Positions 1 to 64,000 of a stretch of DNA of 64,000 bases are shown here, piece after piece. This DNA comes from Trametopsis cervina (Eukaryota; Basidiomycota; Agaricomycetes; Polyporales; Irpicaceae): positions 62,001 through 126,000 of the forward strand of contig MU278366.1 of NCBI GenBank assembly GCA_022385755.1. Direction: 5' to 3'. The first letter of the stretch is position 1, and the number at the start of each line of letters is the position of its first letter. The position numbers and the translations under genes were made by a program. Below the pieces are notes generated by a model. That model worked only from the letters and a program-made list of their open reading frames with translations. It was not told the origin of the DNA and ran no database searches.

Positions 1-1449
1 TCGTCTCGCCTTCGTTCCGTCTCGCCGTGCTCGTCTCTCGTCTCTCGCCTGCCTCGCTTGCCCGTACGATCTCCTGCCTCTGCCCCCTAATCGCCTGCCT
101 TCCCGTCTTTCGCCTTTGTCTCGCCTCGCCTCGCCAAAGATATACCTTCCCGCCTTGCCTCGCCTCGCGCGGCTCGTTCTCTCGTGTATCCCGTATCTAT
201 CGTCCCCACCTCCCCCCCTCACCTCACCTCACCCCACCGATTGTGTGCACGCGCTGATGCCTCCGCTCGCGCTCCCGCACCCTACTCATCCACCCACCCA
301 CTCACCCACCCGCCTCCGCCTACCTACTGCTGTATTTCTGTTTTTGGCCGTCTGTGTCGTGTGATTCGTGTTTCTGTTGTGTACCGCTTGTGATGTTGAT
401 GTACGTCGCCATACATACGCTCTTTTCGTCGTTATTATGTTTGTGTGAGTCGGGCGTGATAAGTTGAGGCGTGTGTGTGTGAGTGTGTGGTAAGGTGAGA
501 GGGGTTGTAAGTGTAAGTGGATGGTTAAGGTCGTGGACGTCTTAAGCGGAGGGATTTTGACGTCTGGACCGTTCTGACAGGATGCTTCGCACCCGCGAGA
601 TGTTTTTAGTTGGTTCAATTGACCTGCACCATTCAATCACAGTAAGTGCATACATACAGGTAGGTCGCATATATACAGGTAGGTCCTACACGGACAGATA
701 ATACGACTAGACGTGTGCATACGACGCCTAGATAGCTGTCTGTATAGCAGAGACAATGCTGTAGGGCACCCCGTACACTCGAAGCTGCCGCAGATCGCAG
801 AGTATGCACGTCAGCGCAGTCCCACTTGCGGGAGGATACCATAGATCAAGAACGCACGATAGAAAACGTCCTCGCACTTGTGCTCGTCATACGGCGATGA
901 CTGGGTGGTTCATACACGTAATTGATGAGTGCGTCTGAAGTAATTGCGCTTCTCAGCTTACAGACAGAAAACGGTGTTGGACAAATGTCTCGCAGTGGGC
1001 CGTGCGGACGACCTGAACCGCCATACAGGACACTGGATGCGTAGAGAGCTGAAGCGGTGAGATAGGCTAGAGTTGATACGCCCCCTAAAATCGCCATCGA
1101 GAGTGGGGGCTCTTGTATGGCGAACTATATTTGAGATGGGAGTGCACACCGAGCGTATCATTTAAAGACAATAATTGCTTTTCTGCGATCTAGATGTGAA
1201 CCGTGTGTTTACTTTCGAGCGTTCTGGGTCGACACACCTTTCGCTGACTTCGACAGCATGAAATCAGTTGGGCGTACACGGGACCAGGCGATTCCTCCTG
1301 TAGATCTTAGCAATGACTCGTCCTTTGACCGCGGCAGTTCAATGCAGTATACCACTAGCAGCAGCGGCGTATCTCCGACACAACCTAGAGTATTTCGGCC
1401 GAGTGCTTCGCCTGTCCTTGACTCCCCATCTTCGAGGAGAACATCCACG
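1..1449. other. Gene-free 5' stretch with pyrimidine-rich tract
   Basis: No convincing gene is seen. Roughly the first 335 bases are strongly C/T-rich, with recurring CGTCTCG, CTCGCC and CACCC-like units. Positions about 455-515 are G/T-rich with GTGTGTGTGTG. Open frames here are short and compositional. CT-rich tracts are common near fungal transcription starts, so a promoter for a gene to the left on the minus strand or for the methyltransferase to the right is possible but unproven. Confidence 0.5.
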
Positions 1450-2268
1450 ATGTCGCGTCCCGCAGAAGCTGTATACACCCATGGGCACGACGAGTCCGTC
1501 CTGCGCTCGCACACCTGGCGCACGGCGCAGAACTCGGCCGCATACTTGCTCCCGTACCTCAAGCCAACGATGACCATCCTCGACCTCGGCTGCGGCCCCG
1601 GGACCATCACCGCAGATCTGGCGGGGTACGTGCCAGAGGGGCACATCACAGGGCTCGACGCCGCTGCAGACGTCCTCGACAAGGCGCGCGCGCACGCCGA
1701 AGGCCGCAAAATCGCGAACATCACATTCACGACTGGCGACGTACACGCGCTGCCCTTCCCCGATGCGACGTTCGACGTCACGCATGCGCACCAAGTCCTG
1801 CAGCATGTCGCGGATCCTGTGCAGATGCTGCGCGAGATGCGACGGGTGACGAAGCCGGGCGGATTCGTCGCGACGCGGGAGACGGATTTCGGCGGGATGT
1901 TCTGGTATCCCGAGAGCGAGGGGATGAGCGCGTGGCATCGCACGTACGAGCGCGTCGCGCGGGCTAATGGAGGGGAGCCACATGCTGGCCGTCGCCTCCT
2001 TGCGTGGGCGCGCCAGGCGGGATTCGACCCGGCGAAGGTGACGTGCACTGGAGGGACATGGTGCTATGCGACGCTTGCGGAGCGGTCCTGGTGGGGCGGG
2101 CTGTGGGCGGACAGACTTGTGCAGTCGAACTTTGCTACGACGGCGGTGGGGAACGGGATCGCGACGATAGAGGAGGTGAGGGCGTTGTCTGAGGCGTGGA
2201 GGGAGTGGTTGGCGGATGAGGATGCGTGGTTTTATGTGCCGCACGGAGAGATCGTCTGTGTGGTATGA
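1450..2268 (+). CDS. Class I SAM-dependent methyltransferase (UbiE-like)
   Basis: Intronless 272-residue protein. The start ATG at 1450 opens directly on the family-like N-terminus (MSRPAEAVYTHGHDESVLRS); the same frame runs upstream to 1258 but that part is low-complexity. Motif I is DLGCGPGT near residue 42, followed by the acidic residue of motif II (GLDAAADVLDKA), the motif GDVHALPFPDATFDV, and the post-motif block REMRRVTKPGG. Together these identify a Rossmann-fold methyltransferase of the Methyltransf_11/UbiE type. Such enzymes move a methyl group from S-adenosylmethionine to a small molecule; the substrate cannot be read from the sequence. Many fungal homologues are annotated only as putative methyltransferases. 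No signal peptide or membrane segment is seen, so it is probably cytosolic. It stands alone, with about 1.4 kb to the next gene. Confidence 0.9.
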   Translation: MSRPAEAVYTHGHDESVLRSHTWRTAQNSAAYLLPYLKPTMTILDLGCGPGTITADLAGYVPEGHITGLDAAADVLDKARAHAEGRKIANITFTTGDVHALPFPDATFDVTHAHQVLQHVADPVQMLREMRRVTKPGGFVATRETDFGGMFWYPESEGMSAWHRTYERVARANGGEPHAGRRLLAWARQAGFDPAKVTCTGGTWCYATLAERSWWGGLWADRLVQSNFATTAVGNGIATIEEVRALSEAWREWLADEDAWFYVPHGEIVCVV

Positions 2269-3642
2269 CGAACGTGACGCTAGTTGTAAATTCTGTATTG
2301 CCATCAAGTAAAGTGTTTGTATTGCCATCAAGTGTTTGTAGGCCCTGTAAACCGAGAGTAAGTAAAATGTCACTTGACTGATAGTAACGCGTGACATGGG
2401 AGAGGCCGGTCGGGTGACGGCGGCGGCGTGACCACAACGACCTCACATCCCGCCTGCCATGGCCTCCTCAACAACGGCATCCCAAACAGAGCTGAAGCAG
2501 GCAAAGGTTCCTCTCGGGTGGAGAGACCAGTGTTCTTCGTGCGTAATTACTACCGCTATGCAGCGCAACCCTGCTCAAATATGTGTTGAAGGCTACTACT
2601 GCCTTTGAATATATGCCGGAGAGAGAAGTCGTATCTGCCATGGGAGTGCGACCACGAGAGACATGCATATGAGAAGTGCGTGGCTTGCCTGCTTGTTTGT
2701 GAACCGTCTTCGTGGGCTCTTAGCTAACTGAGTGGCTTCGGTCGCGCGTCCAGGTGTCAGTACGAGGAGTGAGTAGTTTCAGTCCGTTCAAGACGTTTGG
2801 TTGACGGGGTCTATCTGCTAGTTACGTACGGCGAATGAAGCTGCTCTCGAAGCAGAAGCTGGCAGCTGCTGAAGAGGAGTAGATGGCTACCCGGGGAGAG
2901 CTCTACGTTCGTAACGGTCATTACAGCCGCCGCGACCACAAATGCAACCCTGTACTCAGTGGATTCGTCATGGATGCTACTCTTCATAGAGATATATCAA
3001 CAGCCGCGTTTTATATCTATCCGTCGTCCGCGGGCCCTCACAACCTTGGCGGTATCAAGAGAACGCTCGCACAGTATCCCAGTGCTTTGCGGCGGGTTGC
3101 CCATCTCCCCGCATACTGTCGCACAGCGAGAAAATATCACGGTCTGAAACCAGCCGTGAAAGAGTGAGACGTCACCCTTGGTCGGACTTTTGCGCTCTCT
3201 CTACCGTCCAGTCGAACGGACGTAGTTGAGTAAGCTCACTGCATTGCTGAGGTCTGGCCGCACCATCCGCAAGAGAGGTATACACAATCACCTAGTTATT
3301 GGGAATAATCCAAGGGGGAGGAGCGACTGAGCGTTGGTCGTGTGGTGAGCACACAGTATTCAAGCTTTGTTTGTTGAGATCATGCGGACATTGCTCTTCT
3401 GTCCAGTCGTGCTTATGACTGTGTATTTCCGGCCCACGATTAGGCAGGTAAAGATCAGAGCATCCTATCTCGTGAAGAAGTTGCAGATGTTCTAAAAGAG
3501 CTGTTTGTACTTGCAACTTTAAGTTATTGCAGGAGGCGACCACAACAGCTGAGCCAACGGATCAGCCAACGGATCGTCCACCCAATTCCAACTCCGACTG
3601 CGTATCGCGGATTGGATGTGATGCACCTTAAGCCGATGTACA
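2269..3642. other. Intergenic region, no gene seen
   Basis: Only short open frames without recognisable protein similarity occur here. The last few hundred bases presumably contain the ribokinase promoter. A short near-repeat, ATTGCCATCAAGT, occurs twice around 2299 and 2321. Confidence 0.5.
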
Positions 3643-4934
3643 ATGGAGCCTGTATGTCTCGTTCGTGGCTCAATCAGTGAGTACAGCACCCCATCTACTA
3701 GCTGCTGCGTCTTGTCTTGGCCTGTAATCTGAATCTAAGCACCCCAATTATCAGATATCGATGAATTCTTCCACGGTGCGCCTCCCCCGCTCGCCCAAAC
3801 GACAGTCATTCTAATCCGCGCGCAACAGTTCCTGCGATCGTCCGACCAGGAGAGACACTCTCGTCCACTGCCTTCGAACGGCGCGCAGGCGGGAAAGGAG
3901 CCAACCAGGCCGTTGCTCTTGCGCAAGCAGGGGCGAAGGTCGTTTTGGTCGGCGCGGTAGGTGTTGACGGCGGGTGGCTCGTGCAAGACCTGGCTGCACG
4001 AGGCGTAGATACCAGTAGAATCTTGACCGAAACTCAGCTGAGCATCTAACTTTGTGATGGTGACATCGAGATCGTACAAACGTTCTGTAGGAGCCCACAG
4101 GCCGCGCCATCATCCAGCTCACGCCGCAAGGCGAGAACAGCATAAGTGAGCACACAGACAGCACTTTCTCCAACTCATCCCACTCACCACACGACACACT
4201 AGTCCTCCATCGCGGCGCAAACTACAGCACCTCTCCCTCCCCCTCCCCGAATATCCCCTACACCCACCTCCTCCTGCAAAACGAGATCCCATTCTCATCC
4301 ACACTCTCCTACCTCTCCCACGCGCACTCCACCAGTGCAGTATCCATATTCAACCCCTCGCCTCTACCGAACGCAGACCAGCTCCGCCAGTTCCCGTGGG
4401 ACTCATTGACGTGGCTCATCGTCAACGAGGGCGAGGCGCGCGGTCTGCTCGACGCCCTCGACATAGCGGCAGCCGATGGAGATATTGGGGATGTCCTCTG
4501 GCTGCTGTACGCCTCCCCTCCGTTTGCGCACACGCATATCATATGCACGATGGGCGCGCGGGGCGTCGCGGCTGTGCTCTCTCAGTCTACGTCTGCGTCC
4601 GCAGAGGCCGATATCATATACGTACCCGCTGCGTCGCTAGACCCGGACTCGGTCCGCGATACCACAGGCGCAGGTGACTGCTTCACGGGGTACTTTGTTG
4701 CTGGGCTGATGGAGCTGCAGCCTGGTGGGGAGGTGCTGAGTAGGGGTGATGTTCTGCGTGTTCTTGAACGGTGTGTTGAGGTGAGTGCGAGTCTGGTCCG
4801 ATGTGAGGTGTGGTGTTTGTGTTGATGGAATGTAGGCGGCAGGGCTTTGTGTGCAGCGGAGGGGAGCGATGGAGAGTATCCCGTCTAGGGCTGAGGTGGA
4901 CGAGCGCGTGCGGAAGAGAAGCGGAGAGGTTTGA
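3643..4934 (+). CDS. Ribokinase (PfkB family), six exons
   Basis: Reconstructed exons: 3643-3676, 3755-3775, 3829-4037, 4091-4145, 4203-4780 and 4836-4934. They total 996 nt and give 331 residues, a normal ribokinase length. The enzyme phosphorylates D-ribose to ribose 5-phosphate in the cytosol. The N-terminus reads MEPVCLVRGSIN then IDEFFHVP, the substrate-binding glycine motif is GGKGANQA, and the PfkB C-terminal signature is DTTGAGDCFTG with the catalytic Asp. It ends in a family-like tail, QRRGAMESIPSRAEVDERV. Four introns are GT-AG. The third (4038-4090) fits perfectly in length, frame and protein context but begins CT, not GT (CAG|CTGAGC); without its removal the frame meets TAA at 4046. 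Either a rare donor, a substitution in this allele, or an assembly error is involved. The 3' end converges with the App1-like gene 340 bp away. Confidence 0.85.
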
Positions 4935-5273
4935 GGTTTGCGGATGATGTGTACGAGGTGAGCTCACCGCAAGGCGCTATGATCTCCCTTCATCTAAACC
5001 TGCTCGGCTCACCTTGTCCAGTGACTGTCCAGAGGGATAACATTGTTGTTGACGGCTCCTGTGATCCCAACATGGTCACAATTATGCTTAACAGCTTAAC
5101 GTGGAAAGAGTAAATGTAATGTACAATGCTAACAATAACAAAAGCGAAAACGTGCAGTTGAGTGTCCAGTCCGTAAACACCAAAGTTCGTATGCGTATAT
5201 CCAGATGAGGGCAACATTGAAGAAAAAAAAGAATCTGTCCTATACGGTACACTAAGGTTTCAAACAATCCAGC
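4935..5273. other. Convergent 3' intergenic region
   Basis: Short spacer between the 3' ends of the ribokinase and App1-like genes. It contains an A-rich run (about 5222-5230). No gene is seen; it presumably holds both transcript 3' ends. Confidence 0.5.
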
Positions 5274-6959
5274 TTAGAAGAAGCCCAGCGTGGTAGCCAC
5301 GACTGCAACCGCAACAGCGGCCGACATCCACGACATCGGCACGAGGGACGCCGACGCGGCGTTGTCGAGGATCCCGCCCTGCTCGCCGAATGTCACGTTC
5401 TGCGGGATGGACGAATTGACGCATTGGCCGCTCGGAATATCCAAATTCATCAAATCTGTGCACCCATCCCGCCGTGTCCGTGTCAGCCCATTGCAGATCA
5501 AGAATAAGAGAGCAAGACAGAACGACACACTCACCCTCGGCGACGCGATAAAAAAAGTACGTTCCGTTCTTTACCTTCTTGAAGTCGGACGTGTCGTACG
5601 GCAGCTTGTCGTCTGAATCTGTGGCGGACGTGTTGCGGATGAAGATGCAGGCGATGTTGTTCGGGAACTGTTGGGCGATCTGCGGGTAGGCGGATAGGAG
5701 CGTCGAGGAGGATGTGTCGCCCACGAGGACTGCACACAACGTCAGCAAATGAGCTAAACGTTGGGAGTATAGGAGTGTAGGGGGCAACTCACCGAACTTT
5801 CGTTTCGGGAACGTCTGGAAGAGCTTAAGCAGACTATCCTGCCTCGCGTCCAGAATCGCACTCGGATCGCTAATATTGATCGGGCGCATCTCGAGGCTCC
5901 CAAGCGGGAAGTTCGCAAACAGATAATCAACATACGTGCGCGTGAGCTGCACGGGCGTCGTCGTGTCGTAGTGGAACGACGCGTTCGGGAGCGTCTCGAG
6001 CCAGTGCGCGAAGAGCGCGGGGATCCCGGGGACGTTCACGTATGGCTTGGCGAAGGAGTTGAGCAGGCCTTCGTTCGGGACGTATACTTTTGTGATGCGC
6101 AGGACGTCGTCGATGTCGGAGACGATGGAGATGCCTTGGGTGGGCACGAGGATGGCGGTGCCGTTACCGGGACCTTTGTGGAGAGGTCAGATTGGACGCG
6201 TATGTAAGGTAGAGCAGACATACCTGTCGCGTTCAGGATCCCGGTCTCGACGACACGCACGCCGTCGCTCTCGCCCTGGAGCTGAGGGACCACAACGAAC
6301 TGATCAAACTCGCCGACCTCGTCAGCAGTGGTCAGTGTGATAGGTGTCGTCGTGACGTTGCTTCCGTTCGCAGCGATCACCGCTGAAAAGTTGGCGTGAG
6401 GTACAGGGATGGACGCGAGATCGACGGTGCGGTTGTGCAGAAGGGTCGTTTCTGTCTCGTTGAGATTGTCGGTGGTCAGACCATTGATGATCTTGTCGAG
6501 GCCGGAGGTATCGATGTTCTGAGGCTGCTTGTAGGCGAGGCCGTAGAAGCGGATATTCCATCTGCACCATTGTTAGACTCATATGTAACGCAGAATACGC
6601 AAGACATACCCTTGGTCAGTGAAGTTGGCATACGACGGAATAAGGAGGGCAGAGGTGGAGATGTTAGCAAGGTCGTTGCTATTCGGATCAATGTGCAACT
6701 CCTTCTCAATGTCATCCAGACTGGGGACTGCAAGAATAGCAGCTGAAGTGATCTCACGTAAGCGAGCATAGAAGCATGAGAGGACAAAAGGCGGCGTACT
6801 CTCTAGCGCTTTCGCTGCAGCACCTGTCTCGCTCGAGAAAAACGAAGACGCGACGGAGACAGCTTGCGGTGCTGGCGCCGGGGAAGGTGCAGGTGCAGGC
6901 GACGCGTTGACGACTGCAAGGAGCGCGAGGCCCGCGGCTAAGATGTCGAACGACGGCAT
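5274..6959 (-). CDS. Secreted App1-type (DUF2183) phosphatidate phosphatase-like protein
   Basis: Six exons on the minus strand (6959-6800, 6742-6610, 6561-6224, 6173-5793, 5729-5535, 5455-5274) give 462 residues with all junctions in frame. The N-terminus (MPSFDILAAGLALLAVVNAS) is a signal peptide, followed by an Ala/Pro-rich spacer. The App1 catalytic domain begins at ILVPTQGISIVSDIDDVLR; the DIDD core corresponds to the DxDxT/V motif of Mg2+-dependent phosphatidate phosphatases, and KRKFGE and LVGDTSSS follow as expected. Yeast App1 is a cytosolic actin-patch enzyme, whereas this version is predicted secreted with several N-glycosylation sequons. The C-terminus is hydrophobic (AAVAVAVVATTLGFF), fitting a GPI signal or tail anchor. 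An alternative acceptor 15 nt downstream in intron 1 would remove five residues. The substrate is inferred from family only. Confidence 0.85.
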
Positions 6960-8249
6960 GGGTGTGTCGAGCAGCGAAGGTGGCAGACGAAGATGGTGGG
7001 GAGGTCGGTCGTTGAGACATGCTCGTCAGGGAATTTATGGTACGGACTATGATGGAGTGACGAACGAACGCAATAGAAAACATTGCACGAGGGGTGGATA
7101 TATGCTCCTCAACGACACCGTCATACGCAATTATACGAACAGCGCGACGCGTGACGTCAGGCGAGCAATATCTTGGCGGATGGCTTGGTGTCCTCATTGA
7201 CGCTGCAGCAAGTCTGCAAGTGCGAAGGCAGGATACTTGACTGTCCTCGACTTGGTCCGGCGCTGTGTTGAATGTCTAAGAAATGTGCAACCATCTAGTT
7301 AGTGCACATTCTGCCTATCCAGAAGGCTCAGGGATTAGAGATACGCACCGACACCAAGCTCTGTAGCGCACTTGTATTCAGGATGCCGAGCTCAAGGGGA
7401 ATGGAATGCTCCGAACAGTGGTGGAATCCCTACAAACAGCTTCTCGGTGATTGCTAACCGTCGTGACCGAGGTGCTTCATGAGTTCGGGAGAGCACAATG
7501 GCGACCGGTGGCGAGGTGGCGGATATGTGTGTTCATGATATATCCAGTCTGCGGTTTGGGTAGCGACTACGTTAGCCTGGAGCACTCGAGTCTCGGGGCT
7601 TCAGCTACGTCTCATACTGTAACGAGGACTCCGCGACACTTGATAACATAATAGACGGACCTCCCGAGAACTTCACGGCTTCGTCTGTTTTCGACATAGA
7701 GCTCGATGAGCCAGACTTGAACCTTCGAGCTTCAAACCTGTGTGATATCCTAGGAGACGTACAAGTAGAGCCGAGGAAGGAAAGACGTGGACGAAATTGC
7801 CACAAATCCTGAGAAGACTGGGCGTAATTAATTACCGACAATTTTTAACATTTATTTACCGTAATTTACCGCTCCGGACCGGACAGTGGCACTGGCCAAC
7901 AACGGGCTCGGTAAATGCCGGCCCTCTTAGCTACAGTACTTTACTGGCTTCTCCAACTTACTACCTACCCCATTCCTCCTCTGCACTAGGCACACAACAC
8001 AACTCATTACAACGCACACACAACTCTAACCTCATTCTGGTCTCACCAACGTCATGCCCAATACCAAAGCCCATTCGTGGCCGGACATGAACACACAGTC
8101 TATAAAGGAGCGCGAAGGTACGTGCATCAGCCGCTCACCAGTTCATATATATACGCTTCGGAATCTCACACATCGCCTGCGCTATAGACTACATCCTCCG
8201 TCTTCTCGAGACGCTGCCACGCTCGAGCATCGCGCACATCAGACGCAGG
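6960..8249. other. Intergenic region (divergent promoters)
   Basis: Lies between the 5' ends of the App1-like (-) and F-box/WD40 (+) genes, so it should contain both promoters. No gene is supported. An A/T-rich patch with repeated TTTACCG/GGTAAAT-like words lies about 7825-7915. Confidence 0.5.
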
Positions 8250-10135
8250 ATGGCCCCGTTGTTGAAAGTGGACATTGTCGGGGTACGTCACAATGCGCTT
8301 AACTGTGGCTATATGCGCTGACCATACCGTCTGCTGCTCTGACATCCAGCTACTACCCGACGAGGTGTCGCTCCTGATATTCTCGTACTTGCCGTGGAAG
8401 TCACTACTGGCGTGCTCGGTTGTCAACTGGCGGTGGAGAACACTCGCACACGACCCGAGCCTGTGGAGGTGGCTATGCAAGGACAATGAATGGGAATGGC
8501 GAGACAGCCCGGCTGTGACATATCACCCACCTCTGGGCGGAGAGTACGACGACGAAGGCATGGGCGAGGAGGAGGAGGATATCATGGTGGAACACATGCT
8601 GCTCGAAGACTCCGGTTTCGCCTCTATGATGATCGACTCGCCTGCCTACCCTGCGCCACTGGCCTCCACTTCGTCATCCGCCCTAGCGTCCAGTTCAAGA
8701 AACCCACAAACCGCCCCAAGTAAACGGTCGCTGTATCCGCAAGCATCCTCATCCTCTTCAGCGGCCGCACCAGCAGCCTCCCTCCCAACCCACACCGCCC
8801 CGCTCCTCAAGCCCGACTACAAACTCCTCTTCAAAACGCACATCCTCCTCCAAACCCGTTTCCGGCACAAAAAATACACCCTGCGCACTCTCCAAAGCCG
8901 CGGCACGCCCACCGGACACACCAACACGATCTACTGTCTCCAGCTCTACACCTACCCTTCCACCTCGCGCCAGGTATTATTCACGGGTTCGCGCGACCGG
9001 ACGATCCGCGAATGGGATCTGTGGAGCGGGAGCGTGGTGCGCGTGTTCCAGGGACGGCATGAGGGGAGCGTGTTGAGTGTGTGTGCGAGGGACGGGTTGT
9101 TGGCGAGCGGGGGGAGCGATGGGCGGGTTGTTGTGTGGGAGTTGGGGACGGGGGCGGTTAGGACTGTGGTGAGGGATCATTCGGATAGTGTGCTTTGTGT
9201 GCGGTTTGATGGGGTGAGGCTTGTTACGTGCTCGAAAGGTGCGTTTTCCATCGCGCACACAACAGAGGTGTTCTAATGTGCATGATTGTGAATGCAGACA
9301 GGACGATCCGGACGTACACCCTCCCAGATTTCACAGCGCACCTAGTGTTAGACGACCACAGGGCGGCAGTGAACGCAGTGGCAGTCTCGGACGACCTGAT
9401 CGTGTCTGGGTCGGGCGACAGGTCGATGAAGCTCTGGGACGCAACGACGGGCGAGCTCCTCCAATCGCACGAGAACCACCACGGGCGCGGGTACGTGCAT
9501 CTCTCTTCCTTTGCCTCTCCTTGTCACTAAGTCACACGCCAACAGCCTAGCAGCAATAGACTTCTCGCCTCCCTACGTCCTCTCCGGGTCCTCCGACAAA
9601 CACATGAAGCTCACAGACCTCTCCTCGGGCCTCGGGTGGTGTACGTCTCCTGACCCTGATCCGGAGCCGTGTGATGCGTGCGGGAGCTTGCCGAGGCCGC
9701 CGTTGACGAGCGGGAGCTCACCGACGACGTCGATGCAGACGGTGCAGAGGCAGGTCACGCATGCGGATCTGGTGAGGAGCGTTGCGCTCAATGGGGGGTT
9801 TGTGGTTAGTGGGAGTTATGATCATACTGTCAAGGTATGTCTCCCCGCCTCCTCCCTTCCCGTCTCATATAGTTATGCTAATGAGTGGTGGTGGGACAGA
9901 TATGGGACCGCGAATCAGGCAAACTCCTCGCAGACCTGAGCGACGGACACACGGGGCGGATATTTTGCGTCGGGTTCGACCACGCGAAGATCGTGTCGTG
10001 CGGGGAGGACCAGGTGAGCCATTTAGTTTTCCGTGTTTCTCGGACGGTGTTGTGCTGACGGCGGGATGGTTGTGATAGCGGATCTGCGTGTGGGACTTCT
10101 CGGAGGGGATCGACACGTCGTTCGTCAAGCTTTGA
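8250..10135 (+). CDS. F-box/WD40-repeat protein, SCF substrate adaptor
   Basis: Six exons (8250-8282, 8350-9238, 9298-9490, 9546-9834, 9900-10013, 10079-10135) give 524 residues; every junction keeps frame. The F-box sits at the extreme N-terminus: LLPDEVSLLIFSYLPWKSLL with the trailing W-R-x-L-A-x-D-x-S-L-W. A Ser/Ala-rich linker follows. About six to seven WD40 repeats make up the C-terminal half, each ending in W-D-like pairs (TGSRDRTIREWD, ASGGSDGRVVVWE, VSGSGDRSMKLWD, VSGSYDHTVKIWD, CGEDQRICVWD). Known proteins of this architecture (Cdc4, Met30, Pof1/Pof11) bind Skp1 through the F-box and phosphorylated substrates through the propeller, for ubiquitination by SCF E3 ligase. The exact orthologue and substrate are not clear. 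Confidence 0.9.
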
Positions 10136-10914
10136 GCGTGCGCTCGGGATCGTTCTGTCTACTGGGTTTTGGGCTACACGTTCGTTTGTCTTTTCTTTTC
10201 ACCGTCTCTTGTCGTCTTGTCTGTGCGCTGTATCACATCCGCTCTATCCTTCTCGCATTTGCATCTCTCTACGTGGACGTAGCATTCATTGTACAACCTA
10301 CCTAACCAACTAATACAACACCCCAATACTGTAAAAACATAAGCACCTCGTCCCCTCGGGCGACGGGCATGAATGTGTGATCCCCGACACAAGGATTGAC
10401 AATCTTAGCGTTCTAGGGACCGCGAAGATTAACGTTTGGGTTCGGCATGAGAATCCCTTTGGGCGAGAAGCGTTAATCTTAATCATGGTGTATACAAATT
10501 GTGACTAAGTTTGTTCGAGGCTTGAGGCGTATGGGCCCTCGGAGATCTACAGTAGGTACGTACAGTAAGACCTGTCTGTGATTGTGGGGAGTCTATAATT
10601 AGGAGAGAGTGCGTTAATTTGTTAGTAAGATCAACGAGGGTGCTGCACGTATGCAGCGACTATCACACAGCATATCTAGCTCAGTGGAACGATCTCACAG
10701 CCATGCACACCCGAGTTGCGTTGCAGATACAGCAAAATAGGATAGATATTTAAATAGATAAACAACAAGGCAGGTAGACAGATAGTTAAGGATAGATAGT
10801 TAGTTGGATGTTAGATAGGTGAATAGATGGATAGTCAGACAGTTGGATGGGTGGATGTATGGTGGTTGTAACAGTCCAAAGAATGAGTGTATGCAGCAGT
10901 CGGGGGCCAATAAT
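10136..10914. other. Convergent intergenic region with GATA-like microsatellite
   Basis: Lies between the 3' ends of the F-box/WD40 gene and glyoxal oxidase copy 1. About 10740-10860 is a degenerate GATA/GATAG-type simple repeat (many GATAGATA, TAGTTAG and TGGATGG words). A perfect 10-bp inverted repeat, AAGATTAACG at 10425-10434 and CGTTAATCTT at 10471-10480, could form a stem-loop with a 36-nt loop. Confidence 0.6.
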
Positions 10915-12839
10915 TTACTCGAGGGTTGGCGGCGCGTTGCCCTTTCCGACGATAGTCTGGACGCCAGAGCTCGAGACATCGTCGACGGTGAGGAAGATGG
11001 TAGCGGGTCCAGGCGGGTAGATGCGTCCATTCGGCGGCATCTTGAACGTGAGCGACTTGCGGTCCTTAGAGACGGTCGCGTCGAGGAACACAAGGCGCGC
11101 GCTGGAGTGGAACGCGTGCGAGGAGAAGCCGAGGTCCATGAGCGACACCTGGATCGTCTGGCCCTTCAGGTTCTTAGGAATCGTGATCGGTACGGTCACG
11201 CTGCTCCCGAACGGGATCTTCGCGGGGAGCTTGCCGACGGTGGGACGCTCCATCGACATGTAGGGCGGGTCGAGGGTCTCGACGCGGTACTCGCTTGGGA
11301 ACTTGATGCCGGGGCCTGGGGCGGTCGAGTTCGCGTTAGGGTTGCTGCCTGCGATGAGGAAGTTGCCTTGAGGGGTGAGCGTCACGGTCGAGTGGTACAT
11401 GCGCGCGATGTTTGTGGTGGGCATGCCTTTGTTGCTGATGCGCTGGCCGAGCGGGAGAGAGGGCGTGTAGATCGAGGGCGTGCCGACGGGGTGGTCTGCG
11501 TTCGAGCTGCCGACGGGGTCCTTGACGGTGTTGAACGCTGCGAAGCCGGTCTTGCCGCCGTTGACGATGACGATCTGACCGTTGGGCATGTGGACGAGCT
11601 CAGGCATCGTGCGGCCCTCGAGCATGTGCTCGACCTGCCAGCCCTTCTTGATACCGGCATCCGTGAGCATGATGCGGCTGCACTGCGAGGTGGCCGGGGT
11701 TTGGGAGGACAATTGTTCAGGGGGAGTGGCAGGGTCAACGGCGACACCACCGCAGACCAGAACCTCAGGGACGTAGTTCGGCGGCGAGAGCGGGAGGAGG
11801 ATAGCGGACCCATCAATCGGGTTGGTCACGTGCACGCCGTTGGGGATGTCGGGGAGGATGGTCTCGGTGTTCTTGTCAACGTCATAGATGATGGACTGGT
11901 TGCTGGCAACAACGAAAACGCGACCATCTGGCAAGGAGAAACCTCTGCAGGAGCAATGCGGGGTCAGCGCGTATCCCGATCAAACCGCAAACGCGCTAGC
12001 GTACCTAGGGAACATGTTCGCAGGAAGACTCCTCTCCAAGAAGGCAGAGGGACGGACAGCACCTCCGTCCTTCGGCGGGAAGAATTCGTACGAGTTCTCG
12101 GGATCGATGTTGTAGAAGTTCGCCGCCACGTGACTACCTGCATATCCGCAACATTTTCAGTTTCATTCTTAACATGCAAGAATGTAATGGCACATACCAC
12201 CGAGAATCATGAGACTGCCGTCGTAGATACGGACACTGGAAGGATACCAGCGGTCGGCTGCGAGGTGAAGAGTCTCAGGGTCCTCAAAGAGTACGCATCC
12301 TTCGCCTGTGGGAGAGGCACAAGGCTCGAAGATACGGATAGCGTTGTTTCCAGGGTTGGTGGCCGTGAAATCCGGGGCAATACGTTGATCACCACCGAGA
12401 CTGACCTACAGAGTGAGATCACTATTTTTAGACGGCTGAAACGATAGAATGAAGTAAGAAAACCGACCATTGAACCGTTACTGAGCAGCGCGCCGCTGGC
12501 ACAGAACGAGTTCGTAAGCACGTCTATCGCACGGACAGAGCTGTTCTCAAGATCCCAGAGGGCACCCCATGCGGAGTGGTTGTTGATGTGGAGGGGATCC
12601 TGATCCGGACCTGCGGACAAAAAGTAGGGAATTTAGCCGTTGTTCGTTAGAGCTCATGGGGGAAATGAAGGGCACGTACGATCGAACATGAGGACCAAGG
12701 AGGGTGAGACGACGATGGCTTCGAGTGCAACGATGCCAGACGGGGTCTGCTTGAGGTCGAACCGCCATTGCGGTGTTTGCGGAGCCGCACGAACAGAGGC
12801 AGTAGCCAAAGACACCAAAAGAGCGAGTTGCGACCACAT
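10915..12839 (-). CDS. Glyoxal oxidase-like copper radical oxidase, copy 1 (AA5_1)
   Basis: Exons 12839-12680, 12610-12468, 12405-12198, 12137-12005 and 11944-10915 give 557 residues. The N-terminus is a secretion signal ([20 protein letters not shown]). The glyoxal oxidase N-terminal beta-propeller and the C-terminal DUF1929 domain are present. The copper-radical site is intact: Cys90 (NSFCASG) and Tyr155 (RWYPS), spaced 65 residues apart as in the crosslinked Cys-Tyr pair of the known enzyme, axial Tyr with His (ARMYHS), and the His in SSHAFHS. Such enzymes oxidise aldehydes outside the cell and produce H2O2 for lignin-degrading peroxidases. The paralogue at 20028 has the same length and the first four intron positions, but this copy lacks the fifth intron. 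Confidence 0.93.
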
Positions 12840-15800
12840 GTTTGTCTGTCTGTGAGAGTCTGCCTTTCCACTCTCGCATCCTATGTCCTTTAAATATGCG
12901 TCCAGTGAGCGTCTTCAAACGATTGCCCGACCGGTGTTGCGCATGTTGTGCTGCTGCTTACCCTGCGCCCGGTGCACCTGTCGGTTAGCTGTACACAGCC
13001 GCGAGTCGAGGATCCCGCCAAGTTGACCACTCCACCGCGTTGCGTGGGAGGGTGGCCAGTCGGCGGATCCGGCCGGCGAGGCAAGTATGTTGCGTCTGCA
13101 TAGCACGTTGGCCCGTCTGACTCGGTGCACCAACTCGGACGTTTTCATTCTGTCAAAAACGCAGCTCAGGCTGTGAGAATTTCTAATTTTGCCCCGCGGT
13201 CACTGATTGTTCAGGAACACATATGAGTAGATTGGAATAGCCGTTGAACTGCGTACGCACAGTGTATCAAGGTACGCCCAGAAGCGACGTCGATAACCCC
13301 GCCCTGGGCCGCAATGAACCGCGATCTGGGCAAGATGCACAGATTGGTTCCTGGATGCCTCCCAACGCAGAGTTCCGTAAAAGGTGAGATTTGAGCGTGG
13401 CCCCTCCGAGACGGTAAGTCTGAATAGGGCTCCCGACGCGTGACAACGATGTCGCCGGAGGTACTGCGGCCATTTGCGTACCGTTAACGCGCGTACAGCT
13501 CGGGAATGATGGGTGAGGAACTCAACATGAGAGGATTCCGATGCATCCGCGCAGCTTGGTCCTACTCCGCTTGCTTTTGATGAGTCGTCAGGCCTGTGCT
13601 ACCTGTCAAGCGCAAATGTATCAAACTCATCACTCACCGCATCCTACCGACTCCAGCGATATGTACGGGGCTGTAACTCTGACAGCGATCAGTAAAGCGG
13701 CCATCATTCCTGTAAGTATTGAGATGCAGGTTGGCGAGGGGTGCCACCTTGAAACATATGTATTGGCAAGTCTGTGATACGGTACTTGGGCGCGAGCCAG
13801 GCCACCAACAAGAAAAGACCGGAGCTATATTACTGATGTAGGTATTAGCCGGGGTATAGATGAAAATAGTACAGGCAGATTGGTACAGCGCAACATACCT
13901 ATAGTGAACGCTACCGATACCAATGAGGTGTGCTCGCTGACTGCTTGGCGGCCTTGGTCGGTCACCTCAGAACTCCTTTTTCCTGCCTTTTCGCTGCCGA
14001 AGTCCATTTCTTCACTCACTGTCACCCGTTGATTGCCTGACCGCCTCACTGGTTTACTACGCCCGCCTGTCCTACGTTTCCACGATACCCATGAAATCCC
14101 GTTCTACGATGCAGAGCTTGCTGCGACGTTCGGTTGGAATGCAGATTGTCGCCAAGAAAGAATCACTGTCTGTCAGTTTGAAGAGGCAACCGCTATACTG
14201 TGGTGGCTTGCGTGTTGAATAACGGGCAGATCCGGTCGAGCTTATTTGGCCACTTCGCCGTATGACTGGAGCCACAAGTTACGGTCACGGCTGAGTAGAT
14301 AGGATGATACCGAGTGCAGACCTCATCGTTGGAACATACAAGCGCATCTAGAGCAGGGAATGAGCATGAGAGGATGAGAGGTGGAACATCGTAAGTAAAG
14401 GACAGGCGTCACCTTTTCTCAAGGTCAGCGCGTCTGTTCTGTGCTTCTCGCGGTGTGCTTCTTGCTGGCAACGTTGCGCTTCTTCTTCTACCGTCTTTAT
14501 GATTTTGATAGACGCAATGGCCAAACTATTAACTCGACTACCTTTGTGTTGAACGGCTTGTTCTCTTCTCTTACTCAAAGCGTGCCCGTTCGATTTGCCG
14601 ACAGAGAAGATCGTGAAGTAATATCATCTTTGGTAAGGCTTTGGCAGCGGAATCCTTCAGCCGGACATAGGCATGAGCGAGCACTCAGTATATGTCTTGG
14701 TTCATACTCAAGCATGCGTGAAATGCGTCAGAGGTGTTCTGACGCAAAACACATTGGTATGTCCTCTCTGTAGAATAACCTCATCTTCGTGCTCATGTGC
14801 GTCCCGCATTCAGTCCATGTGGTCATGCCTGCAGTCAATGCTTCATTCGTACAACATGCAGAGGTTTACAGTTCCCAAGCAAAACAAAAAAGCATAGCCA
14901 TGCGTGCCACAAGGTCAAATACCTCGTATCCCCTGAGCGGTACGTGCAATATGCGCTGCACGACGAGCATTACTGTGCGGGTACATTCTGCTCCCCGAGT
15001 CACTCTTCGTAATCTGACGTAGGCTTACCATTTTACAACCTACCCGGCTAACCCTTTACTGGCAAGGTAAGCCTCTAACTCTTTTGAAGGACAACTTGTG
15101 GCGTATCATAAACCGCAGGGTAGATTTGCTGCTCAGTGATGCCGACCATTATCTGGCAACAGACCAACCATGCAAACTTCACATGCTCACAGCAATGGCA
15201 TCTCCGCCACTGCTCAATTCCCAAACTAGGGTCTACCAGCGCATATATCATGTCAGATTTGCGCCTCCATTCCCCGGGATCATGCCGCAACTGTGCAGAC
15301 CCAACAGTCCAGGCTGTGGCATGCCGTTCACGAGGAGTGCCGCAACTGAAGGCAAACTTTGGTCATCACGAATAGAGTAGTCACATTACCCGGTGTAAGT
15401 ACTTGATGATCATTCATGCCCGACAGACTGTTGAAGTAAGACCGAGCGCACTTGGTCTAAAATAAATTTCGACATGTCATATCACAGAGTCTGAGAGACA
15501 CGGGACAAAGATAATAGCGAGACCCTACCTGTGAATTCTACTCGTTTGCGGACCCTTGATATGATACAGCAACTGGCCACTTTCCCCGTGGCGGTCTTGG
15601 TGGTCATTATGACTTGCTGTGCGCGAGGTCGCAGCAGGCGAGTTGGATTGAGGAACATATTGACATGACGGTGTCTCAAAGCTTCGTAGACAGGCACTGT
15701 CGCGGATGCAGTGTTTTGTGTGACAGAAGGTTATATATATCCGCTCCGGGCCTTGAAGCCGGGAATATGCAGCTTTGTCAAAGTACTGTACATGGTTTTC

Positions 15801-17721
15801 GAGATCTTAGTACTGTTACTGGGGCCTGGGACCGTCCAACGCTTCTAGAGAAATGACGTTCTTGAGCCGGCGGAGGTGCATGTCTGCGGCCGGTACCCCT
15901 CATCGTGGGGGACGGGAAAGCCTACAACACGCCGCTACGGAGCGGCTTGAGAACACAAAGTGTACGAGCCCGGGCTTGAATGTCCCCGTCTGCTCGGAGG
16001 GTTTGTCATTGGAACGCACCGTGGCGGGAGACATGAGAGGTATCTTATCTACAAACCCATGACGGCCGCATAGACATGATTTCTTTTCATGATGTTGCCG
16101 TTTCGGTCTTCAAGAAACTGCGAGGAATAAGGAGGTCCATAGGTAGGATAGTCGGTGATTATGACCGACCGTTCCACTTGTTTTGAGCGTGCTAAATTCT
16201 GATACCGTGATATAATATTGTAGGAGAACAATCAGAATCAAGGGAAGATATGGACGTACATTGCGCGGGTAGAGCATTGAGGTGTTCATACATCAGGGTT
16301 ACGCTCTGCGTGCTCCACCGCTCGCGGAGGCAGCGTGGTTTGTGTGGGTTTATCCGTGTTATACGAATACTTGTGTCGGGTCCAGTCTTATTGAAGGGAC
16401 TCGGCAGCTTTCTGTCAGGTTCCACACAGTTTCTTGTCCATGTTGGGACGGTGATACCGCAAGCTGCTGATTGATGAACATGGTGAGAAGCAATCGTGGG
16501 ACGGAAGAGCAATCCTGGAATGATATAAATGATATGTTGGCATGATAATGGGAAAAACTGAAGGGGTGCGGACCTTCGTGGATTCCGCATGTCTTGTAGT
16601 CCGGCCGAACCTAATGGAGCTAAACTGAGTGTGCAACGTATGGCTTCGAGCACAGTCAAAAGACACACCTACGTGTAAGCCATGGTTGGGTCTTGTGATA
16701 TAATCAGAGTACATTACCAGTCCGTCGTAATCTTTCGAGGCTGGCAATAGCTTTAGGTGACAGTGTCCATGTACGTATACCGCCAACTCACCGAATAACG
16801 ATTACACCCACCGTGGCTTTCTGGCCAAATGAGAGAATGTAGCCTGCCTATCCTCACCTATCTGATGAAGCTATGCTCTCAGCATATGATGTAGAGGTGA
16901 TCAGAAAAGAAGCCACCGCGAGTTCAAGGTGCTGTTATTGCTATAATTGGCCACAAAGCTTTGTGGCGTCCAGCCGGAGAAACCCGGCGGTATGCTCTAC
17001 ACCATTAGTAATATTCGGTACGCGAACGTCAGCGTAGCCTGCGTTGTCGAGTGGTTGGATTTGAGAGTCGGGGATTGCATGTGTAGCCGCGAGAGAAACT
17101 GGGTTACTCTGTAGCTGCGCATCACGTCCCCGTCGTGTTGGCGCGAATTAGATAGTGGTGAAGGTAGATCTATCGGAAAGTCGGTTCGTGCGTGAGAGAT
17201 GTCATGAGGATTTAAGATAGCCTAATGGAAGCCTACAGAGTATCTCAAAATAGGAGAAGAAAGCAATGCATGTTGCTCACCATACACCCAACATGTGCTT
17301 CGGAGTGCAGTGAATTGTCAAACCAGATGGAACTCTATCACACAGAAATGAGAAAAGGTTGACCTGTATATTCCACGGCACTGTGCGGCCATTATGAAGG
17401 GGTTTCCTTGCTGGGAAAAGCTCTCGGGCCTCCAGTTGCGCCATCTTCAAAGATCATCAGGAGAGCGACTGACTGACCCGCTCTGCTACATGCGCCAACG
17501 AGCACGGACAACTTCCGCAAGTGCAAAGCGATAAAAGCGTGTCTAGAATTAATGTGAACAGTGTCTCACAGACTGAGACCTAGTTCGAGAGAGTGGAGAC
17601 ACAAGATGCACTCTTCAGGTCGCAGCACTTGACAGGATCCTATCACGTGACCCGCGTAAATGAGCCGCGCGACGCGTCGAGCATGTTTGCCTCTTACCCC
17701 CTGTCATTATCGTTTTATACC
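12840..17721. other. 4.9-kb gene-poor region
   Basis: Open frames are all short, lack recognisable domains and do not join by plausible introns into a convincing protein. A perfect 18-bp palindrome, GCCACAAAGCTTTGTGGC, lies at 16950-16967. No terminal repeats or transposase remnant was identified. The stretch separates the two glyoxal oxidase paralogues together with Nse3. Confidence 0.5.
16950..16967. repeat. Perfect 18-bp palindrome
   Basis: GCCACAAAGCTTTGTGGC is its own reverse complement with no spacer. It lies in gene-poor DNA between the glyoxal oxidase copies. Confidence 0.9.
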
Positions 17722-19137
17722 ATGGCACGCTCTACTACGCGCAGTCAGCGCCCCACGCAGCCCTCACAAACTCAGCCATCACAGTCACAGCGTGCTGGCC
17801 GCGGCAGGCGAGCACCACAAGTAGACGAGGACGACGACGAAGAAGAGGAGGCCGATGAGGAGGAGGAGGCCGATGGAGGCGGCGATGATGTGCGTTTTCT
17901 TCTCGCGTGAAGTCCCTTTTTACGCGTATTTACGCGTTAAATGTACTAGGACATCCACAGACGAGCTTATGCCCTCGTACGGCTTGCTCTATTCAACGAG
18001 CAGAGGCGTCTACCTCTACGGAGGGATGACATCTCGAAGAAAGGTATTCAGCTGCAACAATGGAGTCTGTGCTGTCATATTAACCCTGCGCAGTACTCGG
18101 CTCGCAGAGTCGACGGTTCGCAGAGGTGCTTGCTATCGCTCAGGATACATTGCGCAAGACATTTGGTATGGAGCTAGTCGAGCTCCAACGCGCGCAAGTT
18201 GTAGATGAAAAGGATAAAGACAAAGAAAAGGGCAAAGATAAGGATGGAAAGAGGAAGGAAAACATAGATGCAGTGGGCATGAAGAAAAAGGGTACGCCCG
18301 ACTTACTCTGCTGTGCTTTCGATTGTCATTCAGAAAGTCTCGTGTAGCTGCACCGACGGGTACTAAAACATGGATCCTACGTTCTACACTGGATCCTCGA
18401 TTGACAGCTATTGCTGTCTCTCCTGATAATGACATCAAAGCTGTCGAGCAGGAGCATCGACTGGGCGTGCCAGATGGCGCAGATGAGAGCGACGATGATG
18501 GCGACGCTGTCCAATCAGCCAAAACCGGTGCTATCCTGGCATGGCAAAGTGCGGACCAGCTCGGCGCTATAGGCATCCTTTACGTTGTTCTGTCCCTTGT
18601 CCTCATCAATGGCAGAGCGATAAGTGACAGTGAGTTGACATGCAATTTACGCGTGCCTTCCGCTAAGCCCTATTCTTTGTCTCGATGTCGTAAGGTGACT
18701 TACGAAGAACGCTCAAACGCTTGCGCCTCCCTCTGAGTGCGGACGTCCCGATGAACAGTCGGACAGCGACCCAATTGACCGTCGATTCTTACTTGGCACA
18801 ATGCTCGAGACAGGGGTACCTCGAACGTTACCGTGTCGGCGAGGTGAAAAAGGGTGCTGGCAAGAAGCGAGCGCGAGCGCCAGCTGGGACACAACGTCCC
18901 GGCGGAGATGAAGACGAAGGGGAAACGTGGGAGTGGAAGTGGGGTCCGCGGGCTATGGCTGAAGTAGGCGAGGTGGGCATGGCTAAGTTTGTTGCGGAGT
19001 TTATGGTGGACAGTTCAATGATGGACGAAGAAGAGGACAGTCCTGAGGCAAGGGCCACCAGGAATAAGAAACTTGAGACCATGATGAAGGGGGTTGAGCG
19101 GGCCAGCGGTGGTGATCTTATTGGTATAGATGTTTAA
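17722..19137 (+). CDS. nse3: Nse3-like MAGE-domain subunit of the SMC5/6 complex
   Basis: Exons 17722-17889, 17950-18043, 18094-18291, 18348-18629 and 18695-19137 give 394 residues, with all junctions in frame. The third intron uses the acceptor GTGTAG at 18347 rather than an earlier CAG, which would frameshift. The N-terminus is basic then very acidic. The MAGE homology domain starts at DIHRRAYALVRLALFNEQRR and includes DDISKKVLGS, GTKTWILRSTL, the winged-helix block GILYVVLSLVLINGRAISDS, and YLERYRVGE followed by WKWGPRAMAEVG. In fungi the single MAGE protein is Nse3, which with Nse1 and Nse4 forms the kleisin-binding subcomplex of SMC5/6 in nuclear DNA repair. A Lys/Asp-rich insertion (residues about 125-145) interrupts the domain. 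Confidence 0.88.
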
Positions 19138-20027
19138 TATGAATAAGGTGTGTTTCCCAAAGTAAATCCGCGACATTCCATATTCTCATCACGTCGATTG
19201 CTTATGCATGTGCTCCCGCTGACTTCATTTCTCATTTGACCATAGAGAATGTAATGATAAGATGTCAAGTAATCACCCGTGGTATCGACGGGCTGATTGT
19301 TCAGATCGCAGTGTCAGCTACTTGATAGCTTTGACATCTTTGGTACATTTCATAATAAGGTGCGGCTACACTTTCAGTTGAGGGTACTCTTGTCTTGCAT
19401 GTCAATACGGCTTGTGGATATTCCTTTACGGCACACCCGCGACGGGTACCCAGCCAGATGTCTATGCTGTCCTTGGCCACTCTATTGAATCAACGGCACA
19501 CATCACGTAGGGCTTAAACACTGCCCCCCGCTGATCCCCATGAATGTATAAGACTTCCACCCCCTGAACTGCGCTTTGCACCAGACACGTTCTTGCAAAT
19601 CCATGCATTAAGTCGGTCAAACAAGCCTTCAATGTAGGTACCCCGTCGGCCGAGTCCGAAGACGAGTCGCCCTCCCACGGAACCGGCTACCTTGCGCTAC
19701 CTCTTCCCATGAACCTCGTACACTTGGCGGAATTGGCTCTCGAAAACAGCCAACGGATCCAACGTGCGACCATGTCCGGCAGTCCCTGTACATGGCCATG
19801 GCTGCTCGCTGTGCGCGTACAGGCCGACTCCCACTACAGTGAGTAAAACAAGCTGTGTTCGCTTTCTCACTACCCACGATGGCGCTCAGGTGGTCCAGGT
19901 TTATGGGTAACCGCAAGAATAGTATGGACGCTATTGACTAAGACTTCGGCACAAGTCTCTCACAGAGGGCATATTTGAAGGCGTGAAGACATGAGTCCGA
20001 GCGAGTGGATAGCCTGACATCGCACTT
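19138..20027. other. Intergenic region upstream of glyoxal oxidase copy 2
   Basis: No gene is supported. This interval presumably contains the 3' end of nse3 and the promoter of glyoxal oxidase copy 2. Confidence 0.5.
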
Positions 20028-21991
20028 ATGTGGTCGCCACTCGCTCTCCTGTTGTCGTTGACTACAGCCTCCGTGCATGCGGCGCCGTCAGCGCCGCAAT
20101 GGCGGTTCGATTTGAAAGAGACACCATCTGGCATTGTTGCGCTCGAGGCAATTGTTGTCTCACCGACATTGGTTCTTATGTTCGACCGTACGTGGCTTCC
20201 AACCCCATGCAGCACTGAGCGGTTTAAATGTTGATTAATGTTTGTCTCTGACCATAGGTGCAAGCGATGATCCTCTCCAGATCAATAACCATTCCGCTTG
20301 GGGTGCTCTGTGGGATCTCGAGACCAGCTCTGTCCGGCCTCTAGACGTTTTCACGAACTCTTTCTGTGCAAGTGGCGCACTTCTCAGTAATGGAACCATG
20401 GTGAGTTACTTCGGCTATCACACACTGGGGAGAGTTAAGCTGAAGCATTGGACACAAAGGTCAGCATCGGTGGTGACCAACGTGGATTCCCAGGGAACCC
20501 GGCTATCCACCCTGGCAATAATGCTATTCGTATCTTCGAGCCTTGCGCTTCTCCCGACGGCGAAGGATGCACACTTTTCGAGGACCCCACGACAGTCCAC
20601 CTATCGGCTAATCGCTGGTACCCATCCAGCGTACGTATCTTCGACGGCAGTCTTATGATTATCGGCGGTATACACTTTTACCTCCCTGTCGTAAAAATGC
20701 TCAAGTTGTGCGTATTCAGGCACTCATGTTTCAGCGAACTTCTACAACATCGACCCAGAGAACTCATTCGAGTTTTTCCCTCCGAAAGATGGAGGTGTTG
20801 TGCGCCCCTCTGCATTCCTCGAGAGGAGTCTTCCTGCGAACTTGTTCCCCAGGTAGGAGCATATCAAAAGTCTAGGGTGGCTGAATGCTAAACCTCGCTC
20901 AGAGGCTTCGCCCTCCCAGACGGCCGAGTGTTCATAGTCGCAAACAATCAGTCCATCATATATGACATCGAGAAGAACACTGAAACAATCCTCCCCGATA
21001 TACCAAACAACGTGCGAGTTACCAACCCTATCGATGGCTCCGCTATCCTTCTACCTCTGTCGCCACCCGACTACACTCCTGAAGTCCTCGTGTGTGGCGG
21101 CGTCGCCGTTGACCCTGCCACTCCTCCTGCCAACCTATCCTCTCAGATGCCGGCCACTTCACAATGCAGCCGCATCCTACTTACAGACGAGGGTATCAAG
21201 AAAGGTTGGGAGATTGAACACATGCTCGAGGGGCGTACCATGCCCGAACTGGTGCATCTTCCCAACGGCCAGATTCTCATTATCAACGGAGGACGCAGTG
21301 GATTTGCGGCAATTAAGCAAGTCCGAGACCCTATCGGAAACTCTAACGCGGATCACCCAGTCGGAACGCCGTCGCTATACACGCCCACACTCCCGCTTGG
21401 CCAAAGGATCACTAACAAGGGCATGCCTACTTCTAATATCGCCCGCATGTACCACTCGAGTGTGACACTGACACCCCAAGGCAACTTCCTGGTCGCCGGA
21501 AGTAACCCGAACGGAAACACGACTCTCCCTGGTCCTGGCGTGAAGTTCCCGAGCGAGTTCCGAGTTGAGACGTTGGATCCTCCGTTCATGTTCGTGGAAA
21601 GGCCAACAGTAGGGAAGCTCCCCGCGAAGATCCCATTCGGACAGAGTGTGACTGTCCCAATCACGATCCCGAACAACCTCAAAGGCTCGACCATCCAAGG
21701 TAAACGCTTTATTACCTCTCTCTCTCAGCTTTCACTTTGCTGACCAACACGATCGCAGTATCATTGATGGACTTGGGCTTCTCATCTCATGCGTTCCACT
21801 CTAGTGCCCGTCTCGTATTCATGGAGGCGACCGTATCTAAAGATCGCAAGTCTCTCACCTTCAAGATGCCTCCTAATGGACGAGTGTTCCCGCCTGGCCC
21901 GGCTACCATCTTCTTGACTGTCGACGATGTCACAAGCACTGGTATTCAGACCATTGTCGGCAGTGGGAACCCGCCTCCTACCTTGGAATAA
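20028..21991 (+). CDS. Glyoxal oxidase-like copper radical oxidase, copy 2 (AA5_1)
   Basis: Exons 20028-20187, 20258-20400, 20460-20667, 20720-20852, 20903-21699 and 21759-21991 give 557 residues, exactly the length of copy 1. A secretion signal ([20 protein letters not shown]) is followed by the glyoxal oxidase domain and DUF1929 domain. Predicted copper-radical residues are Cys90 (NSFCASG), Tyr155 (RWYPS), Tyr398-His399 (ARMYHS) and the His of SSHAFHS, so catalysis looks intact. The first four exons match copy 1 base-for-base in length (160, 143, 208 and 133 nt). An additional 59-bp intron at 21700-21758 splits what is a single 1030-nt last exon in copy 1. The gene points away from copy 1, making an inverted pair, and probably supplies extracellular H2O2 from aldehydes. 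Confidence 0.94.
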
Positions 21992-22728
21992 GCTCTTACG
22001 TCTGCAGCTTTCAGATTTATGTATCAATTTATTCGCTGTGTATCCATGTAACAATAAAGGGTGCTTGTTGATCGGTACTGCATCAGCGTCGAACACTCAT
22101 GCATGGCTGCTTTCATACCACCCCTCCAAAACCAGATTTATTCCATAATCTGTGATTATGGTATACCTTCCCAGAGTTAAACAGCTCAGCATTAAGTATC
22201 GTTGAAAGTATACGATTATACTCTACTCCTTCTCGTTACAAACGAGTGTCTACGGTCTGACTAGCAGAATATGAGGCCTATATAGCTATCCGCAGTTACA
22301 TGCCAGCCGAGCACACAGCGCAATCGGGAAGGGGATGGCAGGGTATCACGCCCAGCACACAGCTGGGGTATCCGGGCTCAATCCGTAGGACAAATAAATA
22401 ATGTCCTTTGGAGTATGTATCGTATCGCGCACGCAGTCACCTCTCGTGTTCGAAGTAAGGAAGGATGGGACAAGGAATGAATGGGACTGTCGCAAAGAAG
22501 GAGAACGCGAGGACCCTTAAAACATAAGTTAAAGGGATAAATAAAACCTTGGGAGGTTTCGTCGCGATTGCGTGCGAGAATGTTTGGTGCGAGGAGAGTC
22601 GTGATCGGGGTTAATGAGTGCGAGTGCAGCGGATATGTGCGCACAGTGTCGGGGAGAGGGAAGTTCGTTCGTTTCAGCATCGTGGTGGTTCATGGTAAGG
22701 CCGGGGTGGGGTTCAGTGCGTGAACACG
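21992..22728. other. Convergent intergenic region
   Basis: Lies between the 3' ends of glyoxal oxidase copy 2 and the SH3 membrane protein gene. It contains an AATAAA-like signal in AACAATAAAGG near 22050. No gene is seen. Confidence 0.5.
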
Positions 22729-23698
22729 CTACTGCATCGCACGACTCGCGTCGAGGGATGCTCTCCTGTTAGGCAGGCGAGGGGCCTCCTGCAGGCAGAA
22801 GCGAGGGATAACACCGCGTTCAGCGTCCGCTTTGCCGACACGCTGCACGAGACACCACTCGTCCTCGTACTCCTCCAAGAGTACAAGTGGCTCGCCGACG
22901 CTGACACCAAGCTCGTCCCCGAGCGATGGGGTAAAGGTGCAGACAACAGCCATGAGACGAGGCAGCGTCTTGGCAGCCATGGAGGCACGCTGCTGGTTCT
23001 TGAGTTTGGCCGTGGTAATCATGCTCTTGTACAGGGGCGAGTCGGGACCAATGGACTGGACGCGCATGGGGCTGGGGAGCGGTGAATCGGGGCTCGGAGG
23101 CATGATCGTCAGGCCTTTAGAGGGGATTATCTCTGACTTGTTGTCGACGGCATGTACGACAATGGCAGGCGGAACCGGTGTAGCTTCGGCGTAAGAGGGC
23201 GGCGGAGAGTGCACGTCGTTGACAGCGAGGGGGGCGGGTTTCTTGGCCATCATACCGCCGAAGAAACGCTTCGTGCCCTTCTTGACCGCTTTGTTCGTGG
23301 AGTGAACAGGGGGAGGACGAGAGATGGGGCGCCACTTGTACGGCTCAATAACCGTTGGCTTCTCGGAGATTTCATCACCCTTGCTGAGGTCAACGTGGGT
23401 AACGCTGGGAATCGAGTCCTTCATCATCCCTTCAAAGTTCTTCGAAGCGGCACGCAGCTTGCTCCTCCTCCACTTTCCAATCTTCCAAGCAGCAATACCT
23501 AGCCAAATACAGCGGTTTGAACAAGCACAAAAGCGCATTTTATCTCCAGTGCTCACCTAGAACGATAACTCCCAAAATGACAATAAAGCCGGCCAGGGCT
23601 TTGACGGACGTAGGCAGGTTAGTGTCTACGCCCGCCTGTGAACCAGCTGAATTATCCCTGCTCTCCAGGGCACGGTTTGCGACATTGATGATGGCCAT
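22729..23698 (-). CDS. Membrane-anchored SH3-domain protein
   Basis: Two exons (23698-23557 and 23498-22729) give 303 residues. The start ATG at 23698 was chosen because it lies just before a Ser/Asn-containing outer segment; the longer frame upstream adds only hydrophobic residues of uncertain reality. A single transmembrane helix (VKALAGFIVILGVIVLGIAAW) is followed by a basic stop-transfer (KIGKWRRSK). A long Pro-rich, probably disordered cytoplasmic region comes next (PPPSYAEA, SPDSPLPSP). The C-terminal SH3 domain has ALYDY-like VVCTFTPSLGDELGVSVGEPL, EEYEDEWCLV and GVIPRFCL. The arrangement resembles a signalling scaffold that places an SH3 domain beneath the plasma membrane. The specific pathway is unknown. 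A second TM-SH3 gene lies at 46961. Confidence 0.82.
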
Positions 23699-23928
23699 GA
23701 CTAAACACACGAAACAGAATGCGATAAGAACGAAAGGCAGTGAATGAGGGGAGAGCCCCAGAAGAAAACAGAAGAAAATGAGAAAGAAAGAGTAAGTCAA
23801 CGGAGGGGGCACGCCGAGTATTTAAAGACTCATTCATGTGCCTTGACCATAGGCTCTCCCACACACGTCGGAAAGCGGTGTTGTCATCAGCCACTGATGA
23901 AGTGCTCGCCGATATGATGTTTCATCAG
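23699..23928. other. Upstream region of the SH3 gene, interrupted by the element
   Basis: This is the presumed promoter of the minus-strand SH3 gene. The mobile element is inserted about 230 bp upstream of that gene's start codon, so distal promoter sequence may now lie beyond the element, after 30102. Confidence 0.45.
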
Positions 23929-23937
23929 GTCGCATCA
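23929..23937. repeat. Left 9-bp target-site duplication
   Basis: GTCGCATCA, identical to 30094-30102, immediately precedes the element's first base (TAGTCTCG). Confidence 0.88.
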
Positions 23938-24084
23938 TAGTCTCGAACCAGACGTCCTAGTGGTTGCGGTCGCCAGGGCTCCCGCTCGTGGTCATTTCCC
24001 CTTCGGGTCAGGACGGCTAGCGCCCAAGGAAGAACCACTATAGGACGTCTGGTGCACACGGTAGAGAGGGGTGGGGGTCATGCC
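23938..24084. repeat. Left terminal region: outer TIR, stem-loop, inner TIR
   Basis: The outer repeat TAGTCTCGAACCAGACGT is at 23938-23955. A stem-loop pairs CCAGACGTCCTAGTGGTT (23948-23965) with AACCACTATAGGACGTCTGG (24033-24052), differing by a 2-nt bulge, with a loop of about 67 nt. The inner inverted repeat at 24046-24084 overlaps the stem and matches 29966-30004 at 37 of 39 positions. Confidence 0.85.
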
Positions 24085-24243
24085 ACGTTTCGCGGATCAA
24101 AAGGAAATGAGAAACTTTTTGATTCAGCGGCTATCTTATCTAGAGGCGGGGCGCGCTGGCGCATCAATGTATTTACTGTTTGTCTCAATCGTTGTCGTCT
24201 CCTCCCTTGTCCCCCACGCGTGAAATCTTGCGGAATTGCAAGT

Positions 24244-26927
24244 ATGAGTTCTGACCTCGAGTATGAGGACTTTTCCAGATTTCCCCCATCTCCTATTCAT
24301 GCGGTACAGCATCCTCCGCGTACAGACACTCCTCCACCACCTCCGGTTGTGCCGCCCACCTCTCCTCGTCCCAAAAAAAGTCGCAAGACCGGCAGAACTA
24401 CTGCTGAGGATAGAGGCCTACTTGAGAAACTACAGCCCGCAGCGCCAAACACCAAGGTACATGTAACTAGTTACCTAAATCTTGCTAAGGCCCGAAAGGA
24501 TGCCGAGGAAGATGCAGATCGCAGTTATTCATCAAAGGAGGCCAGAGATCGCATGCAGCTTGAAACAGCAAACCGCTGCGGTGGAAAGGTGGCAAGATGG
24601 TACCAAACTGATGCGGGGGAGGCTTTTCTCCTCGGCATGGACGTTGTCCTAATATCCGGCACCGGCTCAGGCAAGACGCTTGCATTCTTGCAAAGTCTGC
24701 TAGCGGACGCGACTGAGACCTCGAAGATCATCATTATCTCGCCCCTTAATCTCCTGGAATATGATATGGTAAGAATCATCATTAAAAACTGATTTTTGCG
24801 CTAATTACCTGACTATATGCGCCTAGGTCGATCGCTGCAATGCAATGGGGCTTCCCGCCCTTGCGGTTAACGGAGATACATGGGATCAAGAACTTCACTC
24901 CGTACGTACGCTCATATGCTTACCTGAAATATTACTGATCTGCTTCCACTCAGAAACTCTTGGCACACGAATTCCGTGTGGTACTGACATCACCGGAGAT
25001 GCTGCTTTACCATGAGGTCTTCTGCAAGCTTGTCCGTAATGCCGAGTGGACAACGCCTTTCCTCGGAACAGTGATTGATGAAGCGCACTGTATCCTAGAA
25101 TGGAAGGACGATTTTCGGAAGGCCTTCAGTGAGATCGACAAAACGCGGTCCTATCTGGCAGGCAAGCCAATCTTTGCTGCCTCTGCCACTCTTACCCCTG
25201 CCATGCTCGACAATCTCCTGACCGAAATTTCGGCTTCACGCGCAAACTCGTTTGTTCTCAACGTTGGCAACAGCAACCCGAGTATTACAACGCTTGTAGT
25301 ACCCATGAAGGGCGGCGACACTGACTTCTCCGCTCTCGACTTCCTTCTCGATGAAGCCGAGCAAAGTCTCCCGCTTCAGAAGACAATCGTTTATTTCCGC
25401 ACACGCGCGCAGGCAAGAGAGGCATCTATTTACCTCCGACACAAGCTTCCCCCAGGTTCCCCTTACCGCCGTCAGCTCTTTGCCCTTTTCGCGACGAAAG
25501 ATGTTCGCGCCAAGGCAAGGATCATGAACATGTTCCGCTCTGGAGAACTCGTGATTTTGTTTGCGACTGAGGCCGCCGGAATGGTAAGTGATGGCTGACT
25601 CTTTATCTACATATCTAACTGACTACAATAGGGTATGGNNNNNNNNNNNNNNNNNNNNNNNNNNNNNNNNNNNNNNNNNNNNNNNNNNNNNNNNNNNNNN
25701 NNNNNNNNNNNNNNNNNNNNNNNNNNNNNNNNNNNNNNNNNNNNNNNNNNNNNNNNNNNNNNNNNNNNNNNNNNNNNNNNNNNNNNNNNNNNNNNNNNNN
25801 NNNNNNNNNNNNNNNNNNNNNNNNNNNNNNNNNNNNNNNNNNNNNNNNNNNNNNNNNNNNNNNNNNNNNNNNNNNNNNNNNNNNNNNNNNNNNNNNNNNN
25901 NNNNNNNNNNNNNNNNNNNNNNNNNNNNNNNNNNNNNNNNNNNNNNNNNNNNNNNNNNNNNNNNNNNNNNNNNNNNNNNNNNNNNNNNNNNNNNNNNNNN
26001 NNNNNNNNNNNNNNNNNNNNNNNNNNNNNNNNNNNNNNNNNNNNNNNNNNNNNNNNNNNNNNNNNNNNNNNNNNNNNNNNNNNNNNNNNNNNNNNNNNNN
26101 NNNNNNNNNNNNNNNNNNNNNNNNNNNNNNNNNNNNNNNNNNNNNNNNNNNNNNNNNNNNNNNNNNNNNNNNNNNNNNNNNNNNNNNNNNNNNNNNNNNN
26201 NNNNNNNNNNNNNNNNNNNNNNNNNNNNNNNNNNNNNNNNNNNNNNNNNNNNNNNNNNNNNNNCTCTGCTGGTCCCTCTGCTGGTCCCTCCGCCGGCTCT
26301 TCTGTCAATCTCTCTGCTAGTGCCTCTGCAGGGCGTTCAGTTGGTCCCTCTACATCTACTGCTACCTCTTCCCCTCGTGCTTCTACCTCTGCTTTTGTGA
26401 TCTACCAGCCTCCTTTACCTGGAAAGGAAGATCTTCGCATCATGTCTCCGCCCCGATCTCCCCGCCTTGTTCTCAGTCCCAAGCAGCCTACGTCTTCCAA
26501 TACCCCAGATCTCCCTTCTTGCCCAACAGAGTGGCAGTGGAAAATAGAGTATTCCGCACTACTAAAGAGTCCCTCAGCTGCCATGAATCCATCTGCTACT
26601 ACTGACGACATGCCTCCCCCACTCGCTACTGACTCTGCACCTAGACATAAACCAAGGCCAAAACCACTGCCTGTATACAACAGTTGGCGTGTCAACAGTT
26701 CAGGGGTGCCCTCATCTTCGACATCTGCCGCCTCAAGTTCGCAAAGGGTACTGCAATTTGATGCCGGCCCATCGATCGCCTCAACTGCTGTATCCGCCGT
26801 CTCAACTGCTATGTCCGCGGCCGCTTCAACTCCTGCATTTGAACCTCAAGACCGTACCCATCCTCCTGCGCCCAGGAGAAGGCCGGCCCCTCGAATGGTT
26901 AAGCGCACCTTAGAACCGCCAAAGTAG
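24244..26927 (+). CDS. RecQ-like DEAH-box helicase of the mobile element (interrupted by assembly gap)
   Basis: Exons 24244-24768, 24827-24901 and 24954-25583, then from 25632 into the gap; coding resumes at 26264 and stops at 26927. The N-terminus is Pro-rich with a basic PKKSRK patch that could be a nuclear signal. Helicase motifs: Walker A GTGSGKT (residues about 139-145), SPLNLLEYDM, TSPEML, motif II DEAHCI followed by a RecQ-like W-x-x-D-F-R, motif III SATLTP, and domain-2 blocks IVYFRTRAQA and FATEAAGM. RecQ proteins unwind DNA 3' to 5'. The tail is Ser/Ala/Gly/Pro-rich, starting in tandem SAGP-type units; the gap of 625 Ns falls between helicase motif V and this tail, so the exact end of domain 2 is unseen. 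It faces the DUF6589-type gene, 39 bp between stop codons. Confidence 0.82.
25639..26263. other. Assembly gap (625 Ns)
   Basis: The sequence is undetermined. The right edge emerges inside near-identical CTCTGCTGGTCC units, so collapse of a coding tandem repeat is a likely cause. The true length may differ from 625. Confidence 0.99.
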
Positions 26928-26966
26928 CTTGAAATTCATGTATTGTAGTGTACTATATCTCTAATT

Positions 26967-29750
26967 TTATTCACCCTCCTCAAACTCCTCGTCCGTAGAC
27001 CTCACTGTCACTCTCTTCGCCGCCCATCGATGTATCGCCTGCTTGATGCTTGCTGAGTCGCTGCCAAGTGCCTGGAAGTCGGGGGCACGCTTCGCGAGTG
27101 TGCGGCCGGCCCTCCATACATGCGCGTTGCCCTTATGGTACGAGACTTGAAGGGAGGCAACATCTTGCTCCCAGGCTGGAGTGGTATGCGATTTTCCGCG
27201 GCGGAAATGGTTGATGTGGTCTTCAAAGTGATCTTTGAGCTTGCGCTGCGTAGGGATGGAGGCGGAAATCTTCTGTATGTAATCCCATGTCGCAAATGGG
27301 CCGTGAACCGCAAAGATGTGCTAGTAGAATAGTTTAGTTAACTGAAATGCAACATATGAAGGGGGACTTACCTTGATGTCTCTGATGTTGTGTTCCTGGA
27401 CCATGTCAAACGCCAGGAACTTCCCTGGCAGGCCAGTCGTGTTTGCAAGCCAGCAGTGTTGCATCACAAACGAGCTGCAGCATGAATTAGCACGGATCAA
27501 CGACGGGCAGTTGAAGAGAGTACACACCTTAAGTCATCGGGCCACTCGTGTAGTATCCCCTGTAGAAGCTCGAGAAGCTCCCGAGCGTAATTGTGGTTCT
27601 TGCCCCCGTGAAAGCGGAAGAAAAGGCGGGGAATAAGGTCCCGCATGCGTCCCACATCGCCGGTCTTCATGGCATCGTCGAAGTCGAGATAACAGAGAAT
27701 ATCCCGGCAGAACAGAACACTCTGCATGAAGACGTCATCCTGTTCCTTGCGGGGGATCAGCTTGAGGTCGGCGAGAGCTCCGGTCGAGGCCCTGTCATCC
27801 ACAATCTTCTCCGCAAGGGCCCTGAGTTGCTGAGGGGTCCGCTGGCGTAGCTCGGCGAGGTCACTAACGTTCCCGACCACAAGCCACAGGTCGCAAAACC
27901 GGGCTTCTGCAATATGCCAAAGGGCCTCTTGCATTGTGTGGTGGAATAGACCTGCATACTGTATTAGTTAGATAGACAATAATTGAATCATACTCACCTT
28001 GCACCGAGGGACTGGTGAGTCCCTTCCGTCCGAGGACATTGAAGGCGTGTTCAAGCCTGAAAATTGTGGCGGTCTTGTAGTATTGTTTGTGGAACGAGGT
28101 GTCCTCTGCAAGTTGGCAGTGGAACCATCCGAACACCTCGAGGATCCGGTCGAACCGTTGCACAAAGTTGAAGTCTTCAGAGCGATCCTTCTTGATGGAA
28201 CGGATCCGAACGACCGTCAATTGGTCACCCATCCAAACGAGAAGCCGTCGCTGGGCAGGTTCCTCTTTGATTTGGGGCCCGCTGAGGTTGCACTGTGCGA
28301 GGAAGTTGTCGAGACACTTGCGCGTGCCTTCCTGCGATGCGGACTCGACGTGGATAGTGTCCAACATGTACTGGCATAGTGCATGCGCTTTACCAGTAGG
28401 GAGCTGCTGGACTGGAGGAGGACGGCGAAGGGAGGCATGATTCTTCTGCTCGTAAGAGTCGATGTCGAAGGCGGGGGCCTGGAAGAGAAATTTGAGGACG
28501 CGGTATACAGCTTGTGCGCGGATACGAGGTCCAGCTTGATAATCCAACACGAGTATCTCGCGGGTGGTGAGAAGAGTCTGACCATGGAGAGCCCGATGGG
28601 CCTCGTATGCAAGACGATCAGGAGCAACAATCCCCGGGGCCTTGAAGACATAGATGGTGCCGGCAGTCCCGCTGTCGAAGTGAGATTGGTGGGATCCGCG
28701 CTGTTCGAAGACCTTGAACCCTAGATTGATGTTGTCGCATCCCGCAGCTGTCGGGTACTTCTGAATGTCGGTGTTCCTGGCCTTGTGAGATGCATCGGAA
28801 AGGGACTCGACTAGATTGTAGATCCAACGCTGGCTCATCGTGAGGCCATACGCGTTGGTTGTATCAAGTCCTTTCGCACTAAGTCCGCTGGCCTTGAGGT
28901 AAATCCCGTTGGCCTGCTGCAGTTTGTTTCGAAAGTGCGATCGCCCGTATGAGCAGATCGACACCATCATTGTAATGGGCTAGATATGCGGGTAGTAAGT
29001 TACTGAGGGATAGATTAAAAGGAGGGACTCACCGCTGTATGGTCCTTGTATTTTGCACGCTTGAGCTGCAACGGGGTTGTGCTCGCATTATGAAGGACGG
29101 TCCAGAGTGTGGGTGCTTTTGCTTGGCAGCTCCTGCTGATCTCCTTGAGGTCAATCGCGAGGAGAGTCTCTTCCGTGACCTCTTTGATGGGGGATAGGAA
29201 GACAGGCGCGAGATTGCGCATCTCCTTGTTGATGAGTAAGTTGACGTTTTCGACACACCATTGATCCATCTCCTTGCGTGCCGCCTGAGAGCATATACCT
29301 TTGTTCTGCACCCGGTCTCGGCCATTCCTCCACTTGCGGATCATCCAAGGGAATTCCGCGCAGTGTAGGAAGGCCGTCCGAGCGTACCTAAGACGCATTG
29401 AGTATTATATGCACGGAAATATCATGTACTCACTTTATCCTTCTGTCGTCCATATCCTGGTGGTCTTGAAGCACGGTGATGTAATAGAGGAGGGTCGCGA
29501 TGTCCATGTCATGCTCAGCCCGCATAGAGTTGATGATAGCAACGATTCGGCGGGCTATCTCGTGTCCCCCGAGTGAAGCAAGCTGCCTCTTGCAGTACTC
29601 CGTCCTCCCAAGTACTCCGGTGGCCCTCACCCCGGCTTCGTGCTGCGAAATGACTTCGTCCGCCTGGTCATCAACTTCGTCTGGGTGTATCTCGCTGTCT
29701 TCTGGGTCCAAGTCGTATTCCTCGGCGTATGGCGGATTTTGAGGCGGCAT
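26967..29750 (-). CDS. DUF6589-type protein, candidate transposase of the element
   Basis: Exons 29750-29434, 29387-29033, 28979-27998, 27951-27528, 27474-27372 and 27320-26967 (introns 46-54 bp) give 844 residues with every junction in frame. The N-terminal 50 residues are acidic. The remainder matches what I know as DUF6589, an uncharacterised fungal family: AAGCDNINLGF, VWMGDQLTVVRIRS, EVFGWFHCQLA, HAFNVLGRKGLTS, FDMVQEHNIRDIKHIF. Conserved acidic residues D306 (DNIN), D476 (GDQLT) and E720 (QEHN) are ordered and spaced as in RNase H-fold DDE transposases with an insertion. That role is my inference, supported by the gene being the only non-helicase protein inside a TIR/TSD-bounded element. 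The C-terminus is basic then acidic. The frame is free of disabling changes. Confidence 0.8.
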
Positions 29751-29965
29751 CTAGAAGCGTTTGATATTCACTATAGGCTGGCGCACAGAAAGTAAATCAA
29801 AGACAAGAGGGGAAGTGGGATTGAAAGCTATGTCGAGGTATGTACAAGAGAAGCGGAAGGGCGCGGTGGCATCTAATCTAAACTCGGACGCCCATAGATC
29901 TACACTCGGCATCATCAGCCGAAGCTCGGGATTCGCGGAATCTGGACCCTTGGCCCATGCCACAT

Positions 29966-30093
29966 GGCATGACCCTCACCCCTCTCCACCGTGTGCACCA
30001 GACGTTTGACCGTGCTTCCCTTCTCCCATTAGCCATCGCCCTCGTCCTAAAGGAGAAATCACCATACACGGTCAAACGTCTGGACCGAGACTA
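29966..30093. repeat. Right terminal region: inner TIR, stem-loop, outer TIR
   Basis: The inner inverted repeat is at 29966-30004. A perfect 17-bp stem pairs CCAGACGTTTGACCGTG (29998-30014) with CACGGTCAAACGTCTGG (30067-30083), enclosing a 52-nt loop. The outer repeat ends CGTCTGGACCGAGACTA at 30093. Stem sequences differ from the left end apart from the shared CCAGACGT core, but the layout is the same. Confidence 0.85.
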
Positions 30094-30102
30094 GTCGCAT
30101 CA
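30094..30102. repeat. Right 9-bp target-site duplication
   Basis: GTCGCATCA, identical to 23929-23937, immediately follows the element's last base (CGAGACTA). The predicted empty site reads TCATCAG, then a single GTCGCATCA, then GGCGTCTGG. Confidence 0.88.
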
Positions 30103-30774
30103 GGCGTCTGGGGTTCCCGCACATATTTACTGCAAGCACCTGCGAGCTTGGAGCTCCAGCATCCGAGAATGCGATCCGTTGGCGGGCTATGCGGCGCTGT
30201 TCAGCGTTTTACCAAGGGCGGCGATAGTCTCATCGTCATGGCAAAGTCATGTATGCGTCCGTTCGGTAGAGTACGTGCGGTACACACAAGCTTCTGTGTT
30301 GAAAGTTCAGTGTGCCATCCTTGTAGTAAGACATGAGTACTTGAGTGCTGTCTATTCCGCATGGTACGTATACTTACTTATCCTTCGATGACGAGGAACA
30401 CGCCTCTGCAACGTTATGTTGAGATGGTTACCCGGGACACTGCCTCGCCCCTGAACCAATCGTAGTCGCGGTATCGAGAGCACACTGCTTTCGCGCGTCG
30501 AATTCCATCATATCAGCTGCTTGAAATGACCGTACCTGCCCACTGTTCATCTATTACGGTCATGTCGGTAAGCACTGATGATTAAAGGATACCGGTGTAA
30601 GCATGTTACTCACACTCCGTGCATCTATGATGGTGAGCTCTAAAGGCTAGGTGCAAGCTAAATTCGAAGAAGGTTTTGTAGACACAAACTAACAATTCTG
30701 TATTTTGGATTGTACAGCTTCGGTACTTGAAGCCTCACTACGATGAGACGAGGCAATAAACGCCGGATAACAAA
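30103..30774. other. Intergenic region right of the element
   Basis: No gene is seen. Before the insertion this sequence was contiguous with 23928 and may have held part of the SH3 gene's promoter. Confidence 0.45.
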
Positions 30775-31812
30775 CTAATCAGAGTCTGAAAGTTCCATGT
30801 CCAGCTCGCCCTCTTCATCTGACAAGGAAGATAGCGGTATTGGTGGAGGCGGCGGAAGCGGTGGAGGAGCGGACATCGGCGGAAGAGGAGGCGGGGGAAC
30901 ATTAGGAGGCGGTGGTGGTGGTGGAGGTAACGATTTATCGTCTGTGATACTATTCCAGAGCGCGTATCGATCCGAGGAAAACGTAGTGCTGGGCGGCGCG
31001 ACACTGTCGCCAACGGGTGGCAAGCTCATGCCATTGTATATGGGTAGTCGCGAGGAAGAGAAATAAGTACCGGGATAAGAAGCCCAACGGCGCGGTGATG
31101 ACCTTGCACCTTCAACATCCTCAGATACATCTTCACTCGATACTTCGGAGACTTCGGGTGGACGTGATGCGAGCACGACCAGTTCAGAATTTCCCTCTTC
31201 CCCATAGATGAATAGTCCATCTTGATCCTGGTCCGCGTCTCCCGAACCACCGCTGGCTCTCTCCGCGAGTATTTCCCAGACACGCAGCCGCGGATCCTTG
31301 TCCCCGACCCAACCTCTAGGATACCCCCACAGTCCCATGTTTTCCAACCATTCGACGTATTCACCTTCATCCCCGTCGCTTAAACCCAGTGCCTCCCGTA
31401 GTAGTGGACCTTGGATCTTTCCAGGCTCAAAGGTTTCCAACCACTCGGCTCTCTGACGCTTCCACTCGCCCAGTTCGTGTATGCGCAAGAATTCGGTCGT
31501 GGCTTCACCCTTGAAGAAATTGAATAGCTGTCTGCTAAGAGATACTAACTTGTGGTCAAACGGATCCGGACAGGCCGACACCGCATGTTCGGGGGAGCCG
31601 CAGTTAAAGCATCGACGTTGGTCAGTGCTACCTTCGTCTTCGACTACTTCATCCCCCAGGACTTGTCCTACATGGCGCTCGTAGATGTAATTCTCCCTGA
31701 CATCCCATAATTGTCCGGGTTGCTCGTCTACGTAGAATGGAAACGTGGATTTCATTACTCTTGTGAGGTCTTCTGATCCTCGGAGGTGGTCTGAGTCTGA
31801 CGAGTCTGCCAT
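30775..31812 (-). CDS. ZCCHC8-like zinc-knuckle and PSP-domain protein
   Basis: Intronless. The ATG at 31812 (MADSSDSDHLRG) gives 345 residues; an alternative start, MKSTFPFYVDEQ, at 31755 overlaps the stop of the upstream gene as TAATG. A CCHC zinc knuckle (CFNCGSPEHAVSAC, C-x2-C-x4-H-x4-C) is followed by a PSP domain (GKIQGPLLREALGLSDGDEG then WLENMGLWGYPRGW). The C-terminal half is disordered with long polyproline runs (PPPPPPPPNVPPPP) and ends acidic. This order is that of ZCCHC8, a scaffold of the nuclear exosome targeting complex, and of related splicing or RNA-surveillance factors. Role in nuclear RNA processing is inferred from the domains. The gene lies on the same strand as, and overlaps by 58 bp or touches, the glutaredoxin-like gene. 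Confidence 0.82.
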   Translation of the reverse strand: MADSSDSDHLRGSEDLTRVMKSTFPFYVDEQPGQLWDVRENYIYERHVGQVLGDEVVEDEGSTDQRRCFNCGSPEHAVSACPDPFDHKLVSLSRQLFNFFKGEATTEFLRIHELGEWKRQRAEWLETFEPGKIQGPLLREALGLSDGDEGEYVEWLENMGLWGYPRGWVGDKDPRLRVWEILAERASGGSGDADQDQDGLFIYGEEGNSELVVLASRPPEVSEVSSEDVSEDVEGARSSPRRWASYPGTYFSSSRLPIYNGMSLPPVGDSVAPPSTTFSSDRYALWNSITDDKSLPPPPPPPPNVPPPPLPPMSAPPPLPPPPPIPLSSLSDEEGELDMELSDSD

Positions 31813-32126
31813 TCGTCGAGAGCTTGATTTACTGTCTGCGCGTCCCAGCGGCCCTTCGCAACTTCTTTGTTCTCGATGTGTAGCGCAGGAATCCAATACA
31901 CATATTTCCGCTTCCACTTCTCCTGCCCTGGGTCTTGTATGTTCACCGTTTGCAGCTCGAAAGCGCGCTGCTGGCGCACTTTAGCCAACTCTGCTTTCGC
32001 GATCTGAGACGCGGGTTATTCGCAAAGAATGACACGTGAAGGCTGAACGTAACTCACGTCGCACAGGGAGCAATTGGGACCAGAGAAGAGTGTAAGTCGC
32101 GGTATGCGGGGGAAACGCGCGGTCAT
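31755..32126 (-). CDS. Glutaredoxin-like protein (DUF836 / YDR286C type)
   Basis: Two exons (32126-32058 and 32003-31755; 54-bp intron) give 105 residues. The ATG at 32126 opens on the family N-terminus, with RLTLFSGPNCSLCD containing a C-x2-C redox pair, then KAELAKVRQQRAFELQTVNI, DPGQEKWKRKYVYWIPALH and AKGRWDAQTV, all typical of the DUF836 glutaredoxin-like family. The predicted fold is a thioredoxin fold; the precise function is not established in the family. Without the intron the first exon is missed and the protein would lack its CxxC. Its stop codon (TAA, 31755-31757) lies within or directly at the start of the downstream ZCCHC8-like reading frame on the same strand. Confidence 0.88.
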
Positions 32127-32408
32127 CTAAATCGGACACTCTTCAGCTCGTGCTCGGAGGCATTTGCTCGGTATACAACCCACTACACACACGAGCAACG
32201 GAAATAGCCCAGCTATGTGGGAGTCGATGTGGAAGTCAACGAGGTGGAGGTTTGATTGACGGATAACCCTGCAAGGCGTGGTTATGCGGAAAAATAATGA
32301 AATTAATCAGACACGCTGCCTGTGTTAGCGCCTTTACCCGTGTAAGTTGCTTCCGTTGACGTTGTTACCGAGGGCGTTGGACGTAACACCACGCTCTATG
32401 CCTCCTAC
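32127..32408. promoter_or_regulatory. Short divergent promoter region
   Basis: This 282-bp interval separates the 5' ends of the glutaredoxin-like gene (-) and the CCCH-ankyrin-AAA gene (+), so it probably acts as a bidirectional promoter. No specific factor site is claimed. Confidence 0.5.
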
Positions 32409-35400
32409 ATGACGATACCTGACCCTCCATGGAAGCAAAAAAGTGAGTTCAGTCACTACGTTTTCGTGCAGCATACAAATAAGCACCTCCTAGCGCGACC
32501 ATGTCCATTCTACTCGCAGGGTCGCTGCCTCTTCTCCGACTCGTGCAACTTCCTGCACGACGTCAAAATCAAAGTCAAGCAACCGCCAGATATCACAGTG
32601 ACGGAGAGCACGTCGGACGACTTGCGCTCCCCGAAATACGCCAGTACGGTCGCTACTGAACACCAAAGTCCCGGCTCGCAAGTGCGTTCGCCTCCTCGTT
32701 CGCCAAGGCTATCGAGCCTGTTGCTAGCTCTAGGAGATGTAATAGAATCCGACGAGGAGGGCCAAAATGACGCGTCTCCTATTTATTCTTACGACTCCCT
32801 TGTCCCTCCCTTGACTTCGGAAACTCATGGCACAGAAACTACTATTCCAATCAAAGAGCCGGCCGACCAAAGCCTCGCGTCGGAAGACTCAGCGTCAGCT
32901 ACTGGAGGTCATATCCCGGATGAAGCTGCACCCTCTGTCTCCTACAGCTCTTTGACTAAACGCGGCTCTGGCGATCTCCTCTCACCTATCGAGGTCAAAC
33001 TTGGCGTCGGGTTCCTCGGACAGCTCGAAGGCACCTTGCATCGAGAGGACTCTATTGATTCTGGCTATGCAGACGGGTGGACTGGTCCCTCCCCGCTTTC
33101 ACTGTCGCCACCAAGGCCCCAGAACGCGAGACGTTATTCCACACTTTCCTTACTCTCTTCTCCTTTTGGATCTCCAGCGCGCGCGCTGTCACCTCAGTTC
33201 ACACCATCTGCTGGCTCCGCATGGCCCACTTCGCCTCTATTTTCGCCGGTCAGGTCTAAGGCAGGGTCTCGGCCCTCGTCTCTACATCTCAGCCAAGCTT
33301 CGAACGACGATCTTGACAGTCCAACTGACTACTATCGCAGACTCTCTGCTGGATCGCCTGAACTTCCGACCGCCGGACTTGATCAGGATGCCACAATCAG
33401 GAACACTGCTACGGTTGCCTTGCATGACGACGACCGGGAACCGCCAGCACTTCCTACTGTAGTTGCTCCGAAAAAGACACTTGATACGCCGACGCACGTT
33501 TTACCGGTAGAGGAAGCGGTGGTTGCATCTAATGAAATCAGTCCAACCGGTTCAACCTCTCCTGATGGGCCCCCTCGTGAGGATGCTACTGTTGAAGTTG
33601 AAGTACCACCTATCTCTCCTGTCTTCTCATCTGATGATCAGACAACGGACGAAGATACTACAGCTTTATACGGCAGCTACTACTCCGAAGTGCTATACAC
33701 AAACTCCCCCAGAGCAGCCGAACTTCCACCCAGTGTCCGTGCTCCACCCATATCATTCATCCGCGAAGCCGACGTGCAAGCCGCTCCCCAACGATCACCT
33801 TCAAATGCCTCCCGTCGCTCTTCGCAAGCCATCTTACCCGATGCGCGAGGCACGCCAGAATTTGTGGCAGGATCATCCCGAGATCTATACTCCCCTAATC
33901 GCGACGTGTTCGCTGTGAGCGCGCCGGCCTCACGCTTGGGTTCACCTGCCCTTTCAGTACGATCGCCTGCAATCCATTCAGCTGGAGGGTCACCCTCGTT
34001 GTCGCGCCAATCTTCGTTCTCAGAGCGAGTTGATCAGACTCGTTCTCCCCTAAAGACAACGACAACGACAAAGATTCCTTTCGGCTTCAGGCATACAGCT
34101 GCGGTACGTGTGATCAGATGGGGTTATGATAAACATTTTCGCGTACTCACAAGTTCATTTCTAGGCCCGTTCCCGTGAGTCAGTCGCTCAACGTCCTGGT
34201 AGTGTCCCACTGGTTCGCCATCGGCCACCTGCTTTGGTTGGACTGGGTGCCGCCAGAAGCCAATCGCTTAGCGATAATAATCAAGGAACCTTTGACGAAC
34301 CGCCCCTGTCTTCTAGCAGGCTTCGACCATTACGACTTGTGAGTGATTAAATCCATCTTTTATGAAACAATGCTAAATATGGTCCCAGTCTGTCTTACTC
34401 AGTTCCTCTACTTCATCTCTGGTATCTCCAACCTCTTCTAATTTGCTTCCCACTGTTACCGCCTCATCATATACTGGTGAGTGATATTATCTGAACTGCA
34501 GGATGATTTCTCATTATGTCCATAGAATACTCGCGCCCATCGTCTCCTTCTGTAAAATCAGATTATTCGTTATCTAATCATCCCTTGGTACGTATATTGA
34601 AACGATGGTCAGGAAACACAACTGATTCAGATCCACACAACAGCTTTCTACAAGTTCATCAGAGCATAATATACCCCGCCCCATACGCAACATCACTGGA
34701 TCTGGATCAACTCATGTTCAACACGTAGACGATGATATCCGCACTCAATCTCACCCGCTGTCCGCACCTGTTACCGATGCACGCTCTGCGCCCTGGAATC
34801 AATCTCCATCTGTTCTCGCTCCGCTCTCCCCTAGACATTTGCACGCTGTACGCCCGAGTAGTCGGTTTTCCGAACGAGGGCTGCAGCCGTCCATCCATGA
34901 AGAAGAATCCGTTGATGACGAAGATGACGATGAGGCATATGATGCGTTCGGAGACCCCGACCTGACCATCAACGTCCGCGAAGCAATCGCATCCGCTCCT
35001 CCGTTTACCCGCCCAACATCAGTTGCTTCCTTTATTCACGAGCCCGTCCATGCTATTGCTACTCCGAGGCCAACCTTAATCTTTGCAATCGCCAGTGATA
35101 ACGTCGAAGAAGTTCGCCGTGTATTGCAAACTGGAGAAGCATCTCCGAATGATGATGTCGGTCCACAATCTGCTTTGGCATTTGCTCTCACTTCCAATCA
35201 GCTAAAACACAAAGCTGAGATGGTGAAGTTATTGTTGGCGCACGGCGCCGACCCTTCGTCTCTCAAGGCTATCCCCGGCCACTCTCAACAATCCTCCGTG
35301 GCCTCCGTGACCGACCCCGAGTCTGAACATGGTACTAGAAGTTCCAATCCTGTAGCGTTAGCGGACCCCGCGACTAGGTAAGGGAATTTCGAGGTGGTAT

Positions 35401-36645
35401 CTATGTTACTACAGATTCTAAATACCGGGTGTTCACAGATACTACATCGCGCGGGCAGAGGCTCCGCAGACAAGAAGAACATCCGCATTGATTCATCGCT
35501 CGTTCTTTAGGCCTTTGGCCAAGGTACGATACGAAATGATCGGACAGGACCGTGCTCTCGAACAGCTTTTCCGCGTGCTGAGCATGCCTGCCATGGCGCC
35601 CATCGTTGTACTTCTATGCGGTCAGTGGATCTGCTGGCAAGTCTAGAGATATACTGAAACTGAACATGGTTCAGGTCCAAGTGGACATGGCAAAAGTCTT
35701 CTCGCGCGGAGATGTGAGTTTGGTGATGCTCTGAGTTTATTCCGTCAACTTACACAATCGTCTGCAGTCGGCTCCCTTCTTGACGTTCCAACTCATACGG
35801 TCAACATGACCACTCTGAGGTCTACACACGACATATGGAGAAGTTACTCGATGAGTCCCTACGAGGTATGCTCCCGCATCCTCCCGCATCTCTCCGTATC
35901 TAACTCGCATTAGGCACCTTCTGCTCTCACTTTAGCCGATTTCCTAATGGAAAATGAGGGCAAGCGATGCGTCGTAGTATTGGACGTGAGTGGATTTGAA
36001 AGTATACTCCGTCGCAATCCTAGAGTATTTTTTTTTGCTTAGGAAATTGAGAAGACTGAGAACGACAAGGTGCTCTCATCATTGCTCATGCCTTGGGAAC
36101 TGGGTATGTTATTATCAATGTGAAAGCCTTTTCTTCTCTGACACGCAGTTCTCTTTGCTCAGGTCGCTGCTCATTCGAAGCTGGCCATCGTCATGTTGAC
36201 GTTTCGAAAGTCATCTGGCTGGGCACCTCGAATATTGGACACGATCTTGTATTCGAGCATCATTCTTCGCGAGCTTCTCCAGACGAAACGATGTCACGCG
36301 AGGAATATGTGGATCTCATGGGCCTACTGCGTCCTATCGTTTCAGATAGACTGGGGGTGAGTCCTCCATGTAATATTGCCCACTATTGTCTCTTAAGACT
36401 CCTCATGACAGCCCTCCGTCCTGTCACGAGTTACCACTGTCCTCCCCTTCGTATCCTTCACAACAGACGAGAAACTGGCTATAGCAGCTGAAGCCCTCTT
36501 CGCTCTTGCCGAGGACGCGGCCAGCACTCTGCCAGCGGCGACAGTGGAGAAGCTCGTGCGCGACTCGCTACGTGCGTATATGCCTGCTGAGGGTGCCAGA
36601 TCGTTGTACCGTGCGGTGTCAACGCAATTATTGGAGACGTTGTAA
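32409..36645 (+). CDS. CCCH zinc finger - ankyrin - ClpB-like AAA+ ATPase fusion
   Basis: One long gene of about 11 exons and 1,200 residues; the first exon (32409-34103) is 565 codons. Residues about 30-50 form a C-x7-C-x5-C-x3-H zinc finger (CPFYSQGRC, CNFLH). A very long Ser/Pro-rich disordered region follows. Around 35050-35270 are ankyrin-like repeats (TLIFAIASDNVEEVRRVL, MVKLLLAHGADPSS). The C-terminal AAA+ module has Walker A GPSGHGKS, formed across the intron at 35620-35674, NMTTLRSTHD, Walker B VVVLDEIEK, sensor 1 WLGTSNIG and a ClpB-like D2-small tail ending at 36645. Ankyrin plus a single AAA+ domain resembles mitochondrial CLPB/SKD3 disaggregase, but the RNA-binding-type CCCH finger and disordered arm do not. 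Every splice junction examined is in frame, supporting a single gene. Confidence 0.78.
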
Positions 36646-37379
36646 ATTTAAGTTCTTCATGGCTGGACCAGGCTCCGAGGTTACATTGGAGGTACTATAG
36701 TCTAAATTAATTGCAATGCATGTGTCTTTCAGGATAATCGGAGGAGTGTCAACTTTTTGTGGGTGTCGCTCGTCTCAGGTTCGTCCATCGGCTTCCTCAA
36801 ATGCAGATCGCTTGCTGCGCCAGTTGTGACTTGCACAGCCGGTTCCATTCGAATAGAAGCTTCTGCGTCGACGAATCACAACAATGTCGTCCTCATGCAT
36901 CACGGAACCAGGCTGTCTCATTCTTTACTGTCAACTCTTTATTGTCTCTGTCGGCCCTGTTATTAGTCACTCAAGACAATCTCCCCGCCTCTACACTGTG
37001 CCGACTGATTACAATGTAAGAAGTCGCAACCGCCAGCCATACAACGAAGTAGACAATACCCCACGAAGTCATAACCAGAAGAATAGAGTGTTTAATATAT
37101 CCAATTAACGAAGCTCTATTGTACATCCCGCCTACTGCATACAGTAGTATTACCCCGAAACGATAACGCTACATCAGATAGATATTAAAACAAAACCAAA
37201 AATGTCAATGTCACAGGGCAACTCGCAGAGTCTGATGTGTGTGGGCGTGTCCGCAACTGTAAAAATACATAGTCCAAAGTTGGCGGCGTGCGTGGTAGAA
37301 TGGCGTGTATCGTGGGGTTCGCAGTAGTGATCGTGCATGTAGATCGTGCTAGGCGTGAGGAGGGGGTGGGCTTGCTTGT
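36646..37379. other. Convergent intergenic region
   Basis: Lies between the 3' ends of the AAA+ fusion gene and the DUF7598-like gene. No gene is seen. It includes an A/T-rich patch about 37130-37210. Confidence 0.5.
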
Positions 37380-38371
37380 CTAGATGGCGTAGTTGCTTGA
37401 CTTGAATCTGGGCTCTGGTGTACCGGCACGGGAGCTTTCAGGCCTTTCGGTGCGCGGGGGTGGAGGAGCATATCGGGGGAGGGTCTCGAGAGGCTTCGAG
37501 ATGAGGAAACCTATACATAAGTTGTCAGAGTTTGAACGAGGATATTATGGGAAGGAATGTCACACACCTTTCAATCCTGCCTTCTTCTCACCGCCGTTCC
37601 CGAAGCCGTATCCAGTGTGTTCCGCCATGTCAGCAGACTTCTGGTTGTTGCTACCACTGAACAGCGACGAGATGAACCCCGACTGCGGGCGTGCAAACGT
37701 AGGGCGCAAATCATGCGTATTAGGCAGGACGCCCTTAGCTTCCGCACGCCACGAGGTGATAGACCGCTTCGACTTAGCGCGTTCGCGGAAGATGAGGCCA
37801 ATAAGCATGTTCAGACACCCAAGGGCGAACAGGAAGAACGCCGCGACAAGCGTGAAATCATCAACGTGGTGCGACAGGATCGTGGCGCCGATGAGGCATT
37901 GGAAGATCCCGAGGGGACCCAGTCCGAAGTTCTCGCCTAGTACTGGGAAGAAGCGTTCGAAGAAGGATGAGGGCCAGCCGAACTCGGAGAGGATGAGGAC
38001 GATGATCTGGAAGATGATGAGCAGGCGGTTGACGACGGCCCAGAATACGCCCGCGGGCTGGTTGGGCACTGTGCTGTTCCTACATTACAGGCCACATAAT
38101 GAGTACAACGGAGGAAGCGAATTGGAATGTGCACGTACTCGATGTATTCGCAGTCTACGAGGTCAGCGTCACTCGAGTTCTTCATGAAGTGGTTGACGGC
38201 TTGGATGTCATTAACAAGGACGAATATGCTGCTTGCAAAGACCAAGAGCATGGAAATGATGCTGAGTGCACGAACGCCGTTAAGGCCGATAAAGAGGTCT
38301 GGAACATTAAGGATCAATAACTGTCGCACTAACTCAAACATTAAAAACTTACATGCGCGTGGAGGGAGCAT
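37380..38371 (-). CDS. Tetraspan membrane protein (DUF7598-like)
   Basis: Four exons (38371-38353, 38298-38139, 38079-37568, 37510-37380) give 273 residues. The tiny first exon encodes only MLPPRA and part of Tyr, joining to LFIGLNGVRALSIISML, a start typical of an Agaricomycete membrane family I know as DUF7598. Four hydrophobic helices are visible: ALSIISMLLVFASSIFVLV, AVVNRLLIIFQIIVLILSE, GPLGIFQCLIGATIL and FTLVAAFFLFALGCLNMLIG. The C-terminal tail is cytoplasmic-looking, with basic RERAKSKRS and a Gly/Pro-rich end (PPPPRTERPESS). The function is unknown. Reading through the first intron stays open, so automated annotation may wrongly retain it. Confidence 0.78.
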
Positions 38372-39173
38372 GGCTGCGTTATAAGTTGGTTCTTGCAAGA
38401 AAAGTTGTGTAGATGCAGGTGTTAAATGTGGTATGCAGCACTGTCTAGAGAGTGTAACGCGGAGAGGGTGGCCCAGCACCAAGAAGAGGCTTGAAGCGTA
38501 TAGAGAGAGAACGTGGAGGAGGCAGGAGAAGTAAAACCTGGCCAGAGGAGTAATGAGCCTCTCCCGGGTTACCTTCTACTCTTATATACCAACACGTCGC
38601 ACAGTGGTGGCTGCCAACGCATGGCGCGGCTCCCGTTATTGTGCTTGTTGGGCCATTGTCGCGACCCCCATTTGCCGAAGAACAATAAAGCGCAATGGGC
38701 GTAGTTGACAATGACTTCCTTATTTGGCAGGTGCGTCGGCGTTTGCCTGGCTGGAGACAAACAAGTACAAAGCAAGCCCGGTTGTAATGGCTTTGAGAGA
38801 GTACAAACGACGATTGCTTCTGAGTAAAAATGCACTTGAGTGTGTTATAGCTTCATGGGGCAATGATGCTGCGAACATGGGCGTCGTCACCTTCTCGCGA
38901 AGGTTAATCCTCAAGGGTTCCGAGTCTCGGCGCCTACTGGTGGCCAGTACCGGGCCAGGGCTTATAACGTCGAACTGATATTACAACATCTCATACACGA
39001 TACACGTATTACGTCAAGGGAGTTGTAAAAGTCCACGCAAGAGTTCACGCTCCCAAAGACAAGCTTTTCGCCACGTAATGTAATGCGGCGATAGAAAGCA
39101 AGTACCAATATCCTGAACAAAAAACCGAGGCGAAAGACTCATGAAACCCGATGCAGAATGGTGGAAGACATCT
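38372..39173. other. Intergenic region
   Basis: Contains the promoter side of the DUF7598-like gene and the 3' side of the mucin-like gene, both on minus. No gene is seen. Confidence 0.5.
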
Positions 39174-40566
39174 CTACGCCTCGTAAGCGGGAGGGGCATC
39201 TGCACCTTCGCGAGGTGCCTCAAGACGGGCCTCCTGTGCCTTGGTTCGACGAGGTGGTGGCTGGGTAGACGCGCCAGCCACAGGTACAGGTATACGGCCA
39301 GCATCCGAATGCACATAAGGTGCGTCGGAAGACCCACCAATCCCGTCATCCAACGAGCCCTGGTCAGACAGCACAGACTCATCTACAGGAGGCATAGGCG
39401 AACGTACGGGCCGCCGTGAGTTTTCTCGAGTAGGCGGGTATGTAGCCAGCAAGGGGTTCCCAGGGCCAGGAGGCCGGCGTGAGTCCTGGCTGTATACGGA
39501 TTCGCTGAAGACACTCGCGTCGCTCGGCGGGACGGGCGGAGAGCCAGAGCGGCTGTACTCTGCGCTCGAACCCGGTACGGCGCTGTATCGGCTTGACAGC
39601 ATGTCATTCGTTCCGCCGGTAGTGCGTCGCCGGATGGAGGAGGTCGGGGGAGGGAGAAGCGTAGGTGCACCTAGGAAACCTTCCGTGGGGGTGTTGGACA
39701 CAGCGGTGTCGCCGTTATATGGATCAAACGTGGCCGGGTCGTCTAATGTCATGGTGGTTGCAGCAGGTTTGTTGTGATTCTTGTGTAAGCGTATAGGAAA
39801 TGGGTAGATCTTGCCGTCCACGTGGTCGAAATCATCGTCGCGGTTTTTATGGCGCCTGCGGCTGCGAGACACCGGTGTAAGTTAGGTACTTCCGCGATGC
39901 ATATCGTATCGTATGGACGTGCGTGACTCACATGCAGAAAAAGACTAGGAGAACTATGGCCGCGATGAACGCTACCCCGCCGACTACTCCTCCGATTATG
40001 GCTCCGAGGTTGGTGCTGGAGCCGCTGTGTCCGCTTGAGACCGGCACCAAGGTAGTGGGGGTGACGACCGTGGTTGATGTGCTGTAGACGATGATAATGG
40101 AGCCGCCTGGCAGAGTAGACGAGGATTGTATGACTGAGAGGGAGGTCGTTGGGGGGAGAGTCGAGACACTCGAGGAGGATGCACTCGAACCCGAGTCCGA
40201 CGAAACCGGAGGACTGGTGATGTCGGAACAGCTGGTCGAGAAAAGTGTCGCAGTGGGGTTTGTGGCCGTCACTGGGACTGTAATCACGATTGGAACTTGC
40301 GTGGTCACAACTTGCTCTGCGAAAAATTCTTCGATTCATTTCACGACTGCGATCGCAAATTGTGACTTACCAGGACTGATTGTGCTCACGACATCTGTAG
40401 GAACACAACTACCCGTAACTCCTGAAACGACGGCACAAGAGGATGTTGTGATAGTTGTAACGGAAGCAGGTATGGTTGTCGTGCTCGCAGAACTTGAAGT
40501 TTCCAGGCTATCGGAAGTGACAGTGCCGAACAGTGTCGCTGTAGGGATCGTCTGACACTGCGACAT
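39174..40566 (-). CDS. Mucin-like single-pass membrane protein
   Basis: At least three exons on the minus strand. The ectodomain is Ser/Thr-rich with paired cysteines (SSCAVVSG, SCVPTDVV, FSTSCSDIT), suggesting heavy O-glycosylation. It is followed by Gly-rich GAIIGGVVGGVAFIAAIVLLVFF as the transmembrane helix and basic RRRHKNRDDD as stop-transfer. The cytoplasmic tail of about 220 residues is disordered and Pro/Ser-rich. This is the architecture of fungal cell-wall-stress-sensor-like or mid2-like surface proteins, but no WSC or other named domain is seen. The 5' end is uncertain: the ATG at 40566 (MSQCQTIPT) lacks a signal peptide, and the frame just upstream (WLEDGGGLQYD) looks coding until a stop, so an upstream signal-peptide exon is likely missing from this model. 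Confidence 0.7.
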
Positions 40567-42137
40567 GTCGTATTGCAGGCCGCCGCCGTCTTCGAGCCAA
40601 TGGAGGTGATGGAGGTATTAGACAGAGAGTATGGACAGTCTGCATATTTAGCGGGGAGAGGGGCGAGAAGCAGCACAGCCAGCCGTCGCGGCTTGGACTA
40701 GTTAAGCAACATGCTCGATCGCCTGGCCATCTCAGACCGCCGGATACACTGCCTGGACAGTACAACGCCATTCAGGCAGACATATTCGGCGTTGGGACAT
40801 GTGCAGAATACGAGGATTGTATACAGCTGGGTCTGAAAGTCTTGCCATAAGTTGACAACTGGGCGAACTAGCCTCGGGCTGGATCAAAACCATGCTTAGT
40901 TCTGGCAAAGCCTGGCCGGTGTGTAACGTGACATGAGTTTCCCCGCTTGTCTTGTGACCTCTGCATATTTCGCTGCACGGCTGTTTGCGGCCCTTGTCTT
41001 CTGCTCAAGATGAGAGAGATGCGAGGGAGTTTGTGCGCGATTGAGAGAGTGTGAGTAGTGCAGCAGCGGCGGTTGACGGACTCAAACACAGGCTCCCTGC
41101 ACTGGCCAATCAGTTGATTATGTAAGGCTGCGATCGACGCATCAAGCTGAAAACCCTATCAGGCAGCATTCGCCCTCATTCACCACGAACGGTAAGAAAG
41201 TTCGTGTGACACAGGTGAGTCCCCAAAGCCTCCTAACATCGTTCCGATAGGGTCGGCGCACTTGCTCATGCGCGCACTATGGTCTGACGCTGTAACTATA
41301 GGGTGAGTGCAAGCATGTATTGACGCACCAGGGTTCTGGGGTTGTAGTTCTGCAGTGTTTTCGATTCACTCAGCCCTGACGTACGACTTCTGGCTACACT
41401 GTGATCCTATTCGGCGGTGGATATCCATGTTCACAAGATCGCCTCCGCATTGTATACACAGCGTCGCGATAGATGGAAACCGTGCATCAAGCCGCGAACT
41501 TAAGTGCTCGCAATCGGGCTGTTTTCCACGGCTAGTGGCATGATCGCTACTTCACAGAGCCTGCAATGCAGTGCATAACTCTCACCACCGTCGTGGCCAG
41601 CGATTCAAGCCATTTCATTTCGCTCGATGCAAAGAAACCTCCTGATCACAACCGAAAGCGGATGTTCTACATACGGCACTTTCGAACGGCCGGCGGAATT
41701 TGTAGCGTGGCCACCGCGGCGGACCCCTTTATTTGGCTATAGACTATAATCCTTTCAGGACTCGTCCGCTCTTCAATAAAGCTTAACTGCGCCCAGGAAA
41801 TTCACACAGCACCGCCTCCAAGCTTAAGGCGACAGAGGGAACAGCTCAATTACTGACGTTCGTTACGTCGAAAGGGGGCACAAAATAGATATTAGACGAA
41901 AGGTACGGGCCTCCGATCACCTGTGTCAGTGATCGCGGAAGCAAACATACTACGCAGACAGCTGACCCCGAACGCCTCTATTCCTGCGTTCCGCTTGCCA
42001 GTCTACCCCGGATCCGAATACATTGGGCTCTAATAATGGTCGCCCTATAAGTGAGCCTAACGAGCGGGCGCAGCGGCCTTGGCCTCCTCTTGCTAGCTTT
42101 ACCTTTTCTCCCACCCGTGTGCTCTGTGCTCTCCGCG
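40567..42137. other. 1.6-kb intergenic region
   Basis: Lies between the 5' ends of the mucin-like gene (-) and the DUF6534-like gene (+), so both promoters and probably a missing first exon of the mucin-like gene fall here. No other gene is supported. Confidence 0.5.
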
Positions 42138-44409
42138 ATGGGCCCAGACAGCGAAACGTACGGCGCGCTCCTTATTGGTGGGATTATGGCTACGTAGTGA
42201 GTGGTTGGTTTTGGGGCAGATGACCTCCTCGCAGTGCCGAGAATATTGACGCCGCCTCCTGCGAAATAGTTTGTCGGGGGTCGTCTGCACACAAACATAC
42301 CTATACTTTCGTTCATTTCCGAGGGATCCGTCTGTTATTCGGTCATTAGTGAGTACTCACGAGATGGTTTCTAAAATCGCTGTTGATCCTGAGATTTAGG
42401 TTTTCGTAGTTTGGTACGGCTGCTTAGGACATTGAGCGAGCAGCTTTGATTGATGATTCGGCTAGGTTTATGGATATCTTGCATTCGGCATTGGTGTTCA
42501 CCTCAGTGTGGCATTACCTGATCACGGGGTTGAAGAATCCCACAGAGATACAGAATATCTACTGGTACGTCAAATTTTCTACCGTCTTGTCGTCTCATCT
42601 GAGTGGCGAGATTCAGGTCTGTCAGTGTGAGTAGCATTGCTCAGATTTAACTCGACTGCAATACTGACGGCGGTGATCAGGGCACAATATCCATCACTGT
42701 AAGTCACTTTGATCTACATACTAACATCATTGTAACCTCCTTGTGCTCTAGGGTTTCACCACTTTCTTGATTCATTGGTATGTCACTGACCAGACAACTG
42801 TCTTGGGGGAAAATGAACTGAGATCGGACATTTTCCCTCTAGCTTCTTTACGCATCGAGTATGGACATGTTCGTACTCTGACCATTCCGCATACGATGTG
42901 TCTGTGTACTAATAATTTAACGTATAGTAAGCAAGCAGAACAAATGGATAACCGCACCGATTGTACGTCTATCTTAACCCCTTTCGACCGAACCTACTTG
43001 CTGATCCGCACTTCTCTAGATGGCTCTTGCCTTCCTGAGAATGCGTACGTTTGCATCCCATCGATTGGGTTCCGCATTAGATTGATTAAATTATCCTTCT
43101 CATCTCAGTAAGCGCATTTGGTACGTCCTTCCACGTTCGGGCAACATCAGTCAGCTCACCCCCTATATTCCACAGGCACCGTCGCACAGATGTAAGTCAC
43201 ACGACACCAAAATACCCGAAACCCTCATAATAACAGCACACAGGACTCGCCTACACACATGGGCCCGATTCCATGAAGTCGCAGCGGTACGTGCGATCTT
43301 CATATCACCCTCCCCCATGATCTAACAGCGATGTAACTCCAGTGGTCGTTCACGACAGGCCTCGTGATATCAGCGACCGTGGATATACTGATCGCGTTCA
43401 CACTCGTTTATTACCTGAGCCAGAACCGGACGGGTTTTTCCAAGTACGCATCCGCCCTCGTTGAGGTGTCGACTCGACTGCTGACGGTGTTGCTCGCAGT
43501 ATGGATTATATTCTTGACACTATCATGCTGTATACTGTGGAGAACGGCATGCTGACCTCGTAAGCTTGGGTCTCTTCCAGATCGTGCAGAGAGCTAACAT
43601 AGGGGGTGACAGCATCTCGGTTGTAGCCTCATTCATTTGCGTACGTTATCTCAACACACCGTTGTAGTCGATCGCACATCCTGACAGATTACGTAGTGGT
43701 TGACCATGCCGCAGAATTTCATCTTCCTCGCTTTCCATTTTATCATCTTCAAGAGTACGTCGATATGTCATTCTTTACAGCACCCCTCATGCTAACAGCT
43801 TGTGCGTGCATACAGTGTATGCAAATTCATTCTTGGCAACGTACGTTACTTTCCTCACGTAGCCGTACAGAGAACTCATGTCTCATAACCATCGTTCATG
43901 CAGACTGAACGCCCGCAGAAACCTCAAGGACCGATCCTTGCAGGGCGGCCGACGGAAGAACAGCATACAGCTGCCGACGCTCTTCACAAGCGAGTCGCTC
44001 CGCCGCAGCCACACCTCCGTACGTCCTACCCCTCCACACTCCCATCACATCATAGTAAACTCCTTCCATCTAGGCCCGCAAATCCAAATCGAGATCACGA
44101 GACTCTCCCACAACAACAACAGTACGCGTTCCCCTCCCGTGCAGCGCAAAGTATAACTAACCACTACCTCCGCAGCTCCAAATAAACGTCGAGAAATCCG
44201 TACACTACGCGACAGACGTCCCCCCGGGGACGTTCGGCCAGCTAGATCTCGAAGCCCTCGAGCCTGCATACCTCGCGGGCGGGACGCGCTCGAGCCGCGA
44301 TTTTGAGAGTTCATTCGCGGTGGACACTGGGGCGTCGACGCCGGAGAGGATGAAGGTGGACGTTGCGAGTTTGCCGGAGAGCGGCATATGGAGTGAGGCG
44401 TGTAGGTAG
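42138..44409 (+). CDS. Seven-TM-like membrane protein of the DUF6534 type
   Basis: A highly fragmented gene with about 15 small exons. The start ATG at 42138 reads MGPDSETYGALLIGGIMATY. Splicing gives successive helices: LSGVVCTQTYLYFRSFPRDP, VFVVWFMDILHSALVFTSVWHYL, IYWSVSGTISITGFTTFLIH then CFFTHRVWTLSKQNKWITAPI, MALAFLRM, GLVISATVDILIAFTLVYYLS, MDYILDTIMLYTVENGMLTS and PQNFIFLAFHFIIFKVYANS. The repeated pattern and the LNARRNL ending of the membrane part match the DUF6534 family, expanded in mushroom-forming fungi and of unknown function. The tail is soluble and acidic. Several exons are under 60 nt, so automated prediction will often split it; the exon junctions given here were chosen by family similarity. 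Confidence 0.8.
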
Positions 44410-45193
44410 GGTGAGTGTGTGGGGTCATGTGAGATAGTGGTCGTATTTTCTGGGTGTAACATAGCAGGTGTTGTGGTCATAATCGAATGAGTGCGAACAT
44501 ATAAACCGATGTCCGTTTGATGGCCATAGCTTCGGCGTGTGCTTCGCCTCACTATTCGCAGACTGTCTTCTGCGGCGAGGATTAGAAAAAGGAACCACTC
44601 GAGAGCTGAGCTCCAGCTTTGCAACTTTCTAAACCAATTAATTGCAATCATCACAAAGACCGAAAATCATTGCTACTGCTGTATTCAACGCGAATAATCC
44701 AACGCAAATTCCTTAAATGCCACAAGCGCAGGTATGAATGAAGTGCACGACGACGAATAATCCAAAGAACGCCAGTGCGGGGTAATAAATAAGAGGGCGA
44801 GTGGCAGTGGCGCAAAAAGAACACACCGACAACGAAAAAGAAACGAAATAAGGATAGAGGTGTGTGCGGGGAGCGAGAGCGAGAGCGTGCGTGAATGCGT
44901 GACGGGTAAGTAAGCAGTTGTTGGACGCTAAACGGCTGTGCTTGTGCTTGTGAATGTGAAGGGAGGACCAGGAGGCTAGCTGGAGGTCAGAGGAAGATGG
45001 GGCGTGCATGCAGGTTTCCACTAAAAATCGGAATAGTTGTACTTTGTATTGTTCTTGCCGTGTGTGTGTGCATTGATGGTGTTCATGTTCATCTATATGA
45101 ACAGCGAAGTCGGGCCTTGCGCAGGCTCTATTGGGCGGTTCTTCGTGTGGTCTGGGCTGGTCAGGCAGGATTTGTGTATGGAGGGGTGATGCG
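44410..45193. other. Convergent intergenic region
   Basis: Lies between the 3' ends of the DUF6534-like gene and the disordered-protein gene. No gene is seen. Confidence 0.5.
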
Positions 45194-46378
45194 TTAGCGG
45201 GGTCTGATCTTCGTTATCCTCAAGCTCGAGAACCGGCTCGACAGATTTCGAGGCTTTTCGTCTTCCTTCACAAGGGGCGTCACGCCCTGCAGCCGTCTGA
45301 GCGCCTCGTTGTCGACTTCTTCGTCCCAGACCTTCCCCTTCTCCTCGACATCCGCTGCGACCGACTCTACTGTCGACGAGGCGGCCTCGTCTGAGCCCTC
45401 GAACGCATCCCCCTTCTCACCGAATAAATGCTTCGGTTCCTTGATGAGAACTTGGACTGTGACGCTCTGCTCGAGATCTGACGGTCTGGAAGGCTCCGAC
45501 CCGCTCCTTCGTACCACCGGTCGGGGTTTCGACAGCTGGTCCTCGGTTTCGCCCCCGCTTGTGCTACGGTCTGCACCTTTCCTATCCCTATCTGTGCGCT
45601 CTTTATCCCGCAGGTTGGTCTGCGAAAGGCTCCGCCATAGAGTCTTCGCGCCTCCCTTCATCATCCTCCCCAGCGCCAGCAGCGCATCCTGGTCATCGCC
45701 CTCCACCGGCGGCGCTGAGCCCCATTTGGAGGTGGACGGTCTTCTTGAGGCCGTACCTGCGATAGTGACGGTGGTGTCATCCCGATCCGCGTCCTCCTCC
45801 CAGATATATGACGAGGAGACAAGCTTTGACGAGTGTGCGCTGAGGCCTTCCTGGGTCGGATGTGGTTCGTTCATAGTATTGTATTGAATGTGTGAGATAC
45901 CCTCGCCGGGTATATGCTGCACGCCTTCCATATCGCCGAGCTGCCTCATCCGTCGTGCACGGAGCATCTGTGAGCGAGCAGCAATGCCGAGTTGAACTGA
46001 AGAGGTGCGCCGGCGGGGTTCGAGTTGAGGGAGAGGCGCGAAGGTGACACAGACGGCTGAGGTAGATGCGCTTCGTGGGAGCATGAGAGGTGAGGTGAGG
46101 AGGATGCCACTGGGCTTTGAGGATTCGTCAGAAGACGATGCAATGTCGGTGAGAGAGGTGCGCGTTGAAGAGGGTGCTGTGCTGTAGTGCATCGCGGGGG
46201 GAGGAATGCTGGGAGACGAAGAAGAGGATTCTTCGGGCGTGACTGTGCTTTCAATTTCCGGCGAAAGCGTGACCTCGTCTATGTCTGCGGCTTCTACCGA
46301 CTCATGTGTGGAGTGATCTTCTAGGATCTTCGCCTCCTGGGAAAGCTCGGATGTGATAGAGTTACCATCGTGGTCCAT
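45194..46378 (-). CDS. Disordered protein of unknown function
   Basis: A single-exon frame; ATG at 46378 (MDHDGNSITSELSQ) gives 394 residues. A longer frame begins upstream at 46474 but its extra residues look untranslated. The protein is acidic at the N-terminus, with Ser runs (SSSSSPSIPPP), a short basic segment near the middle (ARSQMLRARRMRQLGDMEG), another conserved-looking stretch (LALGRMMKGGAKTLWRSLS) and a C-terminal helix-prone segment (NEALRRLQGVTPLVKEDEK). No known domain, signal peptide or membrane segment was recognised. The clean 1.2-kb frame and normal codon use support a real gene. The ordered segments embedded in disorder could be binding motifs, which is inference only. Confidence 0.7.
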   Translation of the reverse strand: MDHDGNSITSELSQEAKILEDHSTHESVEAADIDEVTLSPEIESTVTPEESSSSSPSIPPPAMHYSTAPSSTRTSLTDIASSSDESSKPSGILLTSPLMLPRSASTSAVCVTFAPLPQLEPRRRTSSVQLGIAARSQMLRARRMRQLGDMEGVQHIPGEGISHIQYNTMNEPHPTQEGLSAHSSKLVSSSYIWEEDADRDDTTVTIAGTASRRPSTSKWGSAPPVEGDDQDALLALGRMMKGGAKTLWRSLSQTNLRDKERTDRDRKGADRSTSGGETEDQLSKPRPVVRRSGSEPSRPSDLEQSVTVQVLIKEPKHLFGEKGDAFEGSDEAASSTVESVAADVEEKGKVWDEEVDNEALRRLQGVTPLVKEDEKPRNLSSRFSSLRITKIRPR

Positions 46379-46960
46379 GACGGCGCAACAAAACTTGATA
46401 TGTGGATACTGGATATGGCGAAGGCGTAAAGTGAGTGTATATGCGAGATGAGTTCTGAGCAAAGAGCGACGCAAGAAAGACAGTCGGGTATTTGAGAGAG
46501 AGAATGAAGTTGGATTTCTGGTCGCTGCTGAGACCGACGTGCGAGTCGTCGACTGTCAACGTCGCATCAAGGTAACAAGAGCTGCAAAACCCGACCATGT
46601 CCTTTGCGCGCTACACTTGTCACCTGCCACGTGGATTTTGCCCGACGGAATCTGTTGCTCACGTGGACTGAAACAATTATGATCGTGGGAACCTGTCTTT
46701 TCCTTCGAAACGAGCGTCAACCGTCGCTTGTCACGCTGTCACGTCGCGTGCCCTTTGTCCCCCGTGCTGTCGGTGTCACGTCGTTTCCACCGTGTCAGCC
46801 AATATCTTCACGACTTTCCTCATCCCCACCATCGTCGCGCCTGTCTTCTCCCTGAGGTTACCCTCGTTCCCTTCTTTTACGTTCACAGTCTTTTTACTCT
46901 TCCGCCTGCAAGCACCGACTCCATTCCATATATTCCACTAAATTACGTTACTCCTTCAAT
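46379..46960. promoter_or_regulatory. Divergent promoter region
   Basis: A 582-bp interval between the 5' ends of the disordered-protein gene (-) and the Fus1-like TM-SH3 gene (+). The right half is C/T-rich (about 46780-46930), typical of fungal promoters near the start of transcription. No specific site is claimed. Confidence 0.5.
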
Positions 46961-48079
46961 ATGGCTAGCCATCATCAACCCGTTCGTCGCCATCACAAGC
47001 GTACTTCTCCGGTGCGCCTCCCCGCTCGCGACTTCTTCGACGATATCCTTGGCCTTGGTGACAAGAAGACCAACGATGAATTCATAACCACCAAGACTAC
47101 CATCGTCCAGACCATCGCACTTCCCCAGACGACCATTCTGCGCACGGAAGTCATTCCTATTGTCGAGGCGAAACCGACGCCCACTCCGACCCCTGCAAGT
47201 GTTTCTGCAGCGTCAGTGACCCCTGCTCTAGTGAGCCCCGCCTCGAGCTCGAGTGCTTCCGTTCCCAGCAGCTCGAGCTCCCCAAGCTCGTCCTCCTCCT
47301 CAAGCTCTTCGAGCAGCTCCTCCAGTATATCCTTGCCAAATACCAGTTCCACCCCGGTTGTCCCTCCACCAATCACCCATTCGTCGCTTACCCCTTCTTT
47401 GACCTCATTCGCCACCGCGACGCCCAGTTCGGCCAATGCGTCGGGCGCCTCAGCCAAAAGCACAGGCCTTTCCGGAGGTGCCATTGGTGGTATTGTCGTG
47501 GTAGCCGTGCTCGCTGCCATCGCCGTTATCATCTTTATCATTCGCAAGACGCTTCTTCGCAAGCGGGCCAACAGGAGGATGACCTGGACCGCGGGCGTTT
47601 TCCCCAAGCCTGACCAAGATTCGAGCATGCTCAATGAGAAGATGTATGGGGGAGCTTTACCACCTGTCCCGAGTGAAAAGCCATACGTTCCCCCCGTCGC
47701 CCCTATGCCTCCTCCAATGTCATATAACAACGTCGTCTCTCCGACTCTTCAACCCGCCTTGGGCGCCCCTGCCGTTGCGCTGACCCCAGCTGGCACGAAC
47801 ATCGCCGTTGTCAGATGCACCTTCGTTCCCAATCTTCCCGACGAACTTTCTATCACCGCCGGTGAATCAATCAGAGTTCTCAGCGAATACGATGACGGAT
47901 GGGCGCTGTGCGCGAACGAGCGCGGCGAACAAGGCGTTGTGCCCCTGGAATGCTTACAGCAACGGATGGCCCCGAACCCTACCCCTGGCATGTATCTCGG
48001 TCAAGGCACTGGTGACTGGAGGATGTCTAGGAGGGCAAGCAGCTTGCACGGCTCGTTGGTCGGTGCTCCGCGTTATTAA
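46961..48079 (+). CDS. Fus1-like membrane protein with C-terminal SH3 domain
   Basis: Intronless, 372 residues. A basic N-terminus (MASHHQPVRRHHKR) is followed by an ectodomain with Pro/Thr repeats (PTPTPTPAS) and a long polyserine run at about 47255-47330, likely O-glycosylated. A Gly-containing transmembrane helix (GAIGGIVVVAVLAAIAVIIFII) ends in basic RKTLLRKRANRR. The Pro-rich cytoplasmic linker leads to an SH3 domain: VVRCTFVPNLPDELSITAGE, EYDDGWALC, GVVPLECL. An O-glycosylated ectodomain, single helix and cytoplasmic SH3 is the layout of yeast Fus1 and of osmosensor-like proteins, acting at the plasma membrane in polarity or signalling. No cleavable signal peptide is obvious, so the helix may serve as signal anchor. 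It is related in design to the SH3 protein at 22729. Confidence 0.84.
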   Translation: MASHHQPVRRHHKRTSPVRLPARDFFDDILGLGDKKTNDEFITTKTTIVQTIALPQTTILRTEVIPIVEAKPTPTPTPASVSAASVTPALVSPASSSSASVPSSSSSPSSSSSSSSSSSSSSISLPNTSSTPVVPPPITHSSLTPSLTSFATATPSSANASGASAKSTGLSGGAIGGIVVVAVLAAIAVIIFIIRKTLLRKRANRRMTWTAGVFPKPDQDSSMLNEKMYGGALPPVPSEKPYVPPVAPMPPPMSYNNVVSPTLQPALGAPAVALTPAGTNIAVVRCTFVPNLPDELSITAGESIRVLSEYDDGWALCANERGEQGVVPLECLQQRMAPNPTPGMYLGQGTGDWRMSRRASSLHGSLVGAPRY

Positions 48080-48671
48080 ATCTGAGCACCATTTCCTGTG
48101 AGTTTCGTGTGCTGTACTTACTTGCGTGCAATAAATGACATGCGTTTTCGAAGTTTTATGTGCAGAATGATTATATTGTACAGCCGTTCTTGTGCTGTAT
48201 GAGAATCGTATACCCTTCCTGTTTTATATATCTTTTACGTGGGTGTTATACATATCGGTTCCTCCACCTTCTCTGCCTCCGTTGCTCCGGCCTTCTTTGA
48301 TATCCCATTTCCCTCCCATTCAGCGGTGTTGTTGTATGCTAGTTCGAGGTCCAACCAGCGCAGTGCAATTACCATGCTCTGTCCTTTAGGCAGTCTCCAG
48401 AGCCTTCTGTGGGCATGTTTGGTCCGTTTATTACTTCGATACAGGTATCGTTGTTCCTATCATACTGCTCACCATTCGGTGAGGCGATTAGAGCAATAAA
48501 TGGGATCAATAGTTATGTGATAGAGAACGGCTTTCGGAGTTTGAAGTTCGAACTATTCTGCTACTTGGGTAAGCAACGGTGGTAACGGGCGCTTCGTGCT
48601 TGCGCTCTCACCAGCAAGCTTTTGGTCCACCCTTCAAGTCGCTCCTTCCCTCACACTTTGTTCAGACAACC
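48080..48671. other. Intergenic region upstream of septin
   Basis: No gene is seen. It should hold the 3' end of the TM-SH3 gene and the septin promoter. Confidence 0.5.
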
Positions 48672-49981
48672 ATGGCCACCACCCCCGCTGACGAGATTCG
48701 TGCAAGCTCCTATGTCGGTTTCGACAGCATCACCGCGCAGATAGAGCACAAGCTCCTGAAGCGCGGTTTCCAGTTCAACGTGATCGTCGTCGGTACGTCG
48801 TCGTGTTGGCGTTTTCGTCGCGTCCTGCGAGCTGCATGCTCATGCTGACACCGCTGGGCTTTGCAGGTCAGACGGGGCTGGGCAAGTCGACGATGATTAA
48901 CACCATTTTTGCGTCCCATTTGATGGACTCGAAGGGCCGTCTGACGTCTGACGAGCCTGTGAGGCAGACGACGGAGATTCACCCTGTCTCGCACGGTACG
49001 CCCTCTTACTTAGTTTTTCGGTGCAAGGTGCATGTGTGGCTGATGCGCTGTACAGTTATTGTCGAGAATGGCGTCAGGCTGCGCCTCAACATCGTTGACA
49101 CGCCGGGGTACGGCGACCAGATCAACAACGAGGGCTGGTGAGCGCGCAACGCCATCTTTCAGCGCGTCCATTCGACTTATGCGTGCATTGACAGCTGGGA
49201 CCCTATTATCAAGTACATCAAGGACCAGCACAGCGCCTACCTCCGCAAGGAGTTGACAGCTATGCGTGACCGCCACATCCAGGATACCCGTATTCACTGC
49301 GCTCTGTACTTCATCAACCCGACTGGCCACTCTCTGCGTGCTATCGACATTATCGTGATGAAGAAGCTCAGCGAGGTCGTGAACGTTGTTCCTGTCATTG
49401 CGAAGGCGGACTCCTTGACCTTTGAGGAGCGGGAATCATTCAAGCAAAAGGTCATTAATGAAAGGGTCGTTCATCTTGTTGACGTGATTACTGAATATGT
49501 ATCTGTAGATTCGTGCTGAGATGACCTACCACAACATCCGTCTGTATCCCTTCGATACCGAGGAGAACGACGAGGAGGAGGTTCAGCTTAACCAGAGCAT
49601 CCGGGTAGGCATGCATGCTTCATTTCAAGGTTTGGAGGTTAATATCTGAGTCTTACAGGATATGATCCCCTTCGCTGTTGTCGGCTCCGAGCGCAGCGTA
49701 ATTATCGACGGCAAGTCTGTTCGGGGCCGTAAGAACCGTTGGGGCGTGGTTAACGTCGAGAACGAGAAGCACTGCGAGTTCGTATACTTGCGTAACTTCC
49801 TCACGAGGTCAGTAGTTTATTTAGAACTACGTGCCGATACGCCGGAGTCTAATTACCATTACCTATCCCCAGAACACACCTGCAGGACCTCATCGAGACA
49901 ACCGCTCAGATCCACTACGAGGCTTTCCGCTCAAAACAACTGTTGGCCCTCAAGGAACAGACCAACCGCCCTGCGGCCTAA
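48672..49981 (+). CDS. cdc10: Septin, Cdc10 type
   Basis: About eight exons, the first 48672-48792 and the second starting at 48867. The protein of roughly 335 residues begins MATTPADEIRASSYVGFDSI. The septin GTPase domain shows G1 GQTGLGKST, G3 DTPGYGDQ, G4 AKAD, and the septin unique element (NEKHCEFVYLRNFL). It ends shortly after the GTPase domain (ALKEQTNRPAA) without the C-terminal coiled coil found in Cdc3, Cdc11 and Cdc12, which is the hallmark of Cdc10. Septins assemble into hetero-oligomeric filaments at the cortex, septum and dikaryotic clamp-connection sites. The intron before the switch region (49139-49193 area) must be removed to restore CWDPIIKYIKDQH. Confidence 0.93.
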
Positions 49982-50443
49982 GCTTTCTTCGTTGTTGTCT
50001 CGGTCTTACTCTAGCTGGTCTTTCTTCCGATACCCTCTACTTACAATCTTTGGATATTGTGTCCTCTCCGCTCGTTAAAAGTTCCCGGATCACCCTGCGC
50101 TTTGAAAGGACCCTATATGTTGTTCTACTCGATGAGCTGTTATTTACAAACCCATGTCAGATCTTACATTCGTTCCCTAATGCCGACTTTTCTCTCGCGC
50201 ATCGCGTCTGCTGTAATCGATGTCGCTAAATGAGTGTCATGGTGAGTGTCAGTCGAGATGAGTGAAGGGCGTCGAACCTTCTAGAGCATAATTTGCGTTA
50301 CGTGCTGTAAATTCATAAAAGCGCGCCTCACTCATCCGCATATTTCTAACTTGCCTTCACGGTCATATTCTTCAGACCCTTCCCTTCTTTACGCGTTCTG
50401 CGCCCCCTACTAGTTGCTTTCCTCGACTTCGCGATTCACTAAG
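49982..50443. other. Intergenic region
   Basis: Spacer between septin and Aha1, both on plus. No gene is seen; it presumably contains the Aha1 promoter. Confidence 0.5.
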
Positions 50444-51896
50444 ATGGCTGCGACGATCCCGACACCTATGGCTGCCTCGACCGCCAACTGGCACTGGAAG
50501 AACAAGAACGTCACTCCCTGGGCGAAGCAGTGGTTTGAACGCGAGCTGACGAGTCTTGTGGTGAAAGGCGACTCTGGCGAGGAGGCCTCTATCACAGAGG
50601 TCACAGAGATCGACGGCGACGTCGAGCTCGGCCAGCGCAAATCCAAGTAACAGCTCTCGCCACTGTGTGCATGTATACGCGCTCTGACACGATGGATCCA
50701 TCTGCAGGCTGATCACGATCTATGACTGTAAGATGGAACTGAAGTGGGCTGGCAAGACCGCAGATGGGGACGATGTTGCGGGTCTTCTGACCATCCCGGA
50801 GGTCTCGCATGAGATCACTCTGGACGGGCTGTCTGACTACGTCGTACGTGATGTTTATATTAACGTTTAGATATTTTTGCTCAATTGTTGTGCGAGATAT
50901 AGTGGGATTGGTCGCTGACGACGGCGAGCAGCGCGGCCGTCGACAAGGTGTATGCTCTTGCGAAATCAAAGTTGCCTGTGGCACTGGAGGCAAAGCTGTC
51001 CGAGTTCCCTTCTGCTATCATTAACACGCACGGCAGAGATCTCACCGTCAGCGCCGACCCGAGCCGTACTGGTACGCCCACCCCTGCAGCTTCTAGTGCA
51101 TCGACGACGGCGACTGCGTCCACCCCCGCGCCTGCTGCGACACCGGCCGTCAAGAAGCCTGCGAAAGCTGTGAATACCGCGAAGATTAGCGTGGATGCTC
51201 ACTTCATGGCCTCTGCTGATGACCTGTTCTCGATATTGACTGACGAGAAGAGGATACCTAGTTGGACGCGCGCTCCGGCACAGGTGAGTTACTTCGTCAT
51301 CCGTTTAGTGTCTTGTTCAGTGATATCGTTCGTGTTTGTAGTCCGCTGCCAAACCGGATACAGAGTACTCCCTGTTCGCTGGTGGTGTCTCTGGCAAGTA
51401 CGTCTCGTTGACACCAGGGAAAGAGGTTGTTCAGACCTGGGCCCTCAAGAGCCCGTCCTGGCCGTCTGGTACGTAGATATCAAAGACGCAGCAAGAAGAG
51501 AGTCTGACGCTACATGCAAAGGCCACACCGCAACGATGACAACGACGTTCGAGCAGTCTTCGGACTCCACGAAGGTGACCTGGTCGCTCGCCGGCGTTCC
51601 GCTCGGTATGGAAGATGAGCTGACGCACAACATCCAAGGATACTAGTACGCATCCTCTCATCTGACATTCACCGTCTTCGTGCCTTACTGACTCCTCCCA
51701 CAGCGTGCACGGCCTGAAGTCCATTGGGTACGTACCTTTAGTCATGTACACTCCGCCGCCGCCATCGTCCCGGGGGCGTACCGGTCAGACCGCTTCTGCT
51801 TCGACCTCTTCTTCTTCAAGCCGGCCATATGTTGCCCTCGGACTGGCTGCGCTCGCCCTGTTTGCGGCGTTTAGTATACCCACGCTCTACAAATAA
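50444..51896 (+). CDS. Aha1-like activator of Hsp90 ATPase with C-terminal membrane anchor
   Basis: Several exons starting at ATG 50444 (MAATIPTPMAASTANWHWKN). The N-terminal Aha1 domain has WHWKNKNVTPWAKQWFERELT, KLITIYDCKMELKWAG, IPEVSHE. After an Ala/Thr/Pro-rich linker, the C-terminal START-like AHSA1 domain reads DLFSILTDEKRIPSWTRAPAQ, YSLFAGGVSGKYVSL, GHTATMTTTFEQ and HGLKSIGYVPL. Aha1 binds Hsp90 and stimulates its ATPase in the cytosol. Unusually, the protein does not stop after the domain: a Ser-rich hinge leads to a hydrophobic helix, PYVALGLAALALFAAFSIPTLYK, at the extreme C-terminus, a typical tail anchor. This would place the co-chaperone on a membrane (ER or mitochondrial outer membrane). 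The gene converges with its neighbour at 52340. Confidence 0.88.
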
Positions 51897-52339
51897 TTAA
51901 TGTAACGTGCATCGTAATTGACCACCACTCTTTTCTCCGCGTCTGCAGGTTGGGATCAGAACTTTAATCGTGTCAATTGCGCCGGACAAACGGAAGACAA
52001 GAACCCTTCAACGCCAAACCAAATATGTACCATCAACATCACCACCATCGGCCGTGCGCAAGCCACTTTCTCACCGTCTGTCATTCAAAGTTCGATTCTG
52101 GATTCTGTGTGTGGGAGGGAGGAAGTACGGCTCGCGCGTCTCGTAGTCGTGTAGAATTAGACACTCAAAGCTGTTGCATGTACACAAGATATATCGGAAA
52201 GAAAGATATCCATACGTTAGATGATTCGGAGCGCCTACGACGTCTGAGAGATTTCATGAGTATCGCTTACATAACACAGTATCATTACATCAACCAAGTA
52301 CGTTACATAGCATATCATTACGTCTATGGGATGCCGCCT
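51897..52339. other. Convergent intergenic region
   Basis: Lies between the 3' ends of Aha1 and the unknown gene. No gene is seen. Confidence 0.5.
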
Positions 52340-53402
52340 CTAACGCAAAACTTTGAGGGCTGCCGTCAGGTACGTGTACTCGAAGACAGTCAGAGCTTTC
52401 GCGGAGACAAGCTCACGGAGGAAGGTCTCAATACTAGACTGGTGTCGAGCAAGAAAGCGTAGCTGTTCCATATCCTTAATGCCGGCGTCGACAAGCACTC
52501 GCTGAAGGTGCGGCTGAGGCGGCTCCATCGCAGACAAAAACTCCGTCAGCTCCGCGTTTTCTTGAAATGGTGCCGGAATTTCCACGATCTCGCTCTCCGA
52601 CTTAACAAAGGGATTGTGTGTCGATGCCCGCTGGATCGTCCTGATGTCATTTCCCACCTAGTGCGCGTATGTGAGACATTGGGAACGCAGTCAAGGTCGG
52701 TGGAAAATGACACACATCATCTACCATAGTGTCTTCCTCGTCTGATCGAGGTTCTTCCGAGCGAGCTGTGCGTCTGGATGGTCCGGAACCCGTCTGTTGA
52801 GGTCTCCGATCCCGCACACCTCGTGTAGTAGATGCAGGGCGAGGGGTTTGCGCTCTTTGCAACTTAGAGCGGATGTTCGAGACCGATCTCAGCCGTAATC
52901 TAGCATAAGCTGCTGCAGGCCAGCAGTCTGCTCCGTTGCGGTACCGTTTCAAGATTGGAATTTTGGAACACTGTCCAGCAGTATCAGGTGAGCTCCCCTC
53001 TGCAACTGTGCCGCTCACCTCCGCGATATAACGCCTCATTGCTTGCTCATTTTGGCGAGTGAAAGACAAAGATGGATCTAGGTGAAGATCAACCAGCGGC
53101 CTCATCTGATTCTAGTGCATGATGTGAGTCTATTGAGGCCCTTCACAAGATAGAATTCTCCGACAGACCGTCACGTCTTCTAGACTGCGAATGCTGATGC
53201 CCATTGTGTCCTCAAGGCTCGTCCCTGAGGATTCGCGGTGTCCGCTGCGATTGCTACGGAAGATTCTATTGATTTCTTCTTTCGGGCGCAAAGTAAAGTT
53301 TGTCTTGCTCGCGCTGTGGCGATGACGGGGCGTCTGTGGCACAGCTGTCCCGTATTGCGCGCGTGGAACCGCGGGCTTACTGTTACTGTCTGATCGTTGC
53401 AA
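52340..53402 (-). CDS. Unknown protein with helical C-terminus
   Basis: Three joined segments on minus. The upstream segment ends at ...SIRSLED; removing a 66-bp GT-AG intron joins it to NQMRPLVDLHLDPSLSF, and a second intron joins ...SDEEDTM to VGNDIRTIQRASTHNPF. The N-terminal and middle parts are basic and disordered (RDRRPQQTGSGPSRR). The C-terminal 80 residues look folded and helical (ELTEFLSAMEPPQPHLQRVL, GIKDMEQLRFLARHQSSIETFLRELV), reminiscent of a SAM-like or death-fold helical bundle, but I do not recognise it. The true start is unresolved: no ATG opens the most 5' frame, and a first intron with donor GTATGT near 53447 is possible. The stop at 52340 is clear. Confidence 0.6.
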
Positions 53403-54276
53403 GGTCAGCGCGGTTCAGAGCAGTCAGTGGGAAAAACATACAAGGCATCCGAGTAAAGATAGCACTATTTCTTGTCAATGCTGAGGGTGTAAAAGTGGCG
53501 AGCAAGAGTGATTTCACTAGAGGTTCGTACTATCGTATCAACGCCACGAAGCGTCGGACTTCCTGATTAGGATAGCGGGAGCAACAACAAATCTCCGGCA
53601 GGGGAGCTACACAGAGCAAAGAAATCAGCAGTTGATCTATATATACTAGAGGCCTCATGTAGAGCCATGCGTCTCCATCGTGTAAACCTTTTTTTTTTTT
53701 TTGAGTTCGTCGTGAACTTGAGCGCATGGATGCATATGCAGGGTCCTCGATCCTCGAGGCCAAGTAAAGCCAGATATGGCCTCCCACATTGTCGCCAGGT
53801 GCCTAGGGGAGCCACCAGGTGCGTAAAGCATCGACAAGCCTGTGCACATTATTTAGTAATGATGATGTTCTAAGGACATCTGTTAGCCTACCGTGAGGTA
53901 ATACGACTCGTGCGACTCGTACATCAGGTAGTATAACGAGCAATTGGATTTCAATGCCATAATGTACTAGTACAAGAGATATATGAGAATGAATATGTCG
54001 AGATTTTAGATGGGGTGTATATTTCTGATGGCCCATTGGGCCATTACTGTCATTATTCATAAGTGATACCTAAGACACATCCAATTGATACAGCGAAGCG
54101 AAATGATGGTAGATAGATAGCAACAACGACACAGGTAGGGGGATGCGGTAGGCGATGTGGATATGGAAACACGACGAGGTTTAACTCGGATGAGGGGTGG
54201 TGGCACAATGGTCTAGTGTCATTGGAGGGTCGTTGAGTGGAGCGCAGGAGAATAAATAATGGAATCATGAGTGGAA
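53403..54276. other. Intergenic region with poly-T run
   Basis: No gene is seen. It includes a run of about 15 T at 53688-53702. It should contain the 5' end of the unknown gene and the 3' end of the flippase gene. Confidence 0.5.
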
Positions 54277-57200
54277 TTAGGTTTTCGGTATGTGGACGGG
54301 TTCGGGTTCCTCCACCACCGTCGAGGGAGCCTTCTTCCGGCGTATCGTCCGACTGATGGACTGCAGCAAGGATCTGCGTCGCTTGTGCACCCCCGGTTGG
54401 TTCACGCCGGAGAGGTTACTTTGCAGTCGTCTCAGCGCAACACCGTTCTCCTCCATTGAGAAGTCGAATCCGGTGTTCGTGGAGCGCAACCCGGTGGCCA
54501 TGTCTGTTCGGCTGCCGGTGCGGAGTGTGGATTGCTTGTGCGCGAGGAGGGACTTGCGGCGGACGCCGTGCGTCGTGCTCACGGCGCGCTTGAGGTAGTC
54601 CACACCGCCGACGTCCCTGTCCTGACGGAAGTCGTGGTCGGGATCGAGCTTGTGCAGGTAGCGGACACGGTCGATGTCGCTCGGGTTGAACATGAACTTG
54701 TACACTTTCGACGCGAGACGAGGAAGTAATGCGATAGGGACGACGAAGAGGACGCCCAACCAGAAGTATGCAGAGTGGAATAGATAGTGATTGTTTCCAT
54801 AAATAGGTGTTGCGAACCAGCTGGGCTTAATAGCAGAATAAACAGCCTGCGAAGCACGCATTAGTATACGAATAGAAAAGTGCGGCGCGAAAAGCACTCA
54901 CGGTGTATACCCAGATAATCACAATCTCGATACCGAGAGCGAAGAAGACCCAGCCAGTCCAGGTTGCGACGTTGACACCCACGAATAGAGTGACAACAAT
55001 GACAGCACCGATGGCCATAGTCTGTGATACTCCTGTCAGTAAGGCATACTCCTAAGGAAGCGAAACTGCTTACCGAGGAGAACTCATACAAGTACGTGTC
55101 ATATCCGTCCGTCCGGGACGTAGGCGAGAAGTAGGCGTACAGCATTATGAAGAAGATGATAGCAGACTATGAACAGGGTCAGATACACCACTCAGCAGCA
55201 GTACGGAAACCAAACGCACCTGATATATGCCGTCCATCATGTAGATGAGGAAAAGCCTGAGATTGAAGTACTCCCCAAGCCTCGAGTGACGGTAAAGCTC
55301 GGGAAGACTCATGAGAACGTGGTCGTCCGCGATACGATCGAAGAGGCCCATGGCGATGACTGGCAGGATCGTCCAGAAAGAGTTCCAGAAGAGCAAGTAG
55401 GTGTACTCGAAGACGCTGCAAACAGATGTGAGCACAAACGTCGCAGAAACAATGTGTCGATCAACTCACTATTGACTACTCCAGGCACAGTAGATCATGT
55501 ACCACCAGAGGATGCCAATACACACGATGTTCTTGTAGAAGAAGTTGACGATCCTGGAAAACGCAGATCGTCAACACTAACTCTTCATAGGAAGCAAACG
55601 AACAACTCACATGTTACCGTTACGAGCATACGACCAATGCCCATGCACAAGTAATAACCGCTTCAAGAACCGGAACTGTCAAACAAACATCAGCATACAT
55701 CCCACTCCCAAATCCCAACGATCGTACTCACCTGCGCAATAGCATAATCCGACGAATTAACAGCCTGCAGTCCCTCCTCGCCCGAAATACCAACCCCAAC
55801 ATCCGCAGCCTGGATCATACTAACATCATTCGCGCCATCCCCAATCGCAAGCGTCATGACCCCCAGGCCATCCTTCACAAGCCTCACAACAAGCGCTTTC
55901 TGCAGCGGTGACACCCGACAGCAAATCACGCCCTCGCACTGCGTCGCAAGTCTCAACAGCAGCTGTTTGTGCGCGTCGTCGTCCAGAGCCTCTTTGAGCG
56001 CGTCCCCGTCGACGACGAGCACGTACCCGCCCGGCCTGTTCCCGTTGTCTTGTCCCACGATAGACGCAACGCCTGTGTTGATGCGCTGTAACGGGTATGG
56101 ACCGGATGGGTTGTCGATGGAGCGTATGTTGTGCCGGATGCCTTCTTCGGAGAGGATACCGCTCTCGGGGAAGAACTCGGAGACGGCGCCGAGCATCTGG
56201 GAGTAGACTGGACGGCTGCCGCCTCCGCGGATGACGACCACGTTGTCGTCGCGGCCGATGAGGTTCGTGCTGTGTCCGATAGCTGTGTGGTCGACGTCGT
56301 CAGCACATTGCAAAAGACTACCACGCGCGTAAAACTCACCAATGGCAGTTTCGAGTTTATCACCAGTAGCGACCCAGATCTTGATACCAGCTTCCTTGAG
56401 GTCAGCAATAGTCTCGGGCACACCGTCCTGGAGCCTGTCTTCAATGGCAGTAGCACCGAGTAAACGAAGGTCATGCTCAATCTCGTCAGAGATAGTCGCG
56501 ATTTGTTCTTCGCGGTCGTCCAAAGACACGCTCGCCTCGTGATACCGTGCGTTCCAGTCCTGGTACTCCGCCTCTGAAAAGTGGACACAAGATCAGCAAA
56601 AGAGATAGCGCGAAACAAACACTGGCACTCACCAGAGATCGGCTTCCACGCCAAAGTGAGTGTCCTCAACCCCTGCCCCGCAAACTCCGCAAGATGTCTC
56701 TCCGTCGCATCCCTCAACATTCCATTCCCCTGGCCCTCGCCCAGCCTCTCAAACACAACATTATCCGCCCCCTTCATCAGCAACCACAGCCCCTCTCCCT
56801 GTCCCTTTCCATCAAGTTTCCGCACAACAACACTCATCCTCTTCCTCGCCGACGTAAAGTCCAACACATTCAACAACTCATACCGCTCAACCCCCTCCCC
56901 AAACGGCGTCGTAACATTTATAACCTCCTTATCCCTCCCCCTAAACGTGAACCCGACGTCCGCCGCAGCCTGCACGAGCGCAGCCTCGTCCGGGCTCTGC
57001 GCCTTATACTCCAACGCCCCGCTCTCCGTGTCGACAGACGCAAGCACCGTATGACACAGCGCGAGCGCGAGCCAGAACCGATCGAGCGCGCCGCCCGCTT
57101 TGGCGTGTGCGTTCACAGCAGCTGCGATGTCCGCGGTGAGCGCGCTGTCTTTGAAACGACGGAGCACGCCGTTGGAGAGCTTGACGGTGGGGGCGAGTGT

Positions 57201-59495
57201 GGGGTCGGGGACGGAGAGCGAGGAGGGGACGGAGTGGATTTCGGGCTGTTGGGTGCCGGAGCCTGAGGCGGAGGGCGGGGTGTCCGTCGTGCCCGAATCG
57301 CTCGAGAGGCGTTTCGCGCTCTTATTCACGAACGGGTCCGCTCGCACCTGCTCTTCCTCCTCCCCCTCACCCTCCGCCTCCGGATCACCCGTGTACGCCT
57401 TCCCGCCAACCGAGCACTGCCGAAAGACCATCACGTTCTGCGTGAGCGTCCCCGTCTTATCCGAGAATATATACTGGACCTGGCCGAGGTCGTCCGAGAG
57501 GTTCCACGAGCGCGCGAGGGTGTACTGGCCGGTCTTGGGGTAGTACATCTCTGTGTCGAAGTATATCCAGAGCGCCTGGATCGAGCGCACGAACTCGATG
57601 GAGATGTACAGGGAGATGGGGACGATGTTCTGGAAGGTGATTAGGGCGAATGCGAAGGTGACGAGCCCGTTGATGTGCGGGTTGTCGGAGGAGTGCGTGT
57701 CGCCGTATAGCCAGGGCGCGTCCAGCGGGAAGTAGTGCTGTTCGAGGAGGGAGTCGGCGATGCCGCATGCGACGGACATAGCAGCGAGGAGCGCGAGGTT
57801 GATGAACCTTTACCCGAAAAGTCAGATTTAGACTTTTGTAGAATAAGGAAGAAGCACGTACACCTGCGGATTCATCTGCCTCTCCACCTTACTCCTTTTA
57901 CTCGGCGTATCTCCCGAATTCAACACAATCTTCGTGTCTTCCCCCGTATAAAGCACAATCCCCACCACCCACTTCGTATTCCTCAACACCGTGCCCCTAA
58001 GCAACATCATCTGAATATCCACAGGGGCCTTACTCCCATCCGGACTAACGATCGCCGCGTTCTGCCTATACAAATCAATATCCGGCCGTTCGCAGTCCAC
58101 CCGGAAGGCGTTACGCGGGTCGGTGAGGTCGCGCGCGGTGCGGAGGTGCGTGAGCGCGGGACACGCGACGCGCGACTTGAGGTTCGTCTCGCCGTCCAGG
58201 TTCTTCGTCTCGACGAACGCCACGTTCTCCTCCTCGCTCGTCGCGCAGATCAGCACGTCAGACGGGATAGACTCGTTGTCCATGATCTTCACGAAATCGC
58301 CGACCTTCACGTCTTCCCAGACCGTCTGTTTCCAGTGCGGGCGGGACGAGCCGTAGTGGTGGTGCAGCAGTCCGAGGCCGCCGCCGCCGGGTGACTCTAC
58401 TGGTGCGTCGTCGTCGTATTCTACGCCGTCGAACTCTTCGGTCGCTTGGTTGGTCGTGTTGGTCGGTGCGCTGATGTCGACGCCGGCTGGAGGCGCGCCC
58501 CGCAGAAGGTCCATGCTCTCCTTGTTCCCGTCCCTCTCCCCCTCAGCGCCCGCCTTGCCCTTCTTCCCGCGGTTCCTTCTGAAAAACTTCGGCACGAACC
58601 CCCTCACGAACGTCTTGCTTTTCGACTCCATAGCATTCGGATTGACCCACGCGCCGCCGGATAGGACGCGGACGATCGAGTAATTGACCTGTCTGTCCGA
58701 TTGATGACGTTTGATGTCCTCGTATCCATCTTTGATGGCCGTTATTGCGAGCACGATGAGCAGCGGGAGGATGACGAGTCCGGGCGAGACGGTGGAGAAG
58801 AGGGAGAAGAACTGGAGGATGGCGATCGCGAGGAAAAAGCTGTGGGAATTAACATTTTCGTGGTCAGGAACGCAGTTTAATGGCAGGAAGAATTTTACGG
58901 AGAAGCGAGTTATTCGGACGGAATGAAATGGCACGCAGAGCGTTATAGCTGCTAATCAGACGGGAGAGATAGCAGCGCGGGCCGGTGAGATTGGATGGTG
59001 GCGATGGGAAAAGCTCCCCGGTCTAGATGATGGGGAACCAGGCTGCATCGACAGATGCGTTCACAGGACGCGACAACCGACGGTGTGAGAGCGAGGGCGA
59101 GAGGGACGTTAGGGGGCTGACTCGTGCGCCTCTCTCGTTGTTCGGCGCCCCCGCTTAACGGCGCGCGTACGAGGCGAAGGGGAGAAACCGGAGTGAAAGC
59201 AAACATGTACTCACCAGTTCGCCACTCTCCTAAACTGCTCCAAAAGATTTCGCGGGAGGAATGTGATAATGGTGTACTTGGAAGTGATAACCTGGTTGGT
59301 GGCATAAGTGTGCTCCTTGAGCACGCGGTGTTTCTTGTCATAGTACTCTTGAGGGAGCTCCTGGTGGACGAATACGGATCGCGGGGGTCCGAGGGGACGC
59401 TTCCGAGAAAAGAGAGACTCGACGTTGAATGCCGCTATGCGTTCGTACCAGACGGTTATGCGAGACTTCCGCTTGCTCGAGAGCGTCGTCGCCAT
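54277..59495 (-). CDS. P4-type ATPase, phospholipid flippase (Dnf-like)
   Basis: A large gene of about a dozen exons and roughly 1,450 residues. ATG at 59495 gives MATTLSSKRKSRITVWYERI. The N-terminal cytoplasmic region leads to NQVITSKYTIITFLPRNLLEQFRRVAN and the first helices (FFLAIAILQFFSLFSTV). The actuator loop is NLDGETNLKSR. The phosphorylation site is SDKTGTLTQN, the nucleotide-binding block includes SPDEAALVQAAADVGF and MKGADNVVFERL, the hinge has GDGANDVSMIQAADVGVGISG, and six C-terminal helices follow. The C-terminal tail is basic and Ser-rich (RRRSLLQSISRTIRRKK), as in regulated Dnf flippases. These enzymes move aminophospholipids to the cytosolic leaflet of the plasma membrane or Golgi with a Cdc50 partner, supporting hyphal tip growth. 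Subfamily (Dnf1/2-like) is a tentative reading from the N-terminal segment. Confidence 0.92.
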
Positions 59496-60489
59496 TAGTG
59501 AGCGGGCGAGCGGGACGCAAGAGAGGCGGGAGAGGAGTGTGTGGTGGTGGTGGATGAGGGCGGTAGGAGGAAAGCGGTAGGGGACGAGGATCGTGATGCT
59601 GACCACTTACTTCACACACTCGGCAGCAGGCGCCTCTGAGCGGGGAGGAGAGAGCTATCGGACGCGCATTACCTCATCGGCCGTGACTCATCGCTGCGTG
59701 TCCTGTGCGTGGCGGCTAACCTCCCTCGCCTGCCCGCCCATCACGTAAGCATCCTCCGTCTCCCACAACAGCGACCGCGACAATTCACAGCTGCCCGTGC
59801 TGTCCCTAGTCTACAGTCAGCCTTTTAGCGCATCCAGTCCGCGCGAGGACAGTCAAAGATGAAGTCGTCGGCGCGCCGGGTGCACTTGGGAAATTTCCCG
59901 GTTTTGCTTCCGGACCATATGACGTTTGTCAGCAGCGCGCTGAAACCGTCGACCAAAACAAAACCCTTCACTCGGCCGCTTACGCGCGCACACACACCCA
60001 AGGGCTCAGCGGCAGCGGGAAATGTCATGCAGCGGGCGGTGCGGTCTAGGGCGGGCAATCCGGCACACTGAGCACGCGTGGCCCCCCGTACCCGTGCGGA
60101 CTAGTGGCGGCACCGCCTATCCCATTTGATCCACGTCATTGCCCGTGATGCGGAGTATGCATCGTGAGTAGCCATGATTCATTGCGTCCTTGAAGAGTTG
60201 CAAGACGAGCTCAATGTGCGACCGACGCTACCAGGGGTTCTCGCGACATCGCTACACAGCGGCGACAAAGGGGCCTCGGATGTCAGGAATGTCCCGCTCA
60301 CACGAGGGGTAAGTCTACTGCGATCGACTGCGCACACAGGACAGGAGTCCCTAATACTCCAACCCGCATAGCCTATTTGGCGCGTCCGCAATCTACTCTA
60401 CTGCACTAGCATGCACGCTAGCGGCCTCTTCAGGCTTGCTATTGTGCGTCGTCGGTCCTTCGTCGGCGTGAATAAATGTGCGGCATTGA
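59496..60489. other. Intergenic region upstream of the flippase
   Basis: No gene is supported. The part next to the flippase start contains its promoter; a C/T-rich minus-strand tract (G/A-rich on plus) lies about 59520-59590. Confidence 0.5.
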
Positions 60490-63400
60490 AAAATTTGAAC
60501 ACATCCTTTATGAAGCCGATGGGAACGGAGGCTCCCGGTCCGAACGCCACAATGCCCTCGTACATTTATAGAAGGTGAAGTCGAGCTTACTAAGCGACGG
60601 AACCCATCGATAGATCAACCATCTCGTGCGCGCCTTGGTCTTGTCCTCTGTTCCCAACCTCCTGGTGGCGAAGTCGTATCCTCCCGCTCTCGACTGAATT
60701 TTTCCTCCCAAGCTTTTCGCAACGTACGATAGGTCCCTGTAGCTGCTTTCCAAAGTCGAGGCGATCACCGACGTACATCGCCTGCGATTTGTGCTCGCTG
60801 CTGCAGGGACCGAAAACGCAATGCGGAAAGCTTAAGGGCAAACATCCCAGCTTTCGGGAACCTTGTGTCATCCAGCAAGACGTCAATGGACTTCTGGGTC
60901 CTTGTATTCCGTAGCTGCAGCCTATCCAAAGTCGAAGTCATGCTTCGTCGCCGGGGTGTGCACAGCGCCCTGCGTTGGATCTCGCAAGAAGCCTATCATC
61001 GATGCTCGAAGGGGATGGTCGCTAGAACCCGCCATCAGCCTGAGCCCCGTCCCCAGGCCACACATACTGCGCCTGAAGAAGTCGAGGGGAGTGCTGAACG
61101 TTTTGGTGAGCCAGTACCAAAGGAAGGCGAACCTACTTACGCGATGGTCCTCCCTGATATCCGTCTTCCTGGGCGTATTTCGTTGTTTCTGACCCTCCTG
61201 GCGGTGAATACGCTTCATAACACCTTGTCCCAAATGTCACGCTTTCGACCATGCTGTCCTCTCAAGCTGAAGTCGGAGACTTCTATGGTCCCTGCAGCCA
61301 GCGGCCTCTTTGAAGTCGAGGCTCCTTCCTTGTTTCCCTTCTCGCTGCCCCCTGCCTTACCAGGAAGGTAGACCGGGCCGTCTGGGTACGAGACTACGCC
61401 TGCGCGCCTTGGTCTTGTCCTCTGTTCCCAACCTCCTGGTGGCGGACTCGTCTCATCGCACCTCGTCGCAAATCTCTCTCAAGCTGTCTATCGCGCGCTT
61501 GTCAGTCCTTGTGGACGCGTATCGAAGTCGGGGCGATGTGATACATCGCCTGCGTTCGGGCTCGCTGCTGCAGGGACTGGAAGCCTACTTCTAGGAGCTT
61601 TGGAGCAAATGTCCCAGTTTTCGGAAACCCTGTGTCATACATAAAGGCGTTAACGTTTCTCTGGGTCCCTGAATTCGAAAGCCTTGCAGCTGCGTGGGTC
61701 CTGGCATCATATTCTTCACGGTATCGCTCTCGTTATTGTGAGCGCGACTCTTTTCCAGCAGACGAGCGCGTCGAGAAGTCGGTGATCCAGCTCTAGTGCA
61801 GGTCGATATATATGCCGATGTCGTCGATAAAACGGGGGCGGGGGTACTGTCAGGCGGTTCGTCCAGCAATACCCACGGAGTCGCGTAGTATTGTTCATGA
61901 GATTATATTCTGTATATTCAGCGTTTTGGACCTTCGCAGACATTCGCATTCCTTTCAGTTTCCAAGTCCCCAGCATAGGCATCGCATAGACACTGGGTCC
62001 GGATAGGTAGATAGGTAGATATATATATGCTCGCAGCAGCTATGCCTCAGAGATTATCTTGAACATAGCATAGCAAAATCGCGGCCTTAGGCAGATATAT
62101 AGTTCTGTGGCGTAGATGTATATCTCACTTAGAAGAAAGAAGCAAGCCCTTCTGCGCGCGAAATGTATCTATATTCTAGCGTTTTTGAGGCTAGAAACAT
62201 GAACATGAACTGCTATTGCGCGTCGTCGATCTCAATGAACGGCATCGAAAAATCTGCAGGTGCATGCATTTCTTTGGAGCAGTGACACAACCGGCTCGAG
62301 CGCCACAACGATCCTCACGGTTTCGTCTTCTTGGCTTGGGCGTCTTTTGTCCCTGCTTCTGACCCTCCCGGCGGCGAAGTCGTTTCGCAACACCCCGTCG
62401 TTTTCGACCAAGCCAACCGCTCAAGCTGAGATCCGAGACTTCTACGGTCCCTGCAGCCGCCTCTTTGCAGTCGAAGCGCGCCTGCGATCTGAGCGAGCTG
62501 CTGCAGGGACTTGGAGGGCCTCTTCCTCCAGCTTTCTGTAATGCCGAATGTCCGGACACTTAGACTGTGTGTCGCCATGCAGGGCAACAAGGTTTCTGTG
62601 GGTGCACGAATACGCGAGCTTCGCGCTGACGCCTCCGCTCGACACATCCACTGCTCTGGGCTCAAGCCGTTCTCGTGAAAACGCACAACCACTGCGCCGT
62701 TGTGCCACCAACCTTCCTATATATTGAATCCACCTTTCTATAAACTGCGTCGTTATATTGCTTTCTCGGAACGTCTCCGATGCACATATCGATCGCCCTC
62801 GAGTACAATCCCTCAGTCTGGCAACCCAGATACGGTGGCATTCGGAGAACACGTTGATGGAGTCGATGGTAGTCCAAGATATGTTGGTGAGCAGGCCCTG
62901 ATATATAAATGTAACGAGAACATTGATTTTCGCTTTCTTTCTTCACAAGAGGCAATAACACCAGCAATATCGAAGTCTCCAAATTCGGCGGCTCGTCGTC
63001 TCCAGGCATATCAGAGAGGTTGCTTACCGTACGTCAAGTAACACTCCAGGACGCGGTGACGCGGGCTTGAAGTGATAAAGCAACACTGGAACTAAGTTTC
63101 GTCGACCCTGACGGTGACTCTTGCCAACGCGTCTCGCTTTCCACGACTCCAACCCGTATCTGGCATCACGACAGGTCTCGATTGTATGCGGCATTATCAC
63201 ATCATTTCGTAGCCAGGTCCTCTCGCTTTCGAAAACTCAGTGCTAACGACCCAGCCACGTTGCGCTGGGTTTCCCTAGGAGATCGGACATTGATGCTTGA
63301 ACGTGATGATTGCTAGAGGTAACTTGGAAAGCCGAACCCGCCGGATGTGCACCCTTTGAACCCCTCCATCCGGTATGGGCATTGTGCTACACACGGTATC

Positions 63401-63970
63401 GCTTCCAAAAACCCGTCAACCTTTCGCCTTCCAAAGCCACAGATACGGCTGGGCTTGACAAGCAGGCTCAAGAAGTGGTTTAAGACGGCAGTGAGTTAGG
63501 ACCGGTATATGAGGTCTCGCGCGTTGATTAAATTGAGCAGCGGTTCCTTGCTCTCTGTTCTCAGCGGAGTGGTAATATCTGCACTGAGGCAGGTAATCAC
63601 ACGTGTGGAGGCAGTCATACCCTTTTTTCTGAATCTGTTGTACAGCTCGGAGGACCCTTCCAGCCCTCTGTCAACGAAGCTTGTCGCGCGAGCGGCAGTT
63701 TCCGCAGTCTCGTGGACATGGCGGCCTGACGTGGTTGAAAGGCGTATCGGACAGGTCGATCGCGGTCACTCTAGTGACCGGTCTATCTCGCACAGCAGCG
63801 ATACTGTCACCAGCACGTCTTGATAGCACCCAACACCCAAATCTTTAGCTTTTGGGAACCAACTTCCGTTTGCTTTCCGCGTTCCAGAGGTACAGTGGGT
63901 GCTGAAGCTGAGGGAAATTCTGGACGATTTGGTGAGCGAGTCCTAATCCATGAGACGTCAAAATCTGATA
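60490..63970. repeat. Cluster of degenerate repeats, no intact gene
   Basis: At least three ordered, diverged copies of a unit are seen, plus partial ones. An exact 44-bp direct repeat occurs at 60627-60670 and 61401-61444 (start TGCGCGCCTTGGTCTTGTCC). A second module, GCTCGCTGCTGCAGGGAC, follows at 60793 and 61560, with a close variant at 62493. A third module like CCCAGCTTTCGGGAACC appears at about 60847, 61613 and 62527, with a relative at 63843 (TTTAGCTTTTGGGAACC). A fourth, CTGGGTCC...GCTGCAG, occurs at 60893 and 61660. A GTTTTGGTGAGCCAGTACC-like word near 61102 recurs as GATTTGGTGAGCGAGTCC near 63928. Module order is conserved while spacing changes, fitting an old tandem amplification that has decayed. 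Open frames within are short and shared by position, so they are not annotated as genes. Confidence 0.7.
62008..62032. repeat. TAGG/TA microsatellite
   Basis: A short simple-sequence run (TAGGTAGATAGGTAGATATATATATATG) embedded in the repeat cluster. Confidence 0.7.
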
Positions 63971-64000
63971 AAGATATCGGGAGCAGTGGTTCTCTGCTCT

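Follow-up and report, generated by a model that had tools for sequence, protein, structure and literature searches.

The element and its genes

The window (the whole 64,000-nucleotide stretch of DNA that was analysed) contains a DNA transposon that spans positions 23938-30093. The element has ends reading TAGTCTCG...CGAGACTA, is flanked by a perfect 9-bp target duplication, and carries a RecQ-family helicase gene and a probable transposase gene. Its features are as follows.

23929..23937, no strand: left target-site duplication GTCGCATCA, perfect 9-bp repeat
23938..23954, plus strand: left terminal inverted repeat TAGTCTCGAACCAGACG, matching the right end at 15 of 17 positions, the outer 8 exactly
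23947..24053, plus strand: left subterminal hairpin, outer arms 23947-23959 and 24041-24053 exact (13 bp, 100%)
24032..24088, plus strand: left arm of the inner inverted repeat, 57 nt, 84%
24244..26927, plus strand: RecQ-family superfamily-2 DNA helicase gene with GT..AG introns, from Pfam and RecQ/BLM matches; exons 24244-24768, 24827-24901, 24954-25583 and 25632-26927
25639..26263, no strand: run of 625 N within the last exon of the helicase gene, either an assembly gap or withheld letters
26967..29750, minus strand: probable transposase gene (PF20231/DUF6589, 1.7e-114, and predicted structure), 844 aa, six exons, 29750-29434, 29387-29033, 28979-27998, 27951-27528, 27474-27372 and 27320-26967
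28734..28736, minus strand: first candidate catalytic Asp, D306, motif CDN/HDN
28224..28226, minus strand: second candidate catalytic Asp, D476, motif GDQLT
27393..27395, minus strand: candidate catalytic Glu, E720, motif QEHN
29962..30018, minus strand: right arm of the inner inverted repeat, 57 nt, 84%
29998..30083, plus strand: right subterminal hairpin, arms 29998-30014 and 30067-30083, 17 bp, perfect
30077..30093, minus strand: right terminal inverted repeat, reading inward TAGTCTCGGTCCAGACG
30094..30102, no strand: right target-site duplication GTCGCATCA, perfect 9-bp repeat

The outermost inverted octamers lie at 23938-23945 and 30086-30093. An exact 9-bp repeat abutting exact 8-bp inverted ends, at a spacing of 100-20000 bp, occurs once in the window, as this element; a total of one such match came up in 20 Markov resamples. 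The target site has no further copy in the genome. An initial annotation had described the direct repeat and inverted termini, which are confirmed, and long inner inverted repeats, which are borne out by the 57-nt arms and by a hairpin inside each end. It had also counted exactly two convergent genes, and the helicase and DUF6589 genes, both with GT..AG introns, do face each other, with 39 bp between them.

The helicase belongs to the RecQ family. It matches E. coli RecQ (1oyw, 2e-23) and human BLM, and Pfam DEAD and Helicase_C domains are found in the helicase protein of a second copy on contig C22, scanned up to its gap. Two homologues (P0058 and P0060) have TIGR00614 recQ_fam as their best match, though under its cut-off. 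Runs of N interrupt the helicase gene in both full copies, and the 10 N at C22:302710-302719 sit in a Ser/Ala/Gly/Pro-rich repeat. Given its 625 N, the window copy has an uncertain true length; the C22 copy, with a gap of 10 N in this gene, exceeds it by 629 bp in total.

Copies, target sites and a divergent family

Copies were sought in one genome assembly (29.4 Mb, 59 contigs), most likely that of the wood-rotting fungus Trametopsis cervina (Polyporales). Another full-length copy, at C22:299765-306549, lies between two copies of CACCTGCAT, a 9-bp duplication unlike that of the window element, and differs from the window copy at 9 of 5531 aligned bases (none in 1701 bases and nine in 3830). 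The terminal pattern TAGTCTCGNNCCAGACG, with at most one mismatch, occurs at 19 sites versus 2 for a reversed control, and nine of the 19 fall in five paired copies: the window element, the C22 copy and short copies on C6, C32 and C1. Perfect 9-bp duplications flank the C6 copy (213 bp, ATATTTTGG) and the C32 copy (199 bp, TGCATTCTG), whose second end is spaced differently and lies outside the 19 sites. The 187-bp C1 copy belongs to the window family and has lost its middle; it matches the left 112 bases at 97% and the right 78 at 95%. It has CTCACCCCC on its right, and also on its left if the element's first T was lost; otherwise the repeat is 8 bp. For the remaining 10 sites, the approximately 1.5 kb examined contained no partner end with a duplication; at one of them, on C21, a looser search gave a partner 150 bp on, with flanks that match at just two of nine positions.

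The C22 copy sits within a sequence that is uninterrupted in its relatives on the same contig: C22:417644-417934 (89%) and C22:319514-319802 (87%) run through the joined site. Over the 71 bases around this site, the relatives differ by substitutions only (6 and 7). The target region (G000:C22:299615-306699) was read by eye as WD40 repeats, and has paralogues in the genome; two of the 21 matches listed are the flanks themselves.

Twelve exon-level Pfam matches to DUF6589 fall at six loci in the genome: C19 (the window), C22, C34, C5, C16 and C10. A RecQ-like helicase adjoins DUF6589 at the first four, and none was seen beside it at C16 and C10 in the stretches examined. The C34 locus is a divergent element of 5522 bp (C34:191987-197508, equal to L047:1488-7009) with 157-bp inverted repeats, identical at 154 of 157 positions, that start TAGTCTCGCGTGGCCAGCCT; it has the same TAGTCTCG ends as the window element. 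It is flanked by a perfect 9-bp duplication, GTTCAATCC; six shuffled controls gave one weak match. Its helicase (Helicase_C, 3e-15) and DUF6589 (4e-87) genes also converge. When aligned, the two families' transposases share 19% identity, so the combination of gene pair, terminal octamer and 9-bp duplication has been retained despite deep divergence.

The pair on C5 diverges rather than converges, and in 24.4 kb there TAGTCTC was absent and ends with a duplication were nowhere convincing; two end pairs listed there look like chance. No convincing ends were found at C16 and C10 in 9.9 kb each. A DUF6589 fragment at C10:812293-815132, approximately 2.3 kb away from an isolated site that resembles a terminus, TAGTTTCGAACCAGACG, is perhaps a decayed relative. 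The target of the C34 element (L047:1440-1487 and 7010-7060) includes a B-box-like GGTTCAATCCC with TAGCTTAATGG upstream of it, and to the eye looks like a tRNA or a repeat derived from one; ARAGORN detected no tRNA there. In Cytidiella melzeri, a DUF6589 protein (P0008) and the RecQ-like helicase P0058 are both listed with a longest contig of 82181, which suggests that the pair is linked there too.

The window element is a genuine DNA transposon that has been mobile recently. The search recovered only two full-length members of its family, as might be expected of a chance arrangement or segmental duplication of two immobile host genes. However, different 9-bp duplications occur at four places of the terminus family and in the C34 family, and paralogous target sites are uninterrupted, so that we give an immobile arrangement essentially no credence. 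The initial annotation had proposed one mobile element with 9-bp duplications, to be checked by finding copies with the same ends and different duplications. Such copies exist in this genome, the duplication being perfect at four of the five paired copies and at the C34 element. Its proposal that both genes belong to one element gains support from the same pair on C34.

The DUF6589 protein and class assignment

The DUF6589 protein is likely a DDE transposase, as judged from its predicted structure. The predicted fold has an RNase H-like core with a conserved acidic triad, in keeping with the DDD/E transposase of AcademH elements, and a long, mostly helical stretch between the second Asp and the Glu. 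Hermes (hAT) and the P element, which share both the core and this stretch, are the nearest folds. A profile search for distant relatives returned 52 proteins, all with PF20231, and those with names were all fungal; the search thus gave no link from DUF6589 to animal Academ elements. On viral contigs, 41 stretches fit the peptide pattern and none encodes a transposase relative; terminal pattern matches occur on 12 viral contigs.

The likeness in fold raises the question of a hAT or P element that captured a helicase gene, and the 9-bp duplication recalls Mutator-like elements (MULEs). Duplications of hAT and P elements are 8 bp, versus 9 bp here. A Pfam scan of the transposase matched DUF6589 alone, with no MULE, hAT or P family domain; the initial annotation had called the duplication Mutator-like and a Mutator transposase absent. 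Furthermore, the C/DxxH signature of hAT, P, MuDR, Kolobok and Dada elements, as given in the available text of PMC9587614, is replaced in a 33-row DUF6589 alignment by GxxH (32 rows) or QxxH (one row) between the second D and the E, with the H present in all 33. A captured helicase in any of these three groups is therefore very improbable.

KolobokH, a Kolobok transposon known only from fungi, resembles the window element in combining a RecQ helicase with a fungal host (PMC9587614, in part). In the same text, Kolobok duplications are TTAA-specific and 4 bp long, the transposase signature is C/DxxH, and KolobokH has its helicase placed downstream of the domain for the transposase. Here, the duplications are 9 bp without TTAA, the signature is GxxH, and the genes are separate and convergent. 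The difference in duplication length excludes KolobokH, to which we assign a negligible probability.

AcademH, whose founding paper is reportedly Kojima 2020 (Mob DNA 11:15), offers a closer fit. The portions available of three papers name a RecQ helicase in Academ (PMC3627910), give AcademH duplications of 9 or 10 bp and AcademX duplications of 3 or 4 bp, tied to a helicase versus a nuclease within one superfamily (PMC10045372), and place AcademH at low copy in Basidiomycota, Ascomycota and Mucoromycota (PMC10799480). Putative non-autonomous Academ elements are described as widespread in a mushroom (PMC8290104, in part). Like AcademH in these descriptions, the window element has a helicase gene beside a transposase gene, 9-bp duplications and a host in Basidiomycota; no contradicting feature was found, the comparison being one of published descriptions rather than of terminal or transposase sequences. 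Unlike AcademX, it has no nuclease domain in the Pfam-scanned parts (the helicase C-terminus behind the gap being left out) and no 3-4-bp duplications.

Because helicase, duplication length and occurrence in Basidiomycota coincide, the element is very probably an autonomous or nearly autonomous transposon of the AcademH lineage of the Academ superfamily, filed by published descriptions and not by a sequence match, with DUF6589 as its DDE transposase and a RecQ helicase. Membership in this lineage, by description, is most likely, rather than a new class. Alternatively, a non-Academ DDE transposase, DUF6589, might have gained a RecQ helicase and 9-bp duplications independently, forming a separate unnamed superfamily. 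KolobokH indicates that helicase capture has happened more than once (PMC9587614, in part), a literature search found no paper that mentions DUF6589, and the Academ link rests on descriptions rather than direct sequence comparison. Since all three traits agree with the AcademH descriptions, as far as the cited portions go, independent origin seems quite unlikely. No paper was found either in searches for Academ with XPG and transposase or for Academ with Polyporales and transposon, and the identification of DUF6589 as a DDE transposase is possibly a new detail. The initial annotation had left the element in an unassigned class and knew of no superfamily with this gene pair, whereas AcademH, in what PMC3627910, PMC10045372 and PMC10799480 say of it, fits. 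Its view of one mobile element with duplications and paired genes thus stands and its view of the class does not, and it had missed the likely DDE transposase.

Subterminal hairpins and a possible role for the helicase

Each end of the window element contains a hairpin. The left stem goes on inward beyond a 2-nt bulge, and its folding is more stable than that of shuffled sequences (z -3.59; 1 of 200 equally stable). The right hairpin is more pronounced (z -7.15; 0 of 200). Beyond the common CCAGACGT, the arms diverge to CCAGACGTCCTA... on the left and CCAGACGTTTGACCGTG on the right, and each remains self-complementary. Folded without a shuffle control, the ends of other copies and single termini give a mixed picture. 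The ends of the C34 element also form hairpins, so that the hairpin is clear in both full-length families; it is partly so at C4:177604, incomplete at one end of the C1 short copy and missing from its other end, and weak or absent in the C6 and C32 short copies. The hairpin claim therefore rests mainly on the two full-length families, and its partial retention in short copies argues that it is not strictly required in cis. Possibly a further new detail is that a hairpin is kept inside each end despite differing arm sequences.

In a mechanism modelled on DDE enzymes in general, the DUF6589 transposase would bind the TAGTCTCG ends, excise the element and join it to a 9-bp staggered target cut, yielding the 9-bp duplication by cutting and pasting rather than by copying. 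The helicase would aid strand separation or repair, the exact step being conjectural; it might process the ends or take part in repairing the joined product, and could do so by unwinding, for instance, terminal hairpins or single-stranded gaps. Hairpins of this sort make a natural substrate for a RecQ enzyme. On a more specific reading, the ends used by the DUF6589 transposase are read as hairpins, which the element's own helicase opens or extrudes during excision or repair. This reading draws on the perfect or near-perfect hairpin at each end, despite arms that differ between ends and between families, and we consider it speculative and rather doubtful. To our knowledge, end processing of this kind is not established for a cut-and-paste transposon; if true, it would be new irrespective of the Academ filing.

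In the polypore and other mushroom genomes examined, DUF6589 genes occur several per genome and are labelled 'hypothetical'. Such genes may now be taken to encode the transposases of DNA transposons that carry a helicase, so that they could be masked and their short derivatives found. The two nearly identical copies would be well suited to testing why a transposon should encode a RecQ helicase of its own, as some do, and why helicase-bearing Academ elements duplicate 9-10 bp rather than 3-4 bp.
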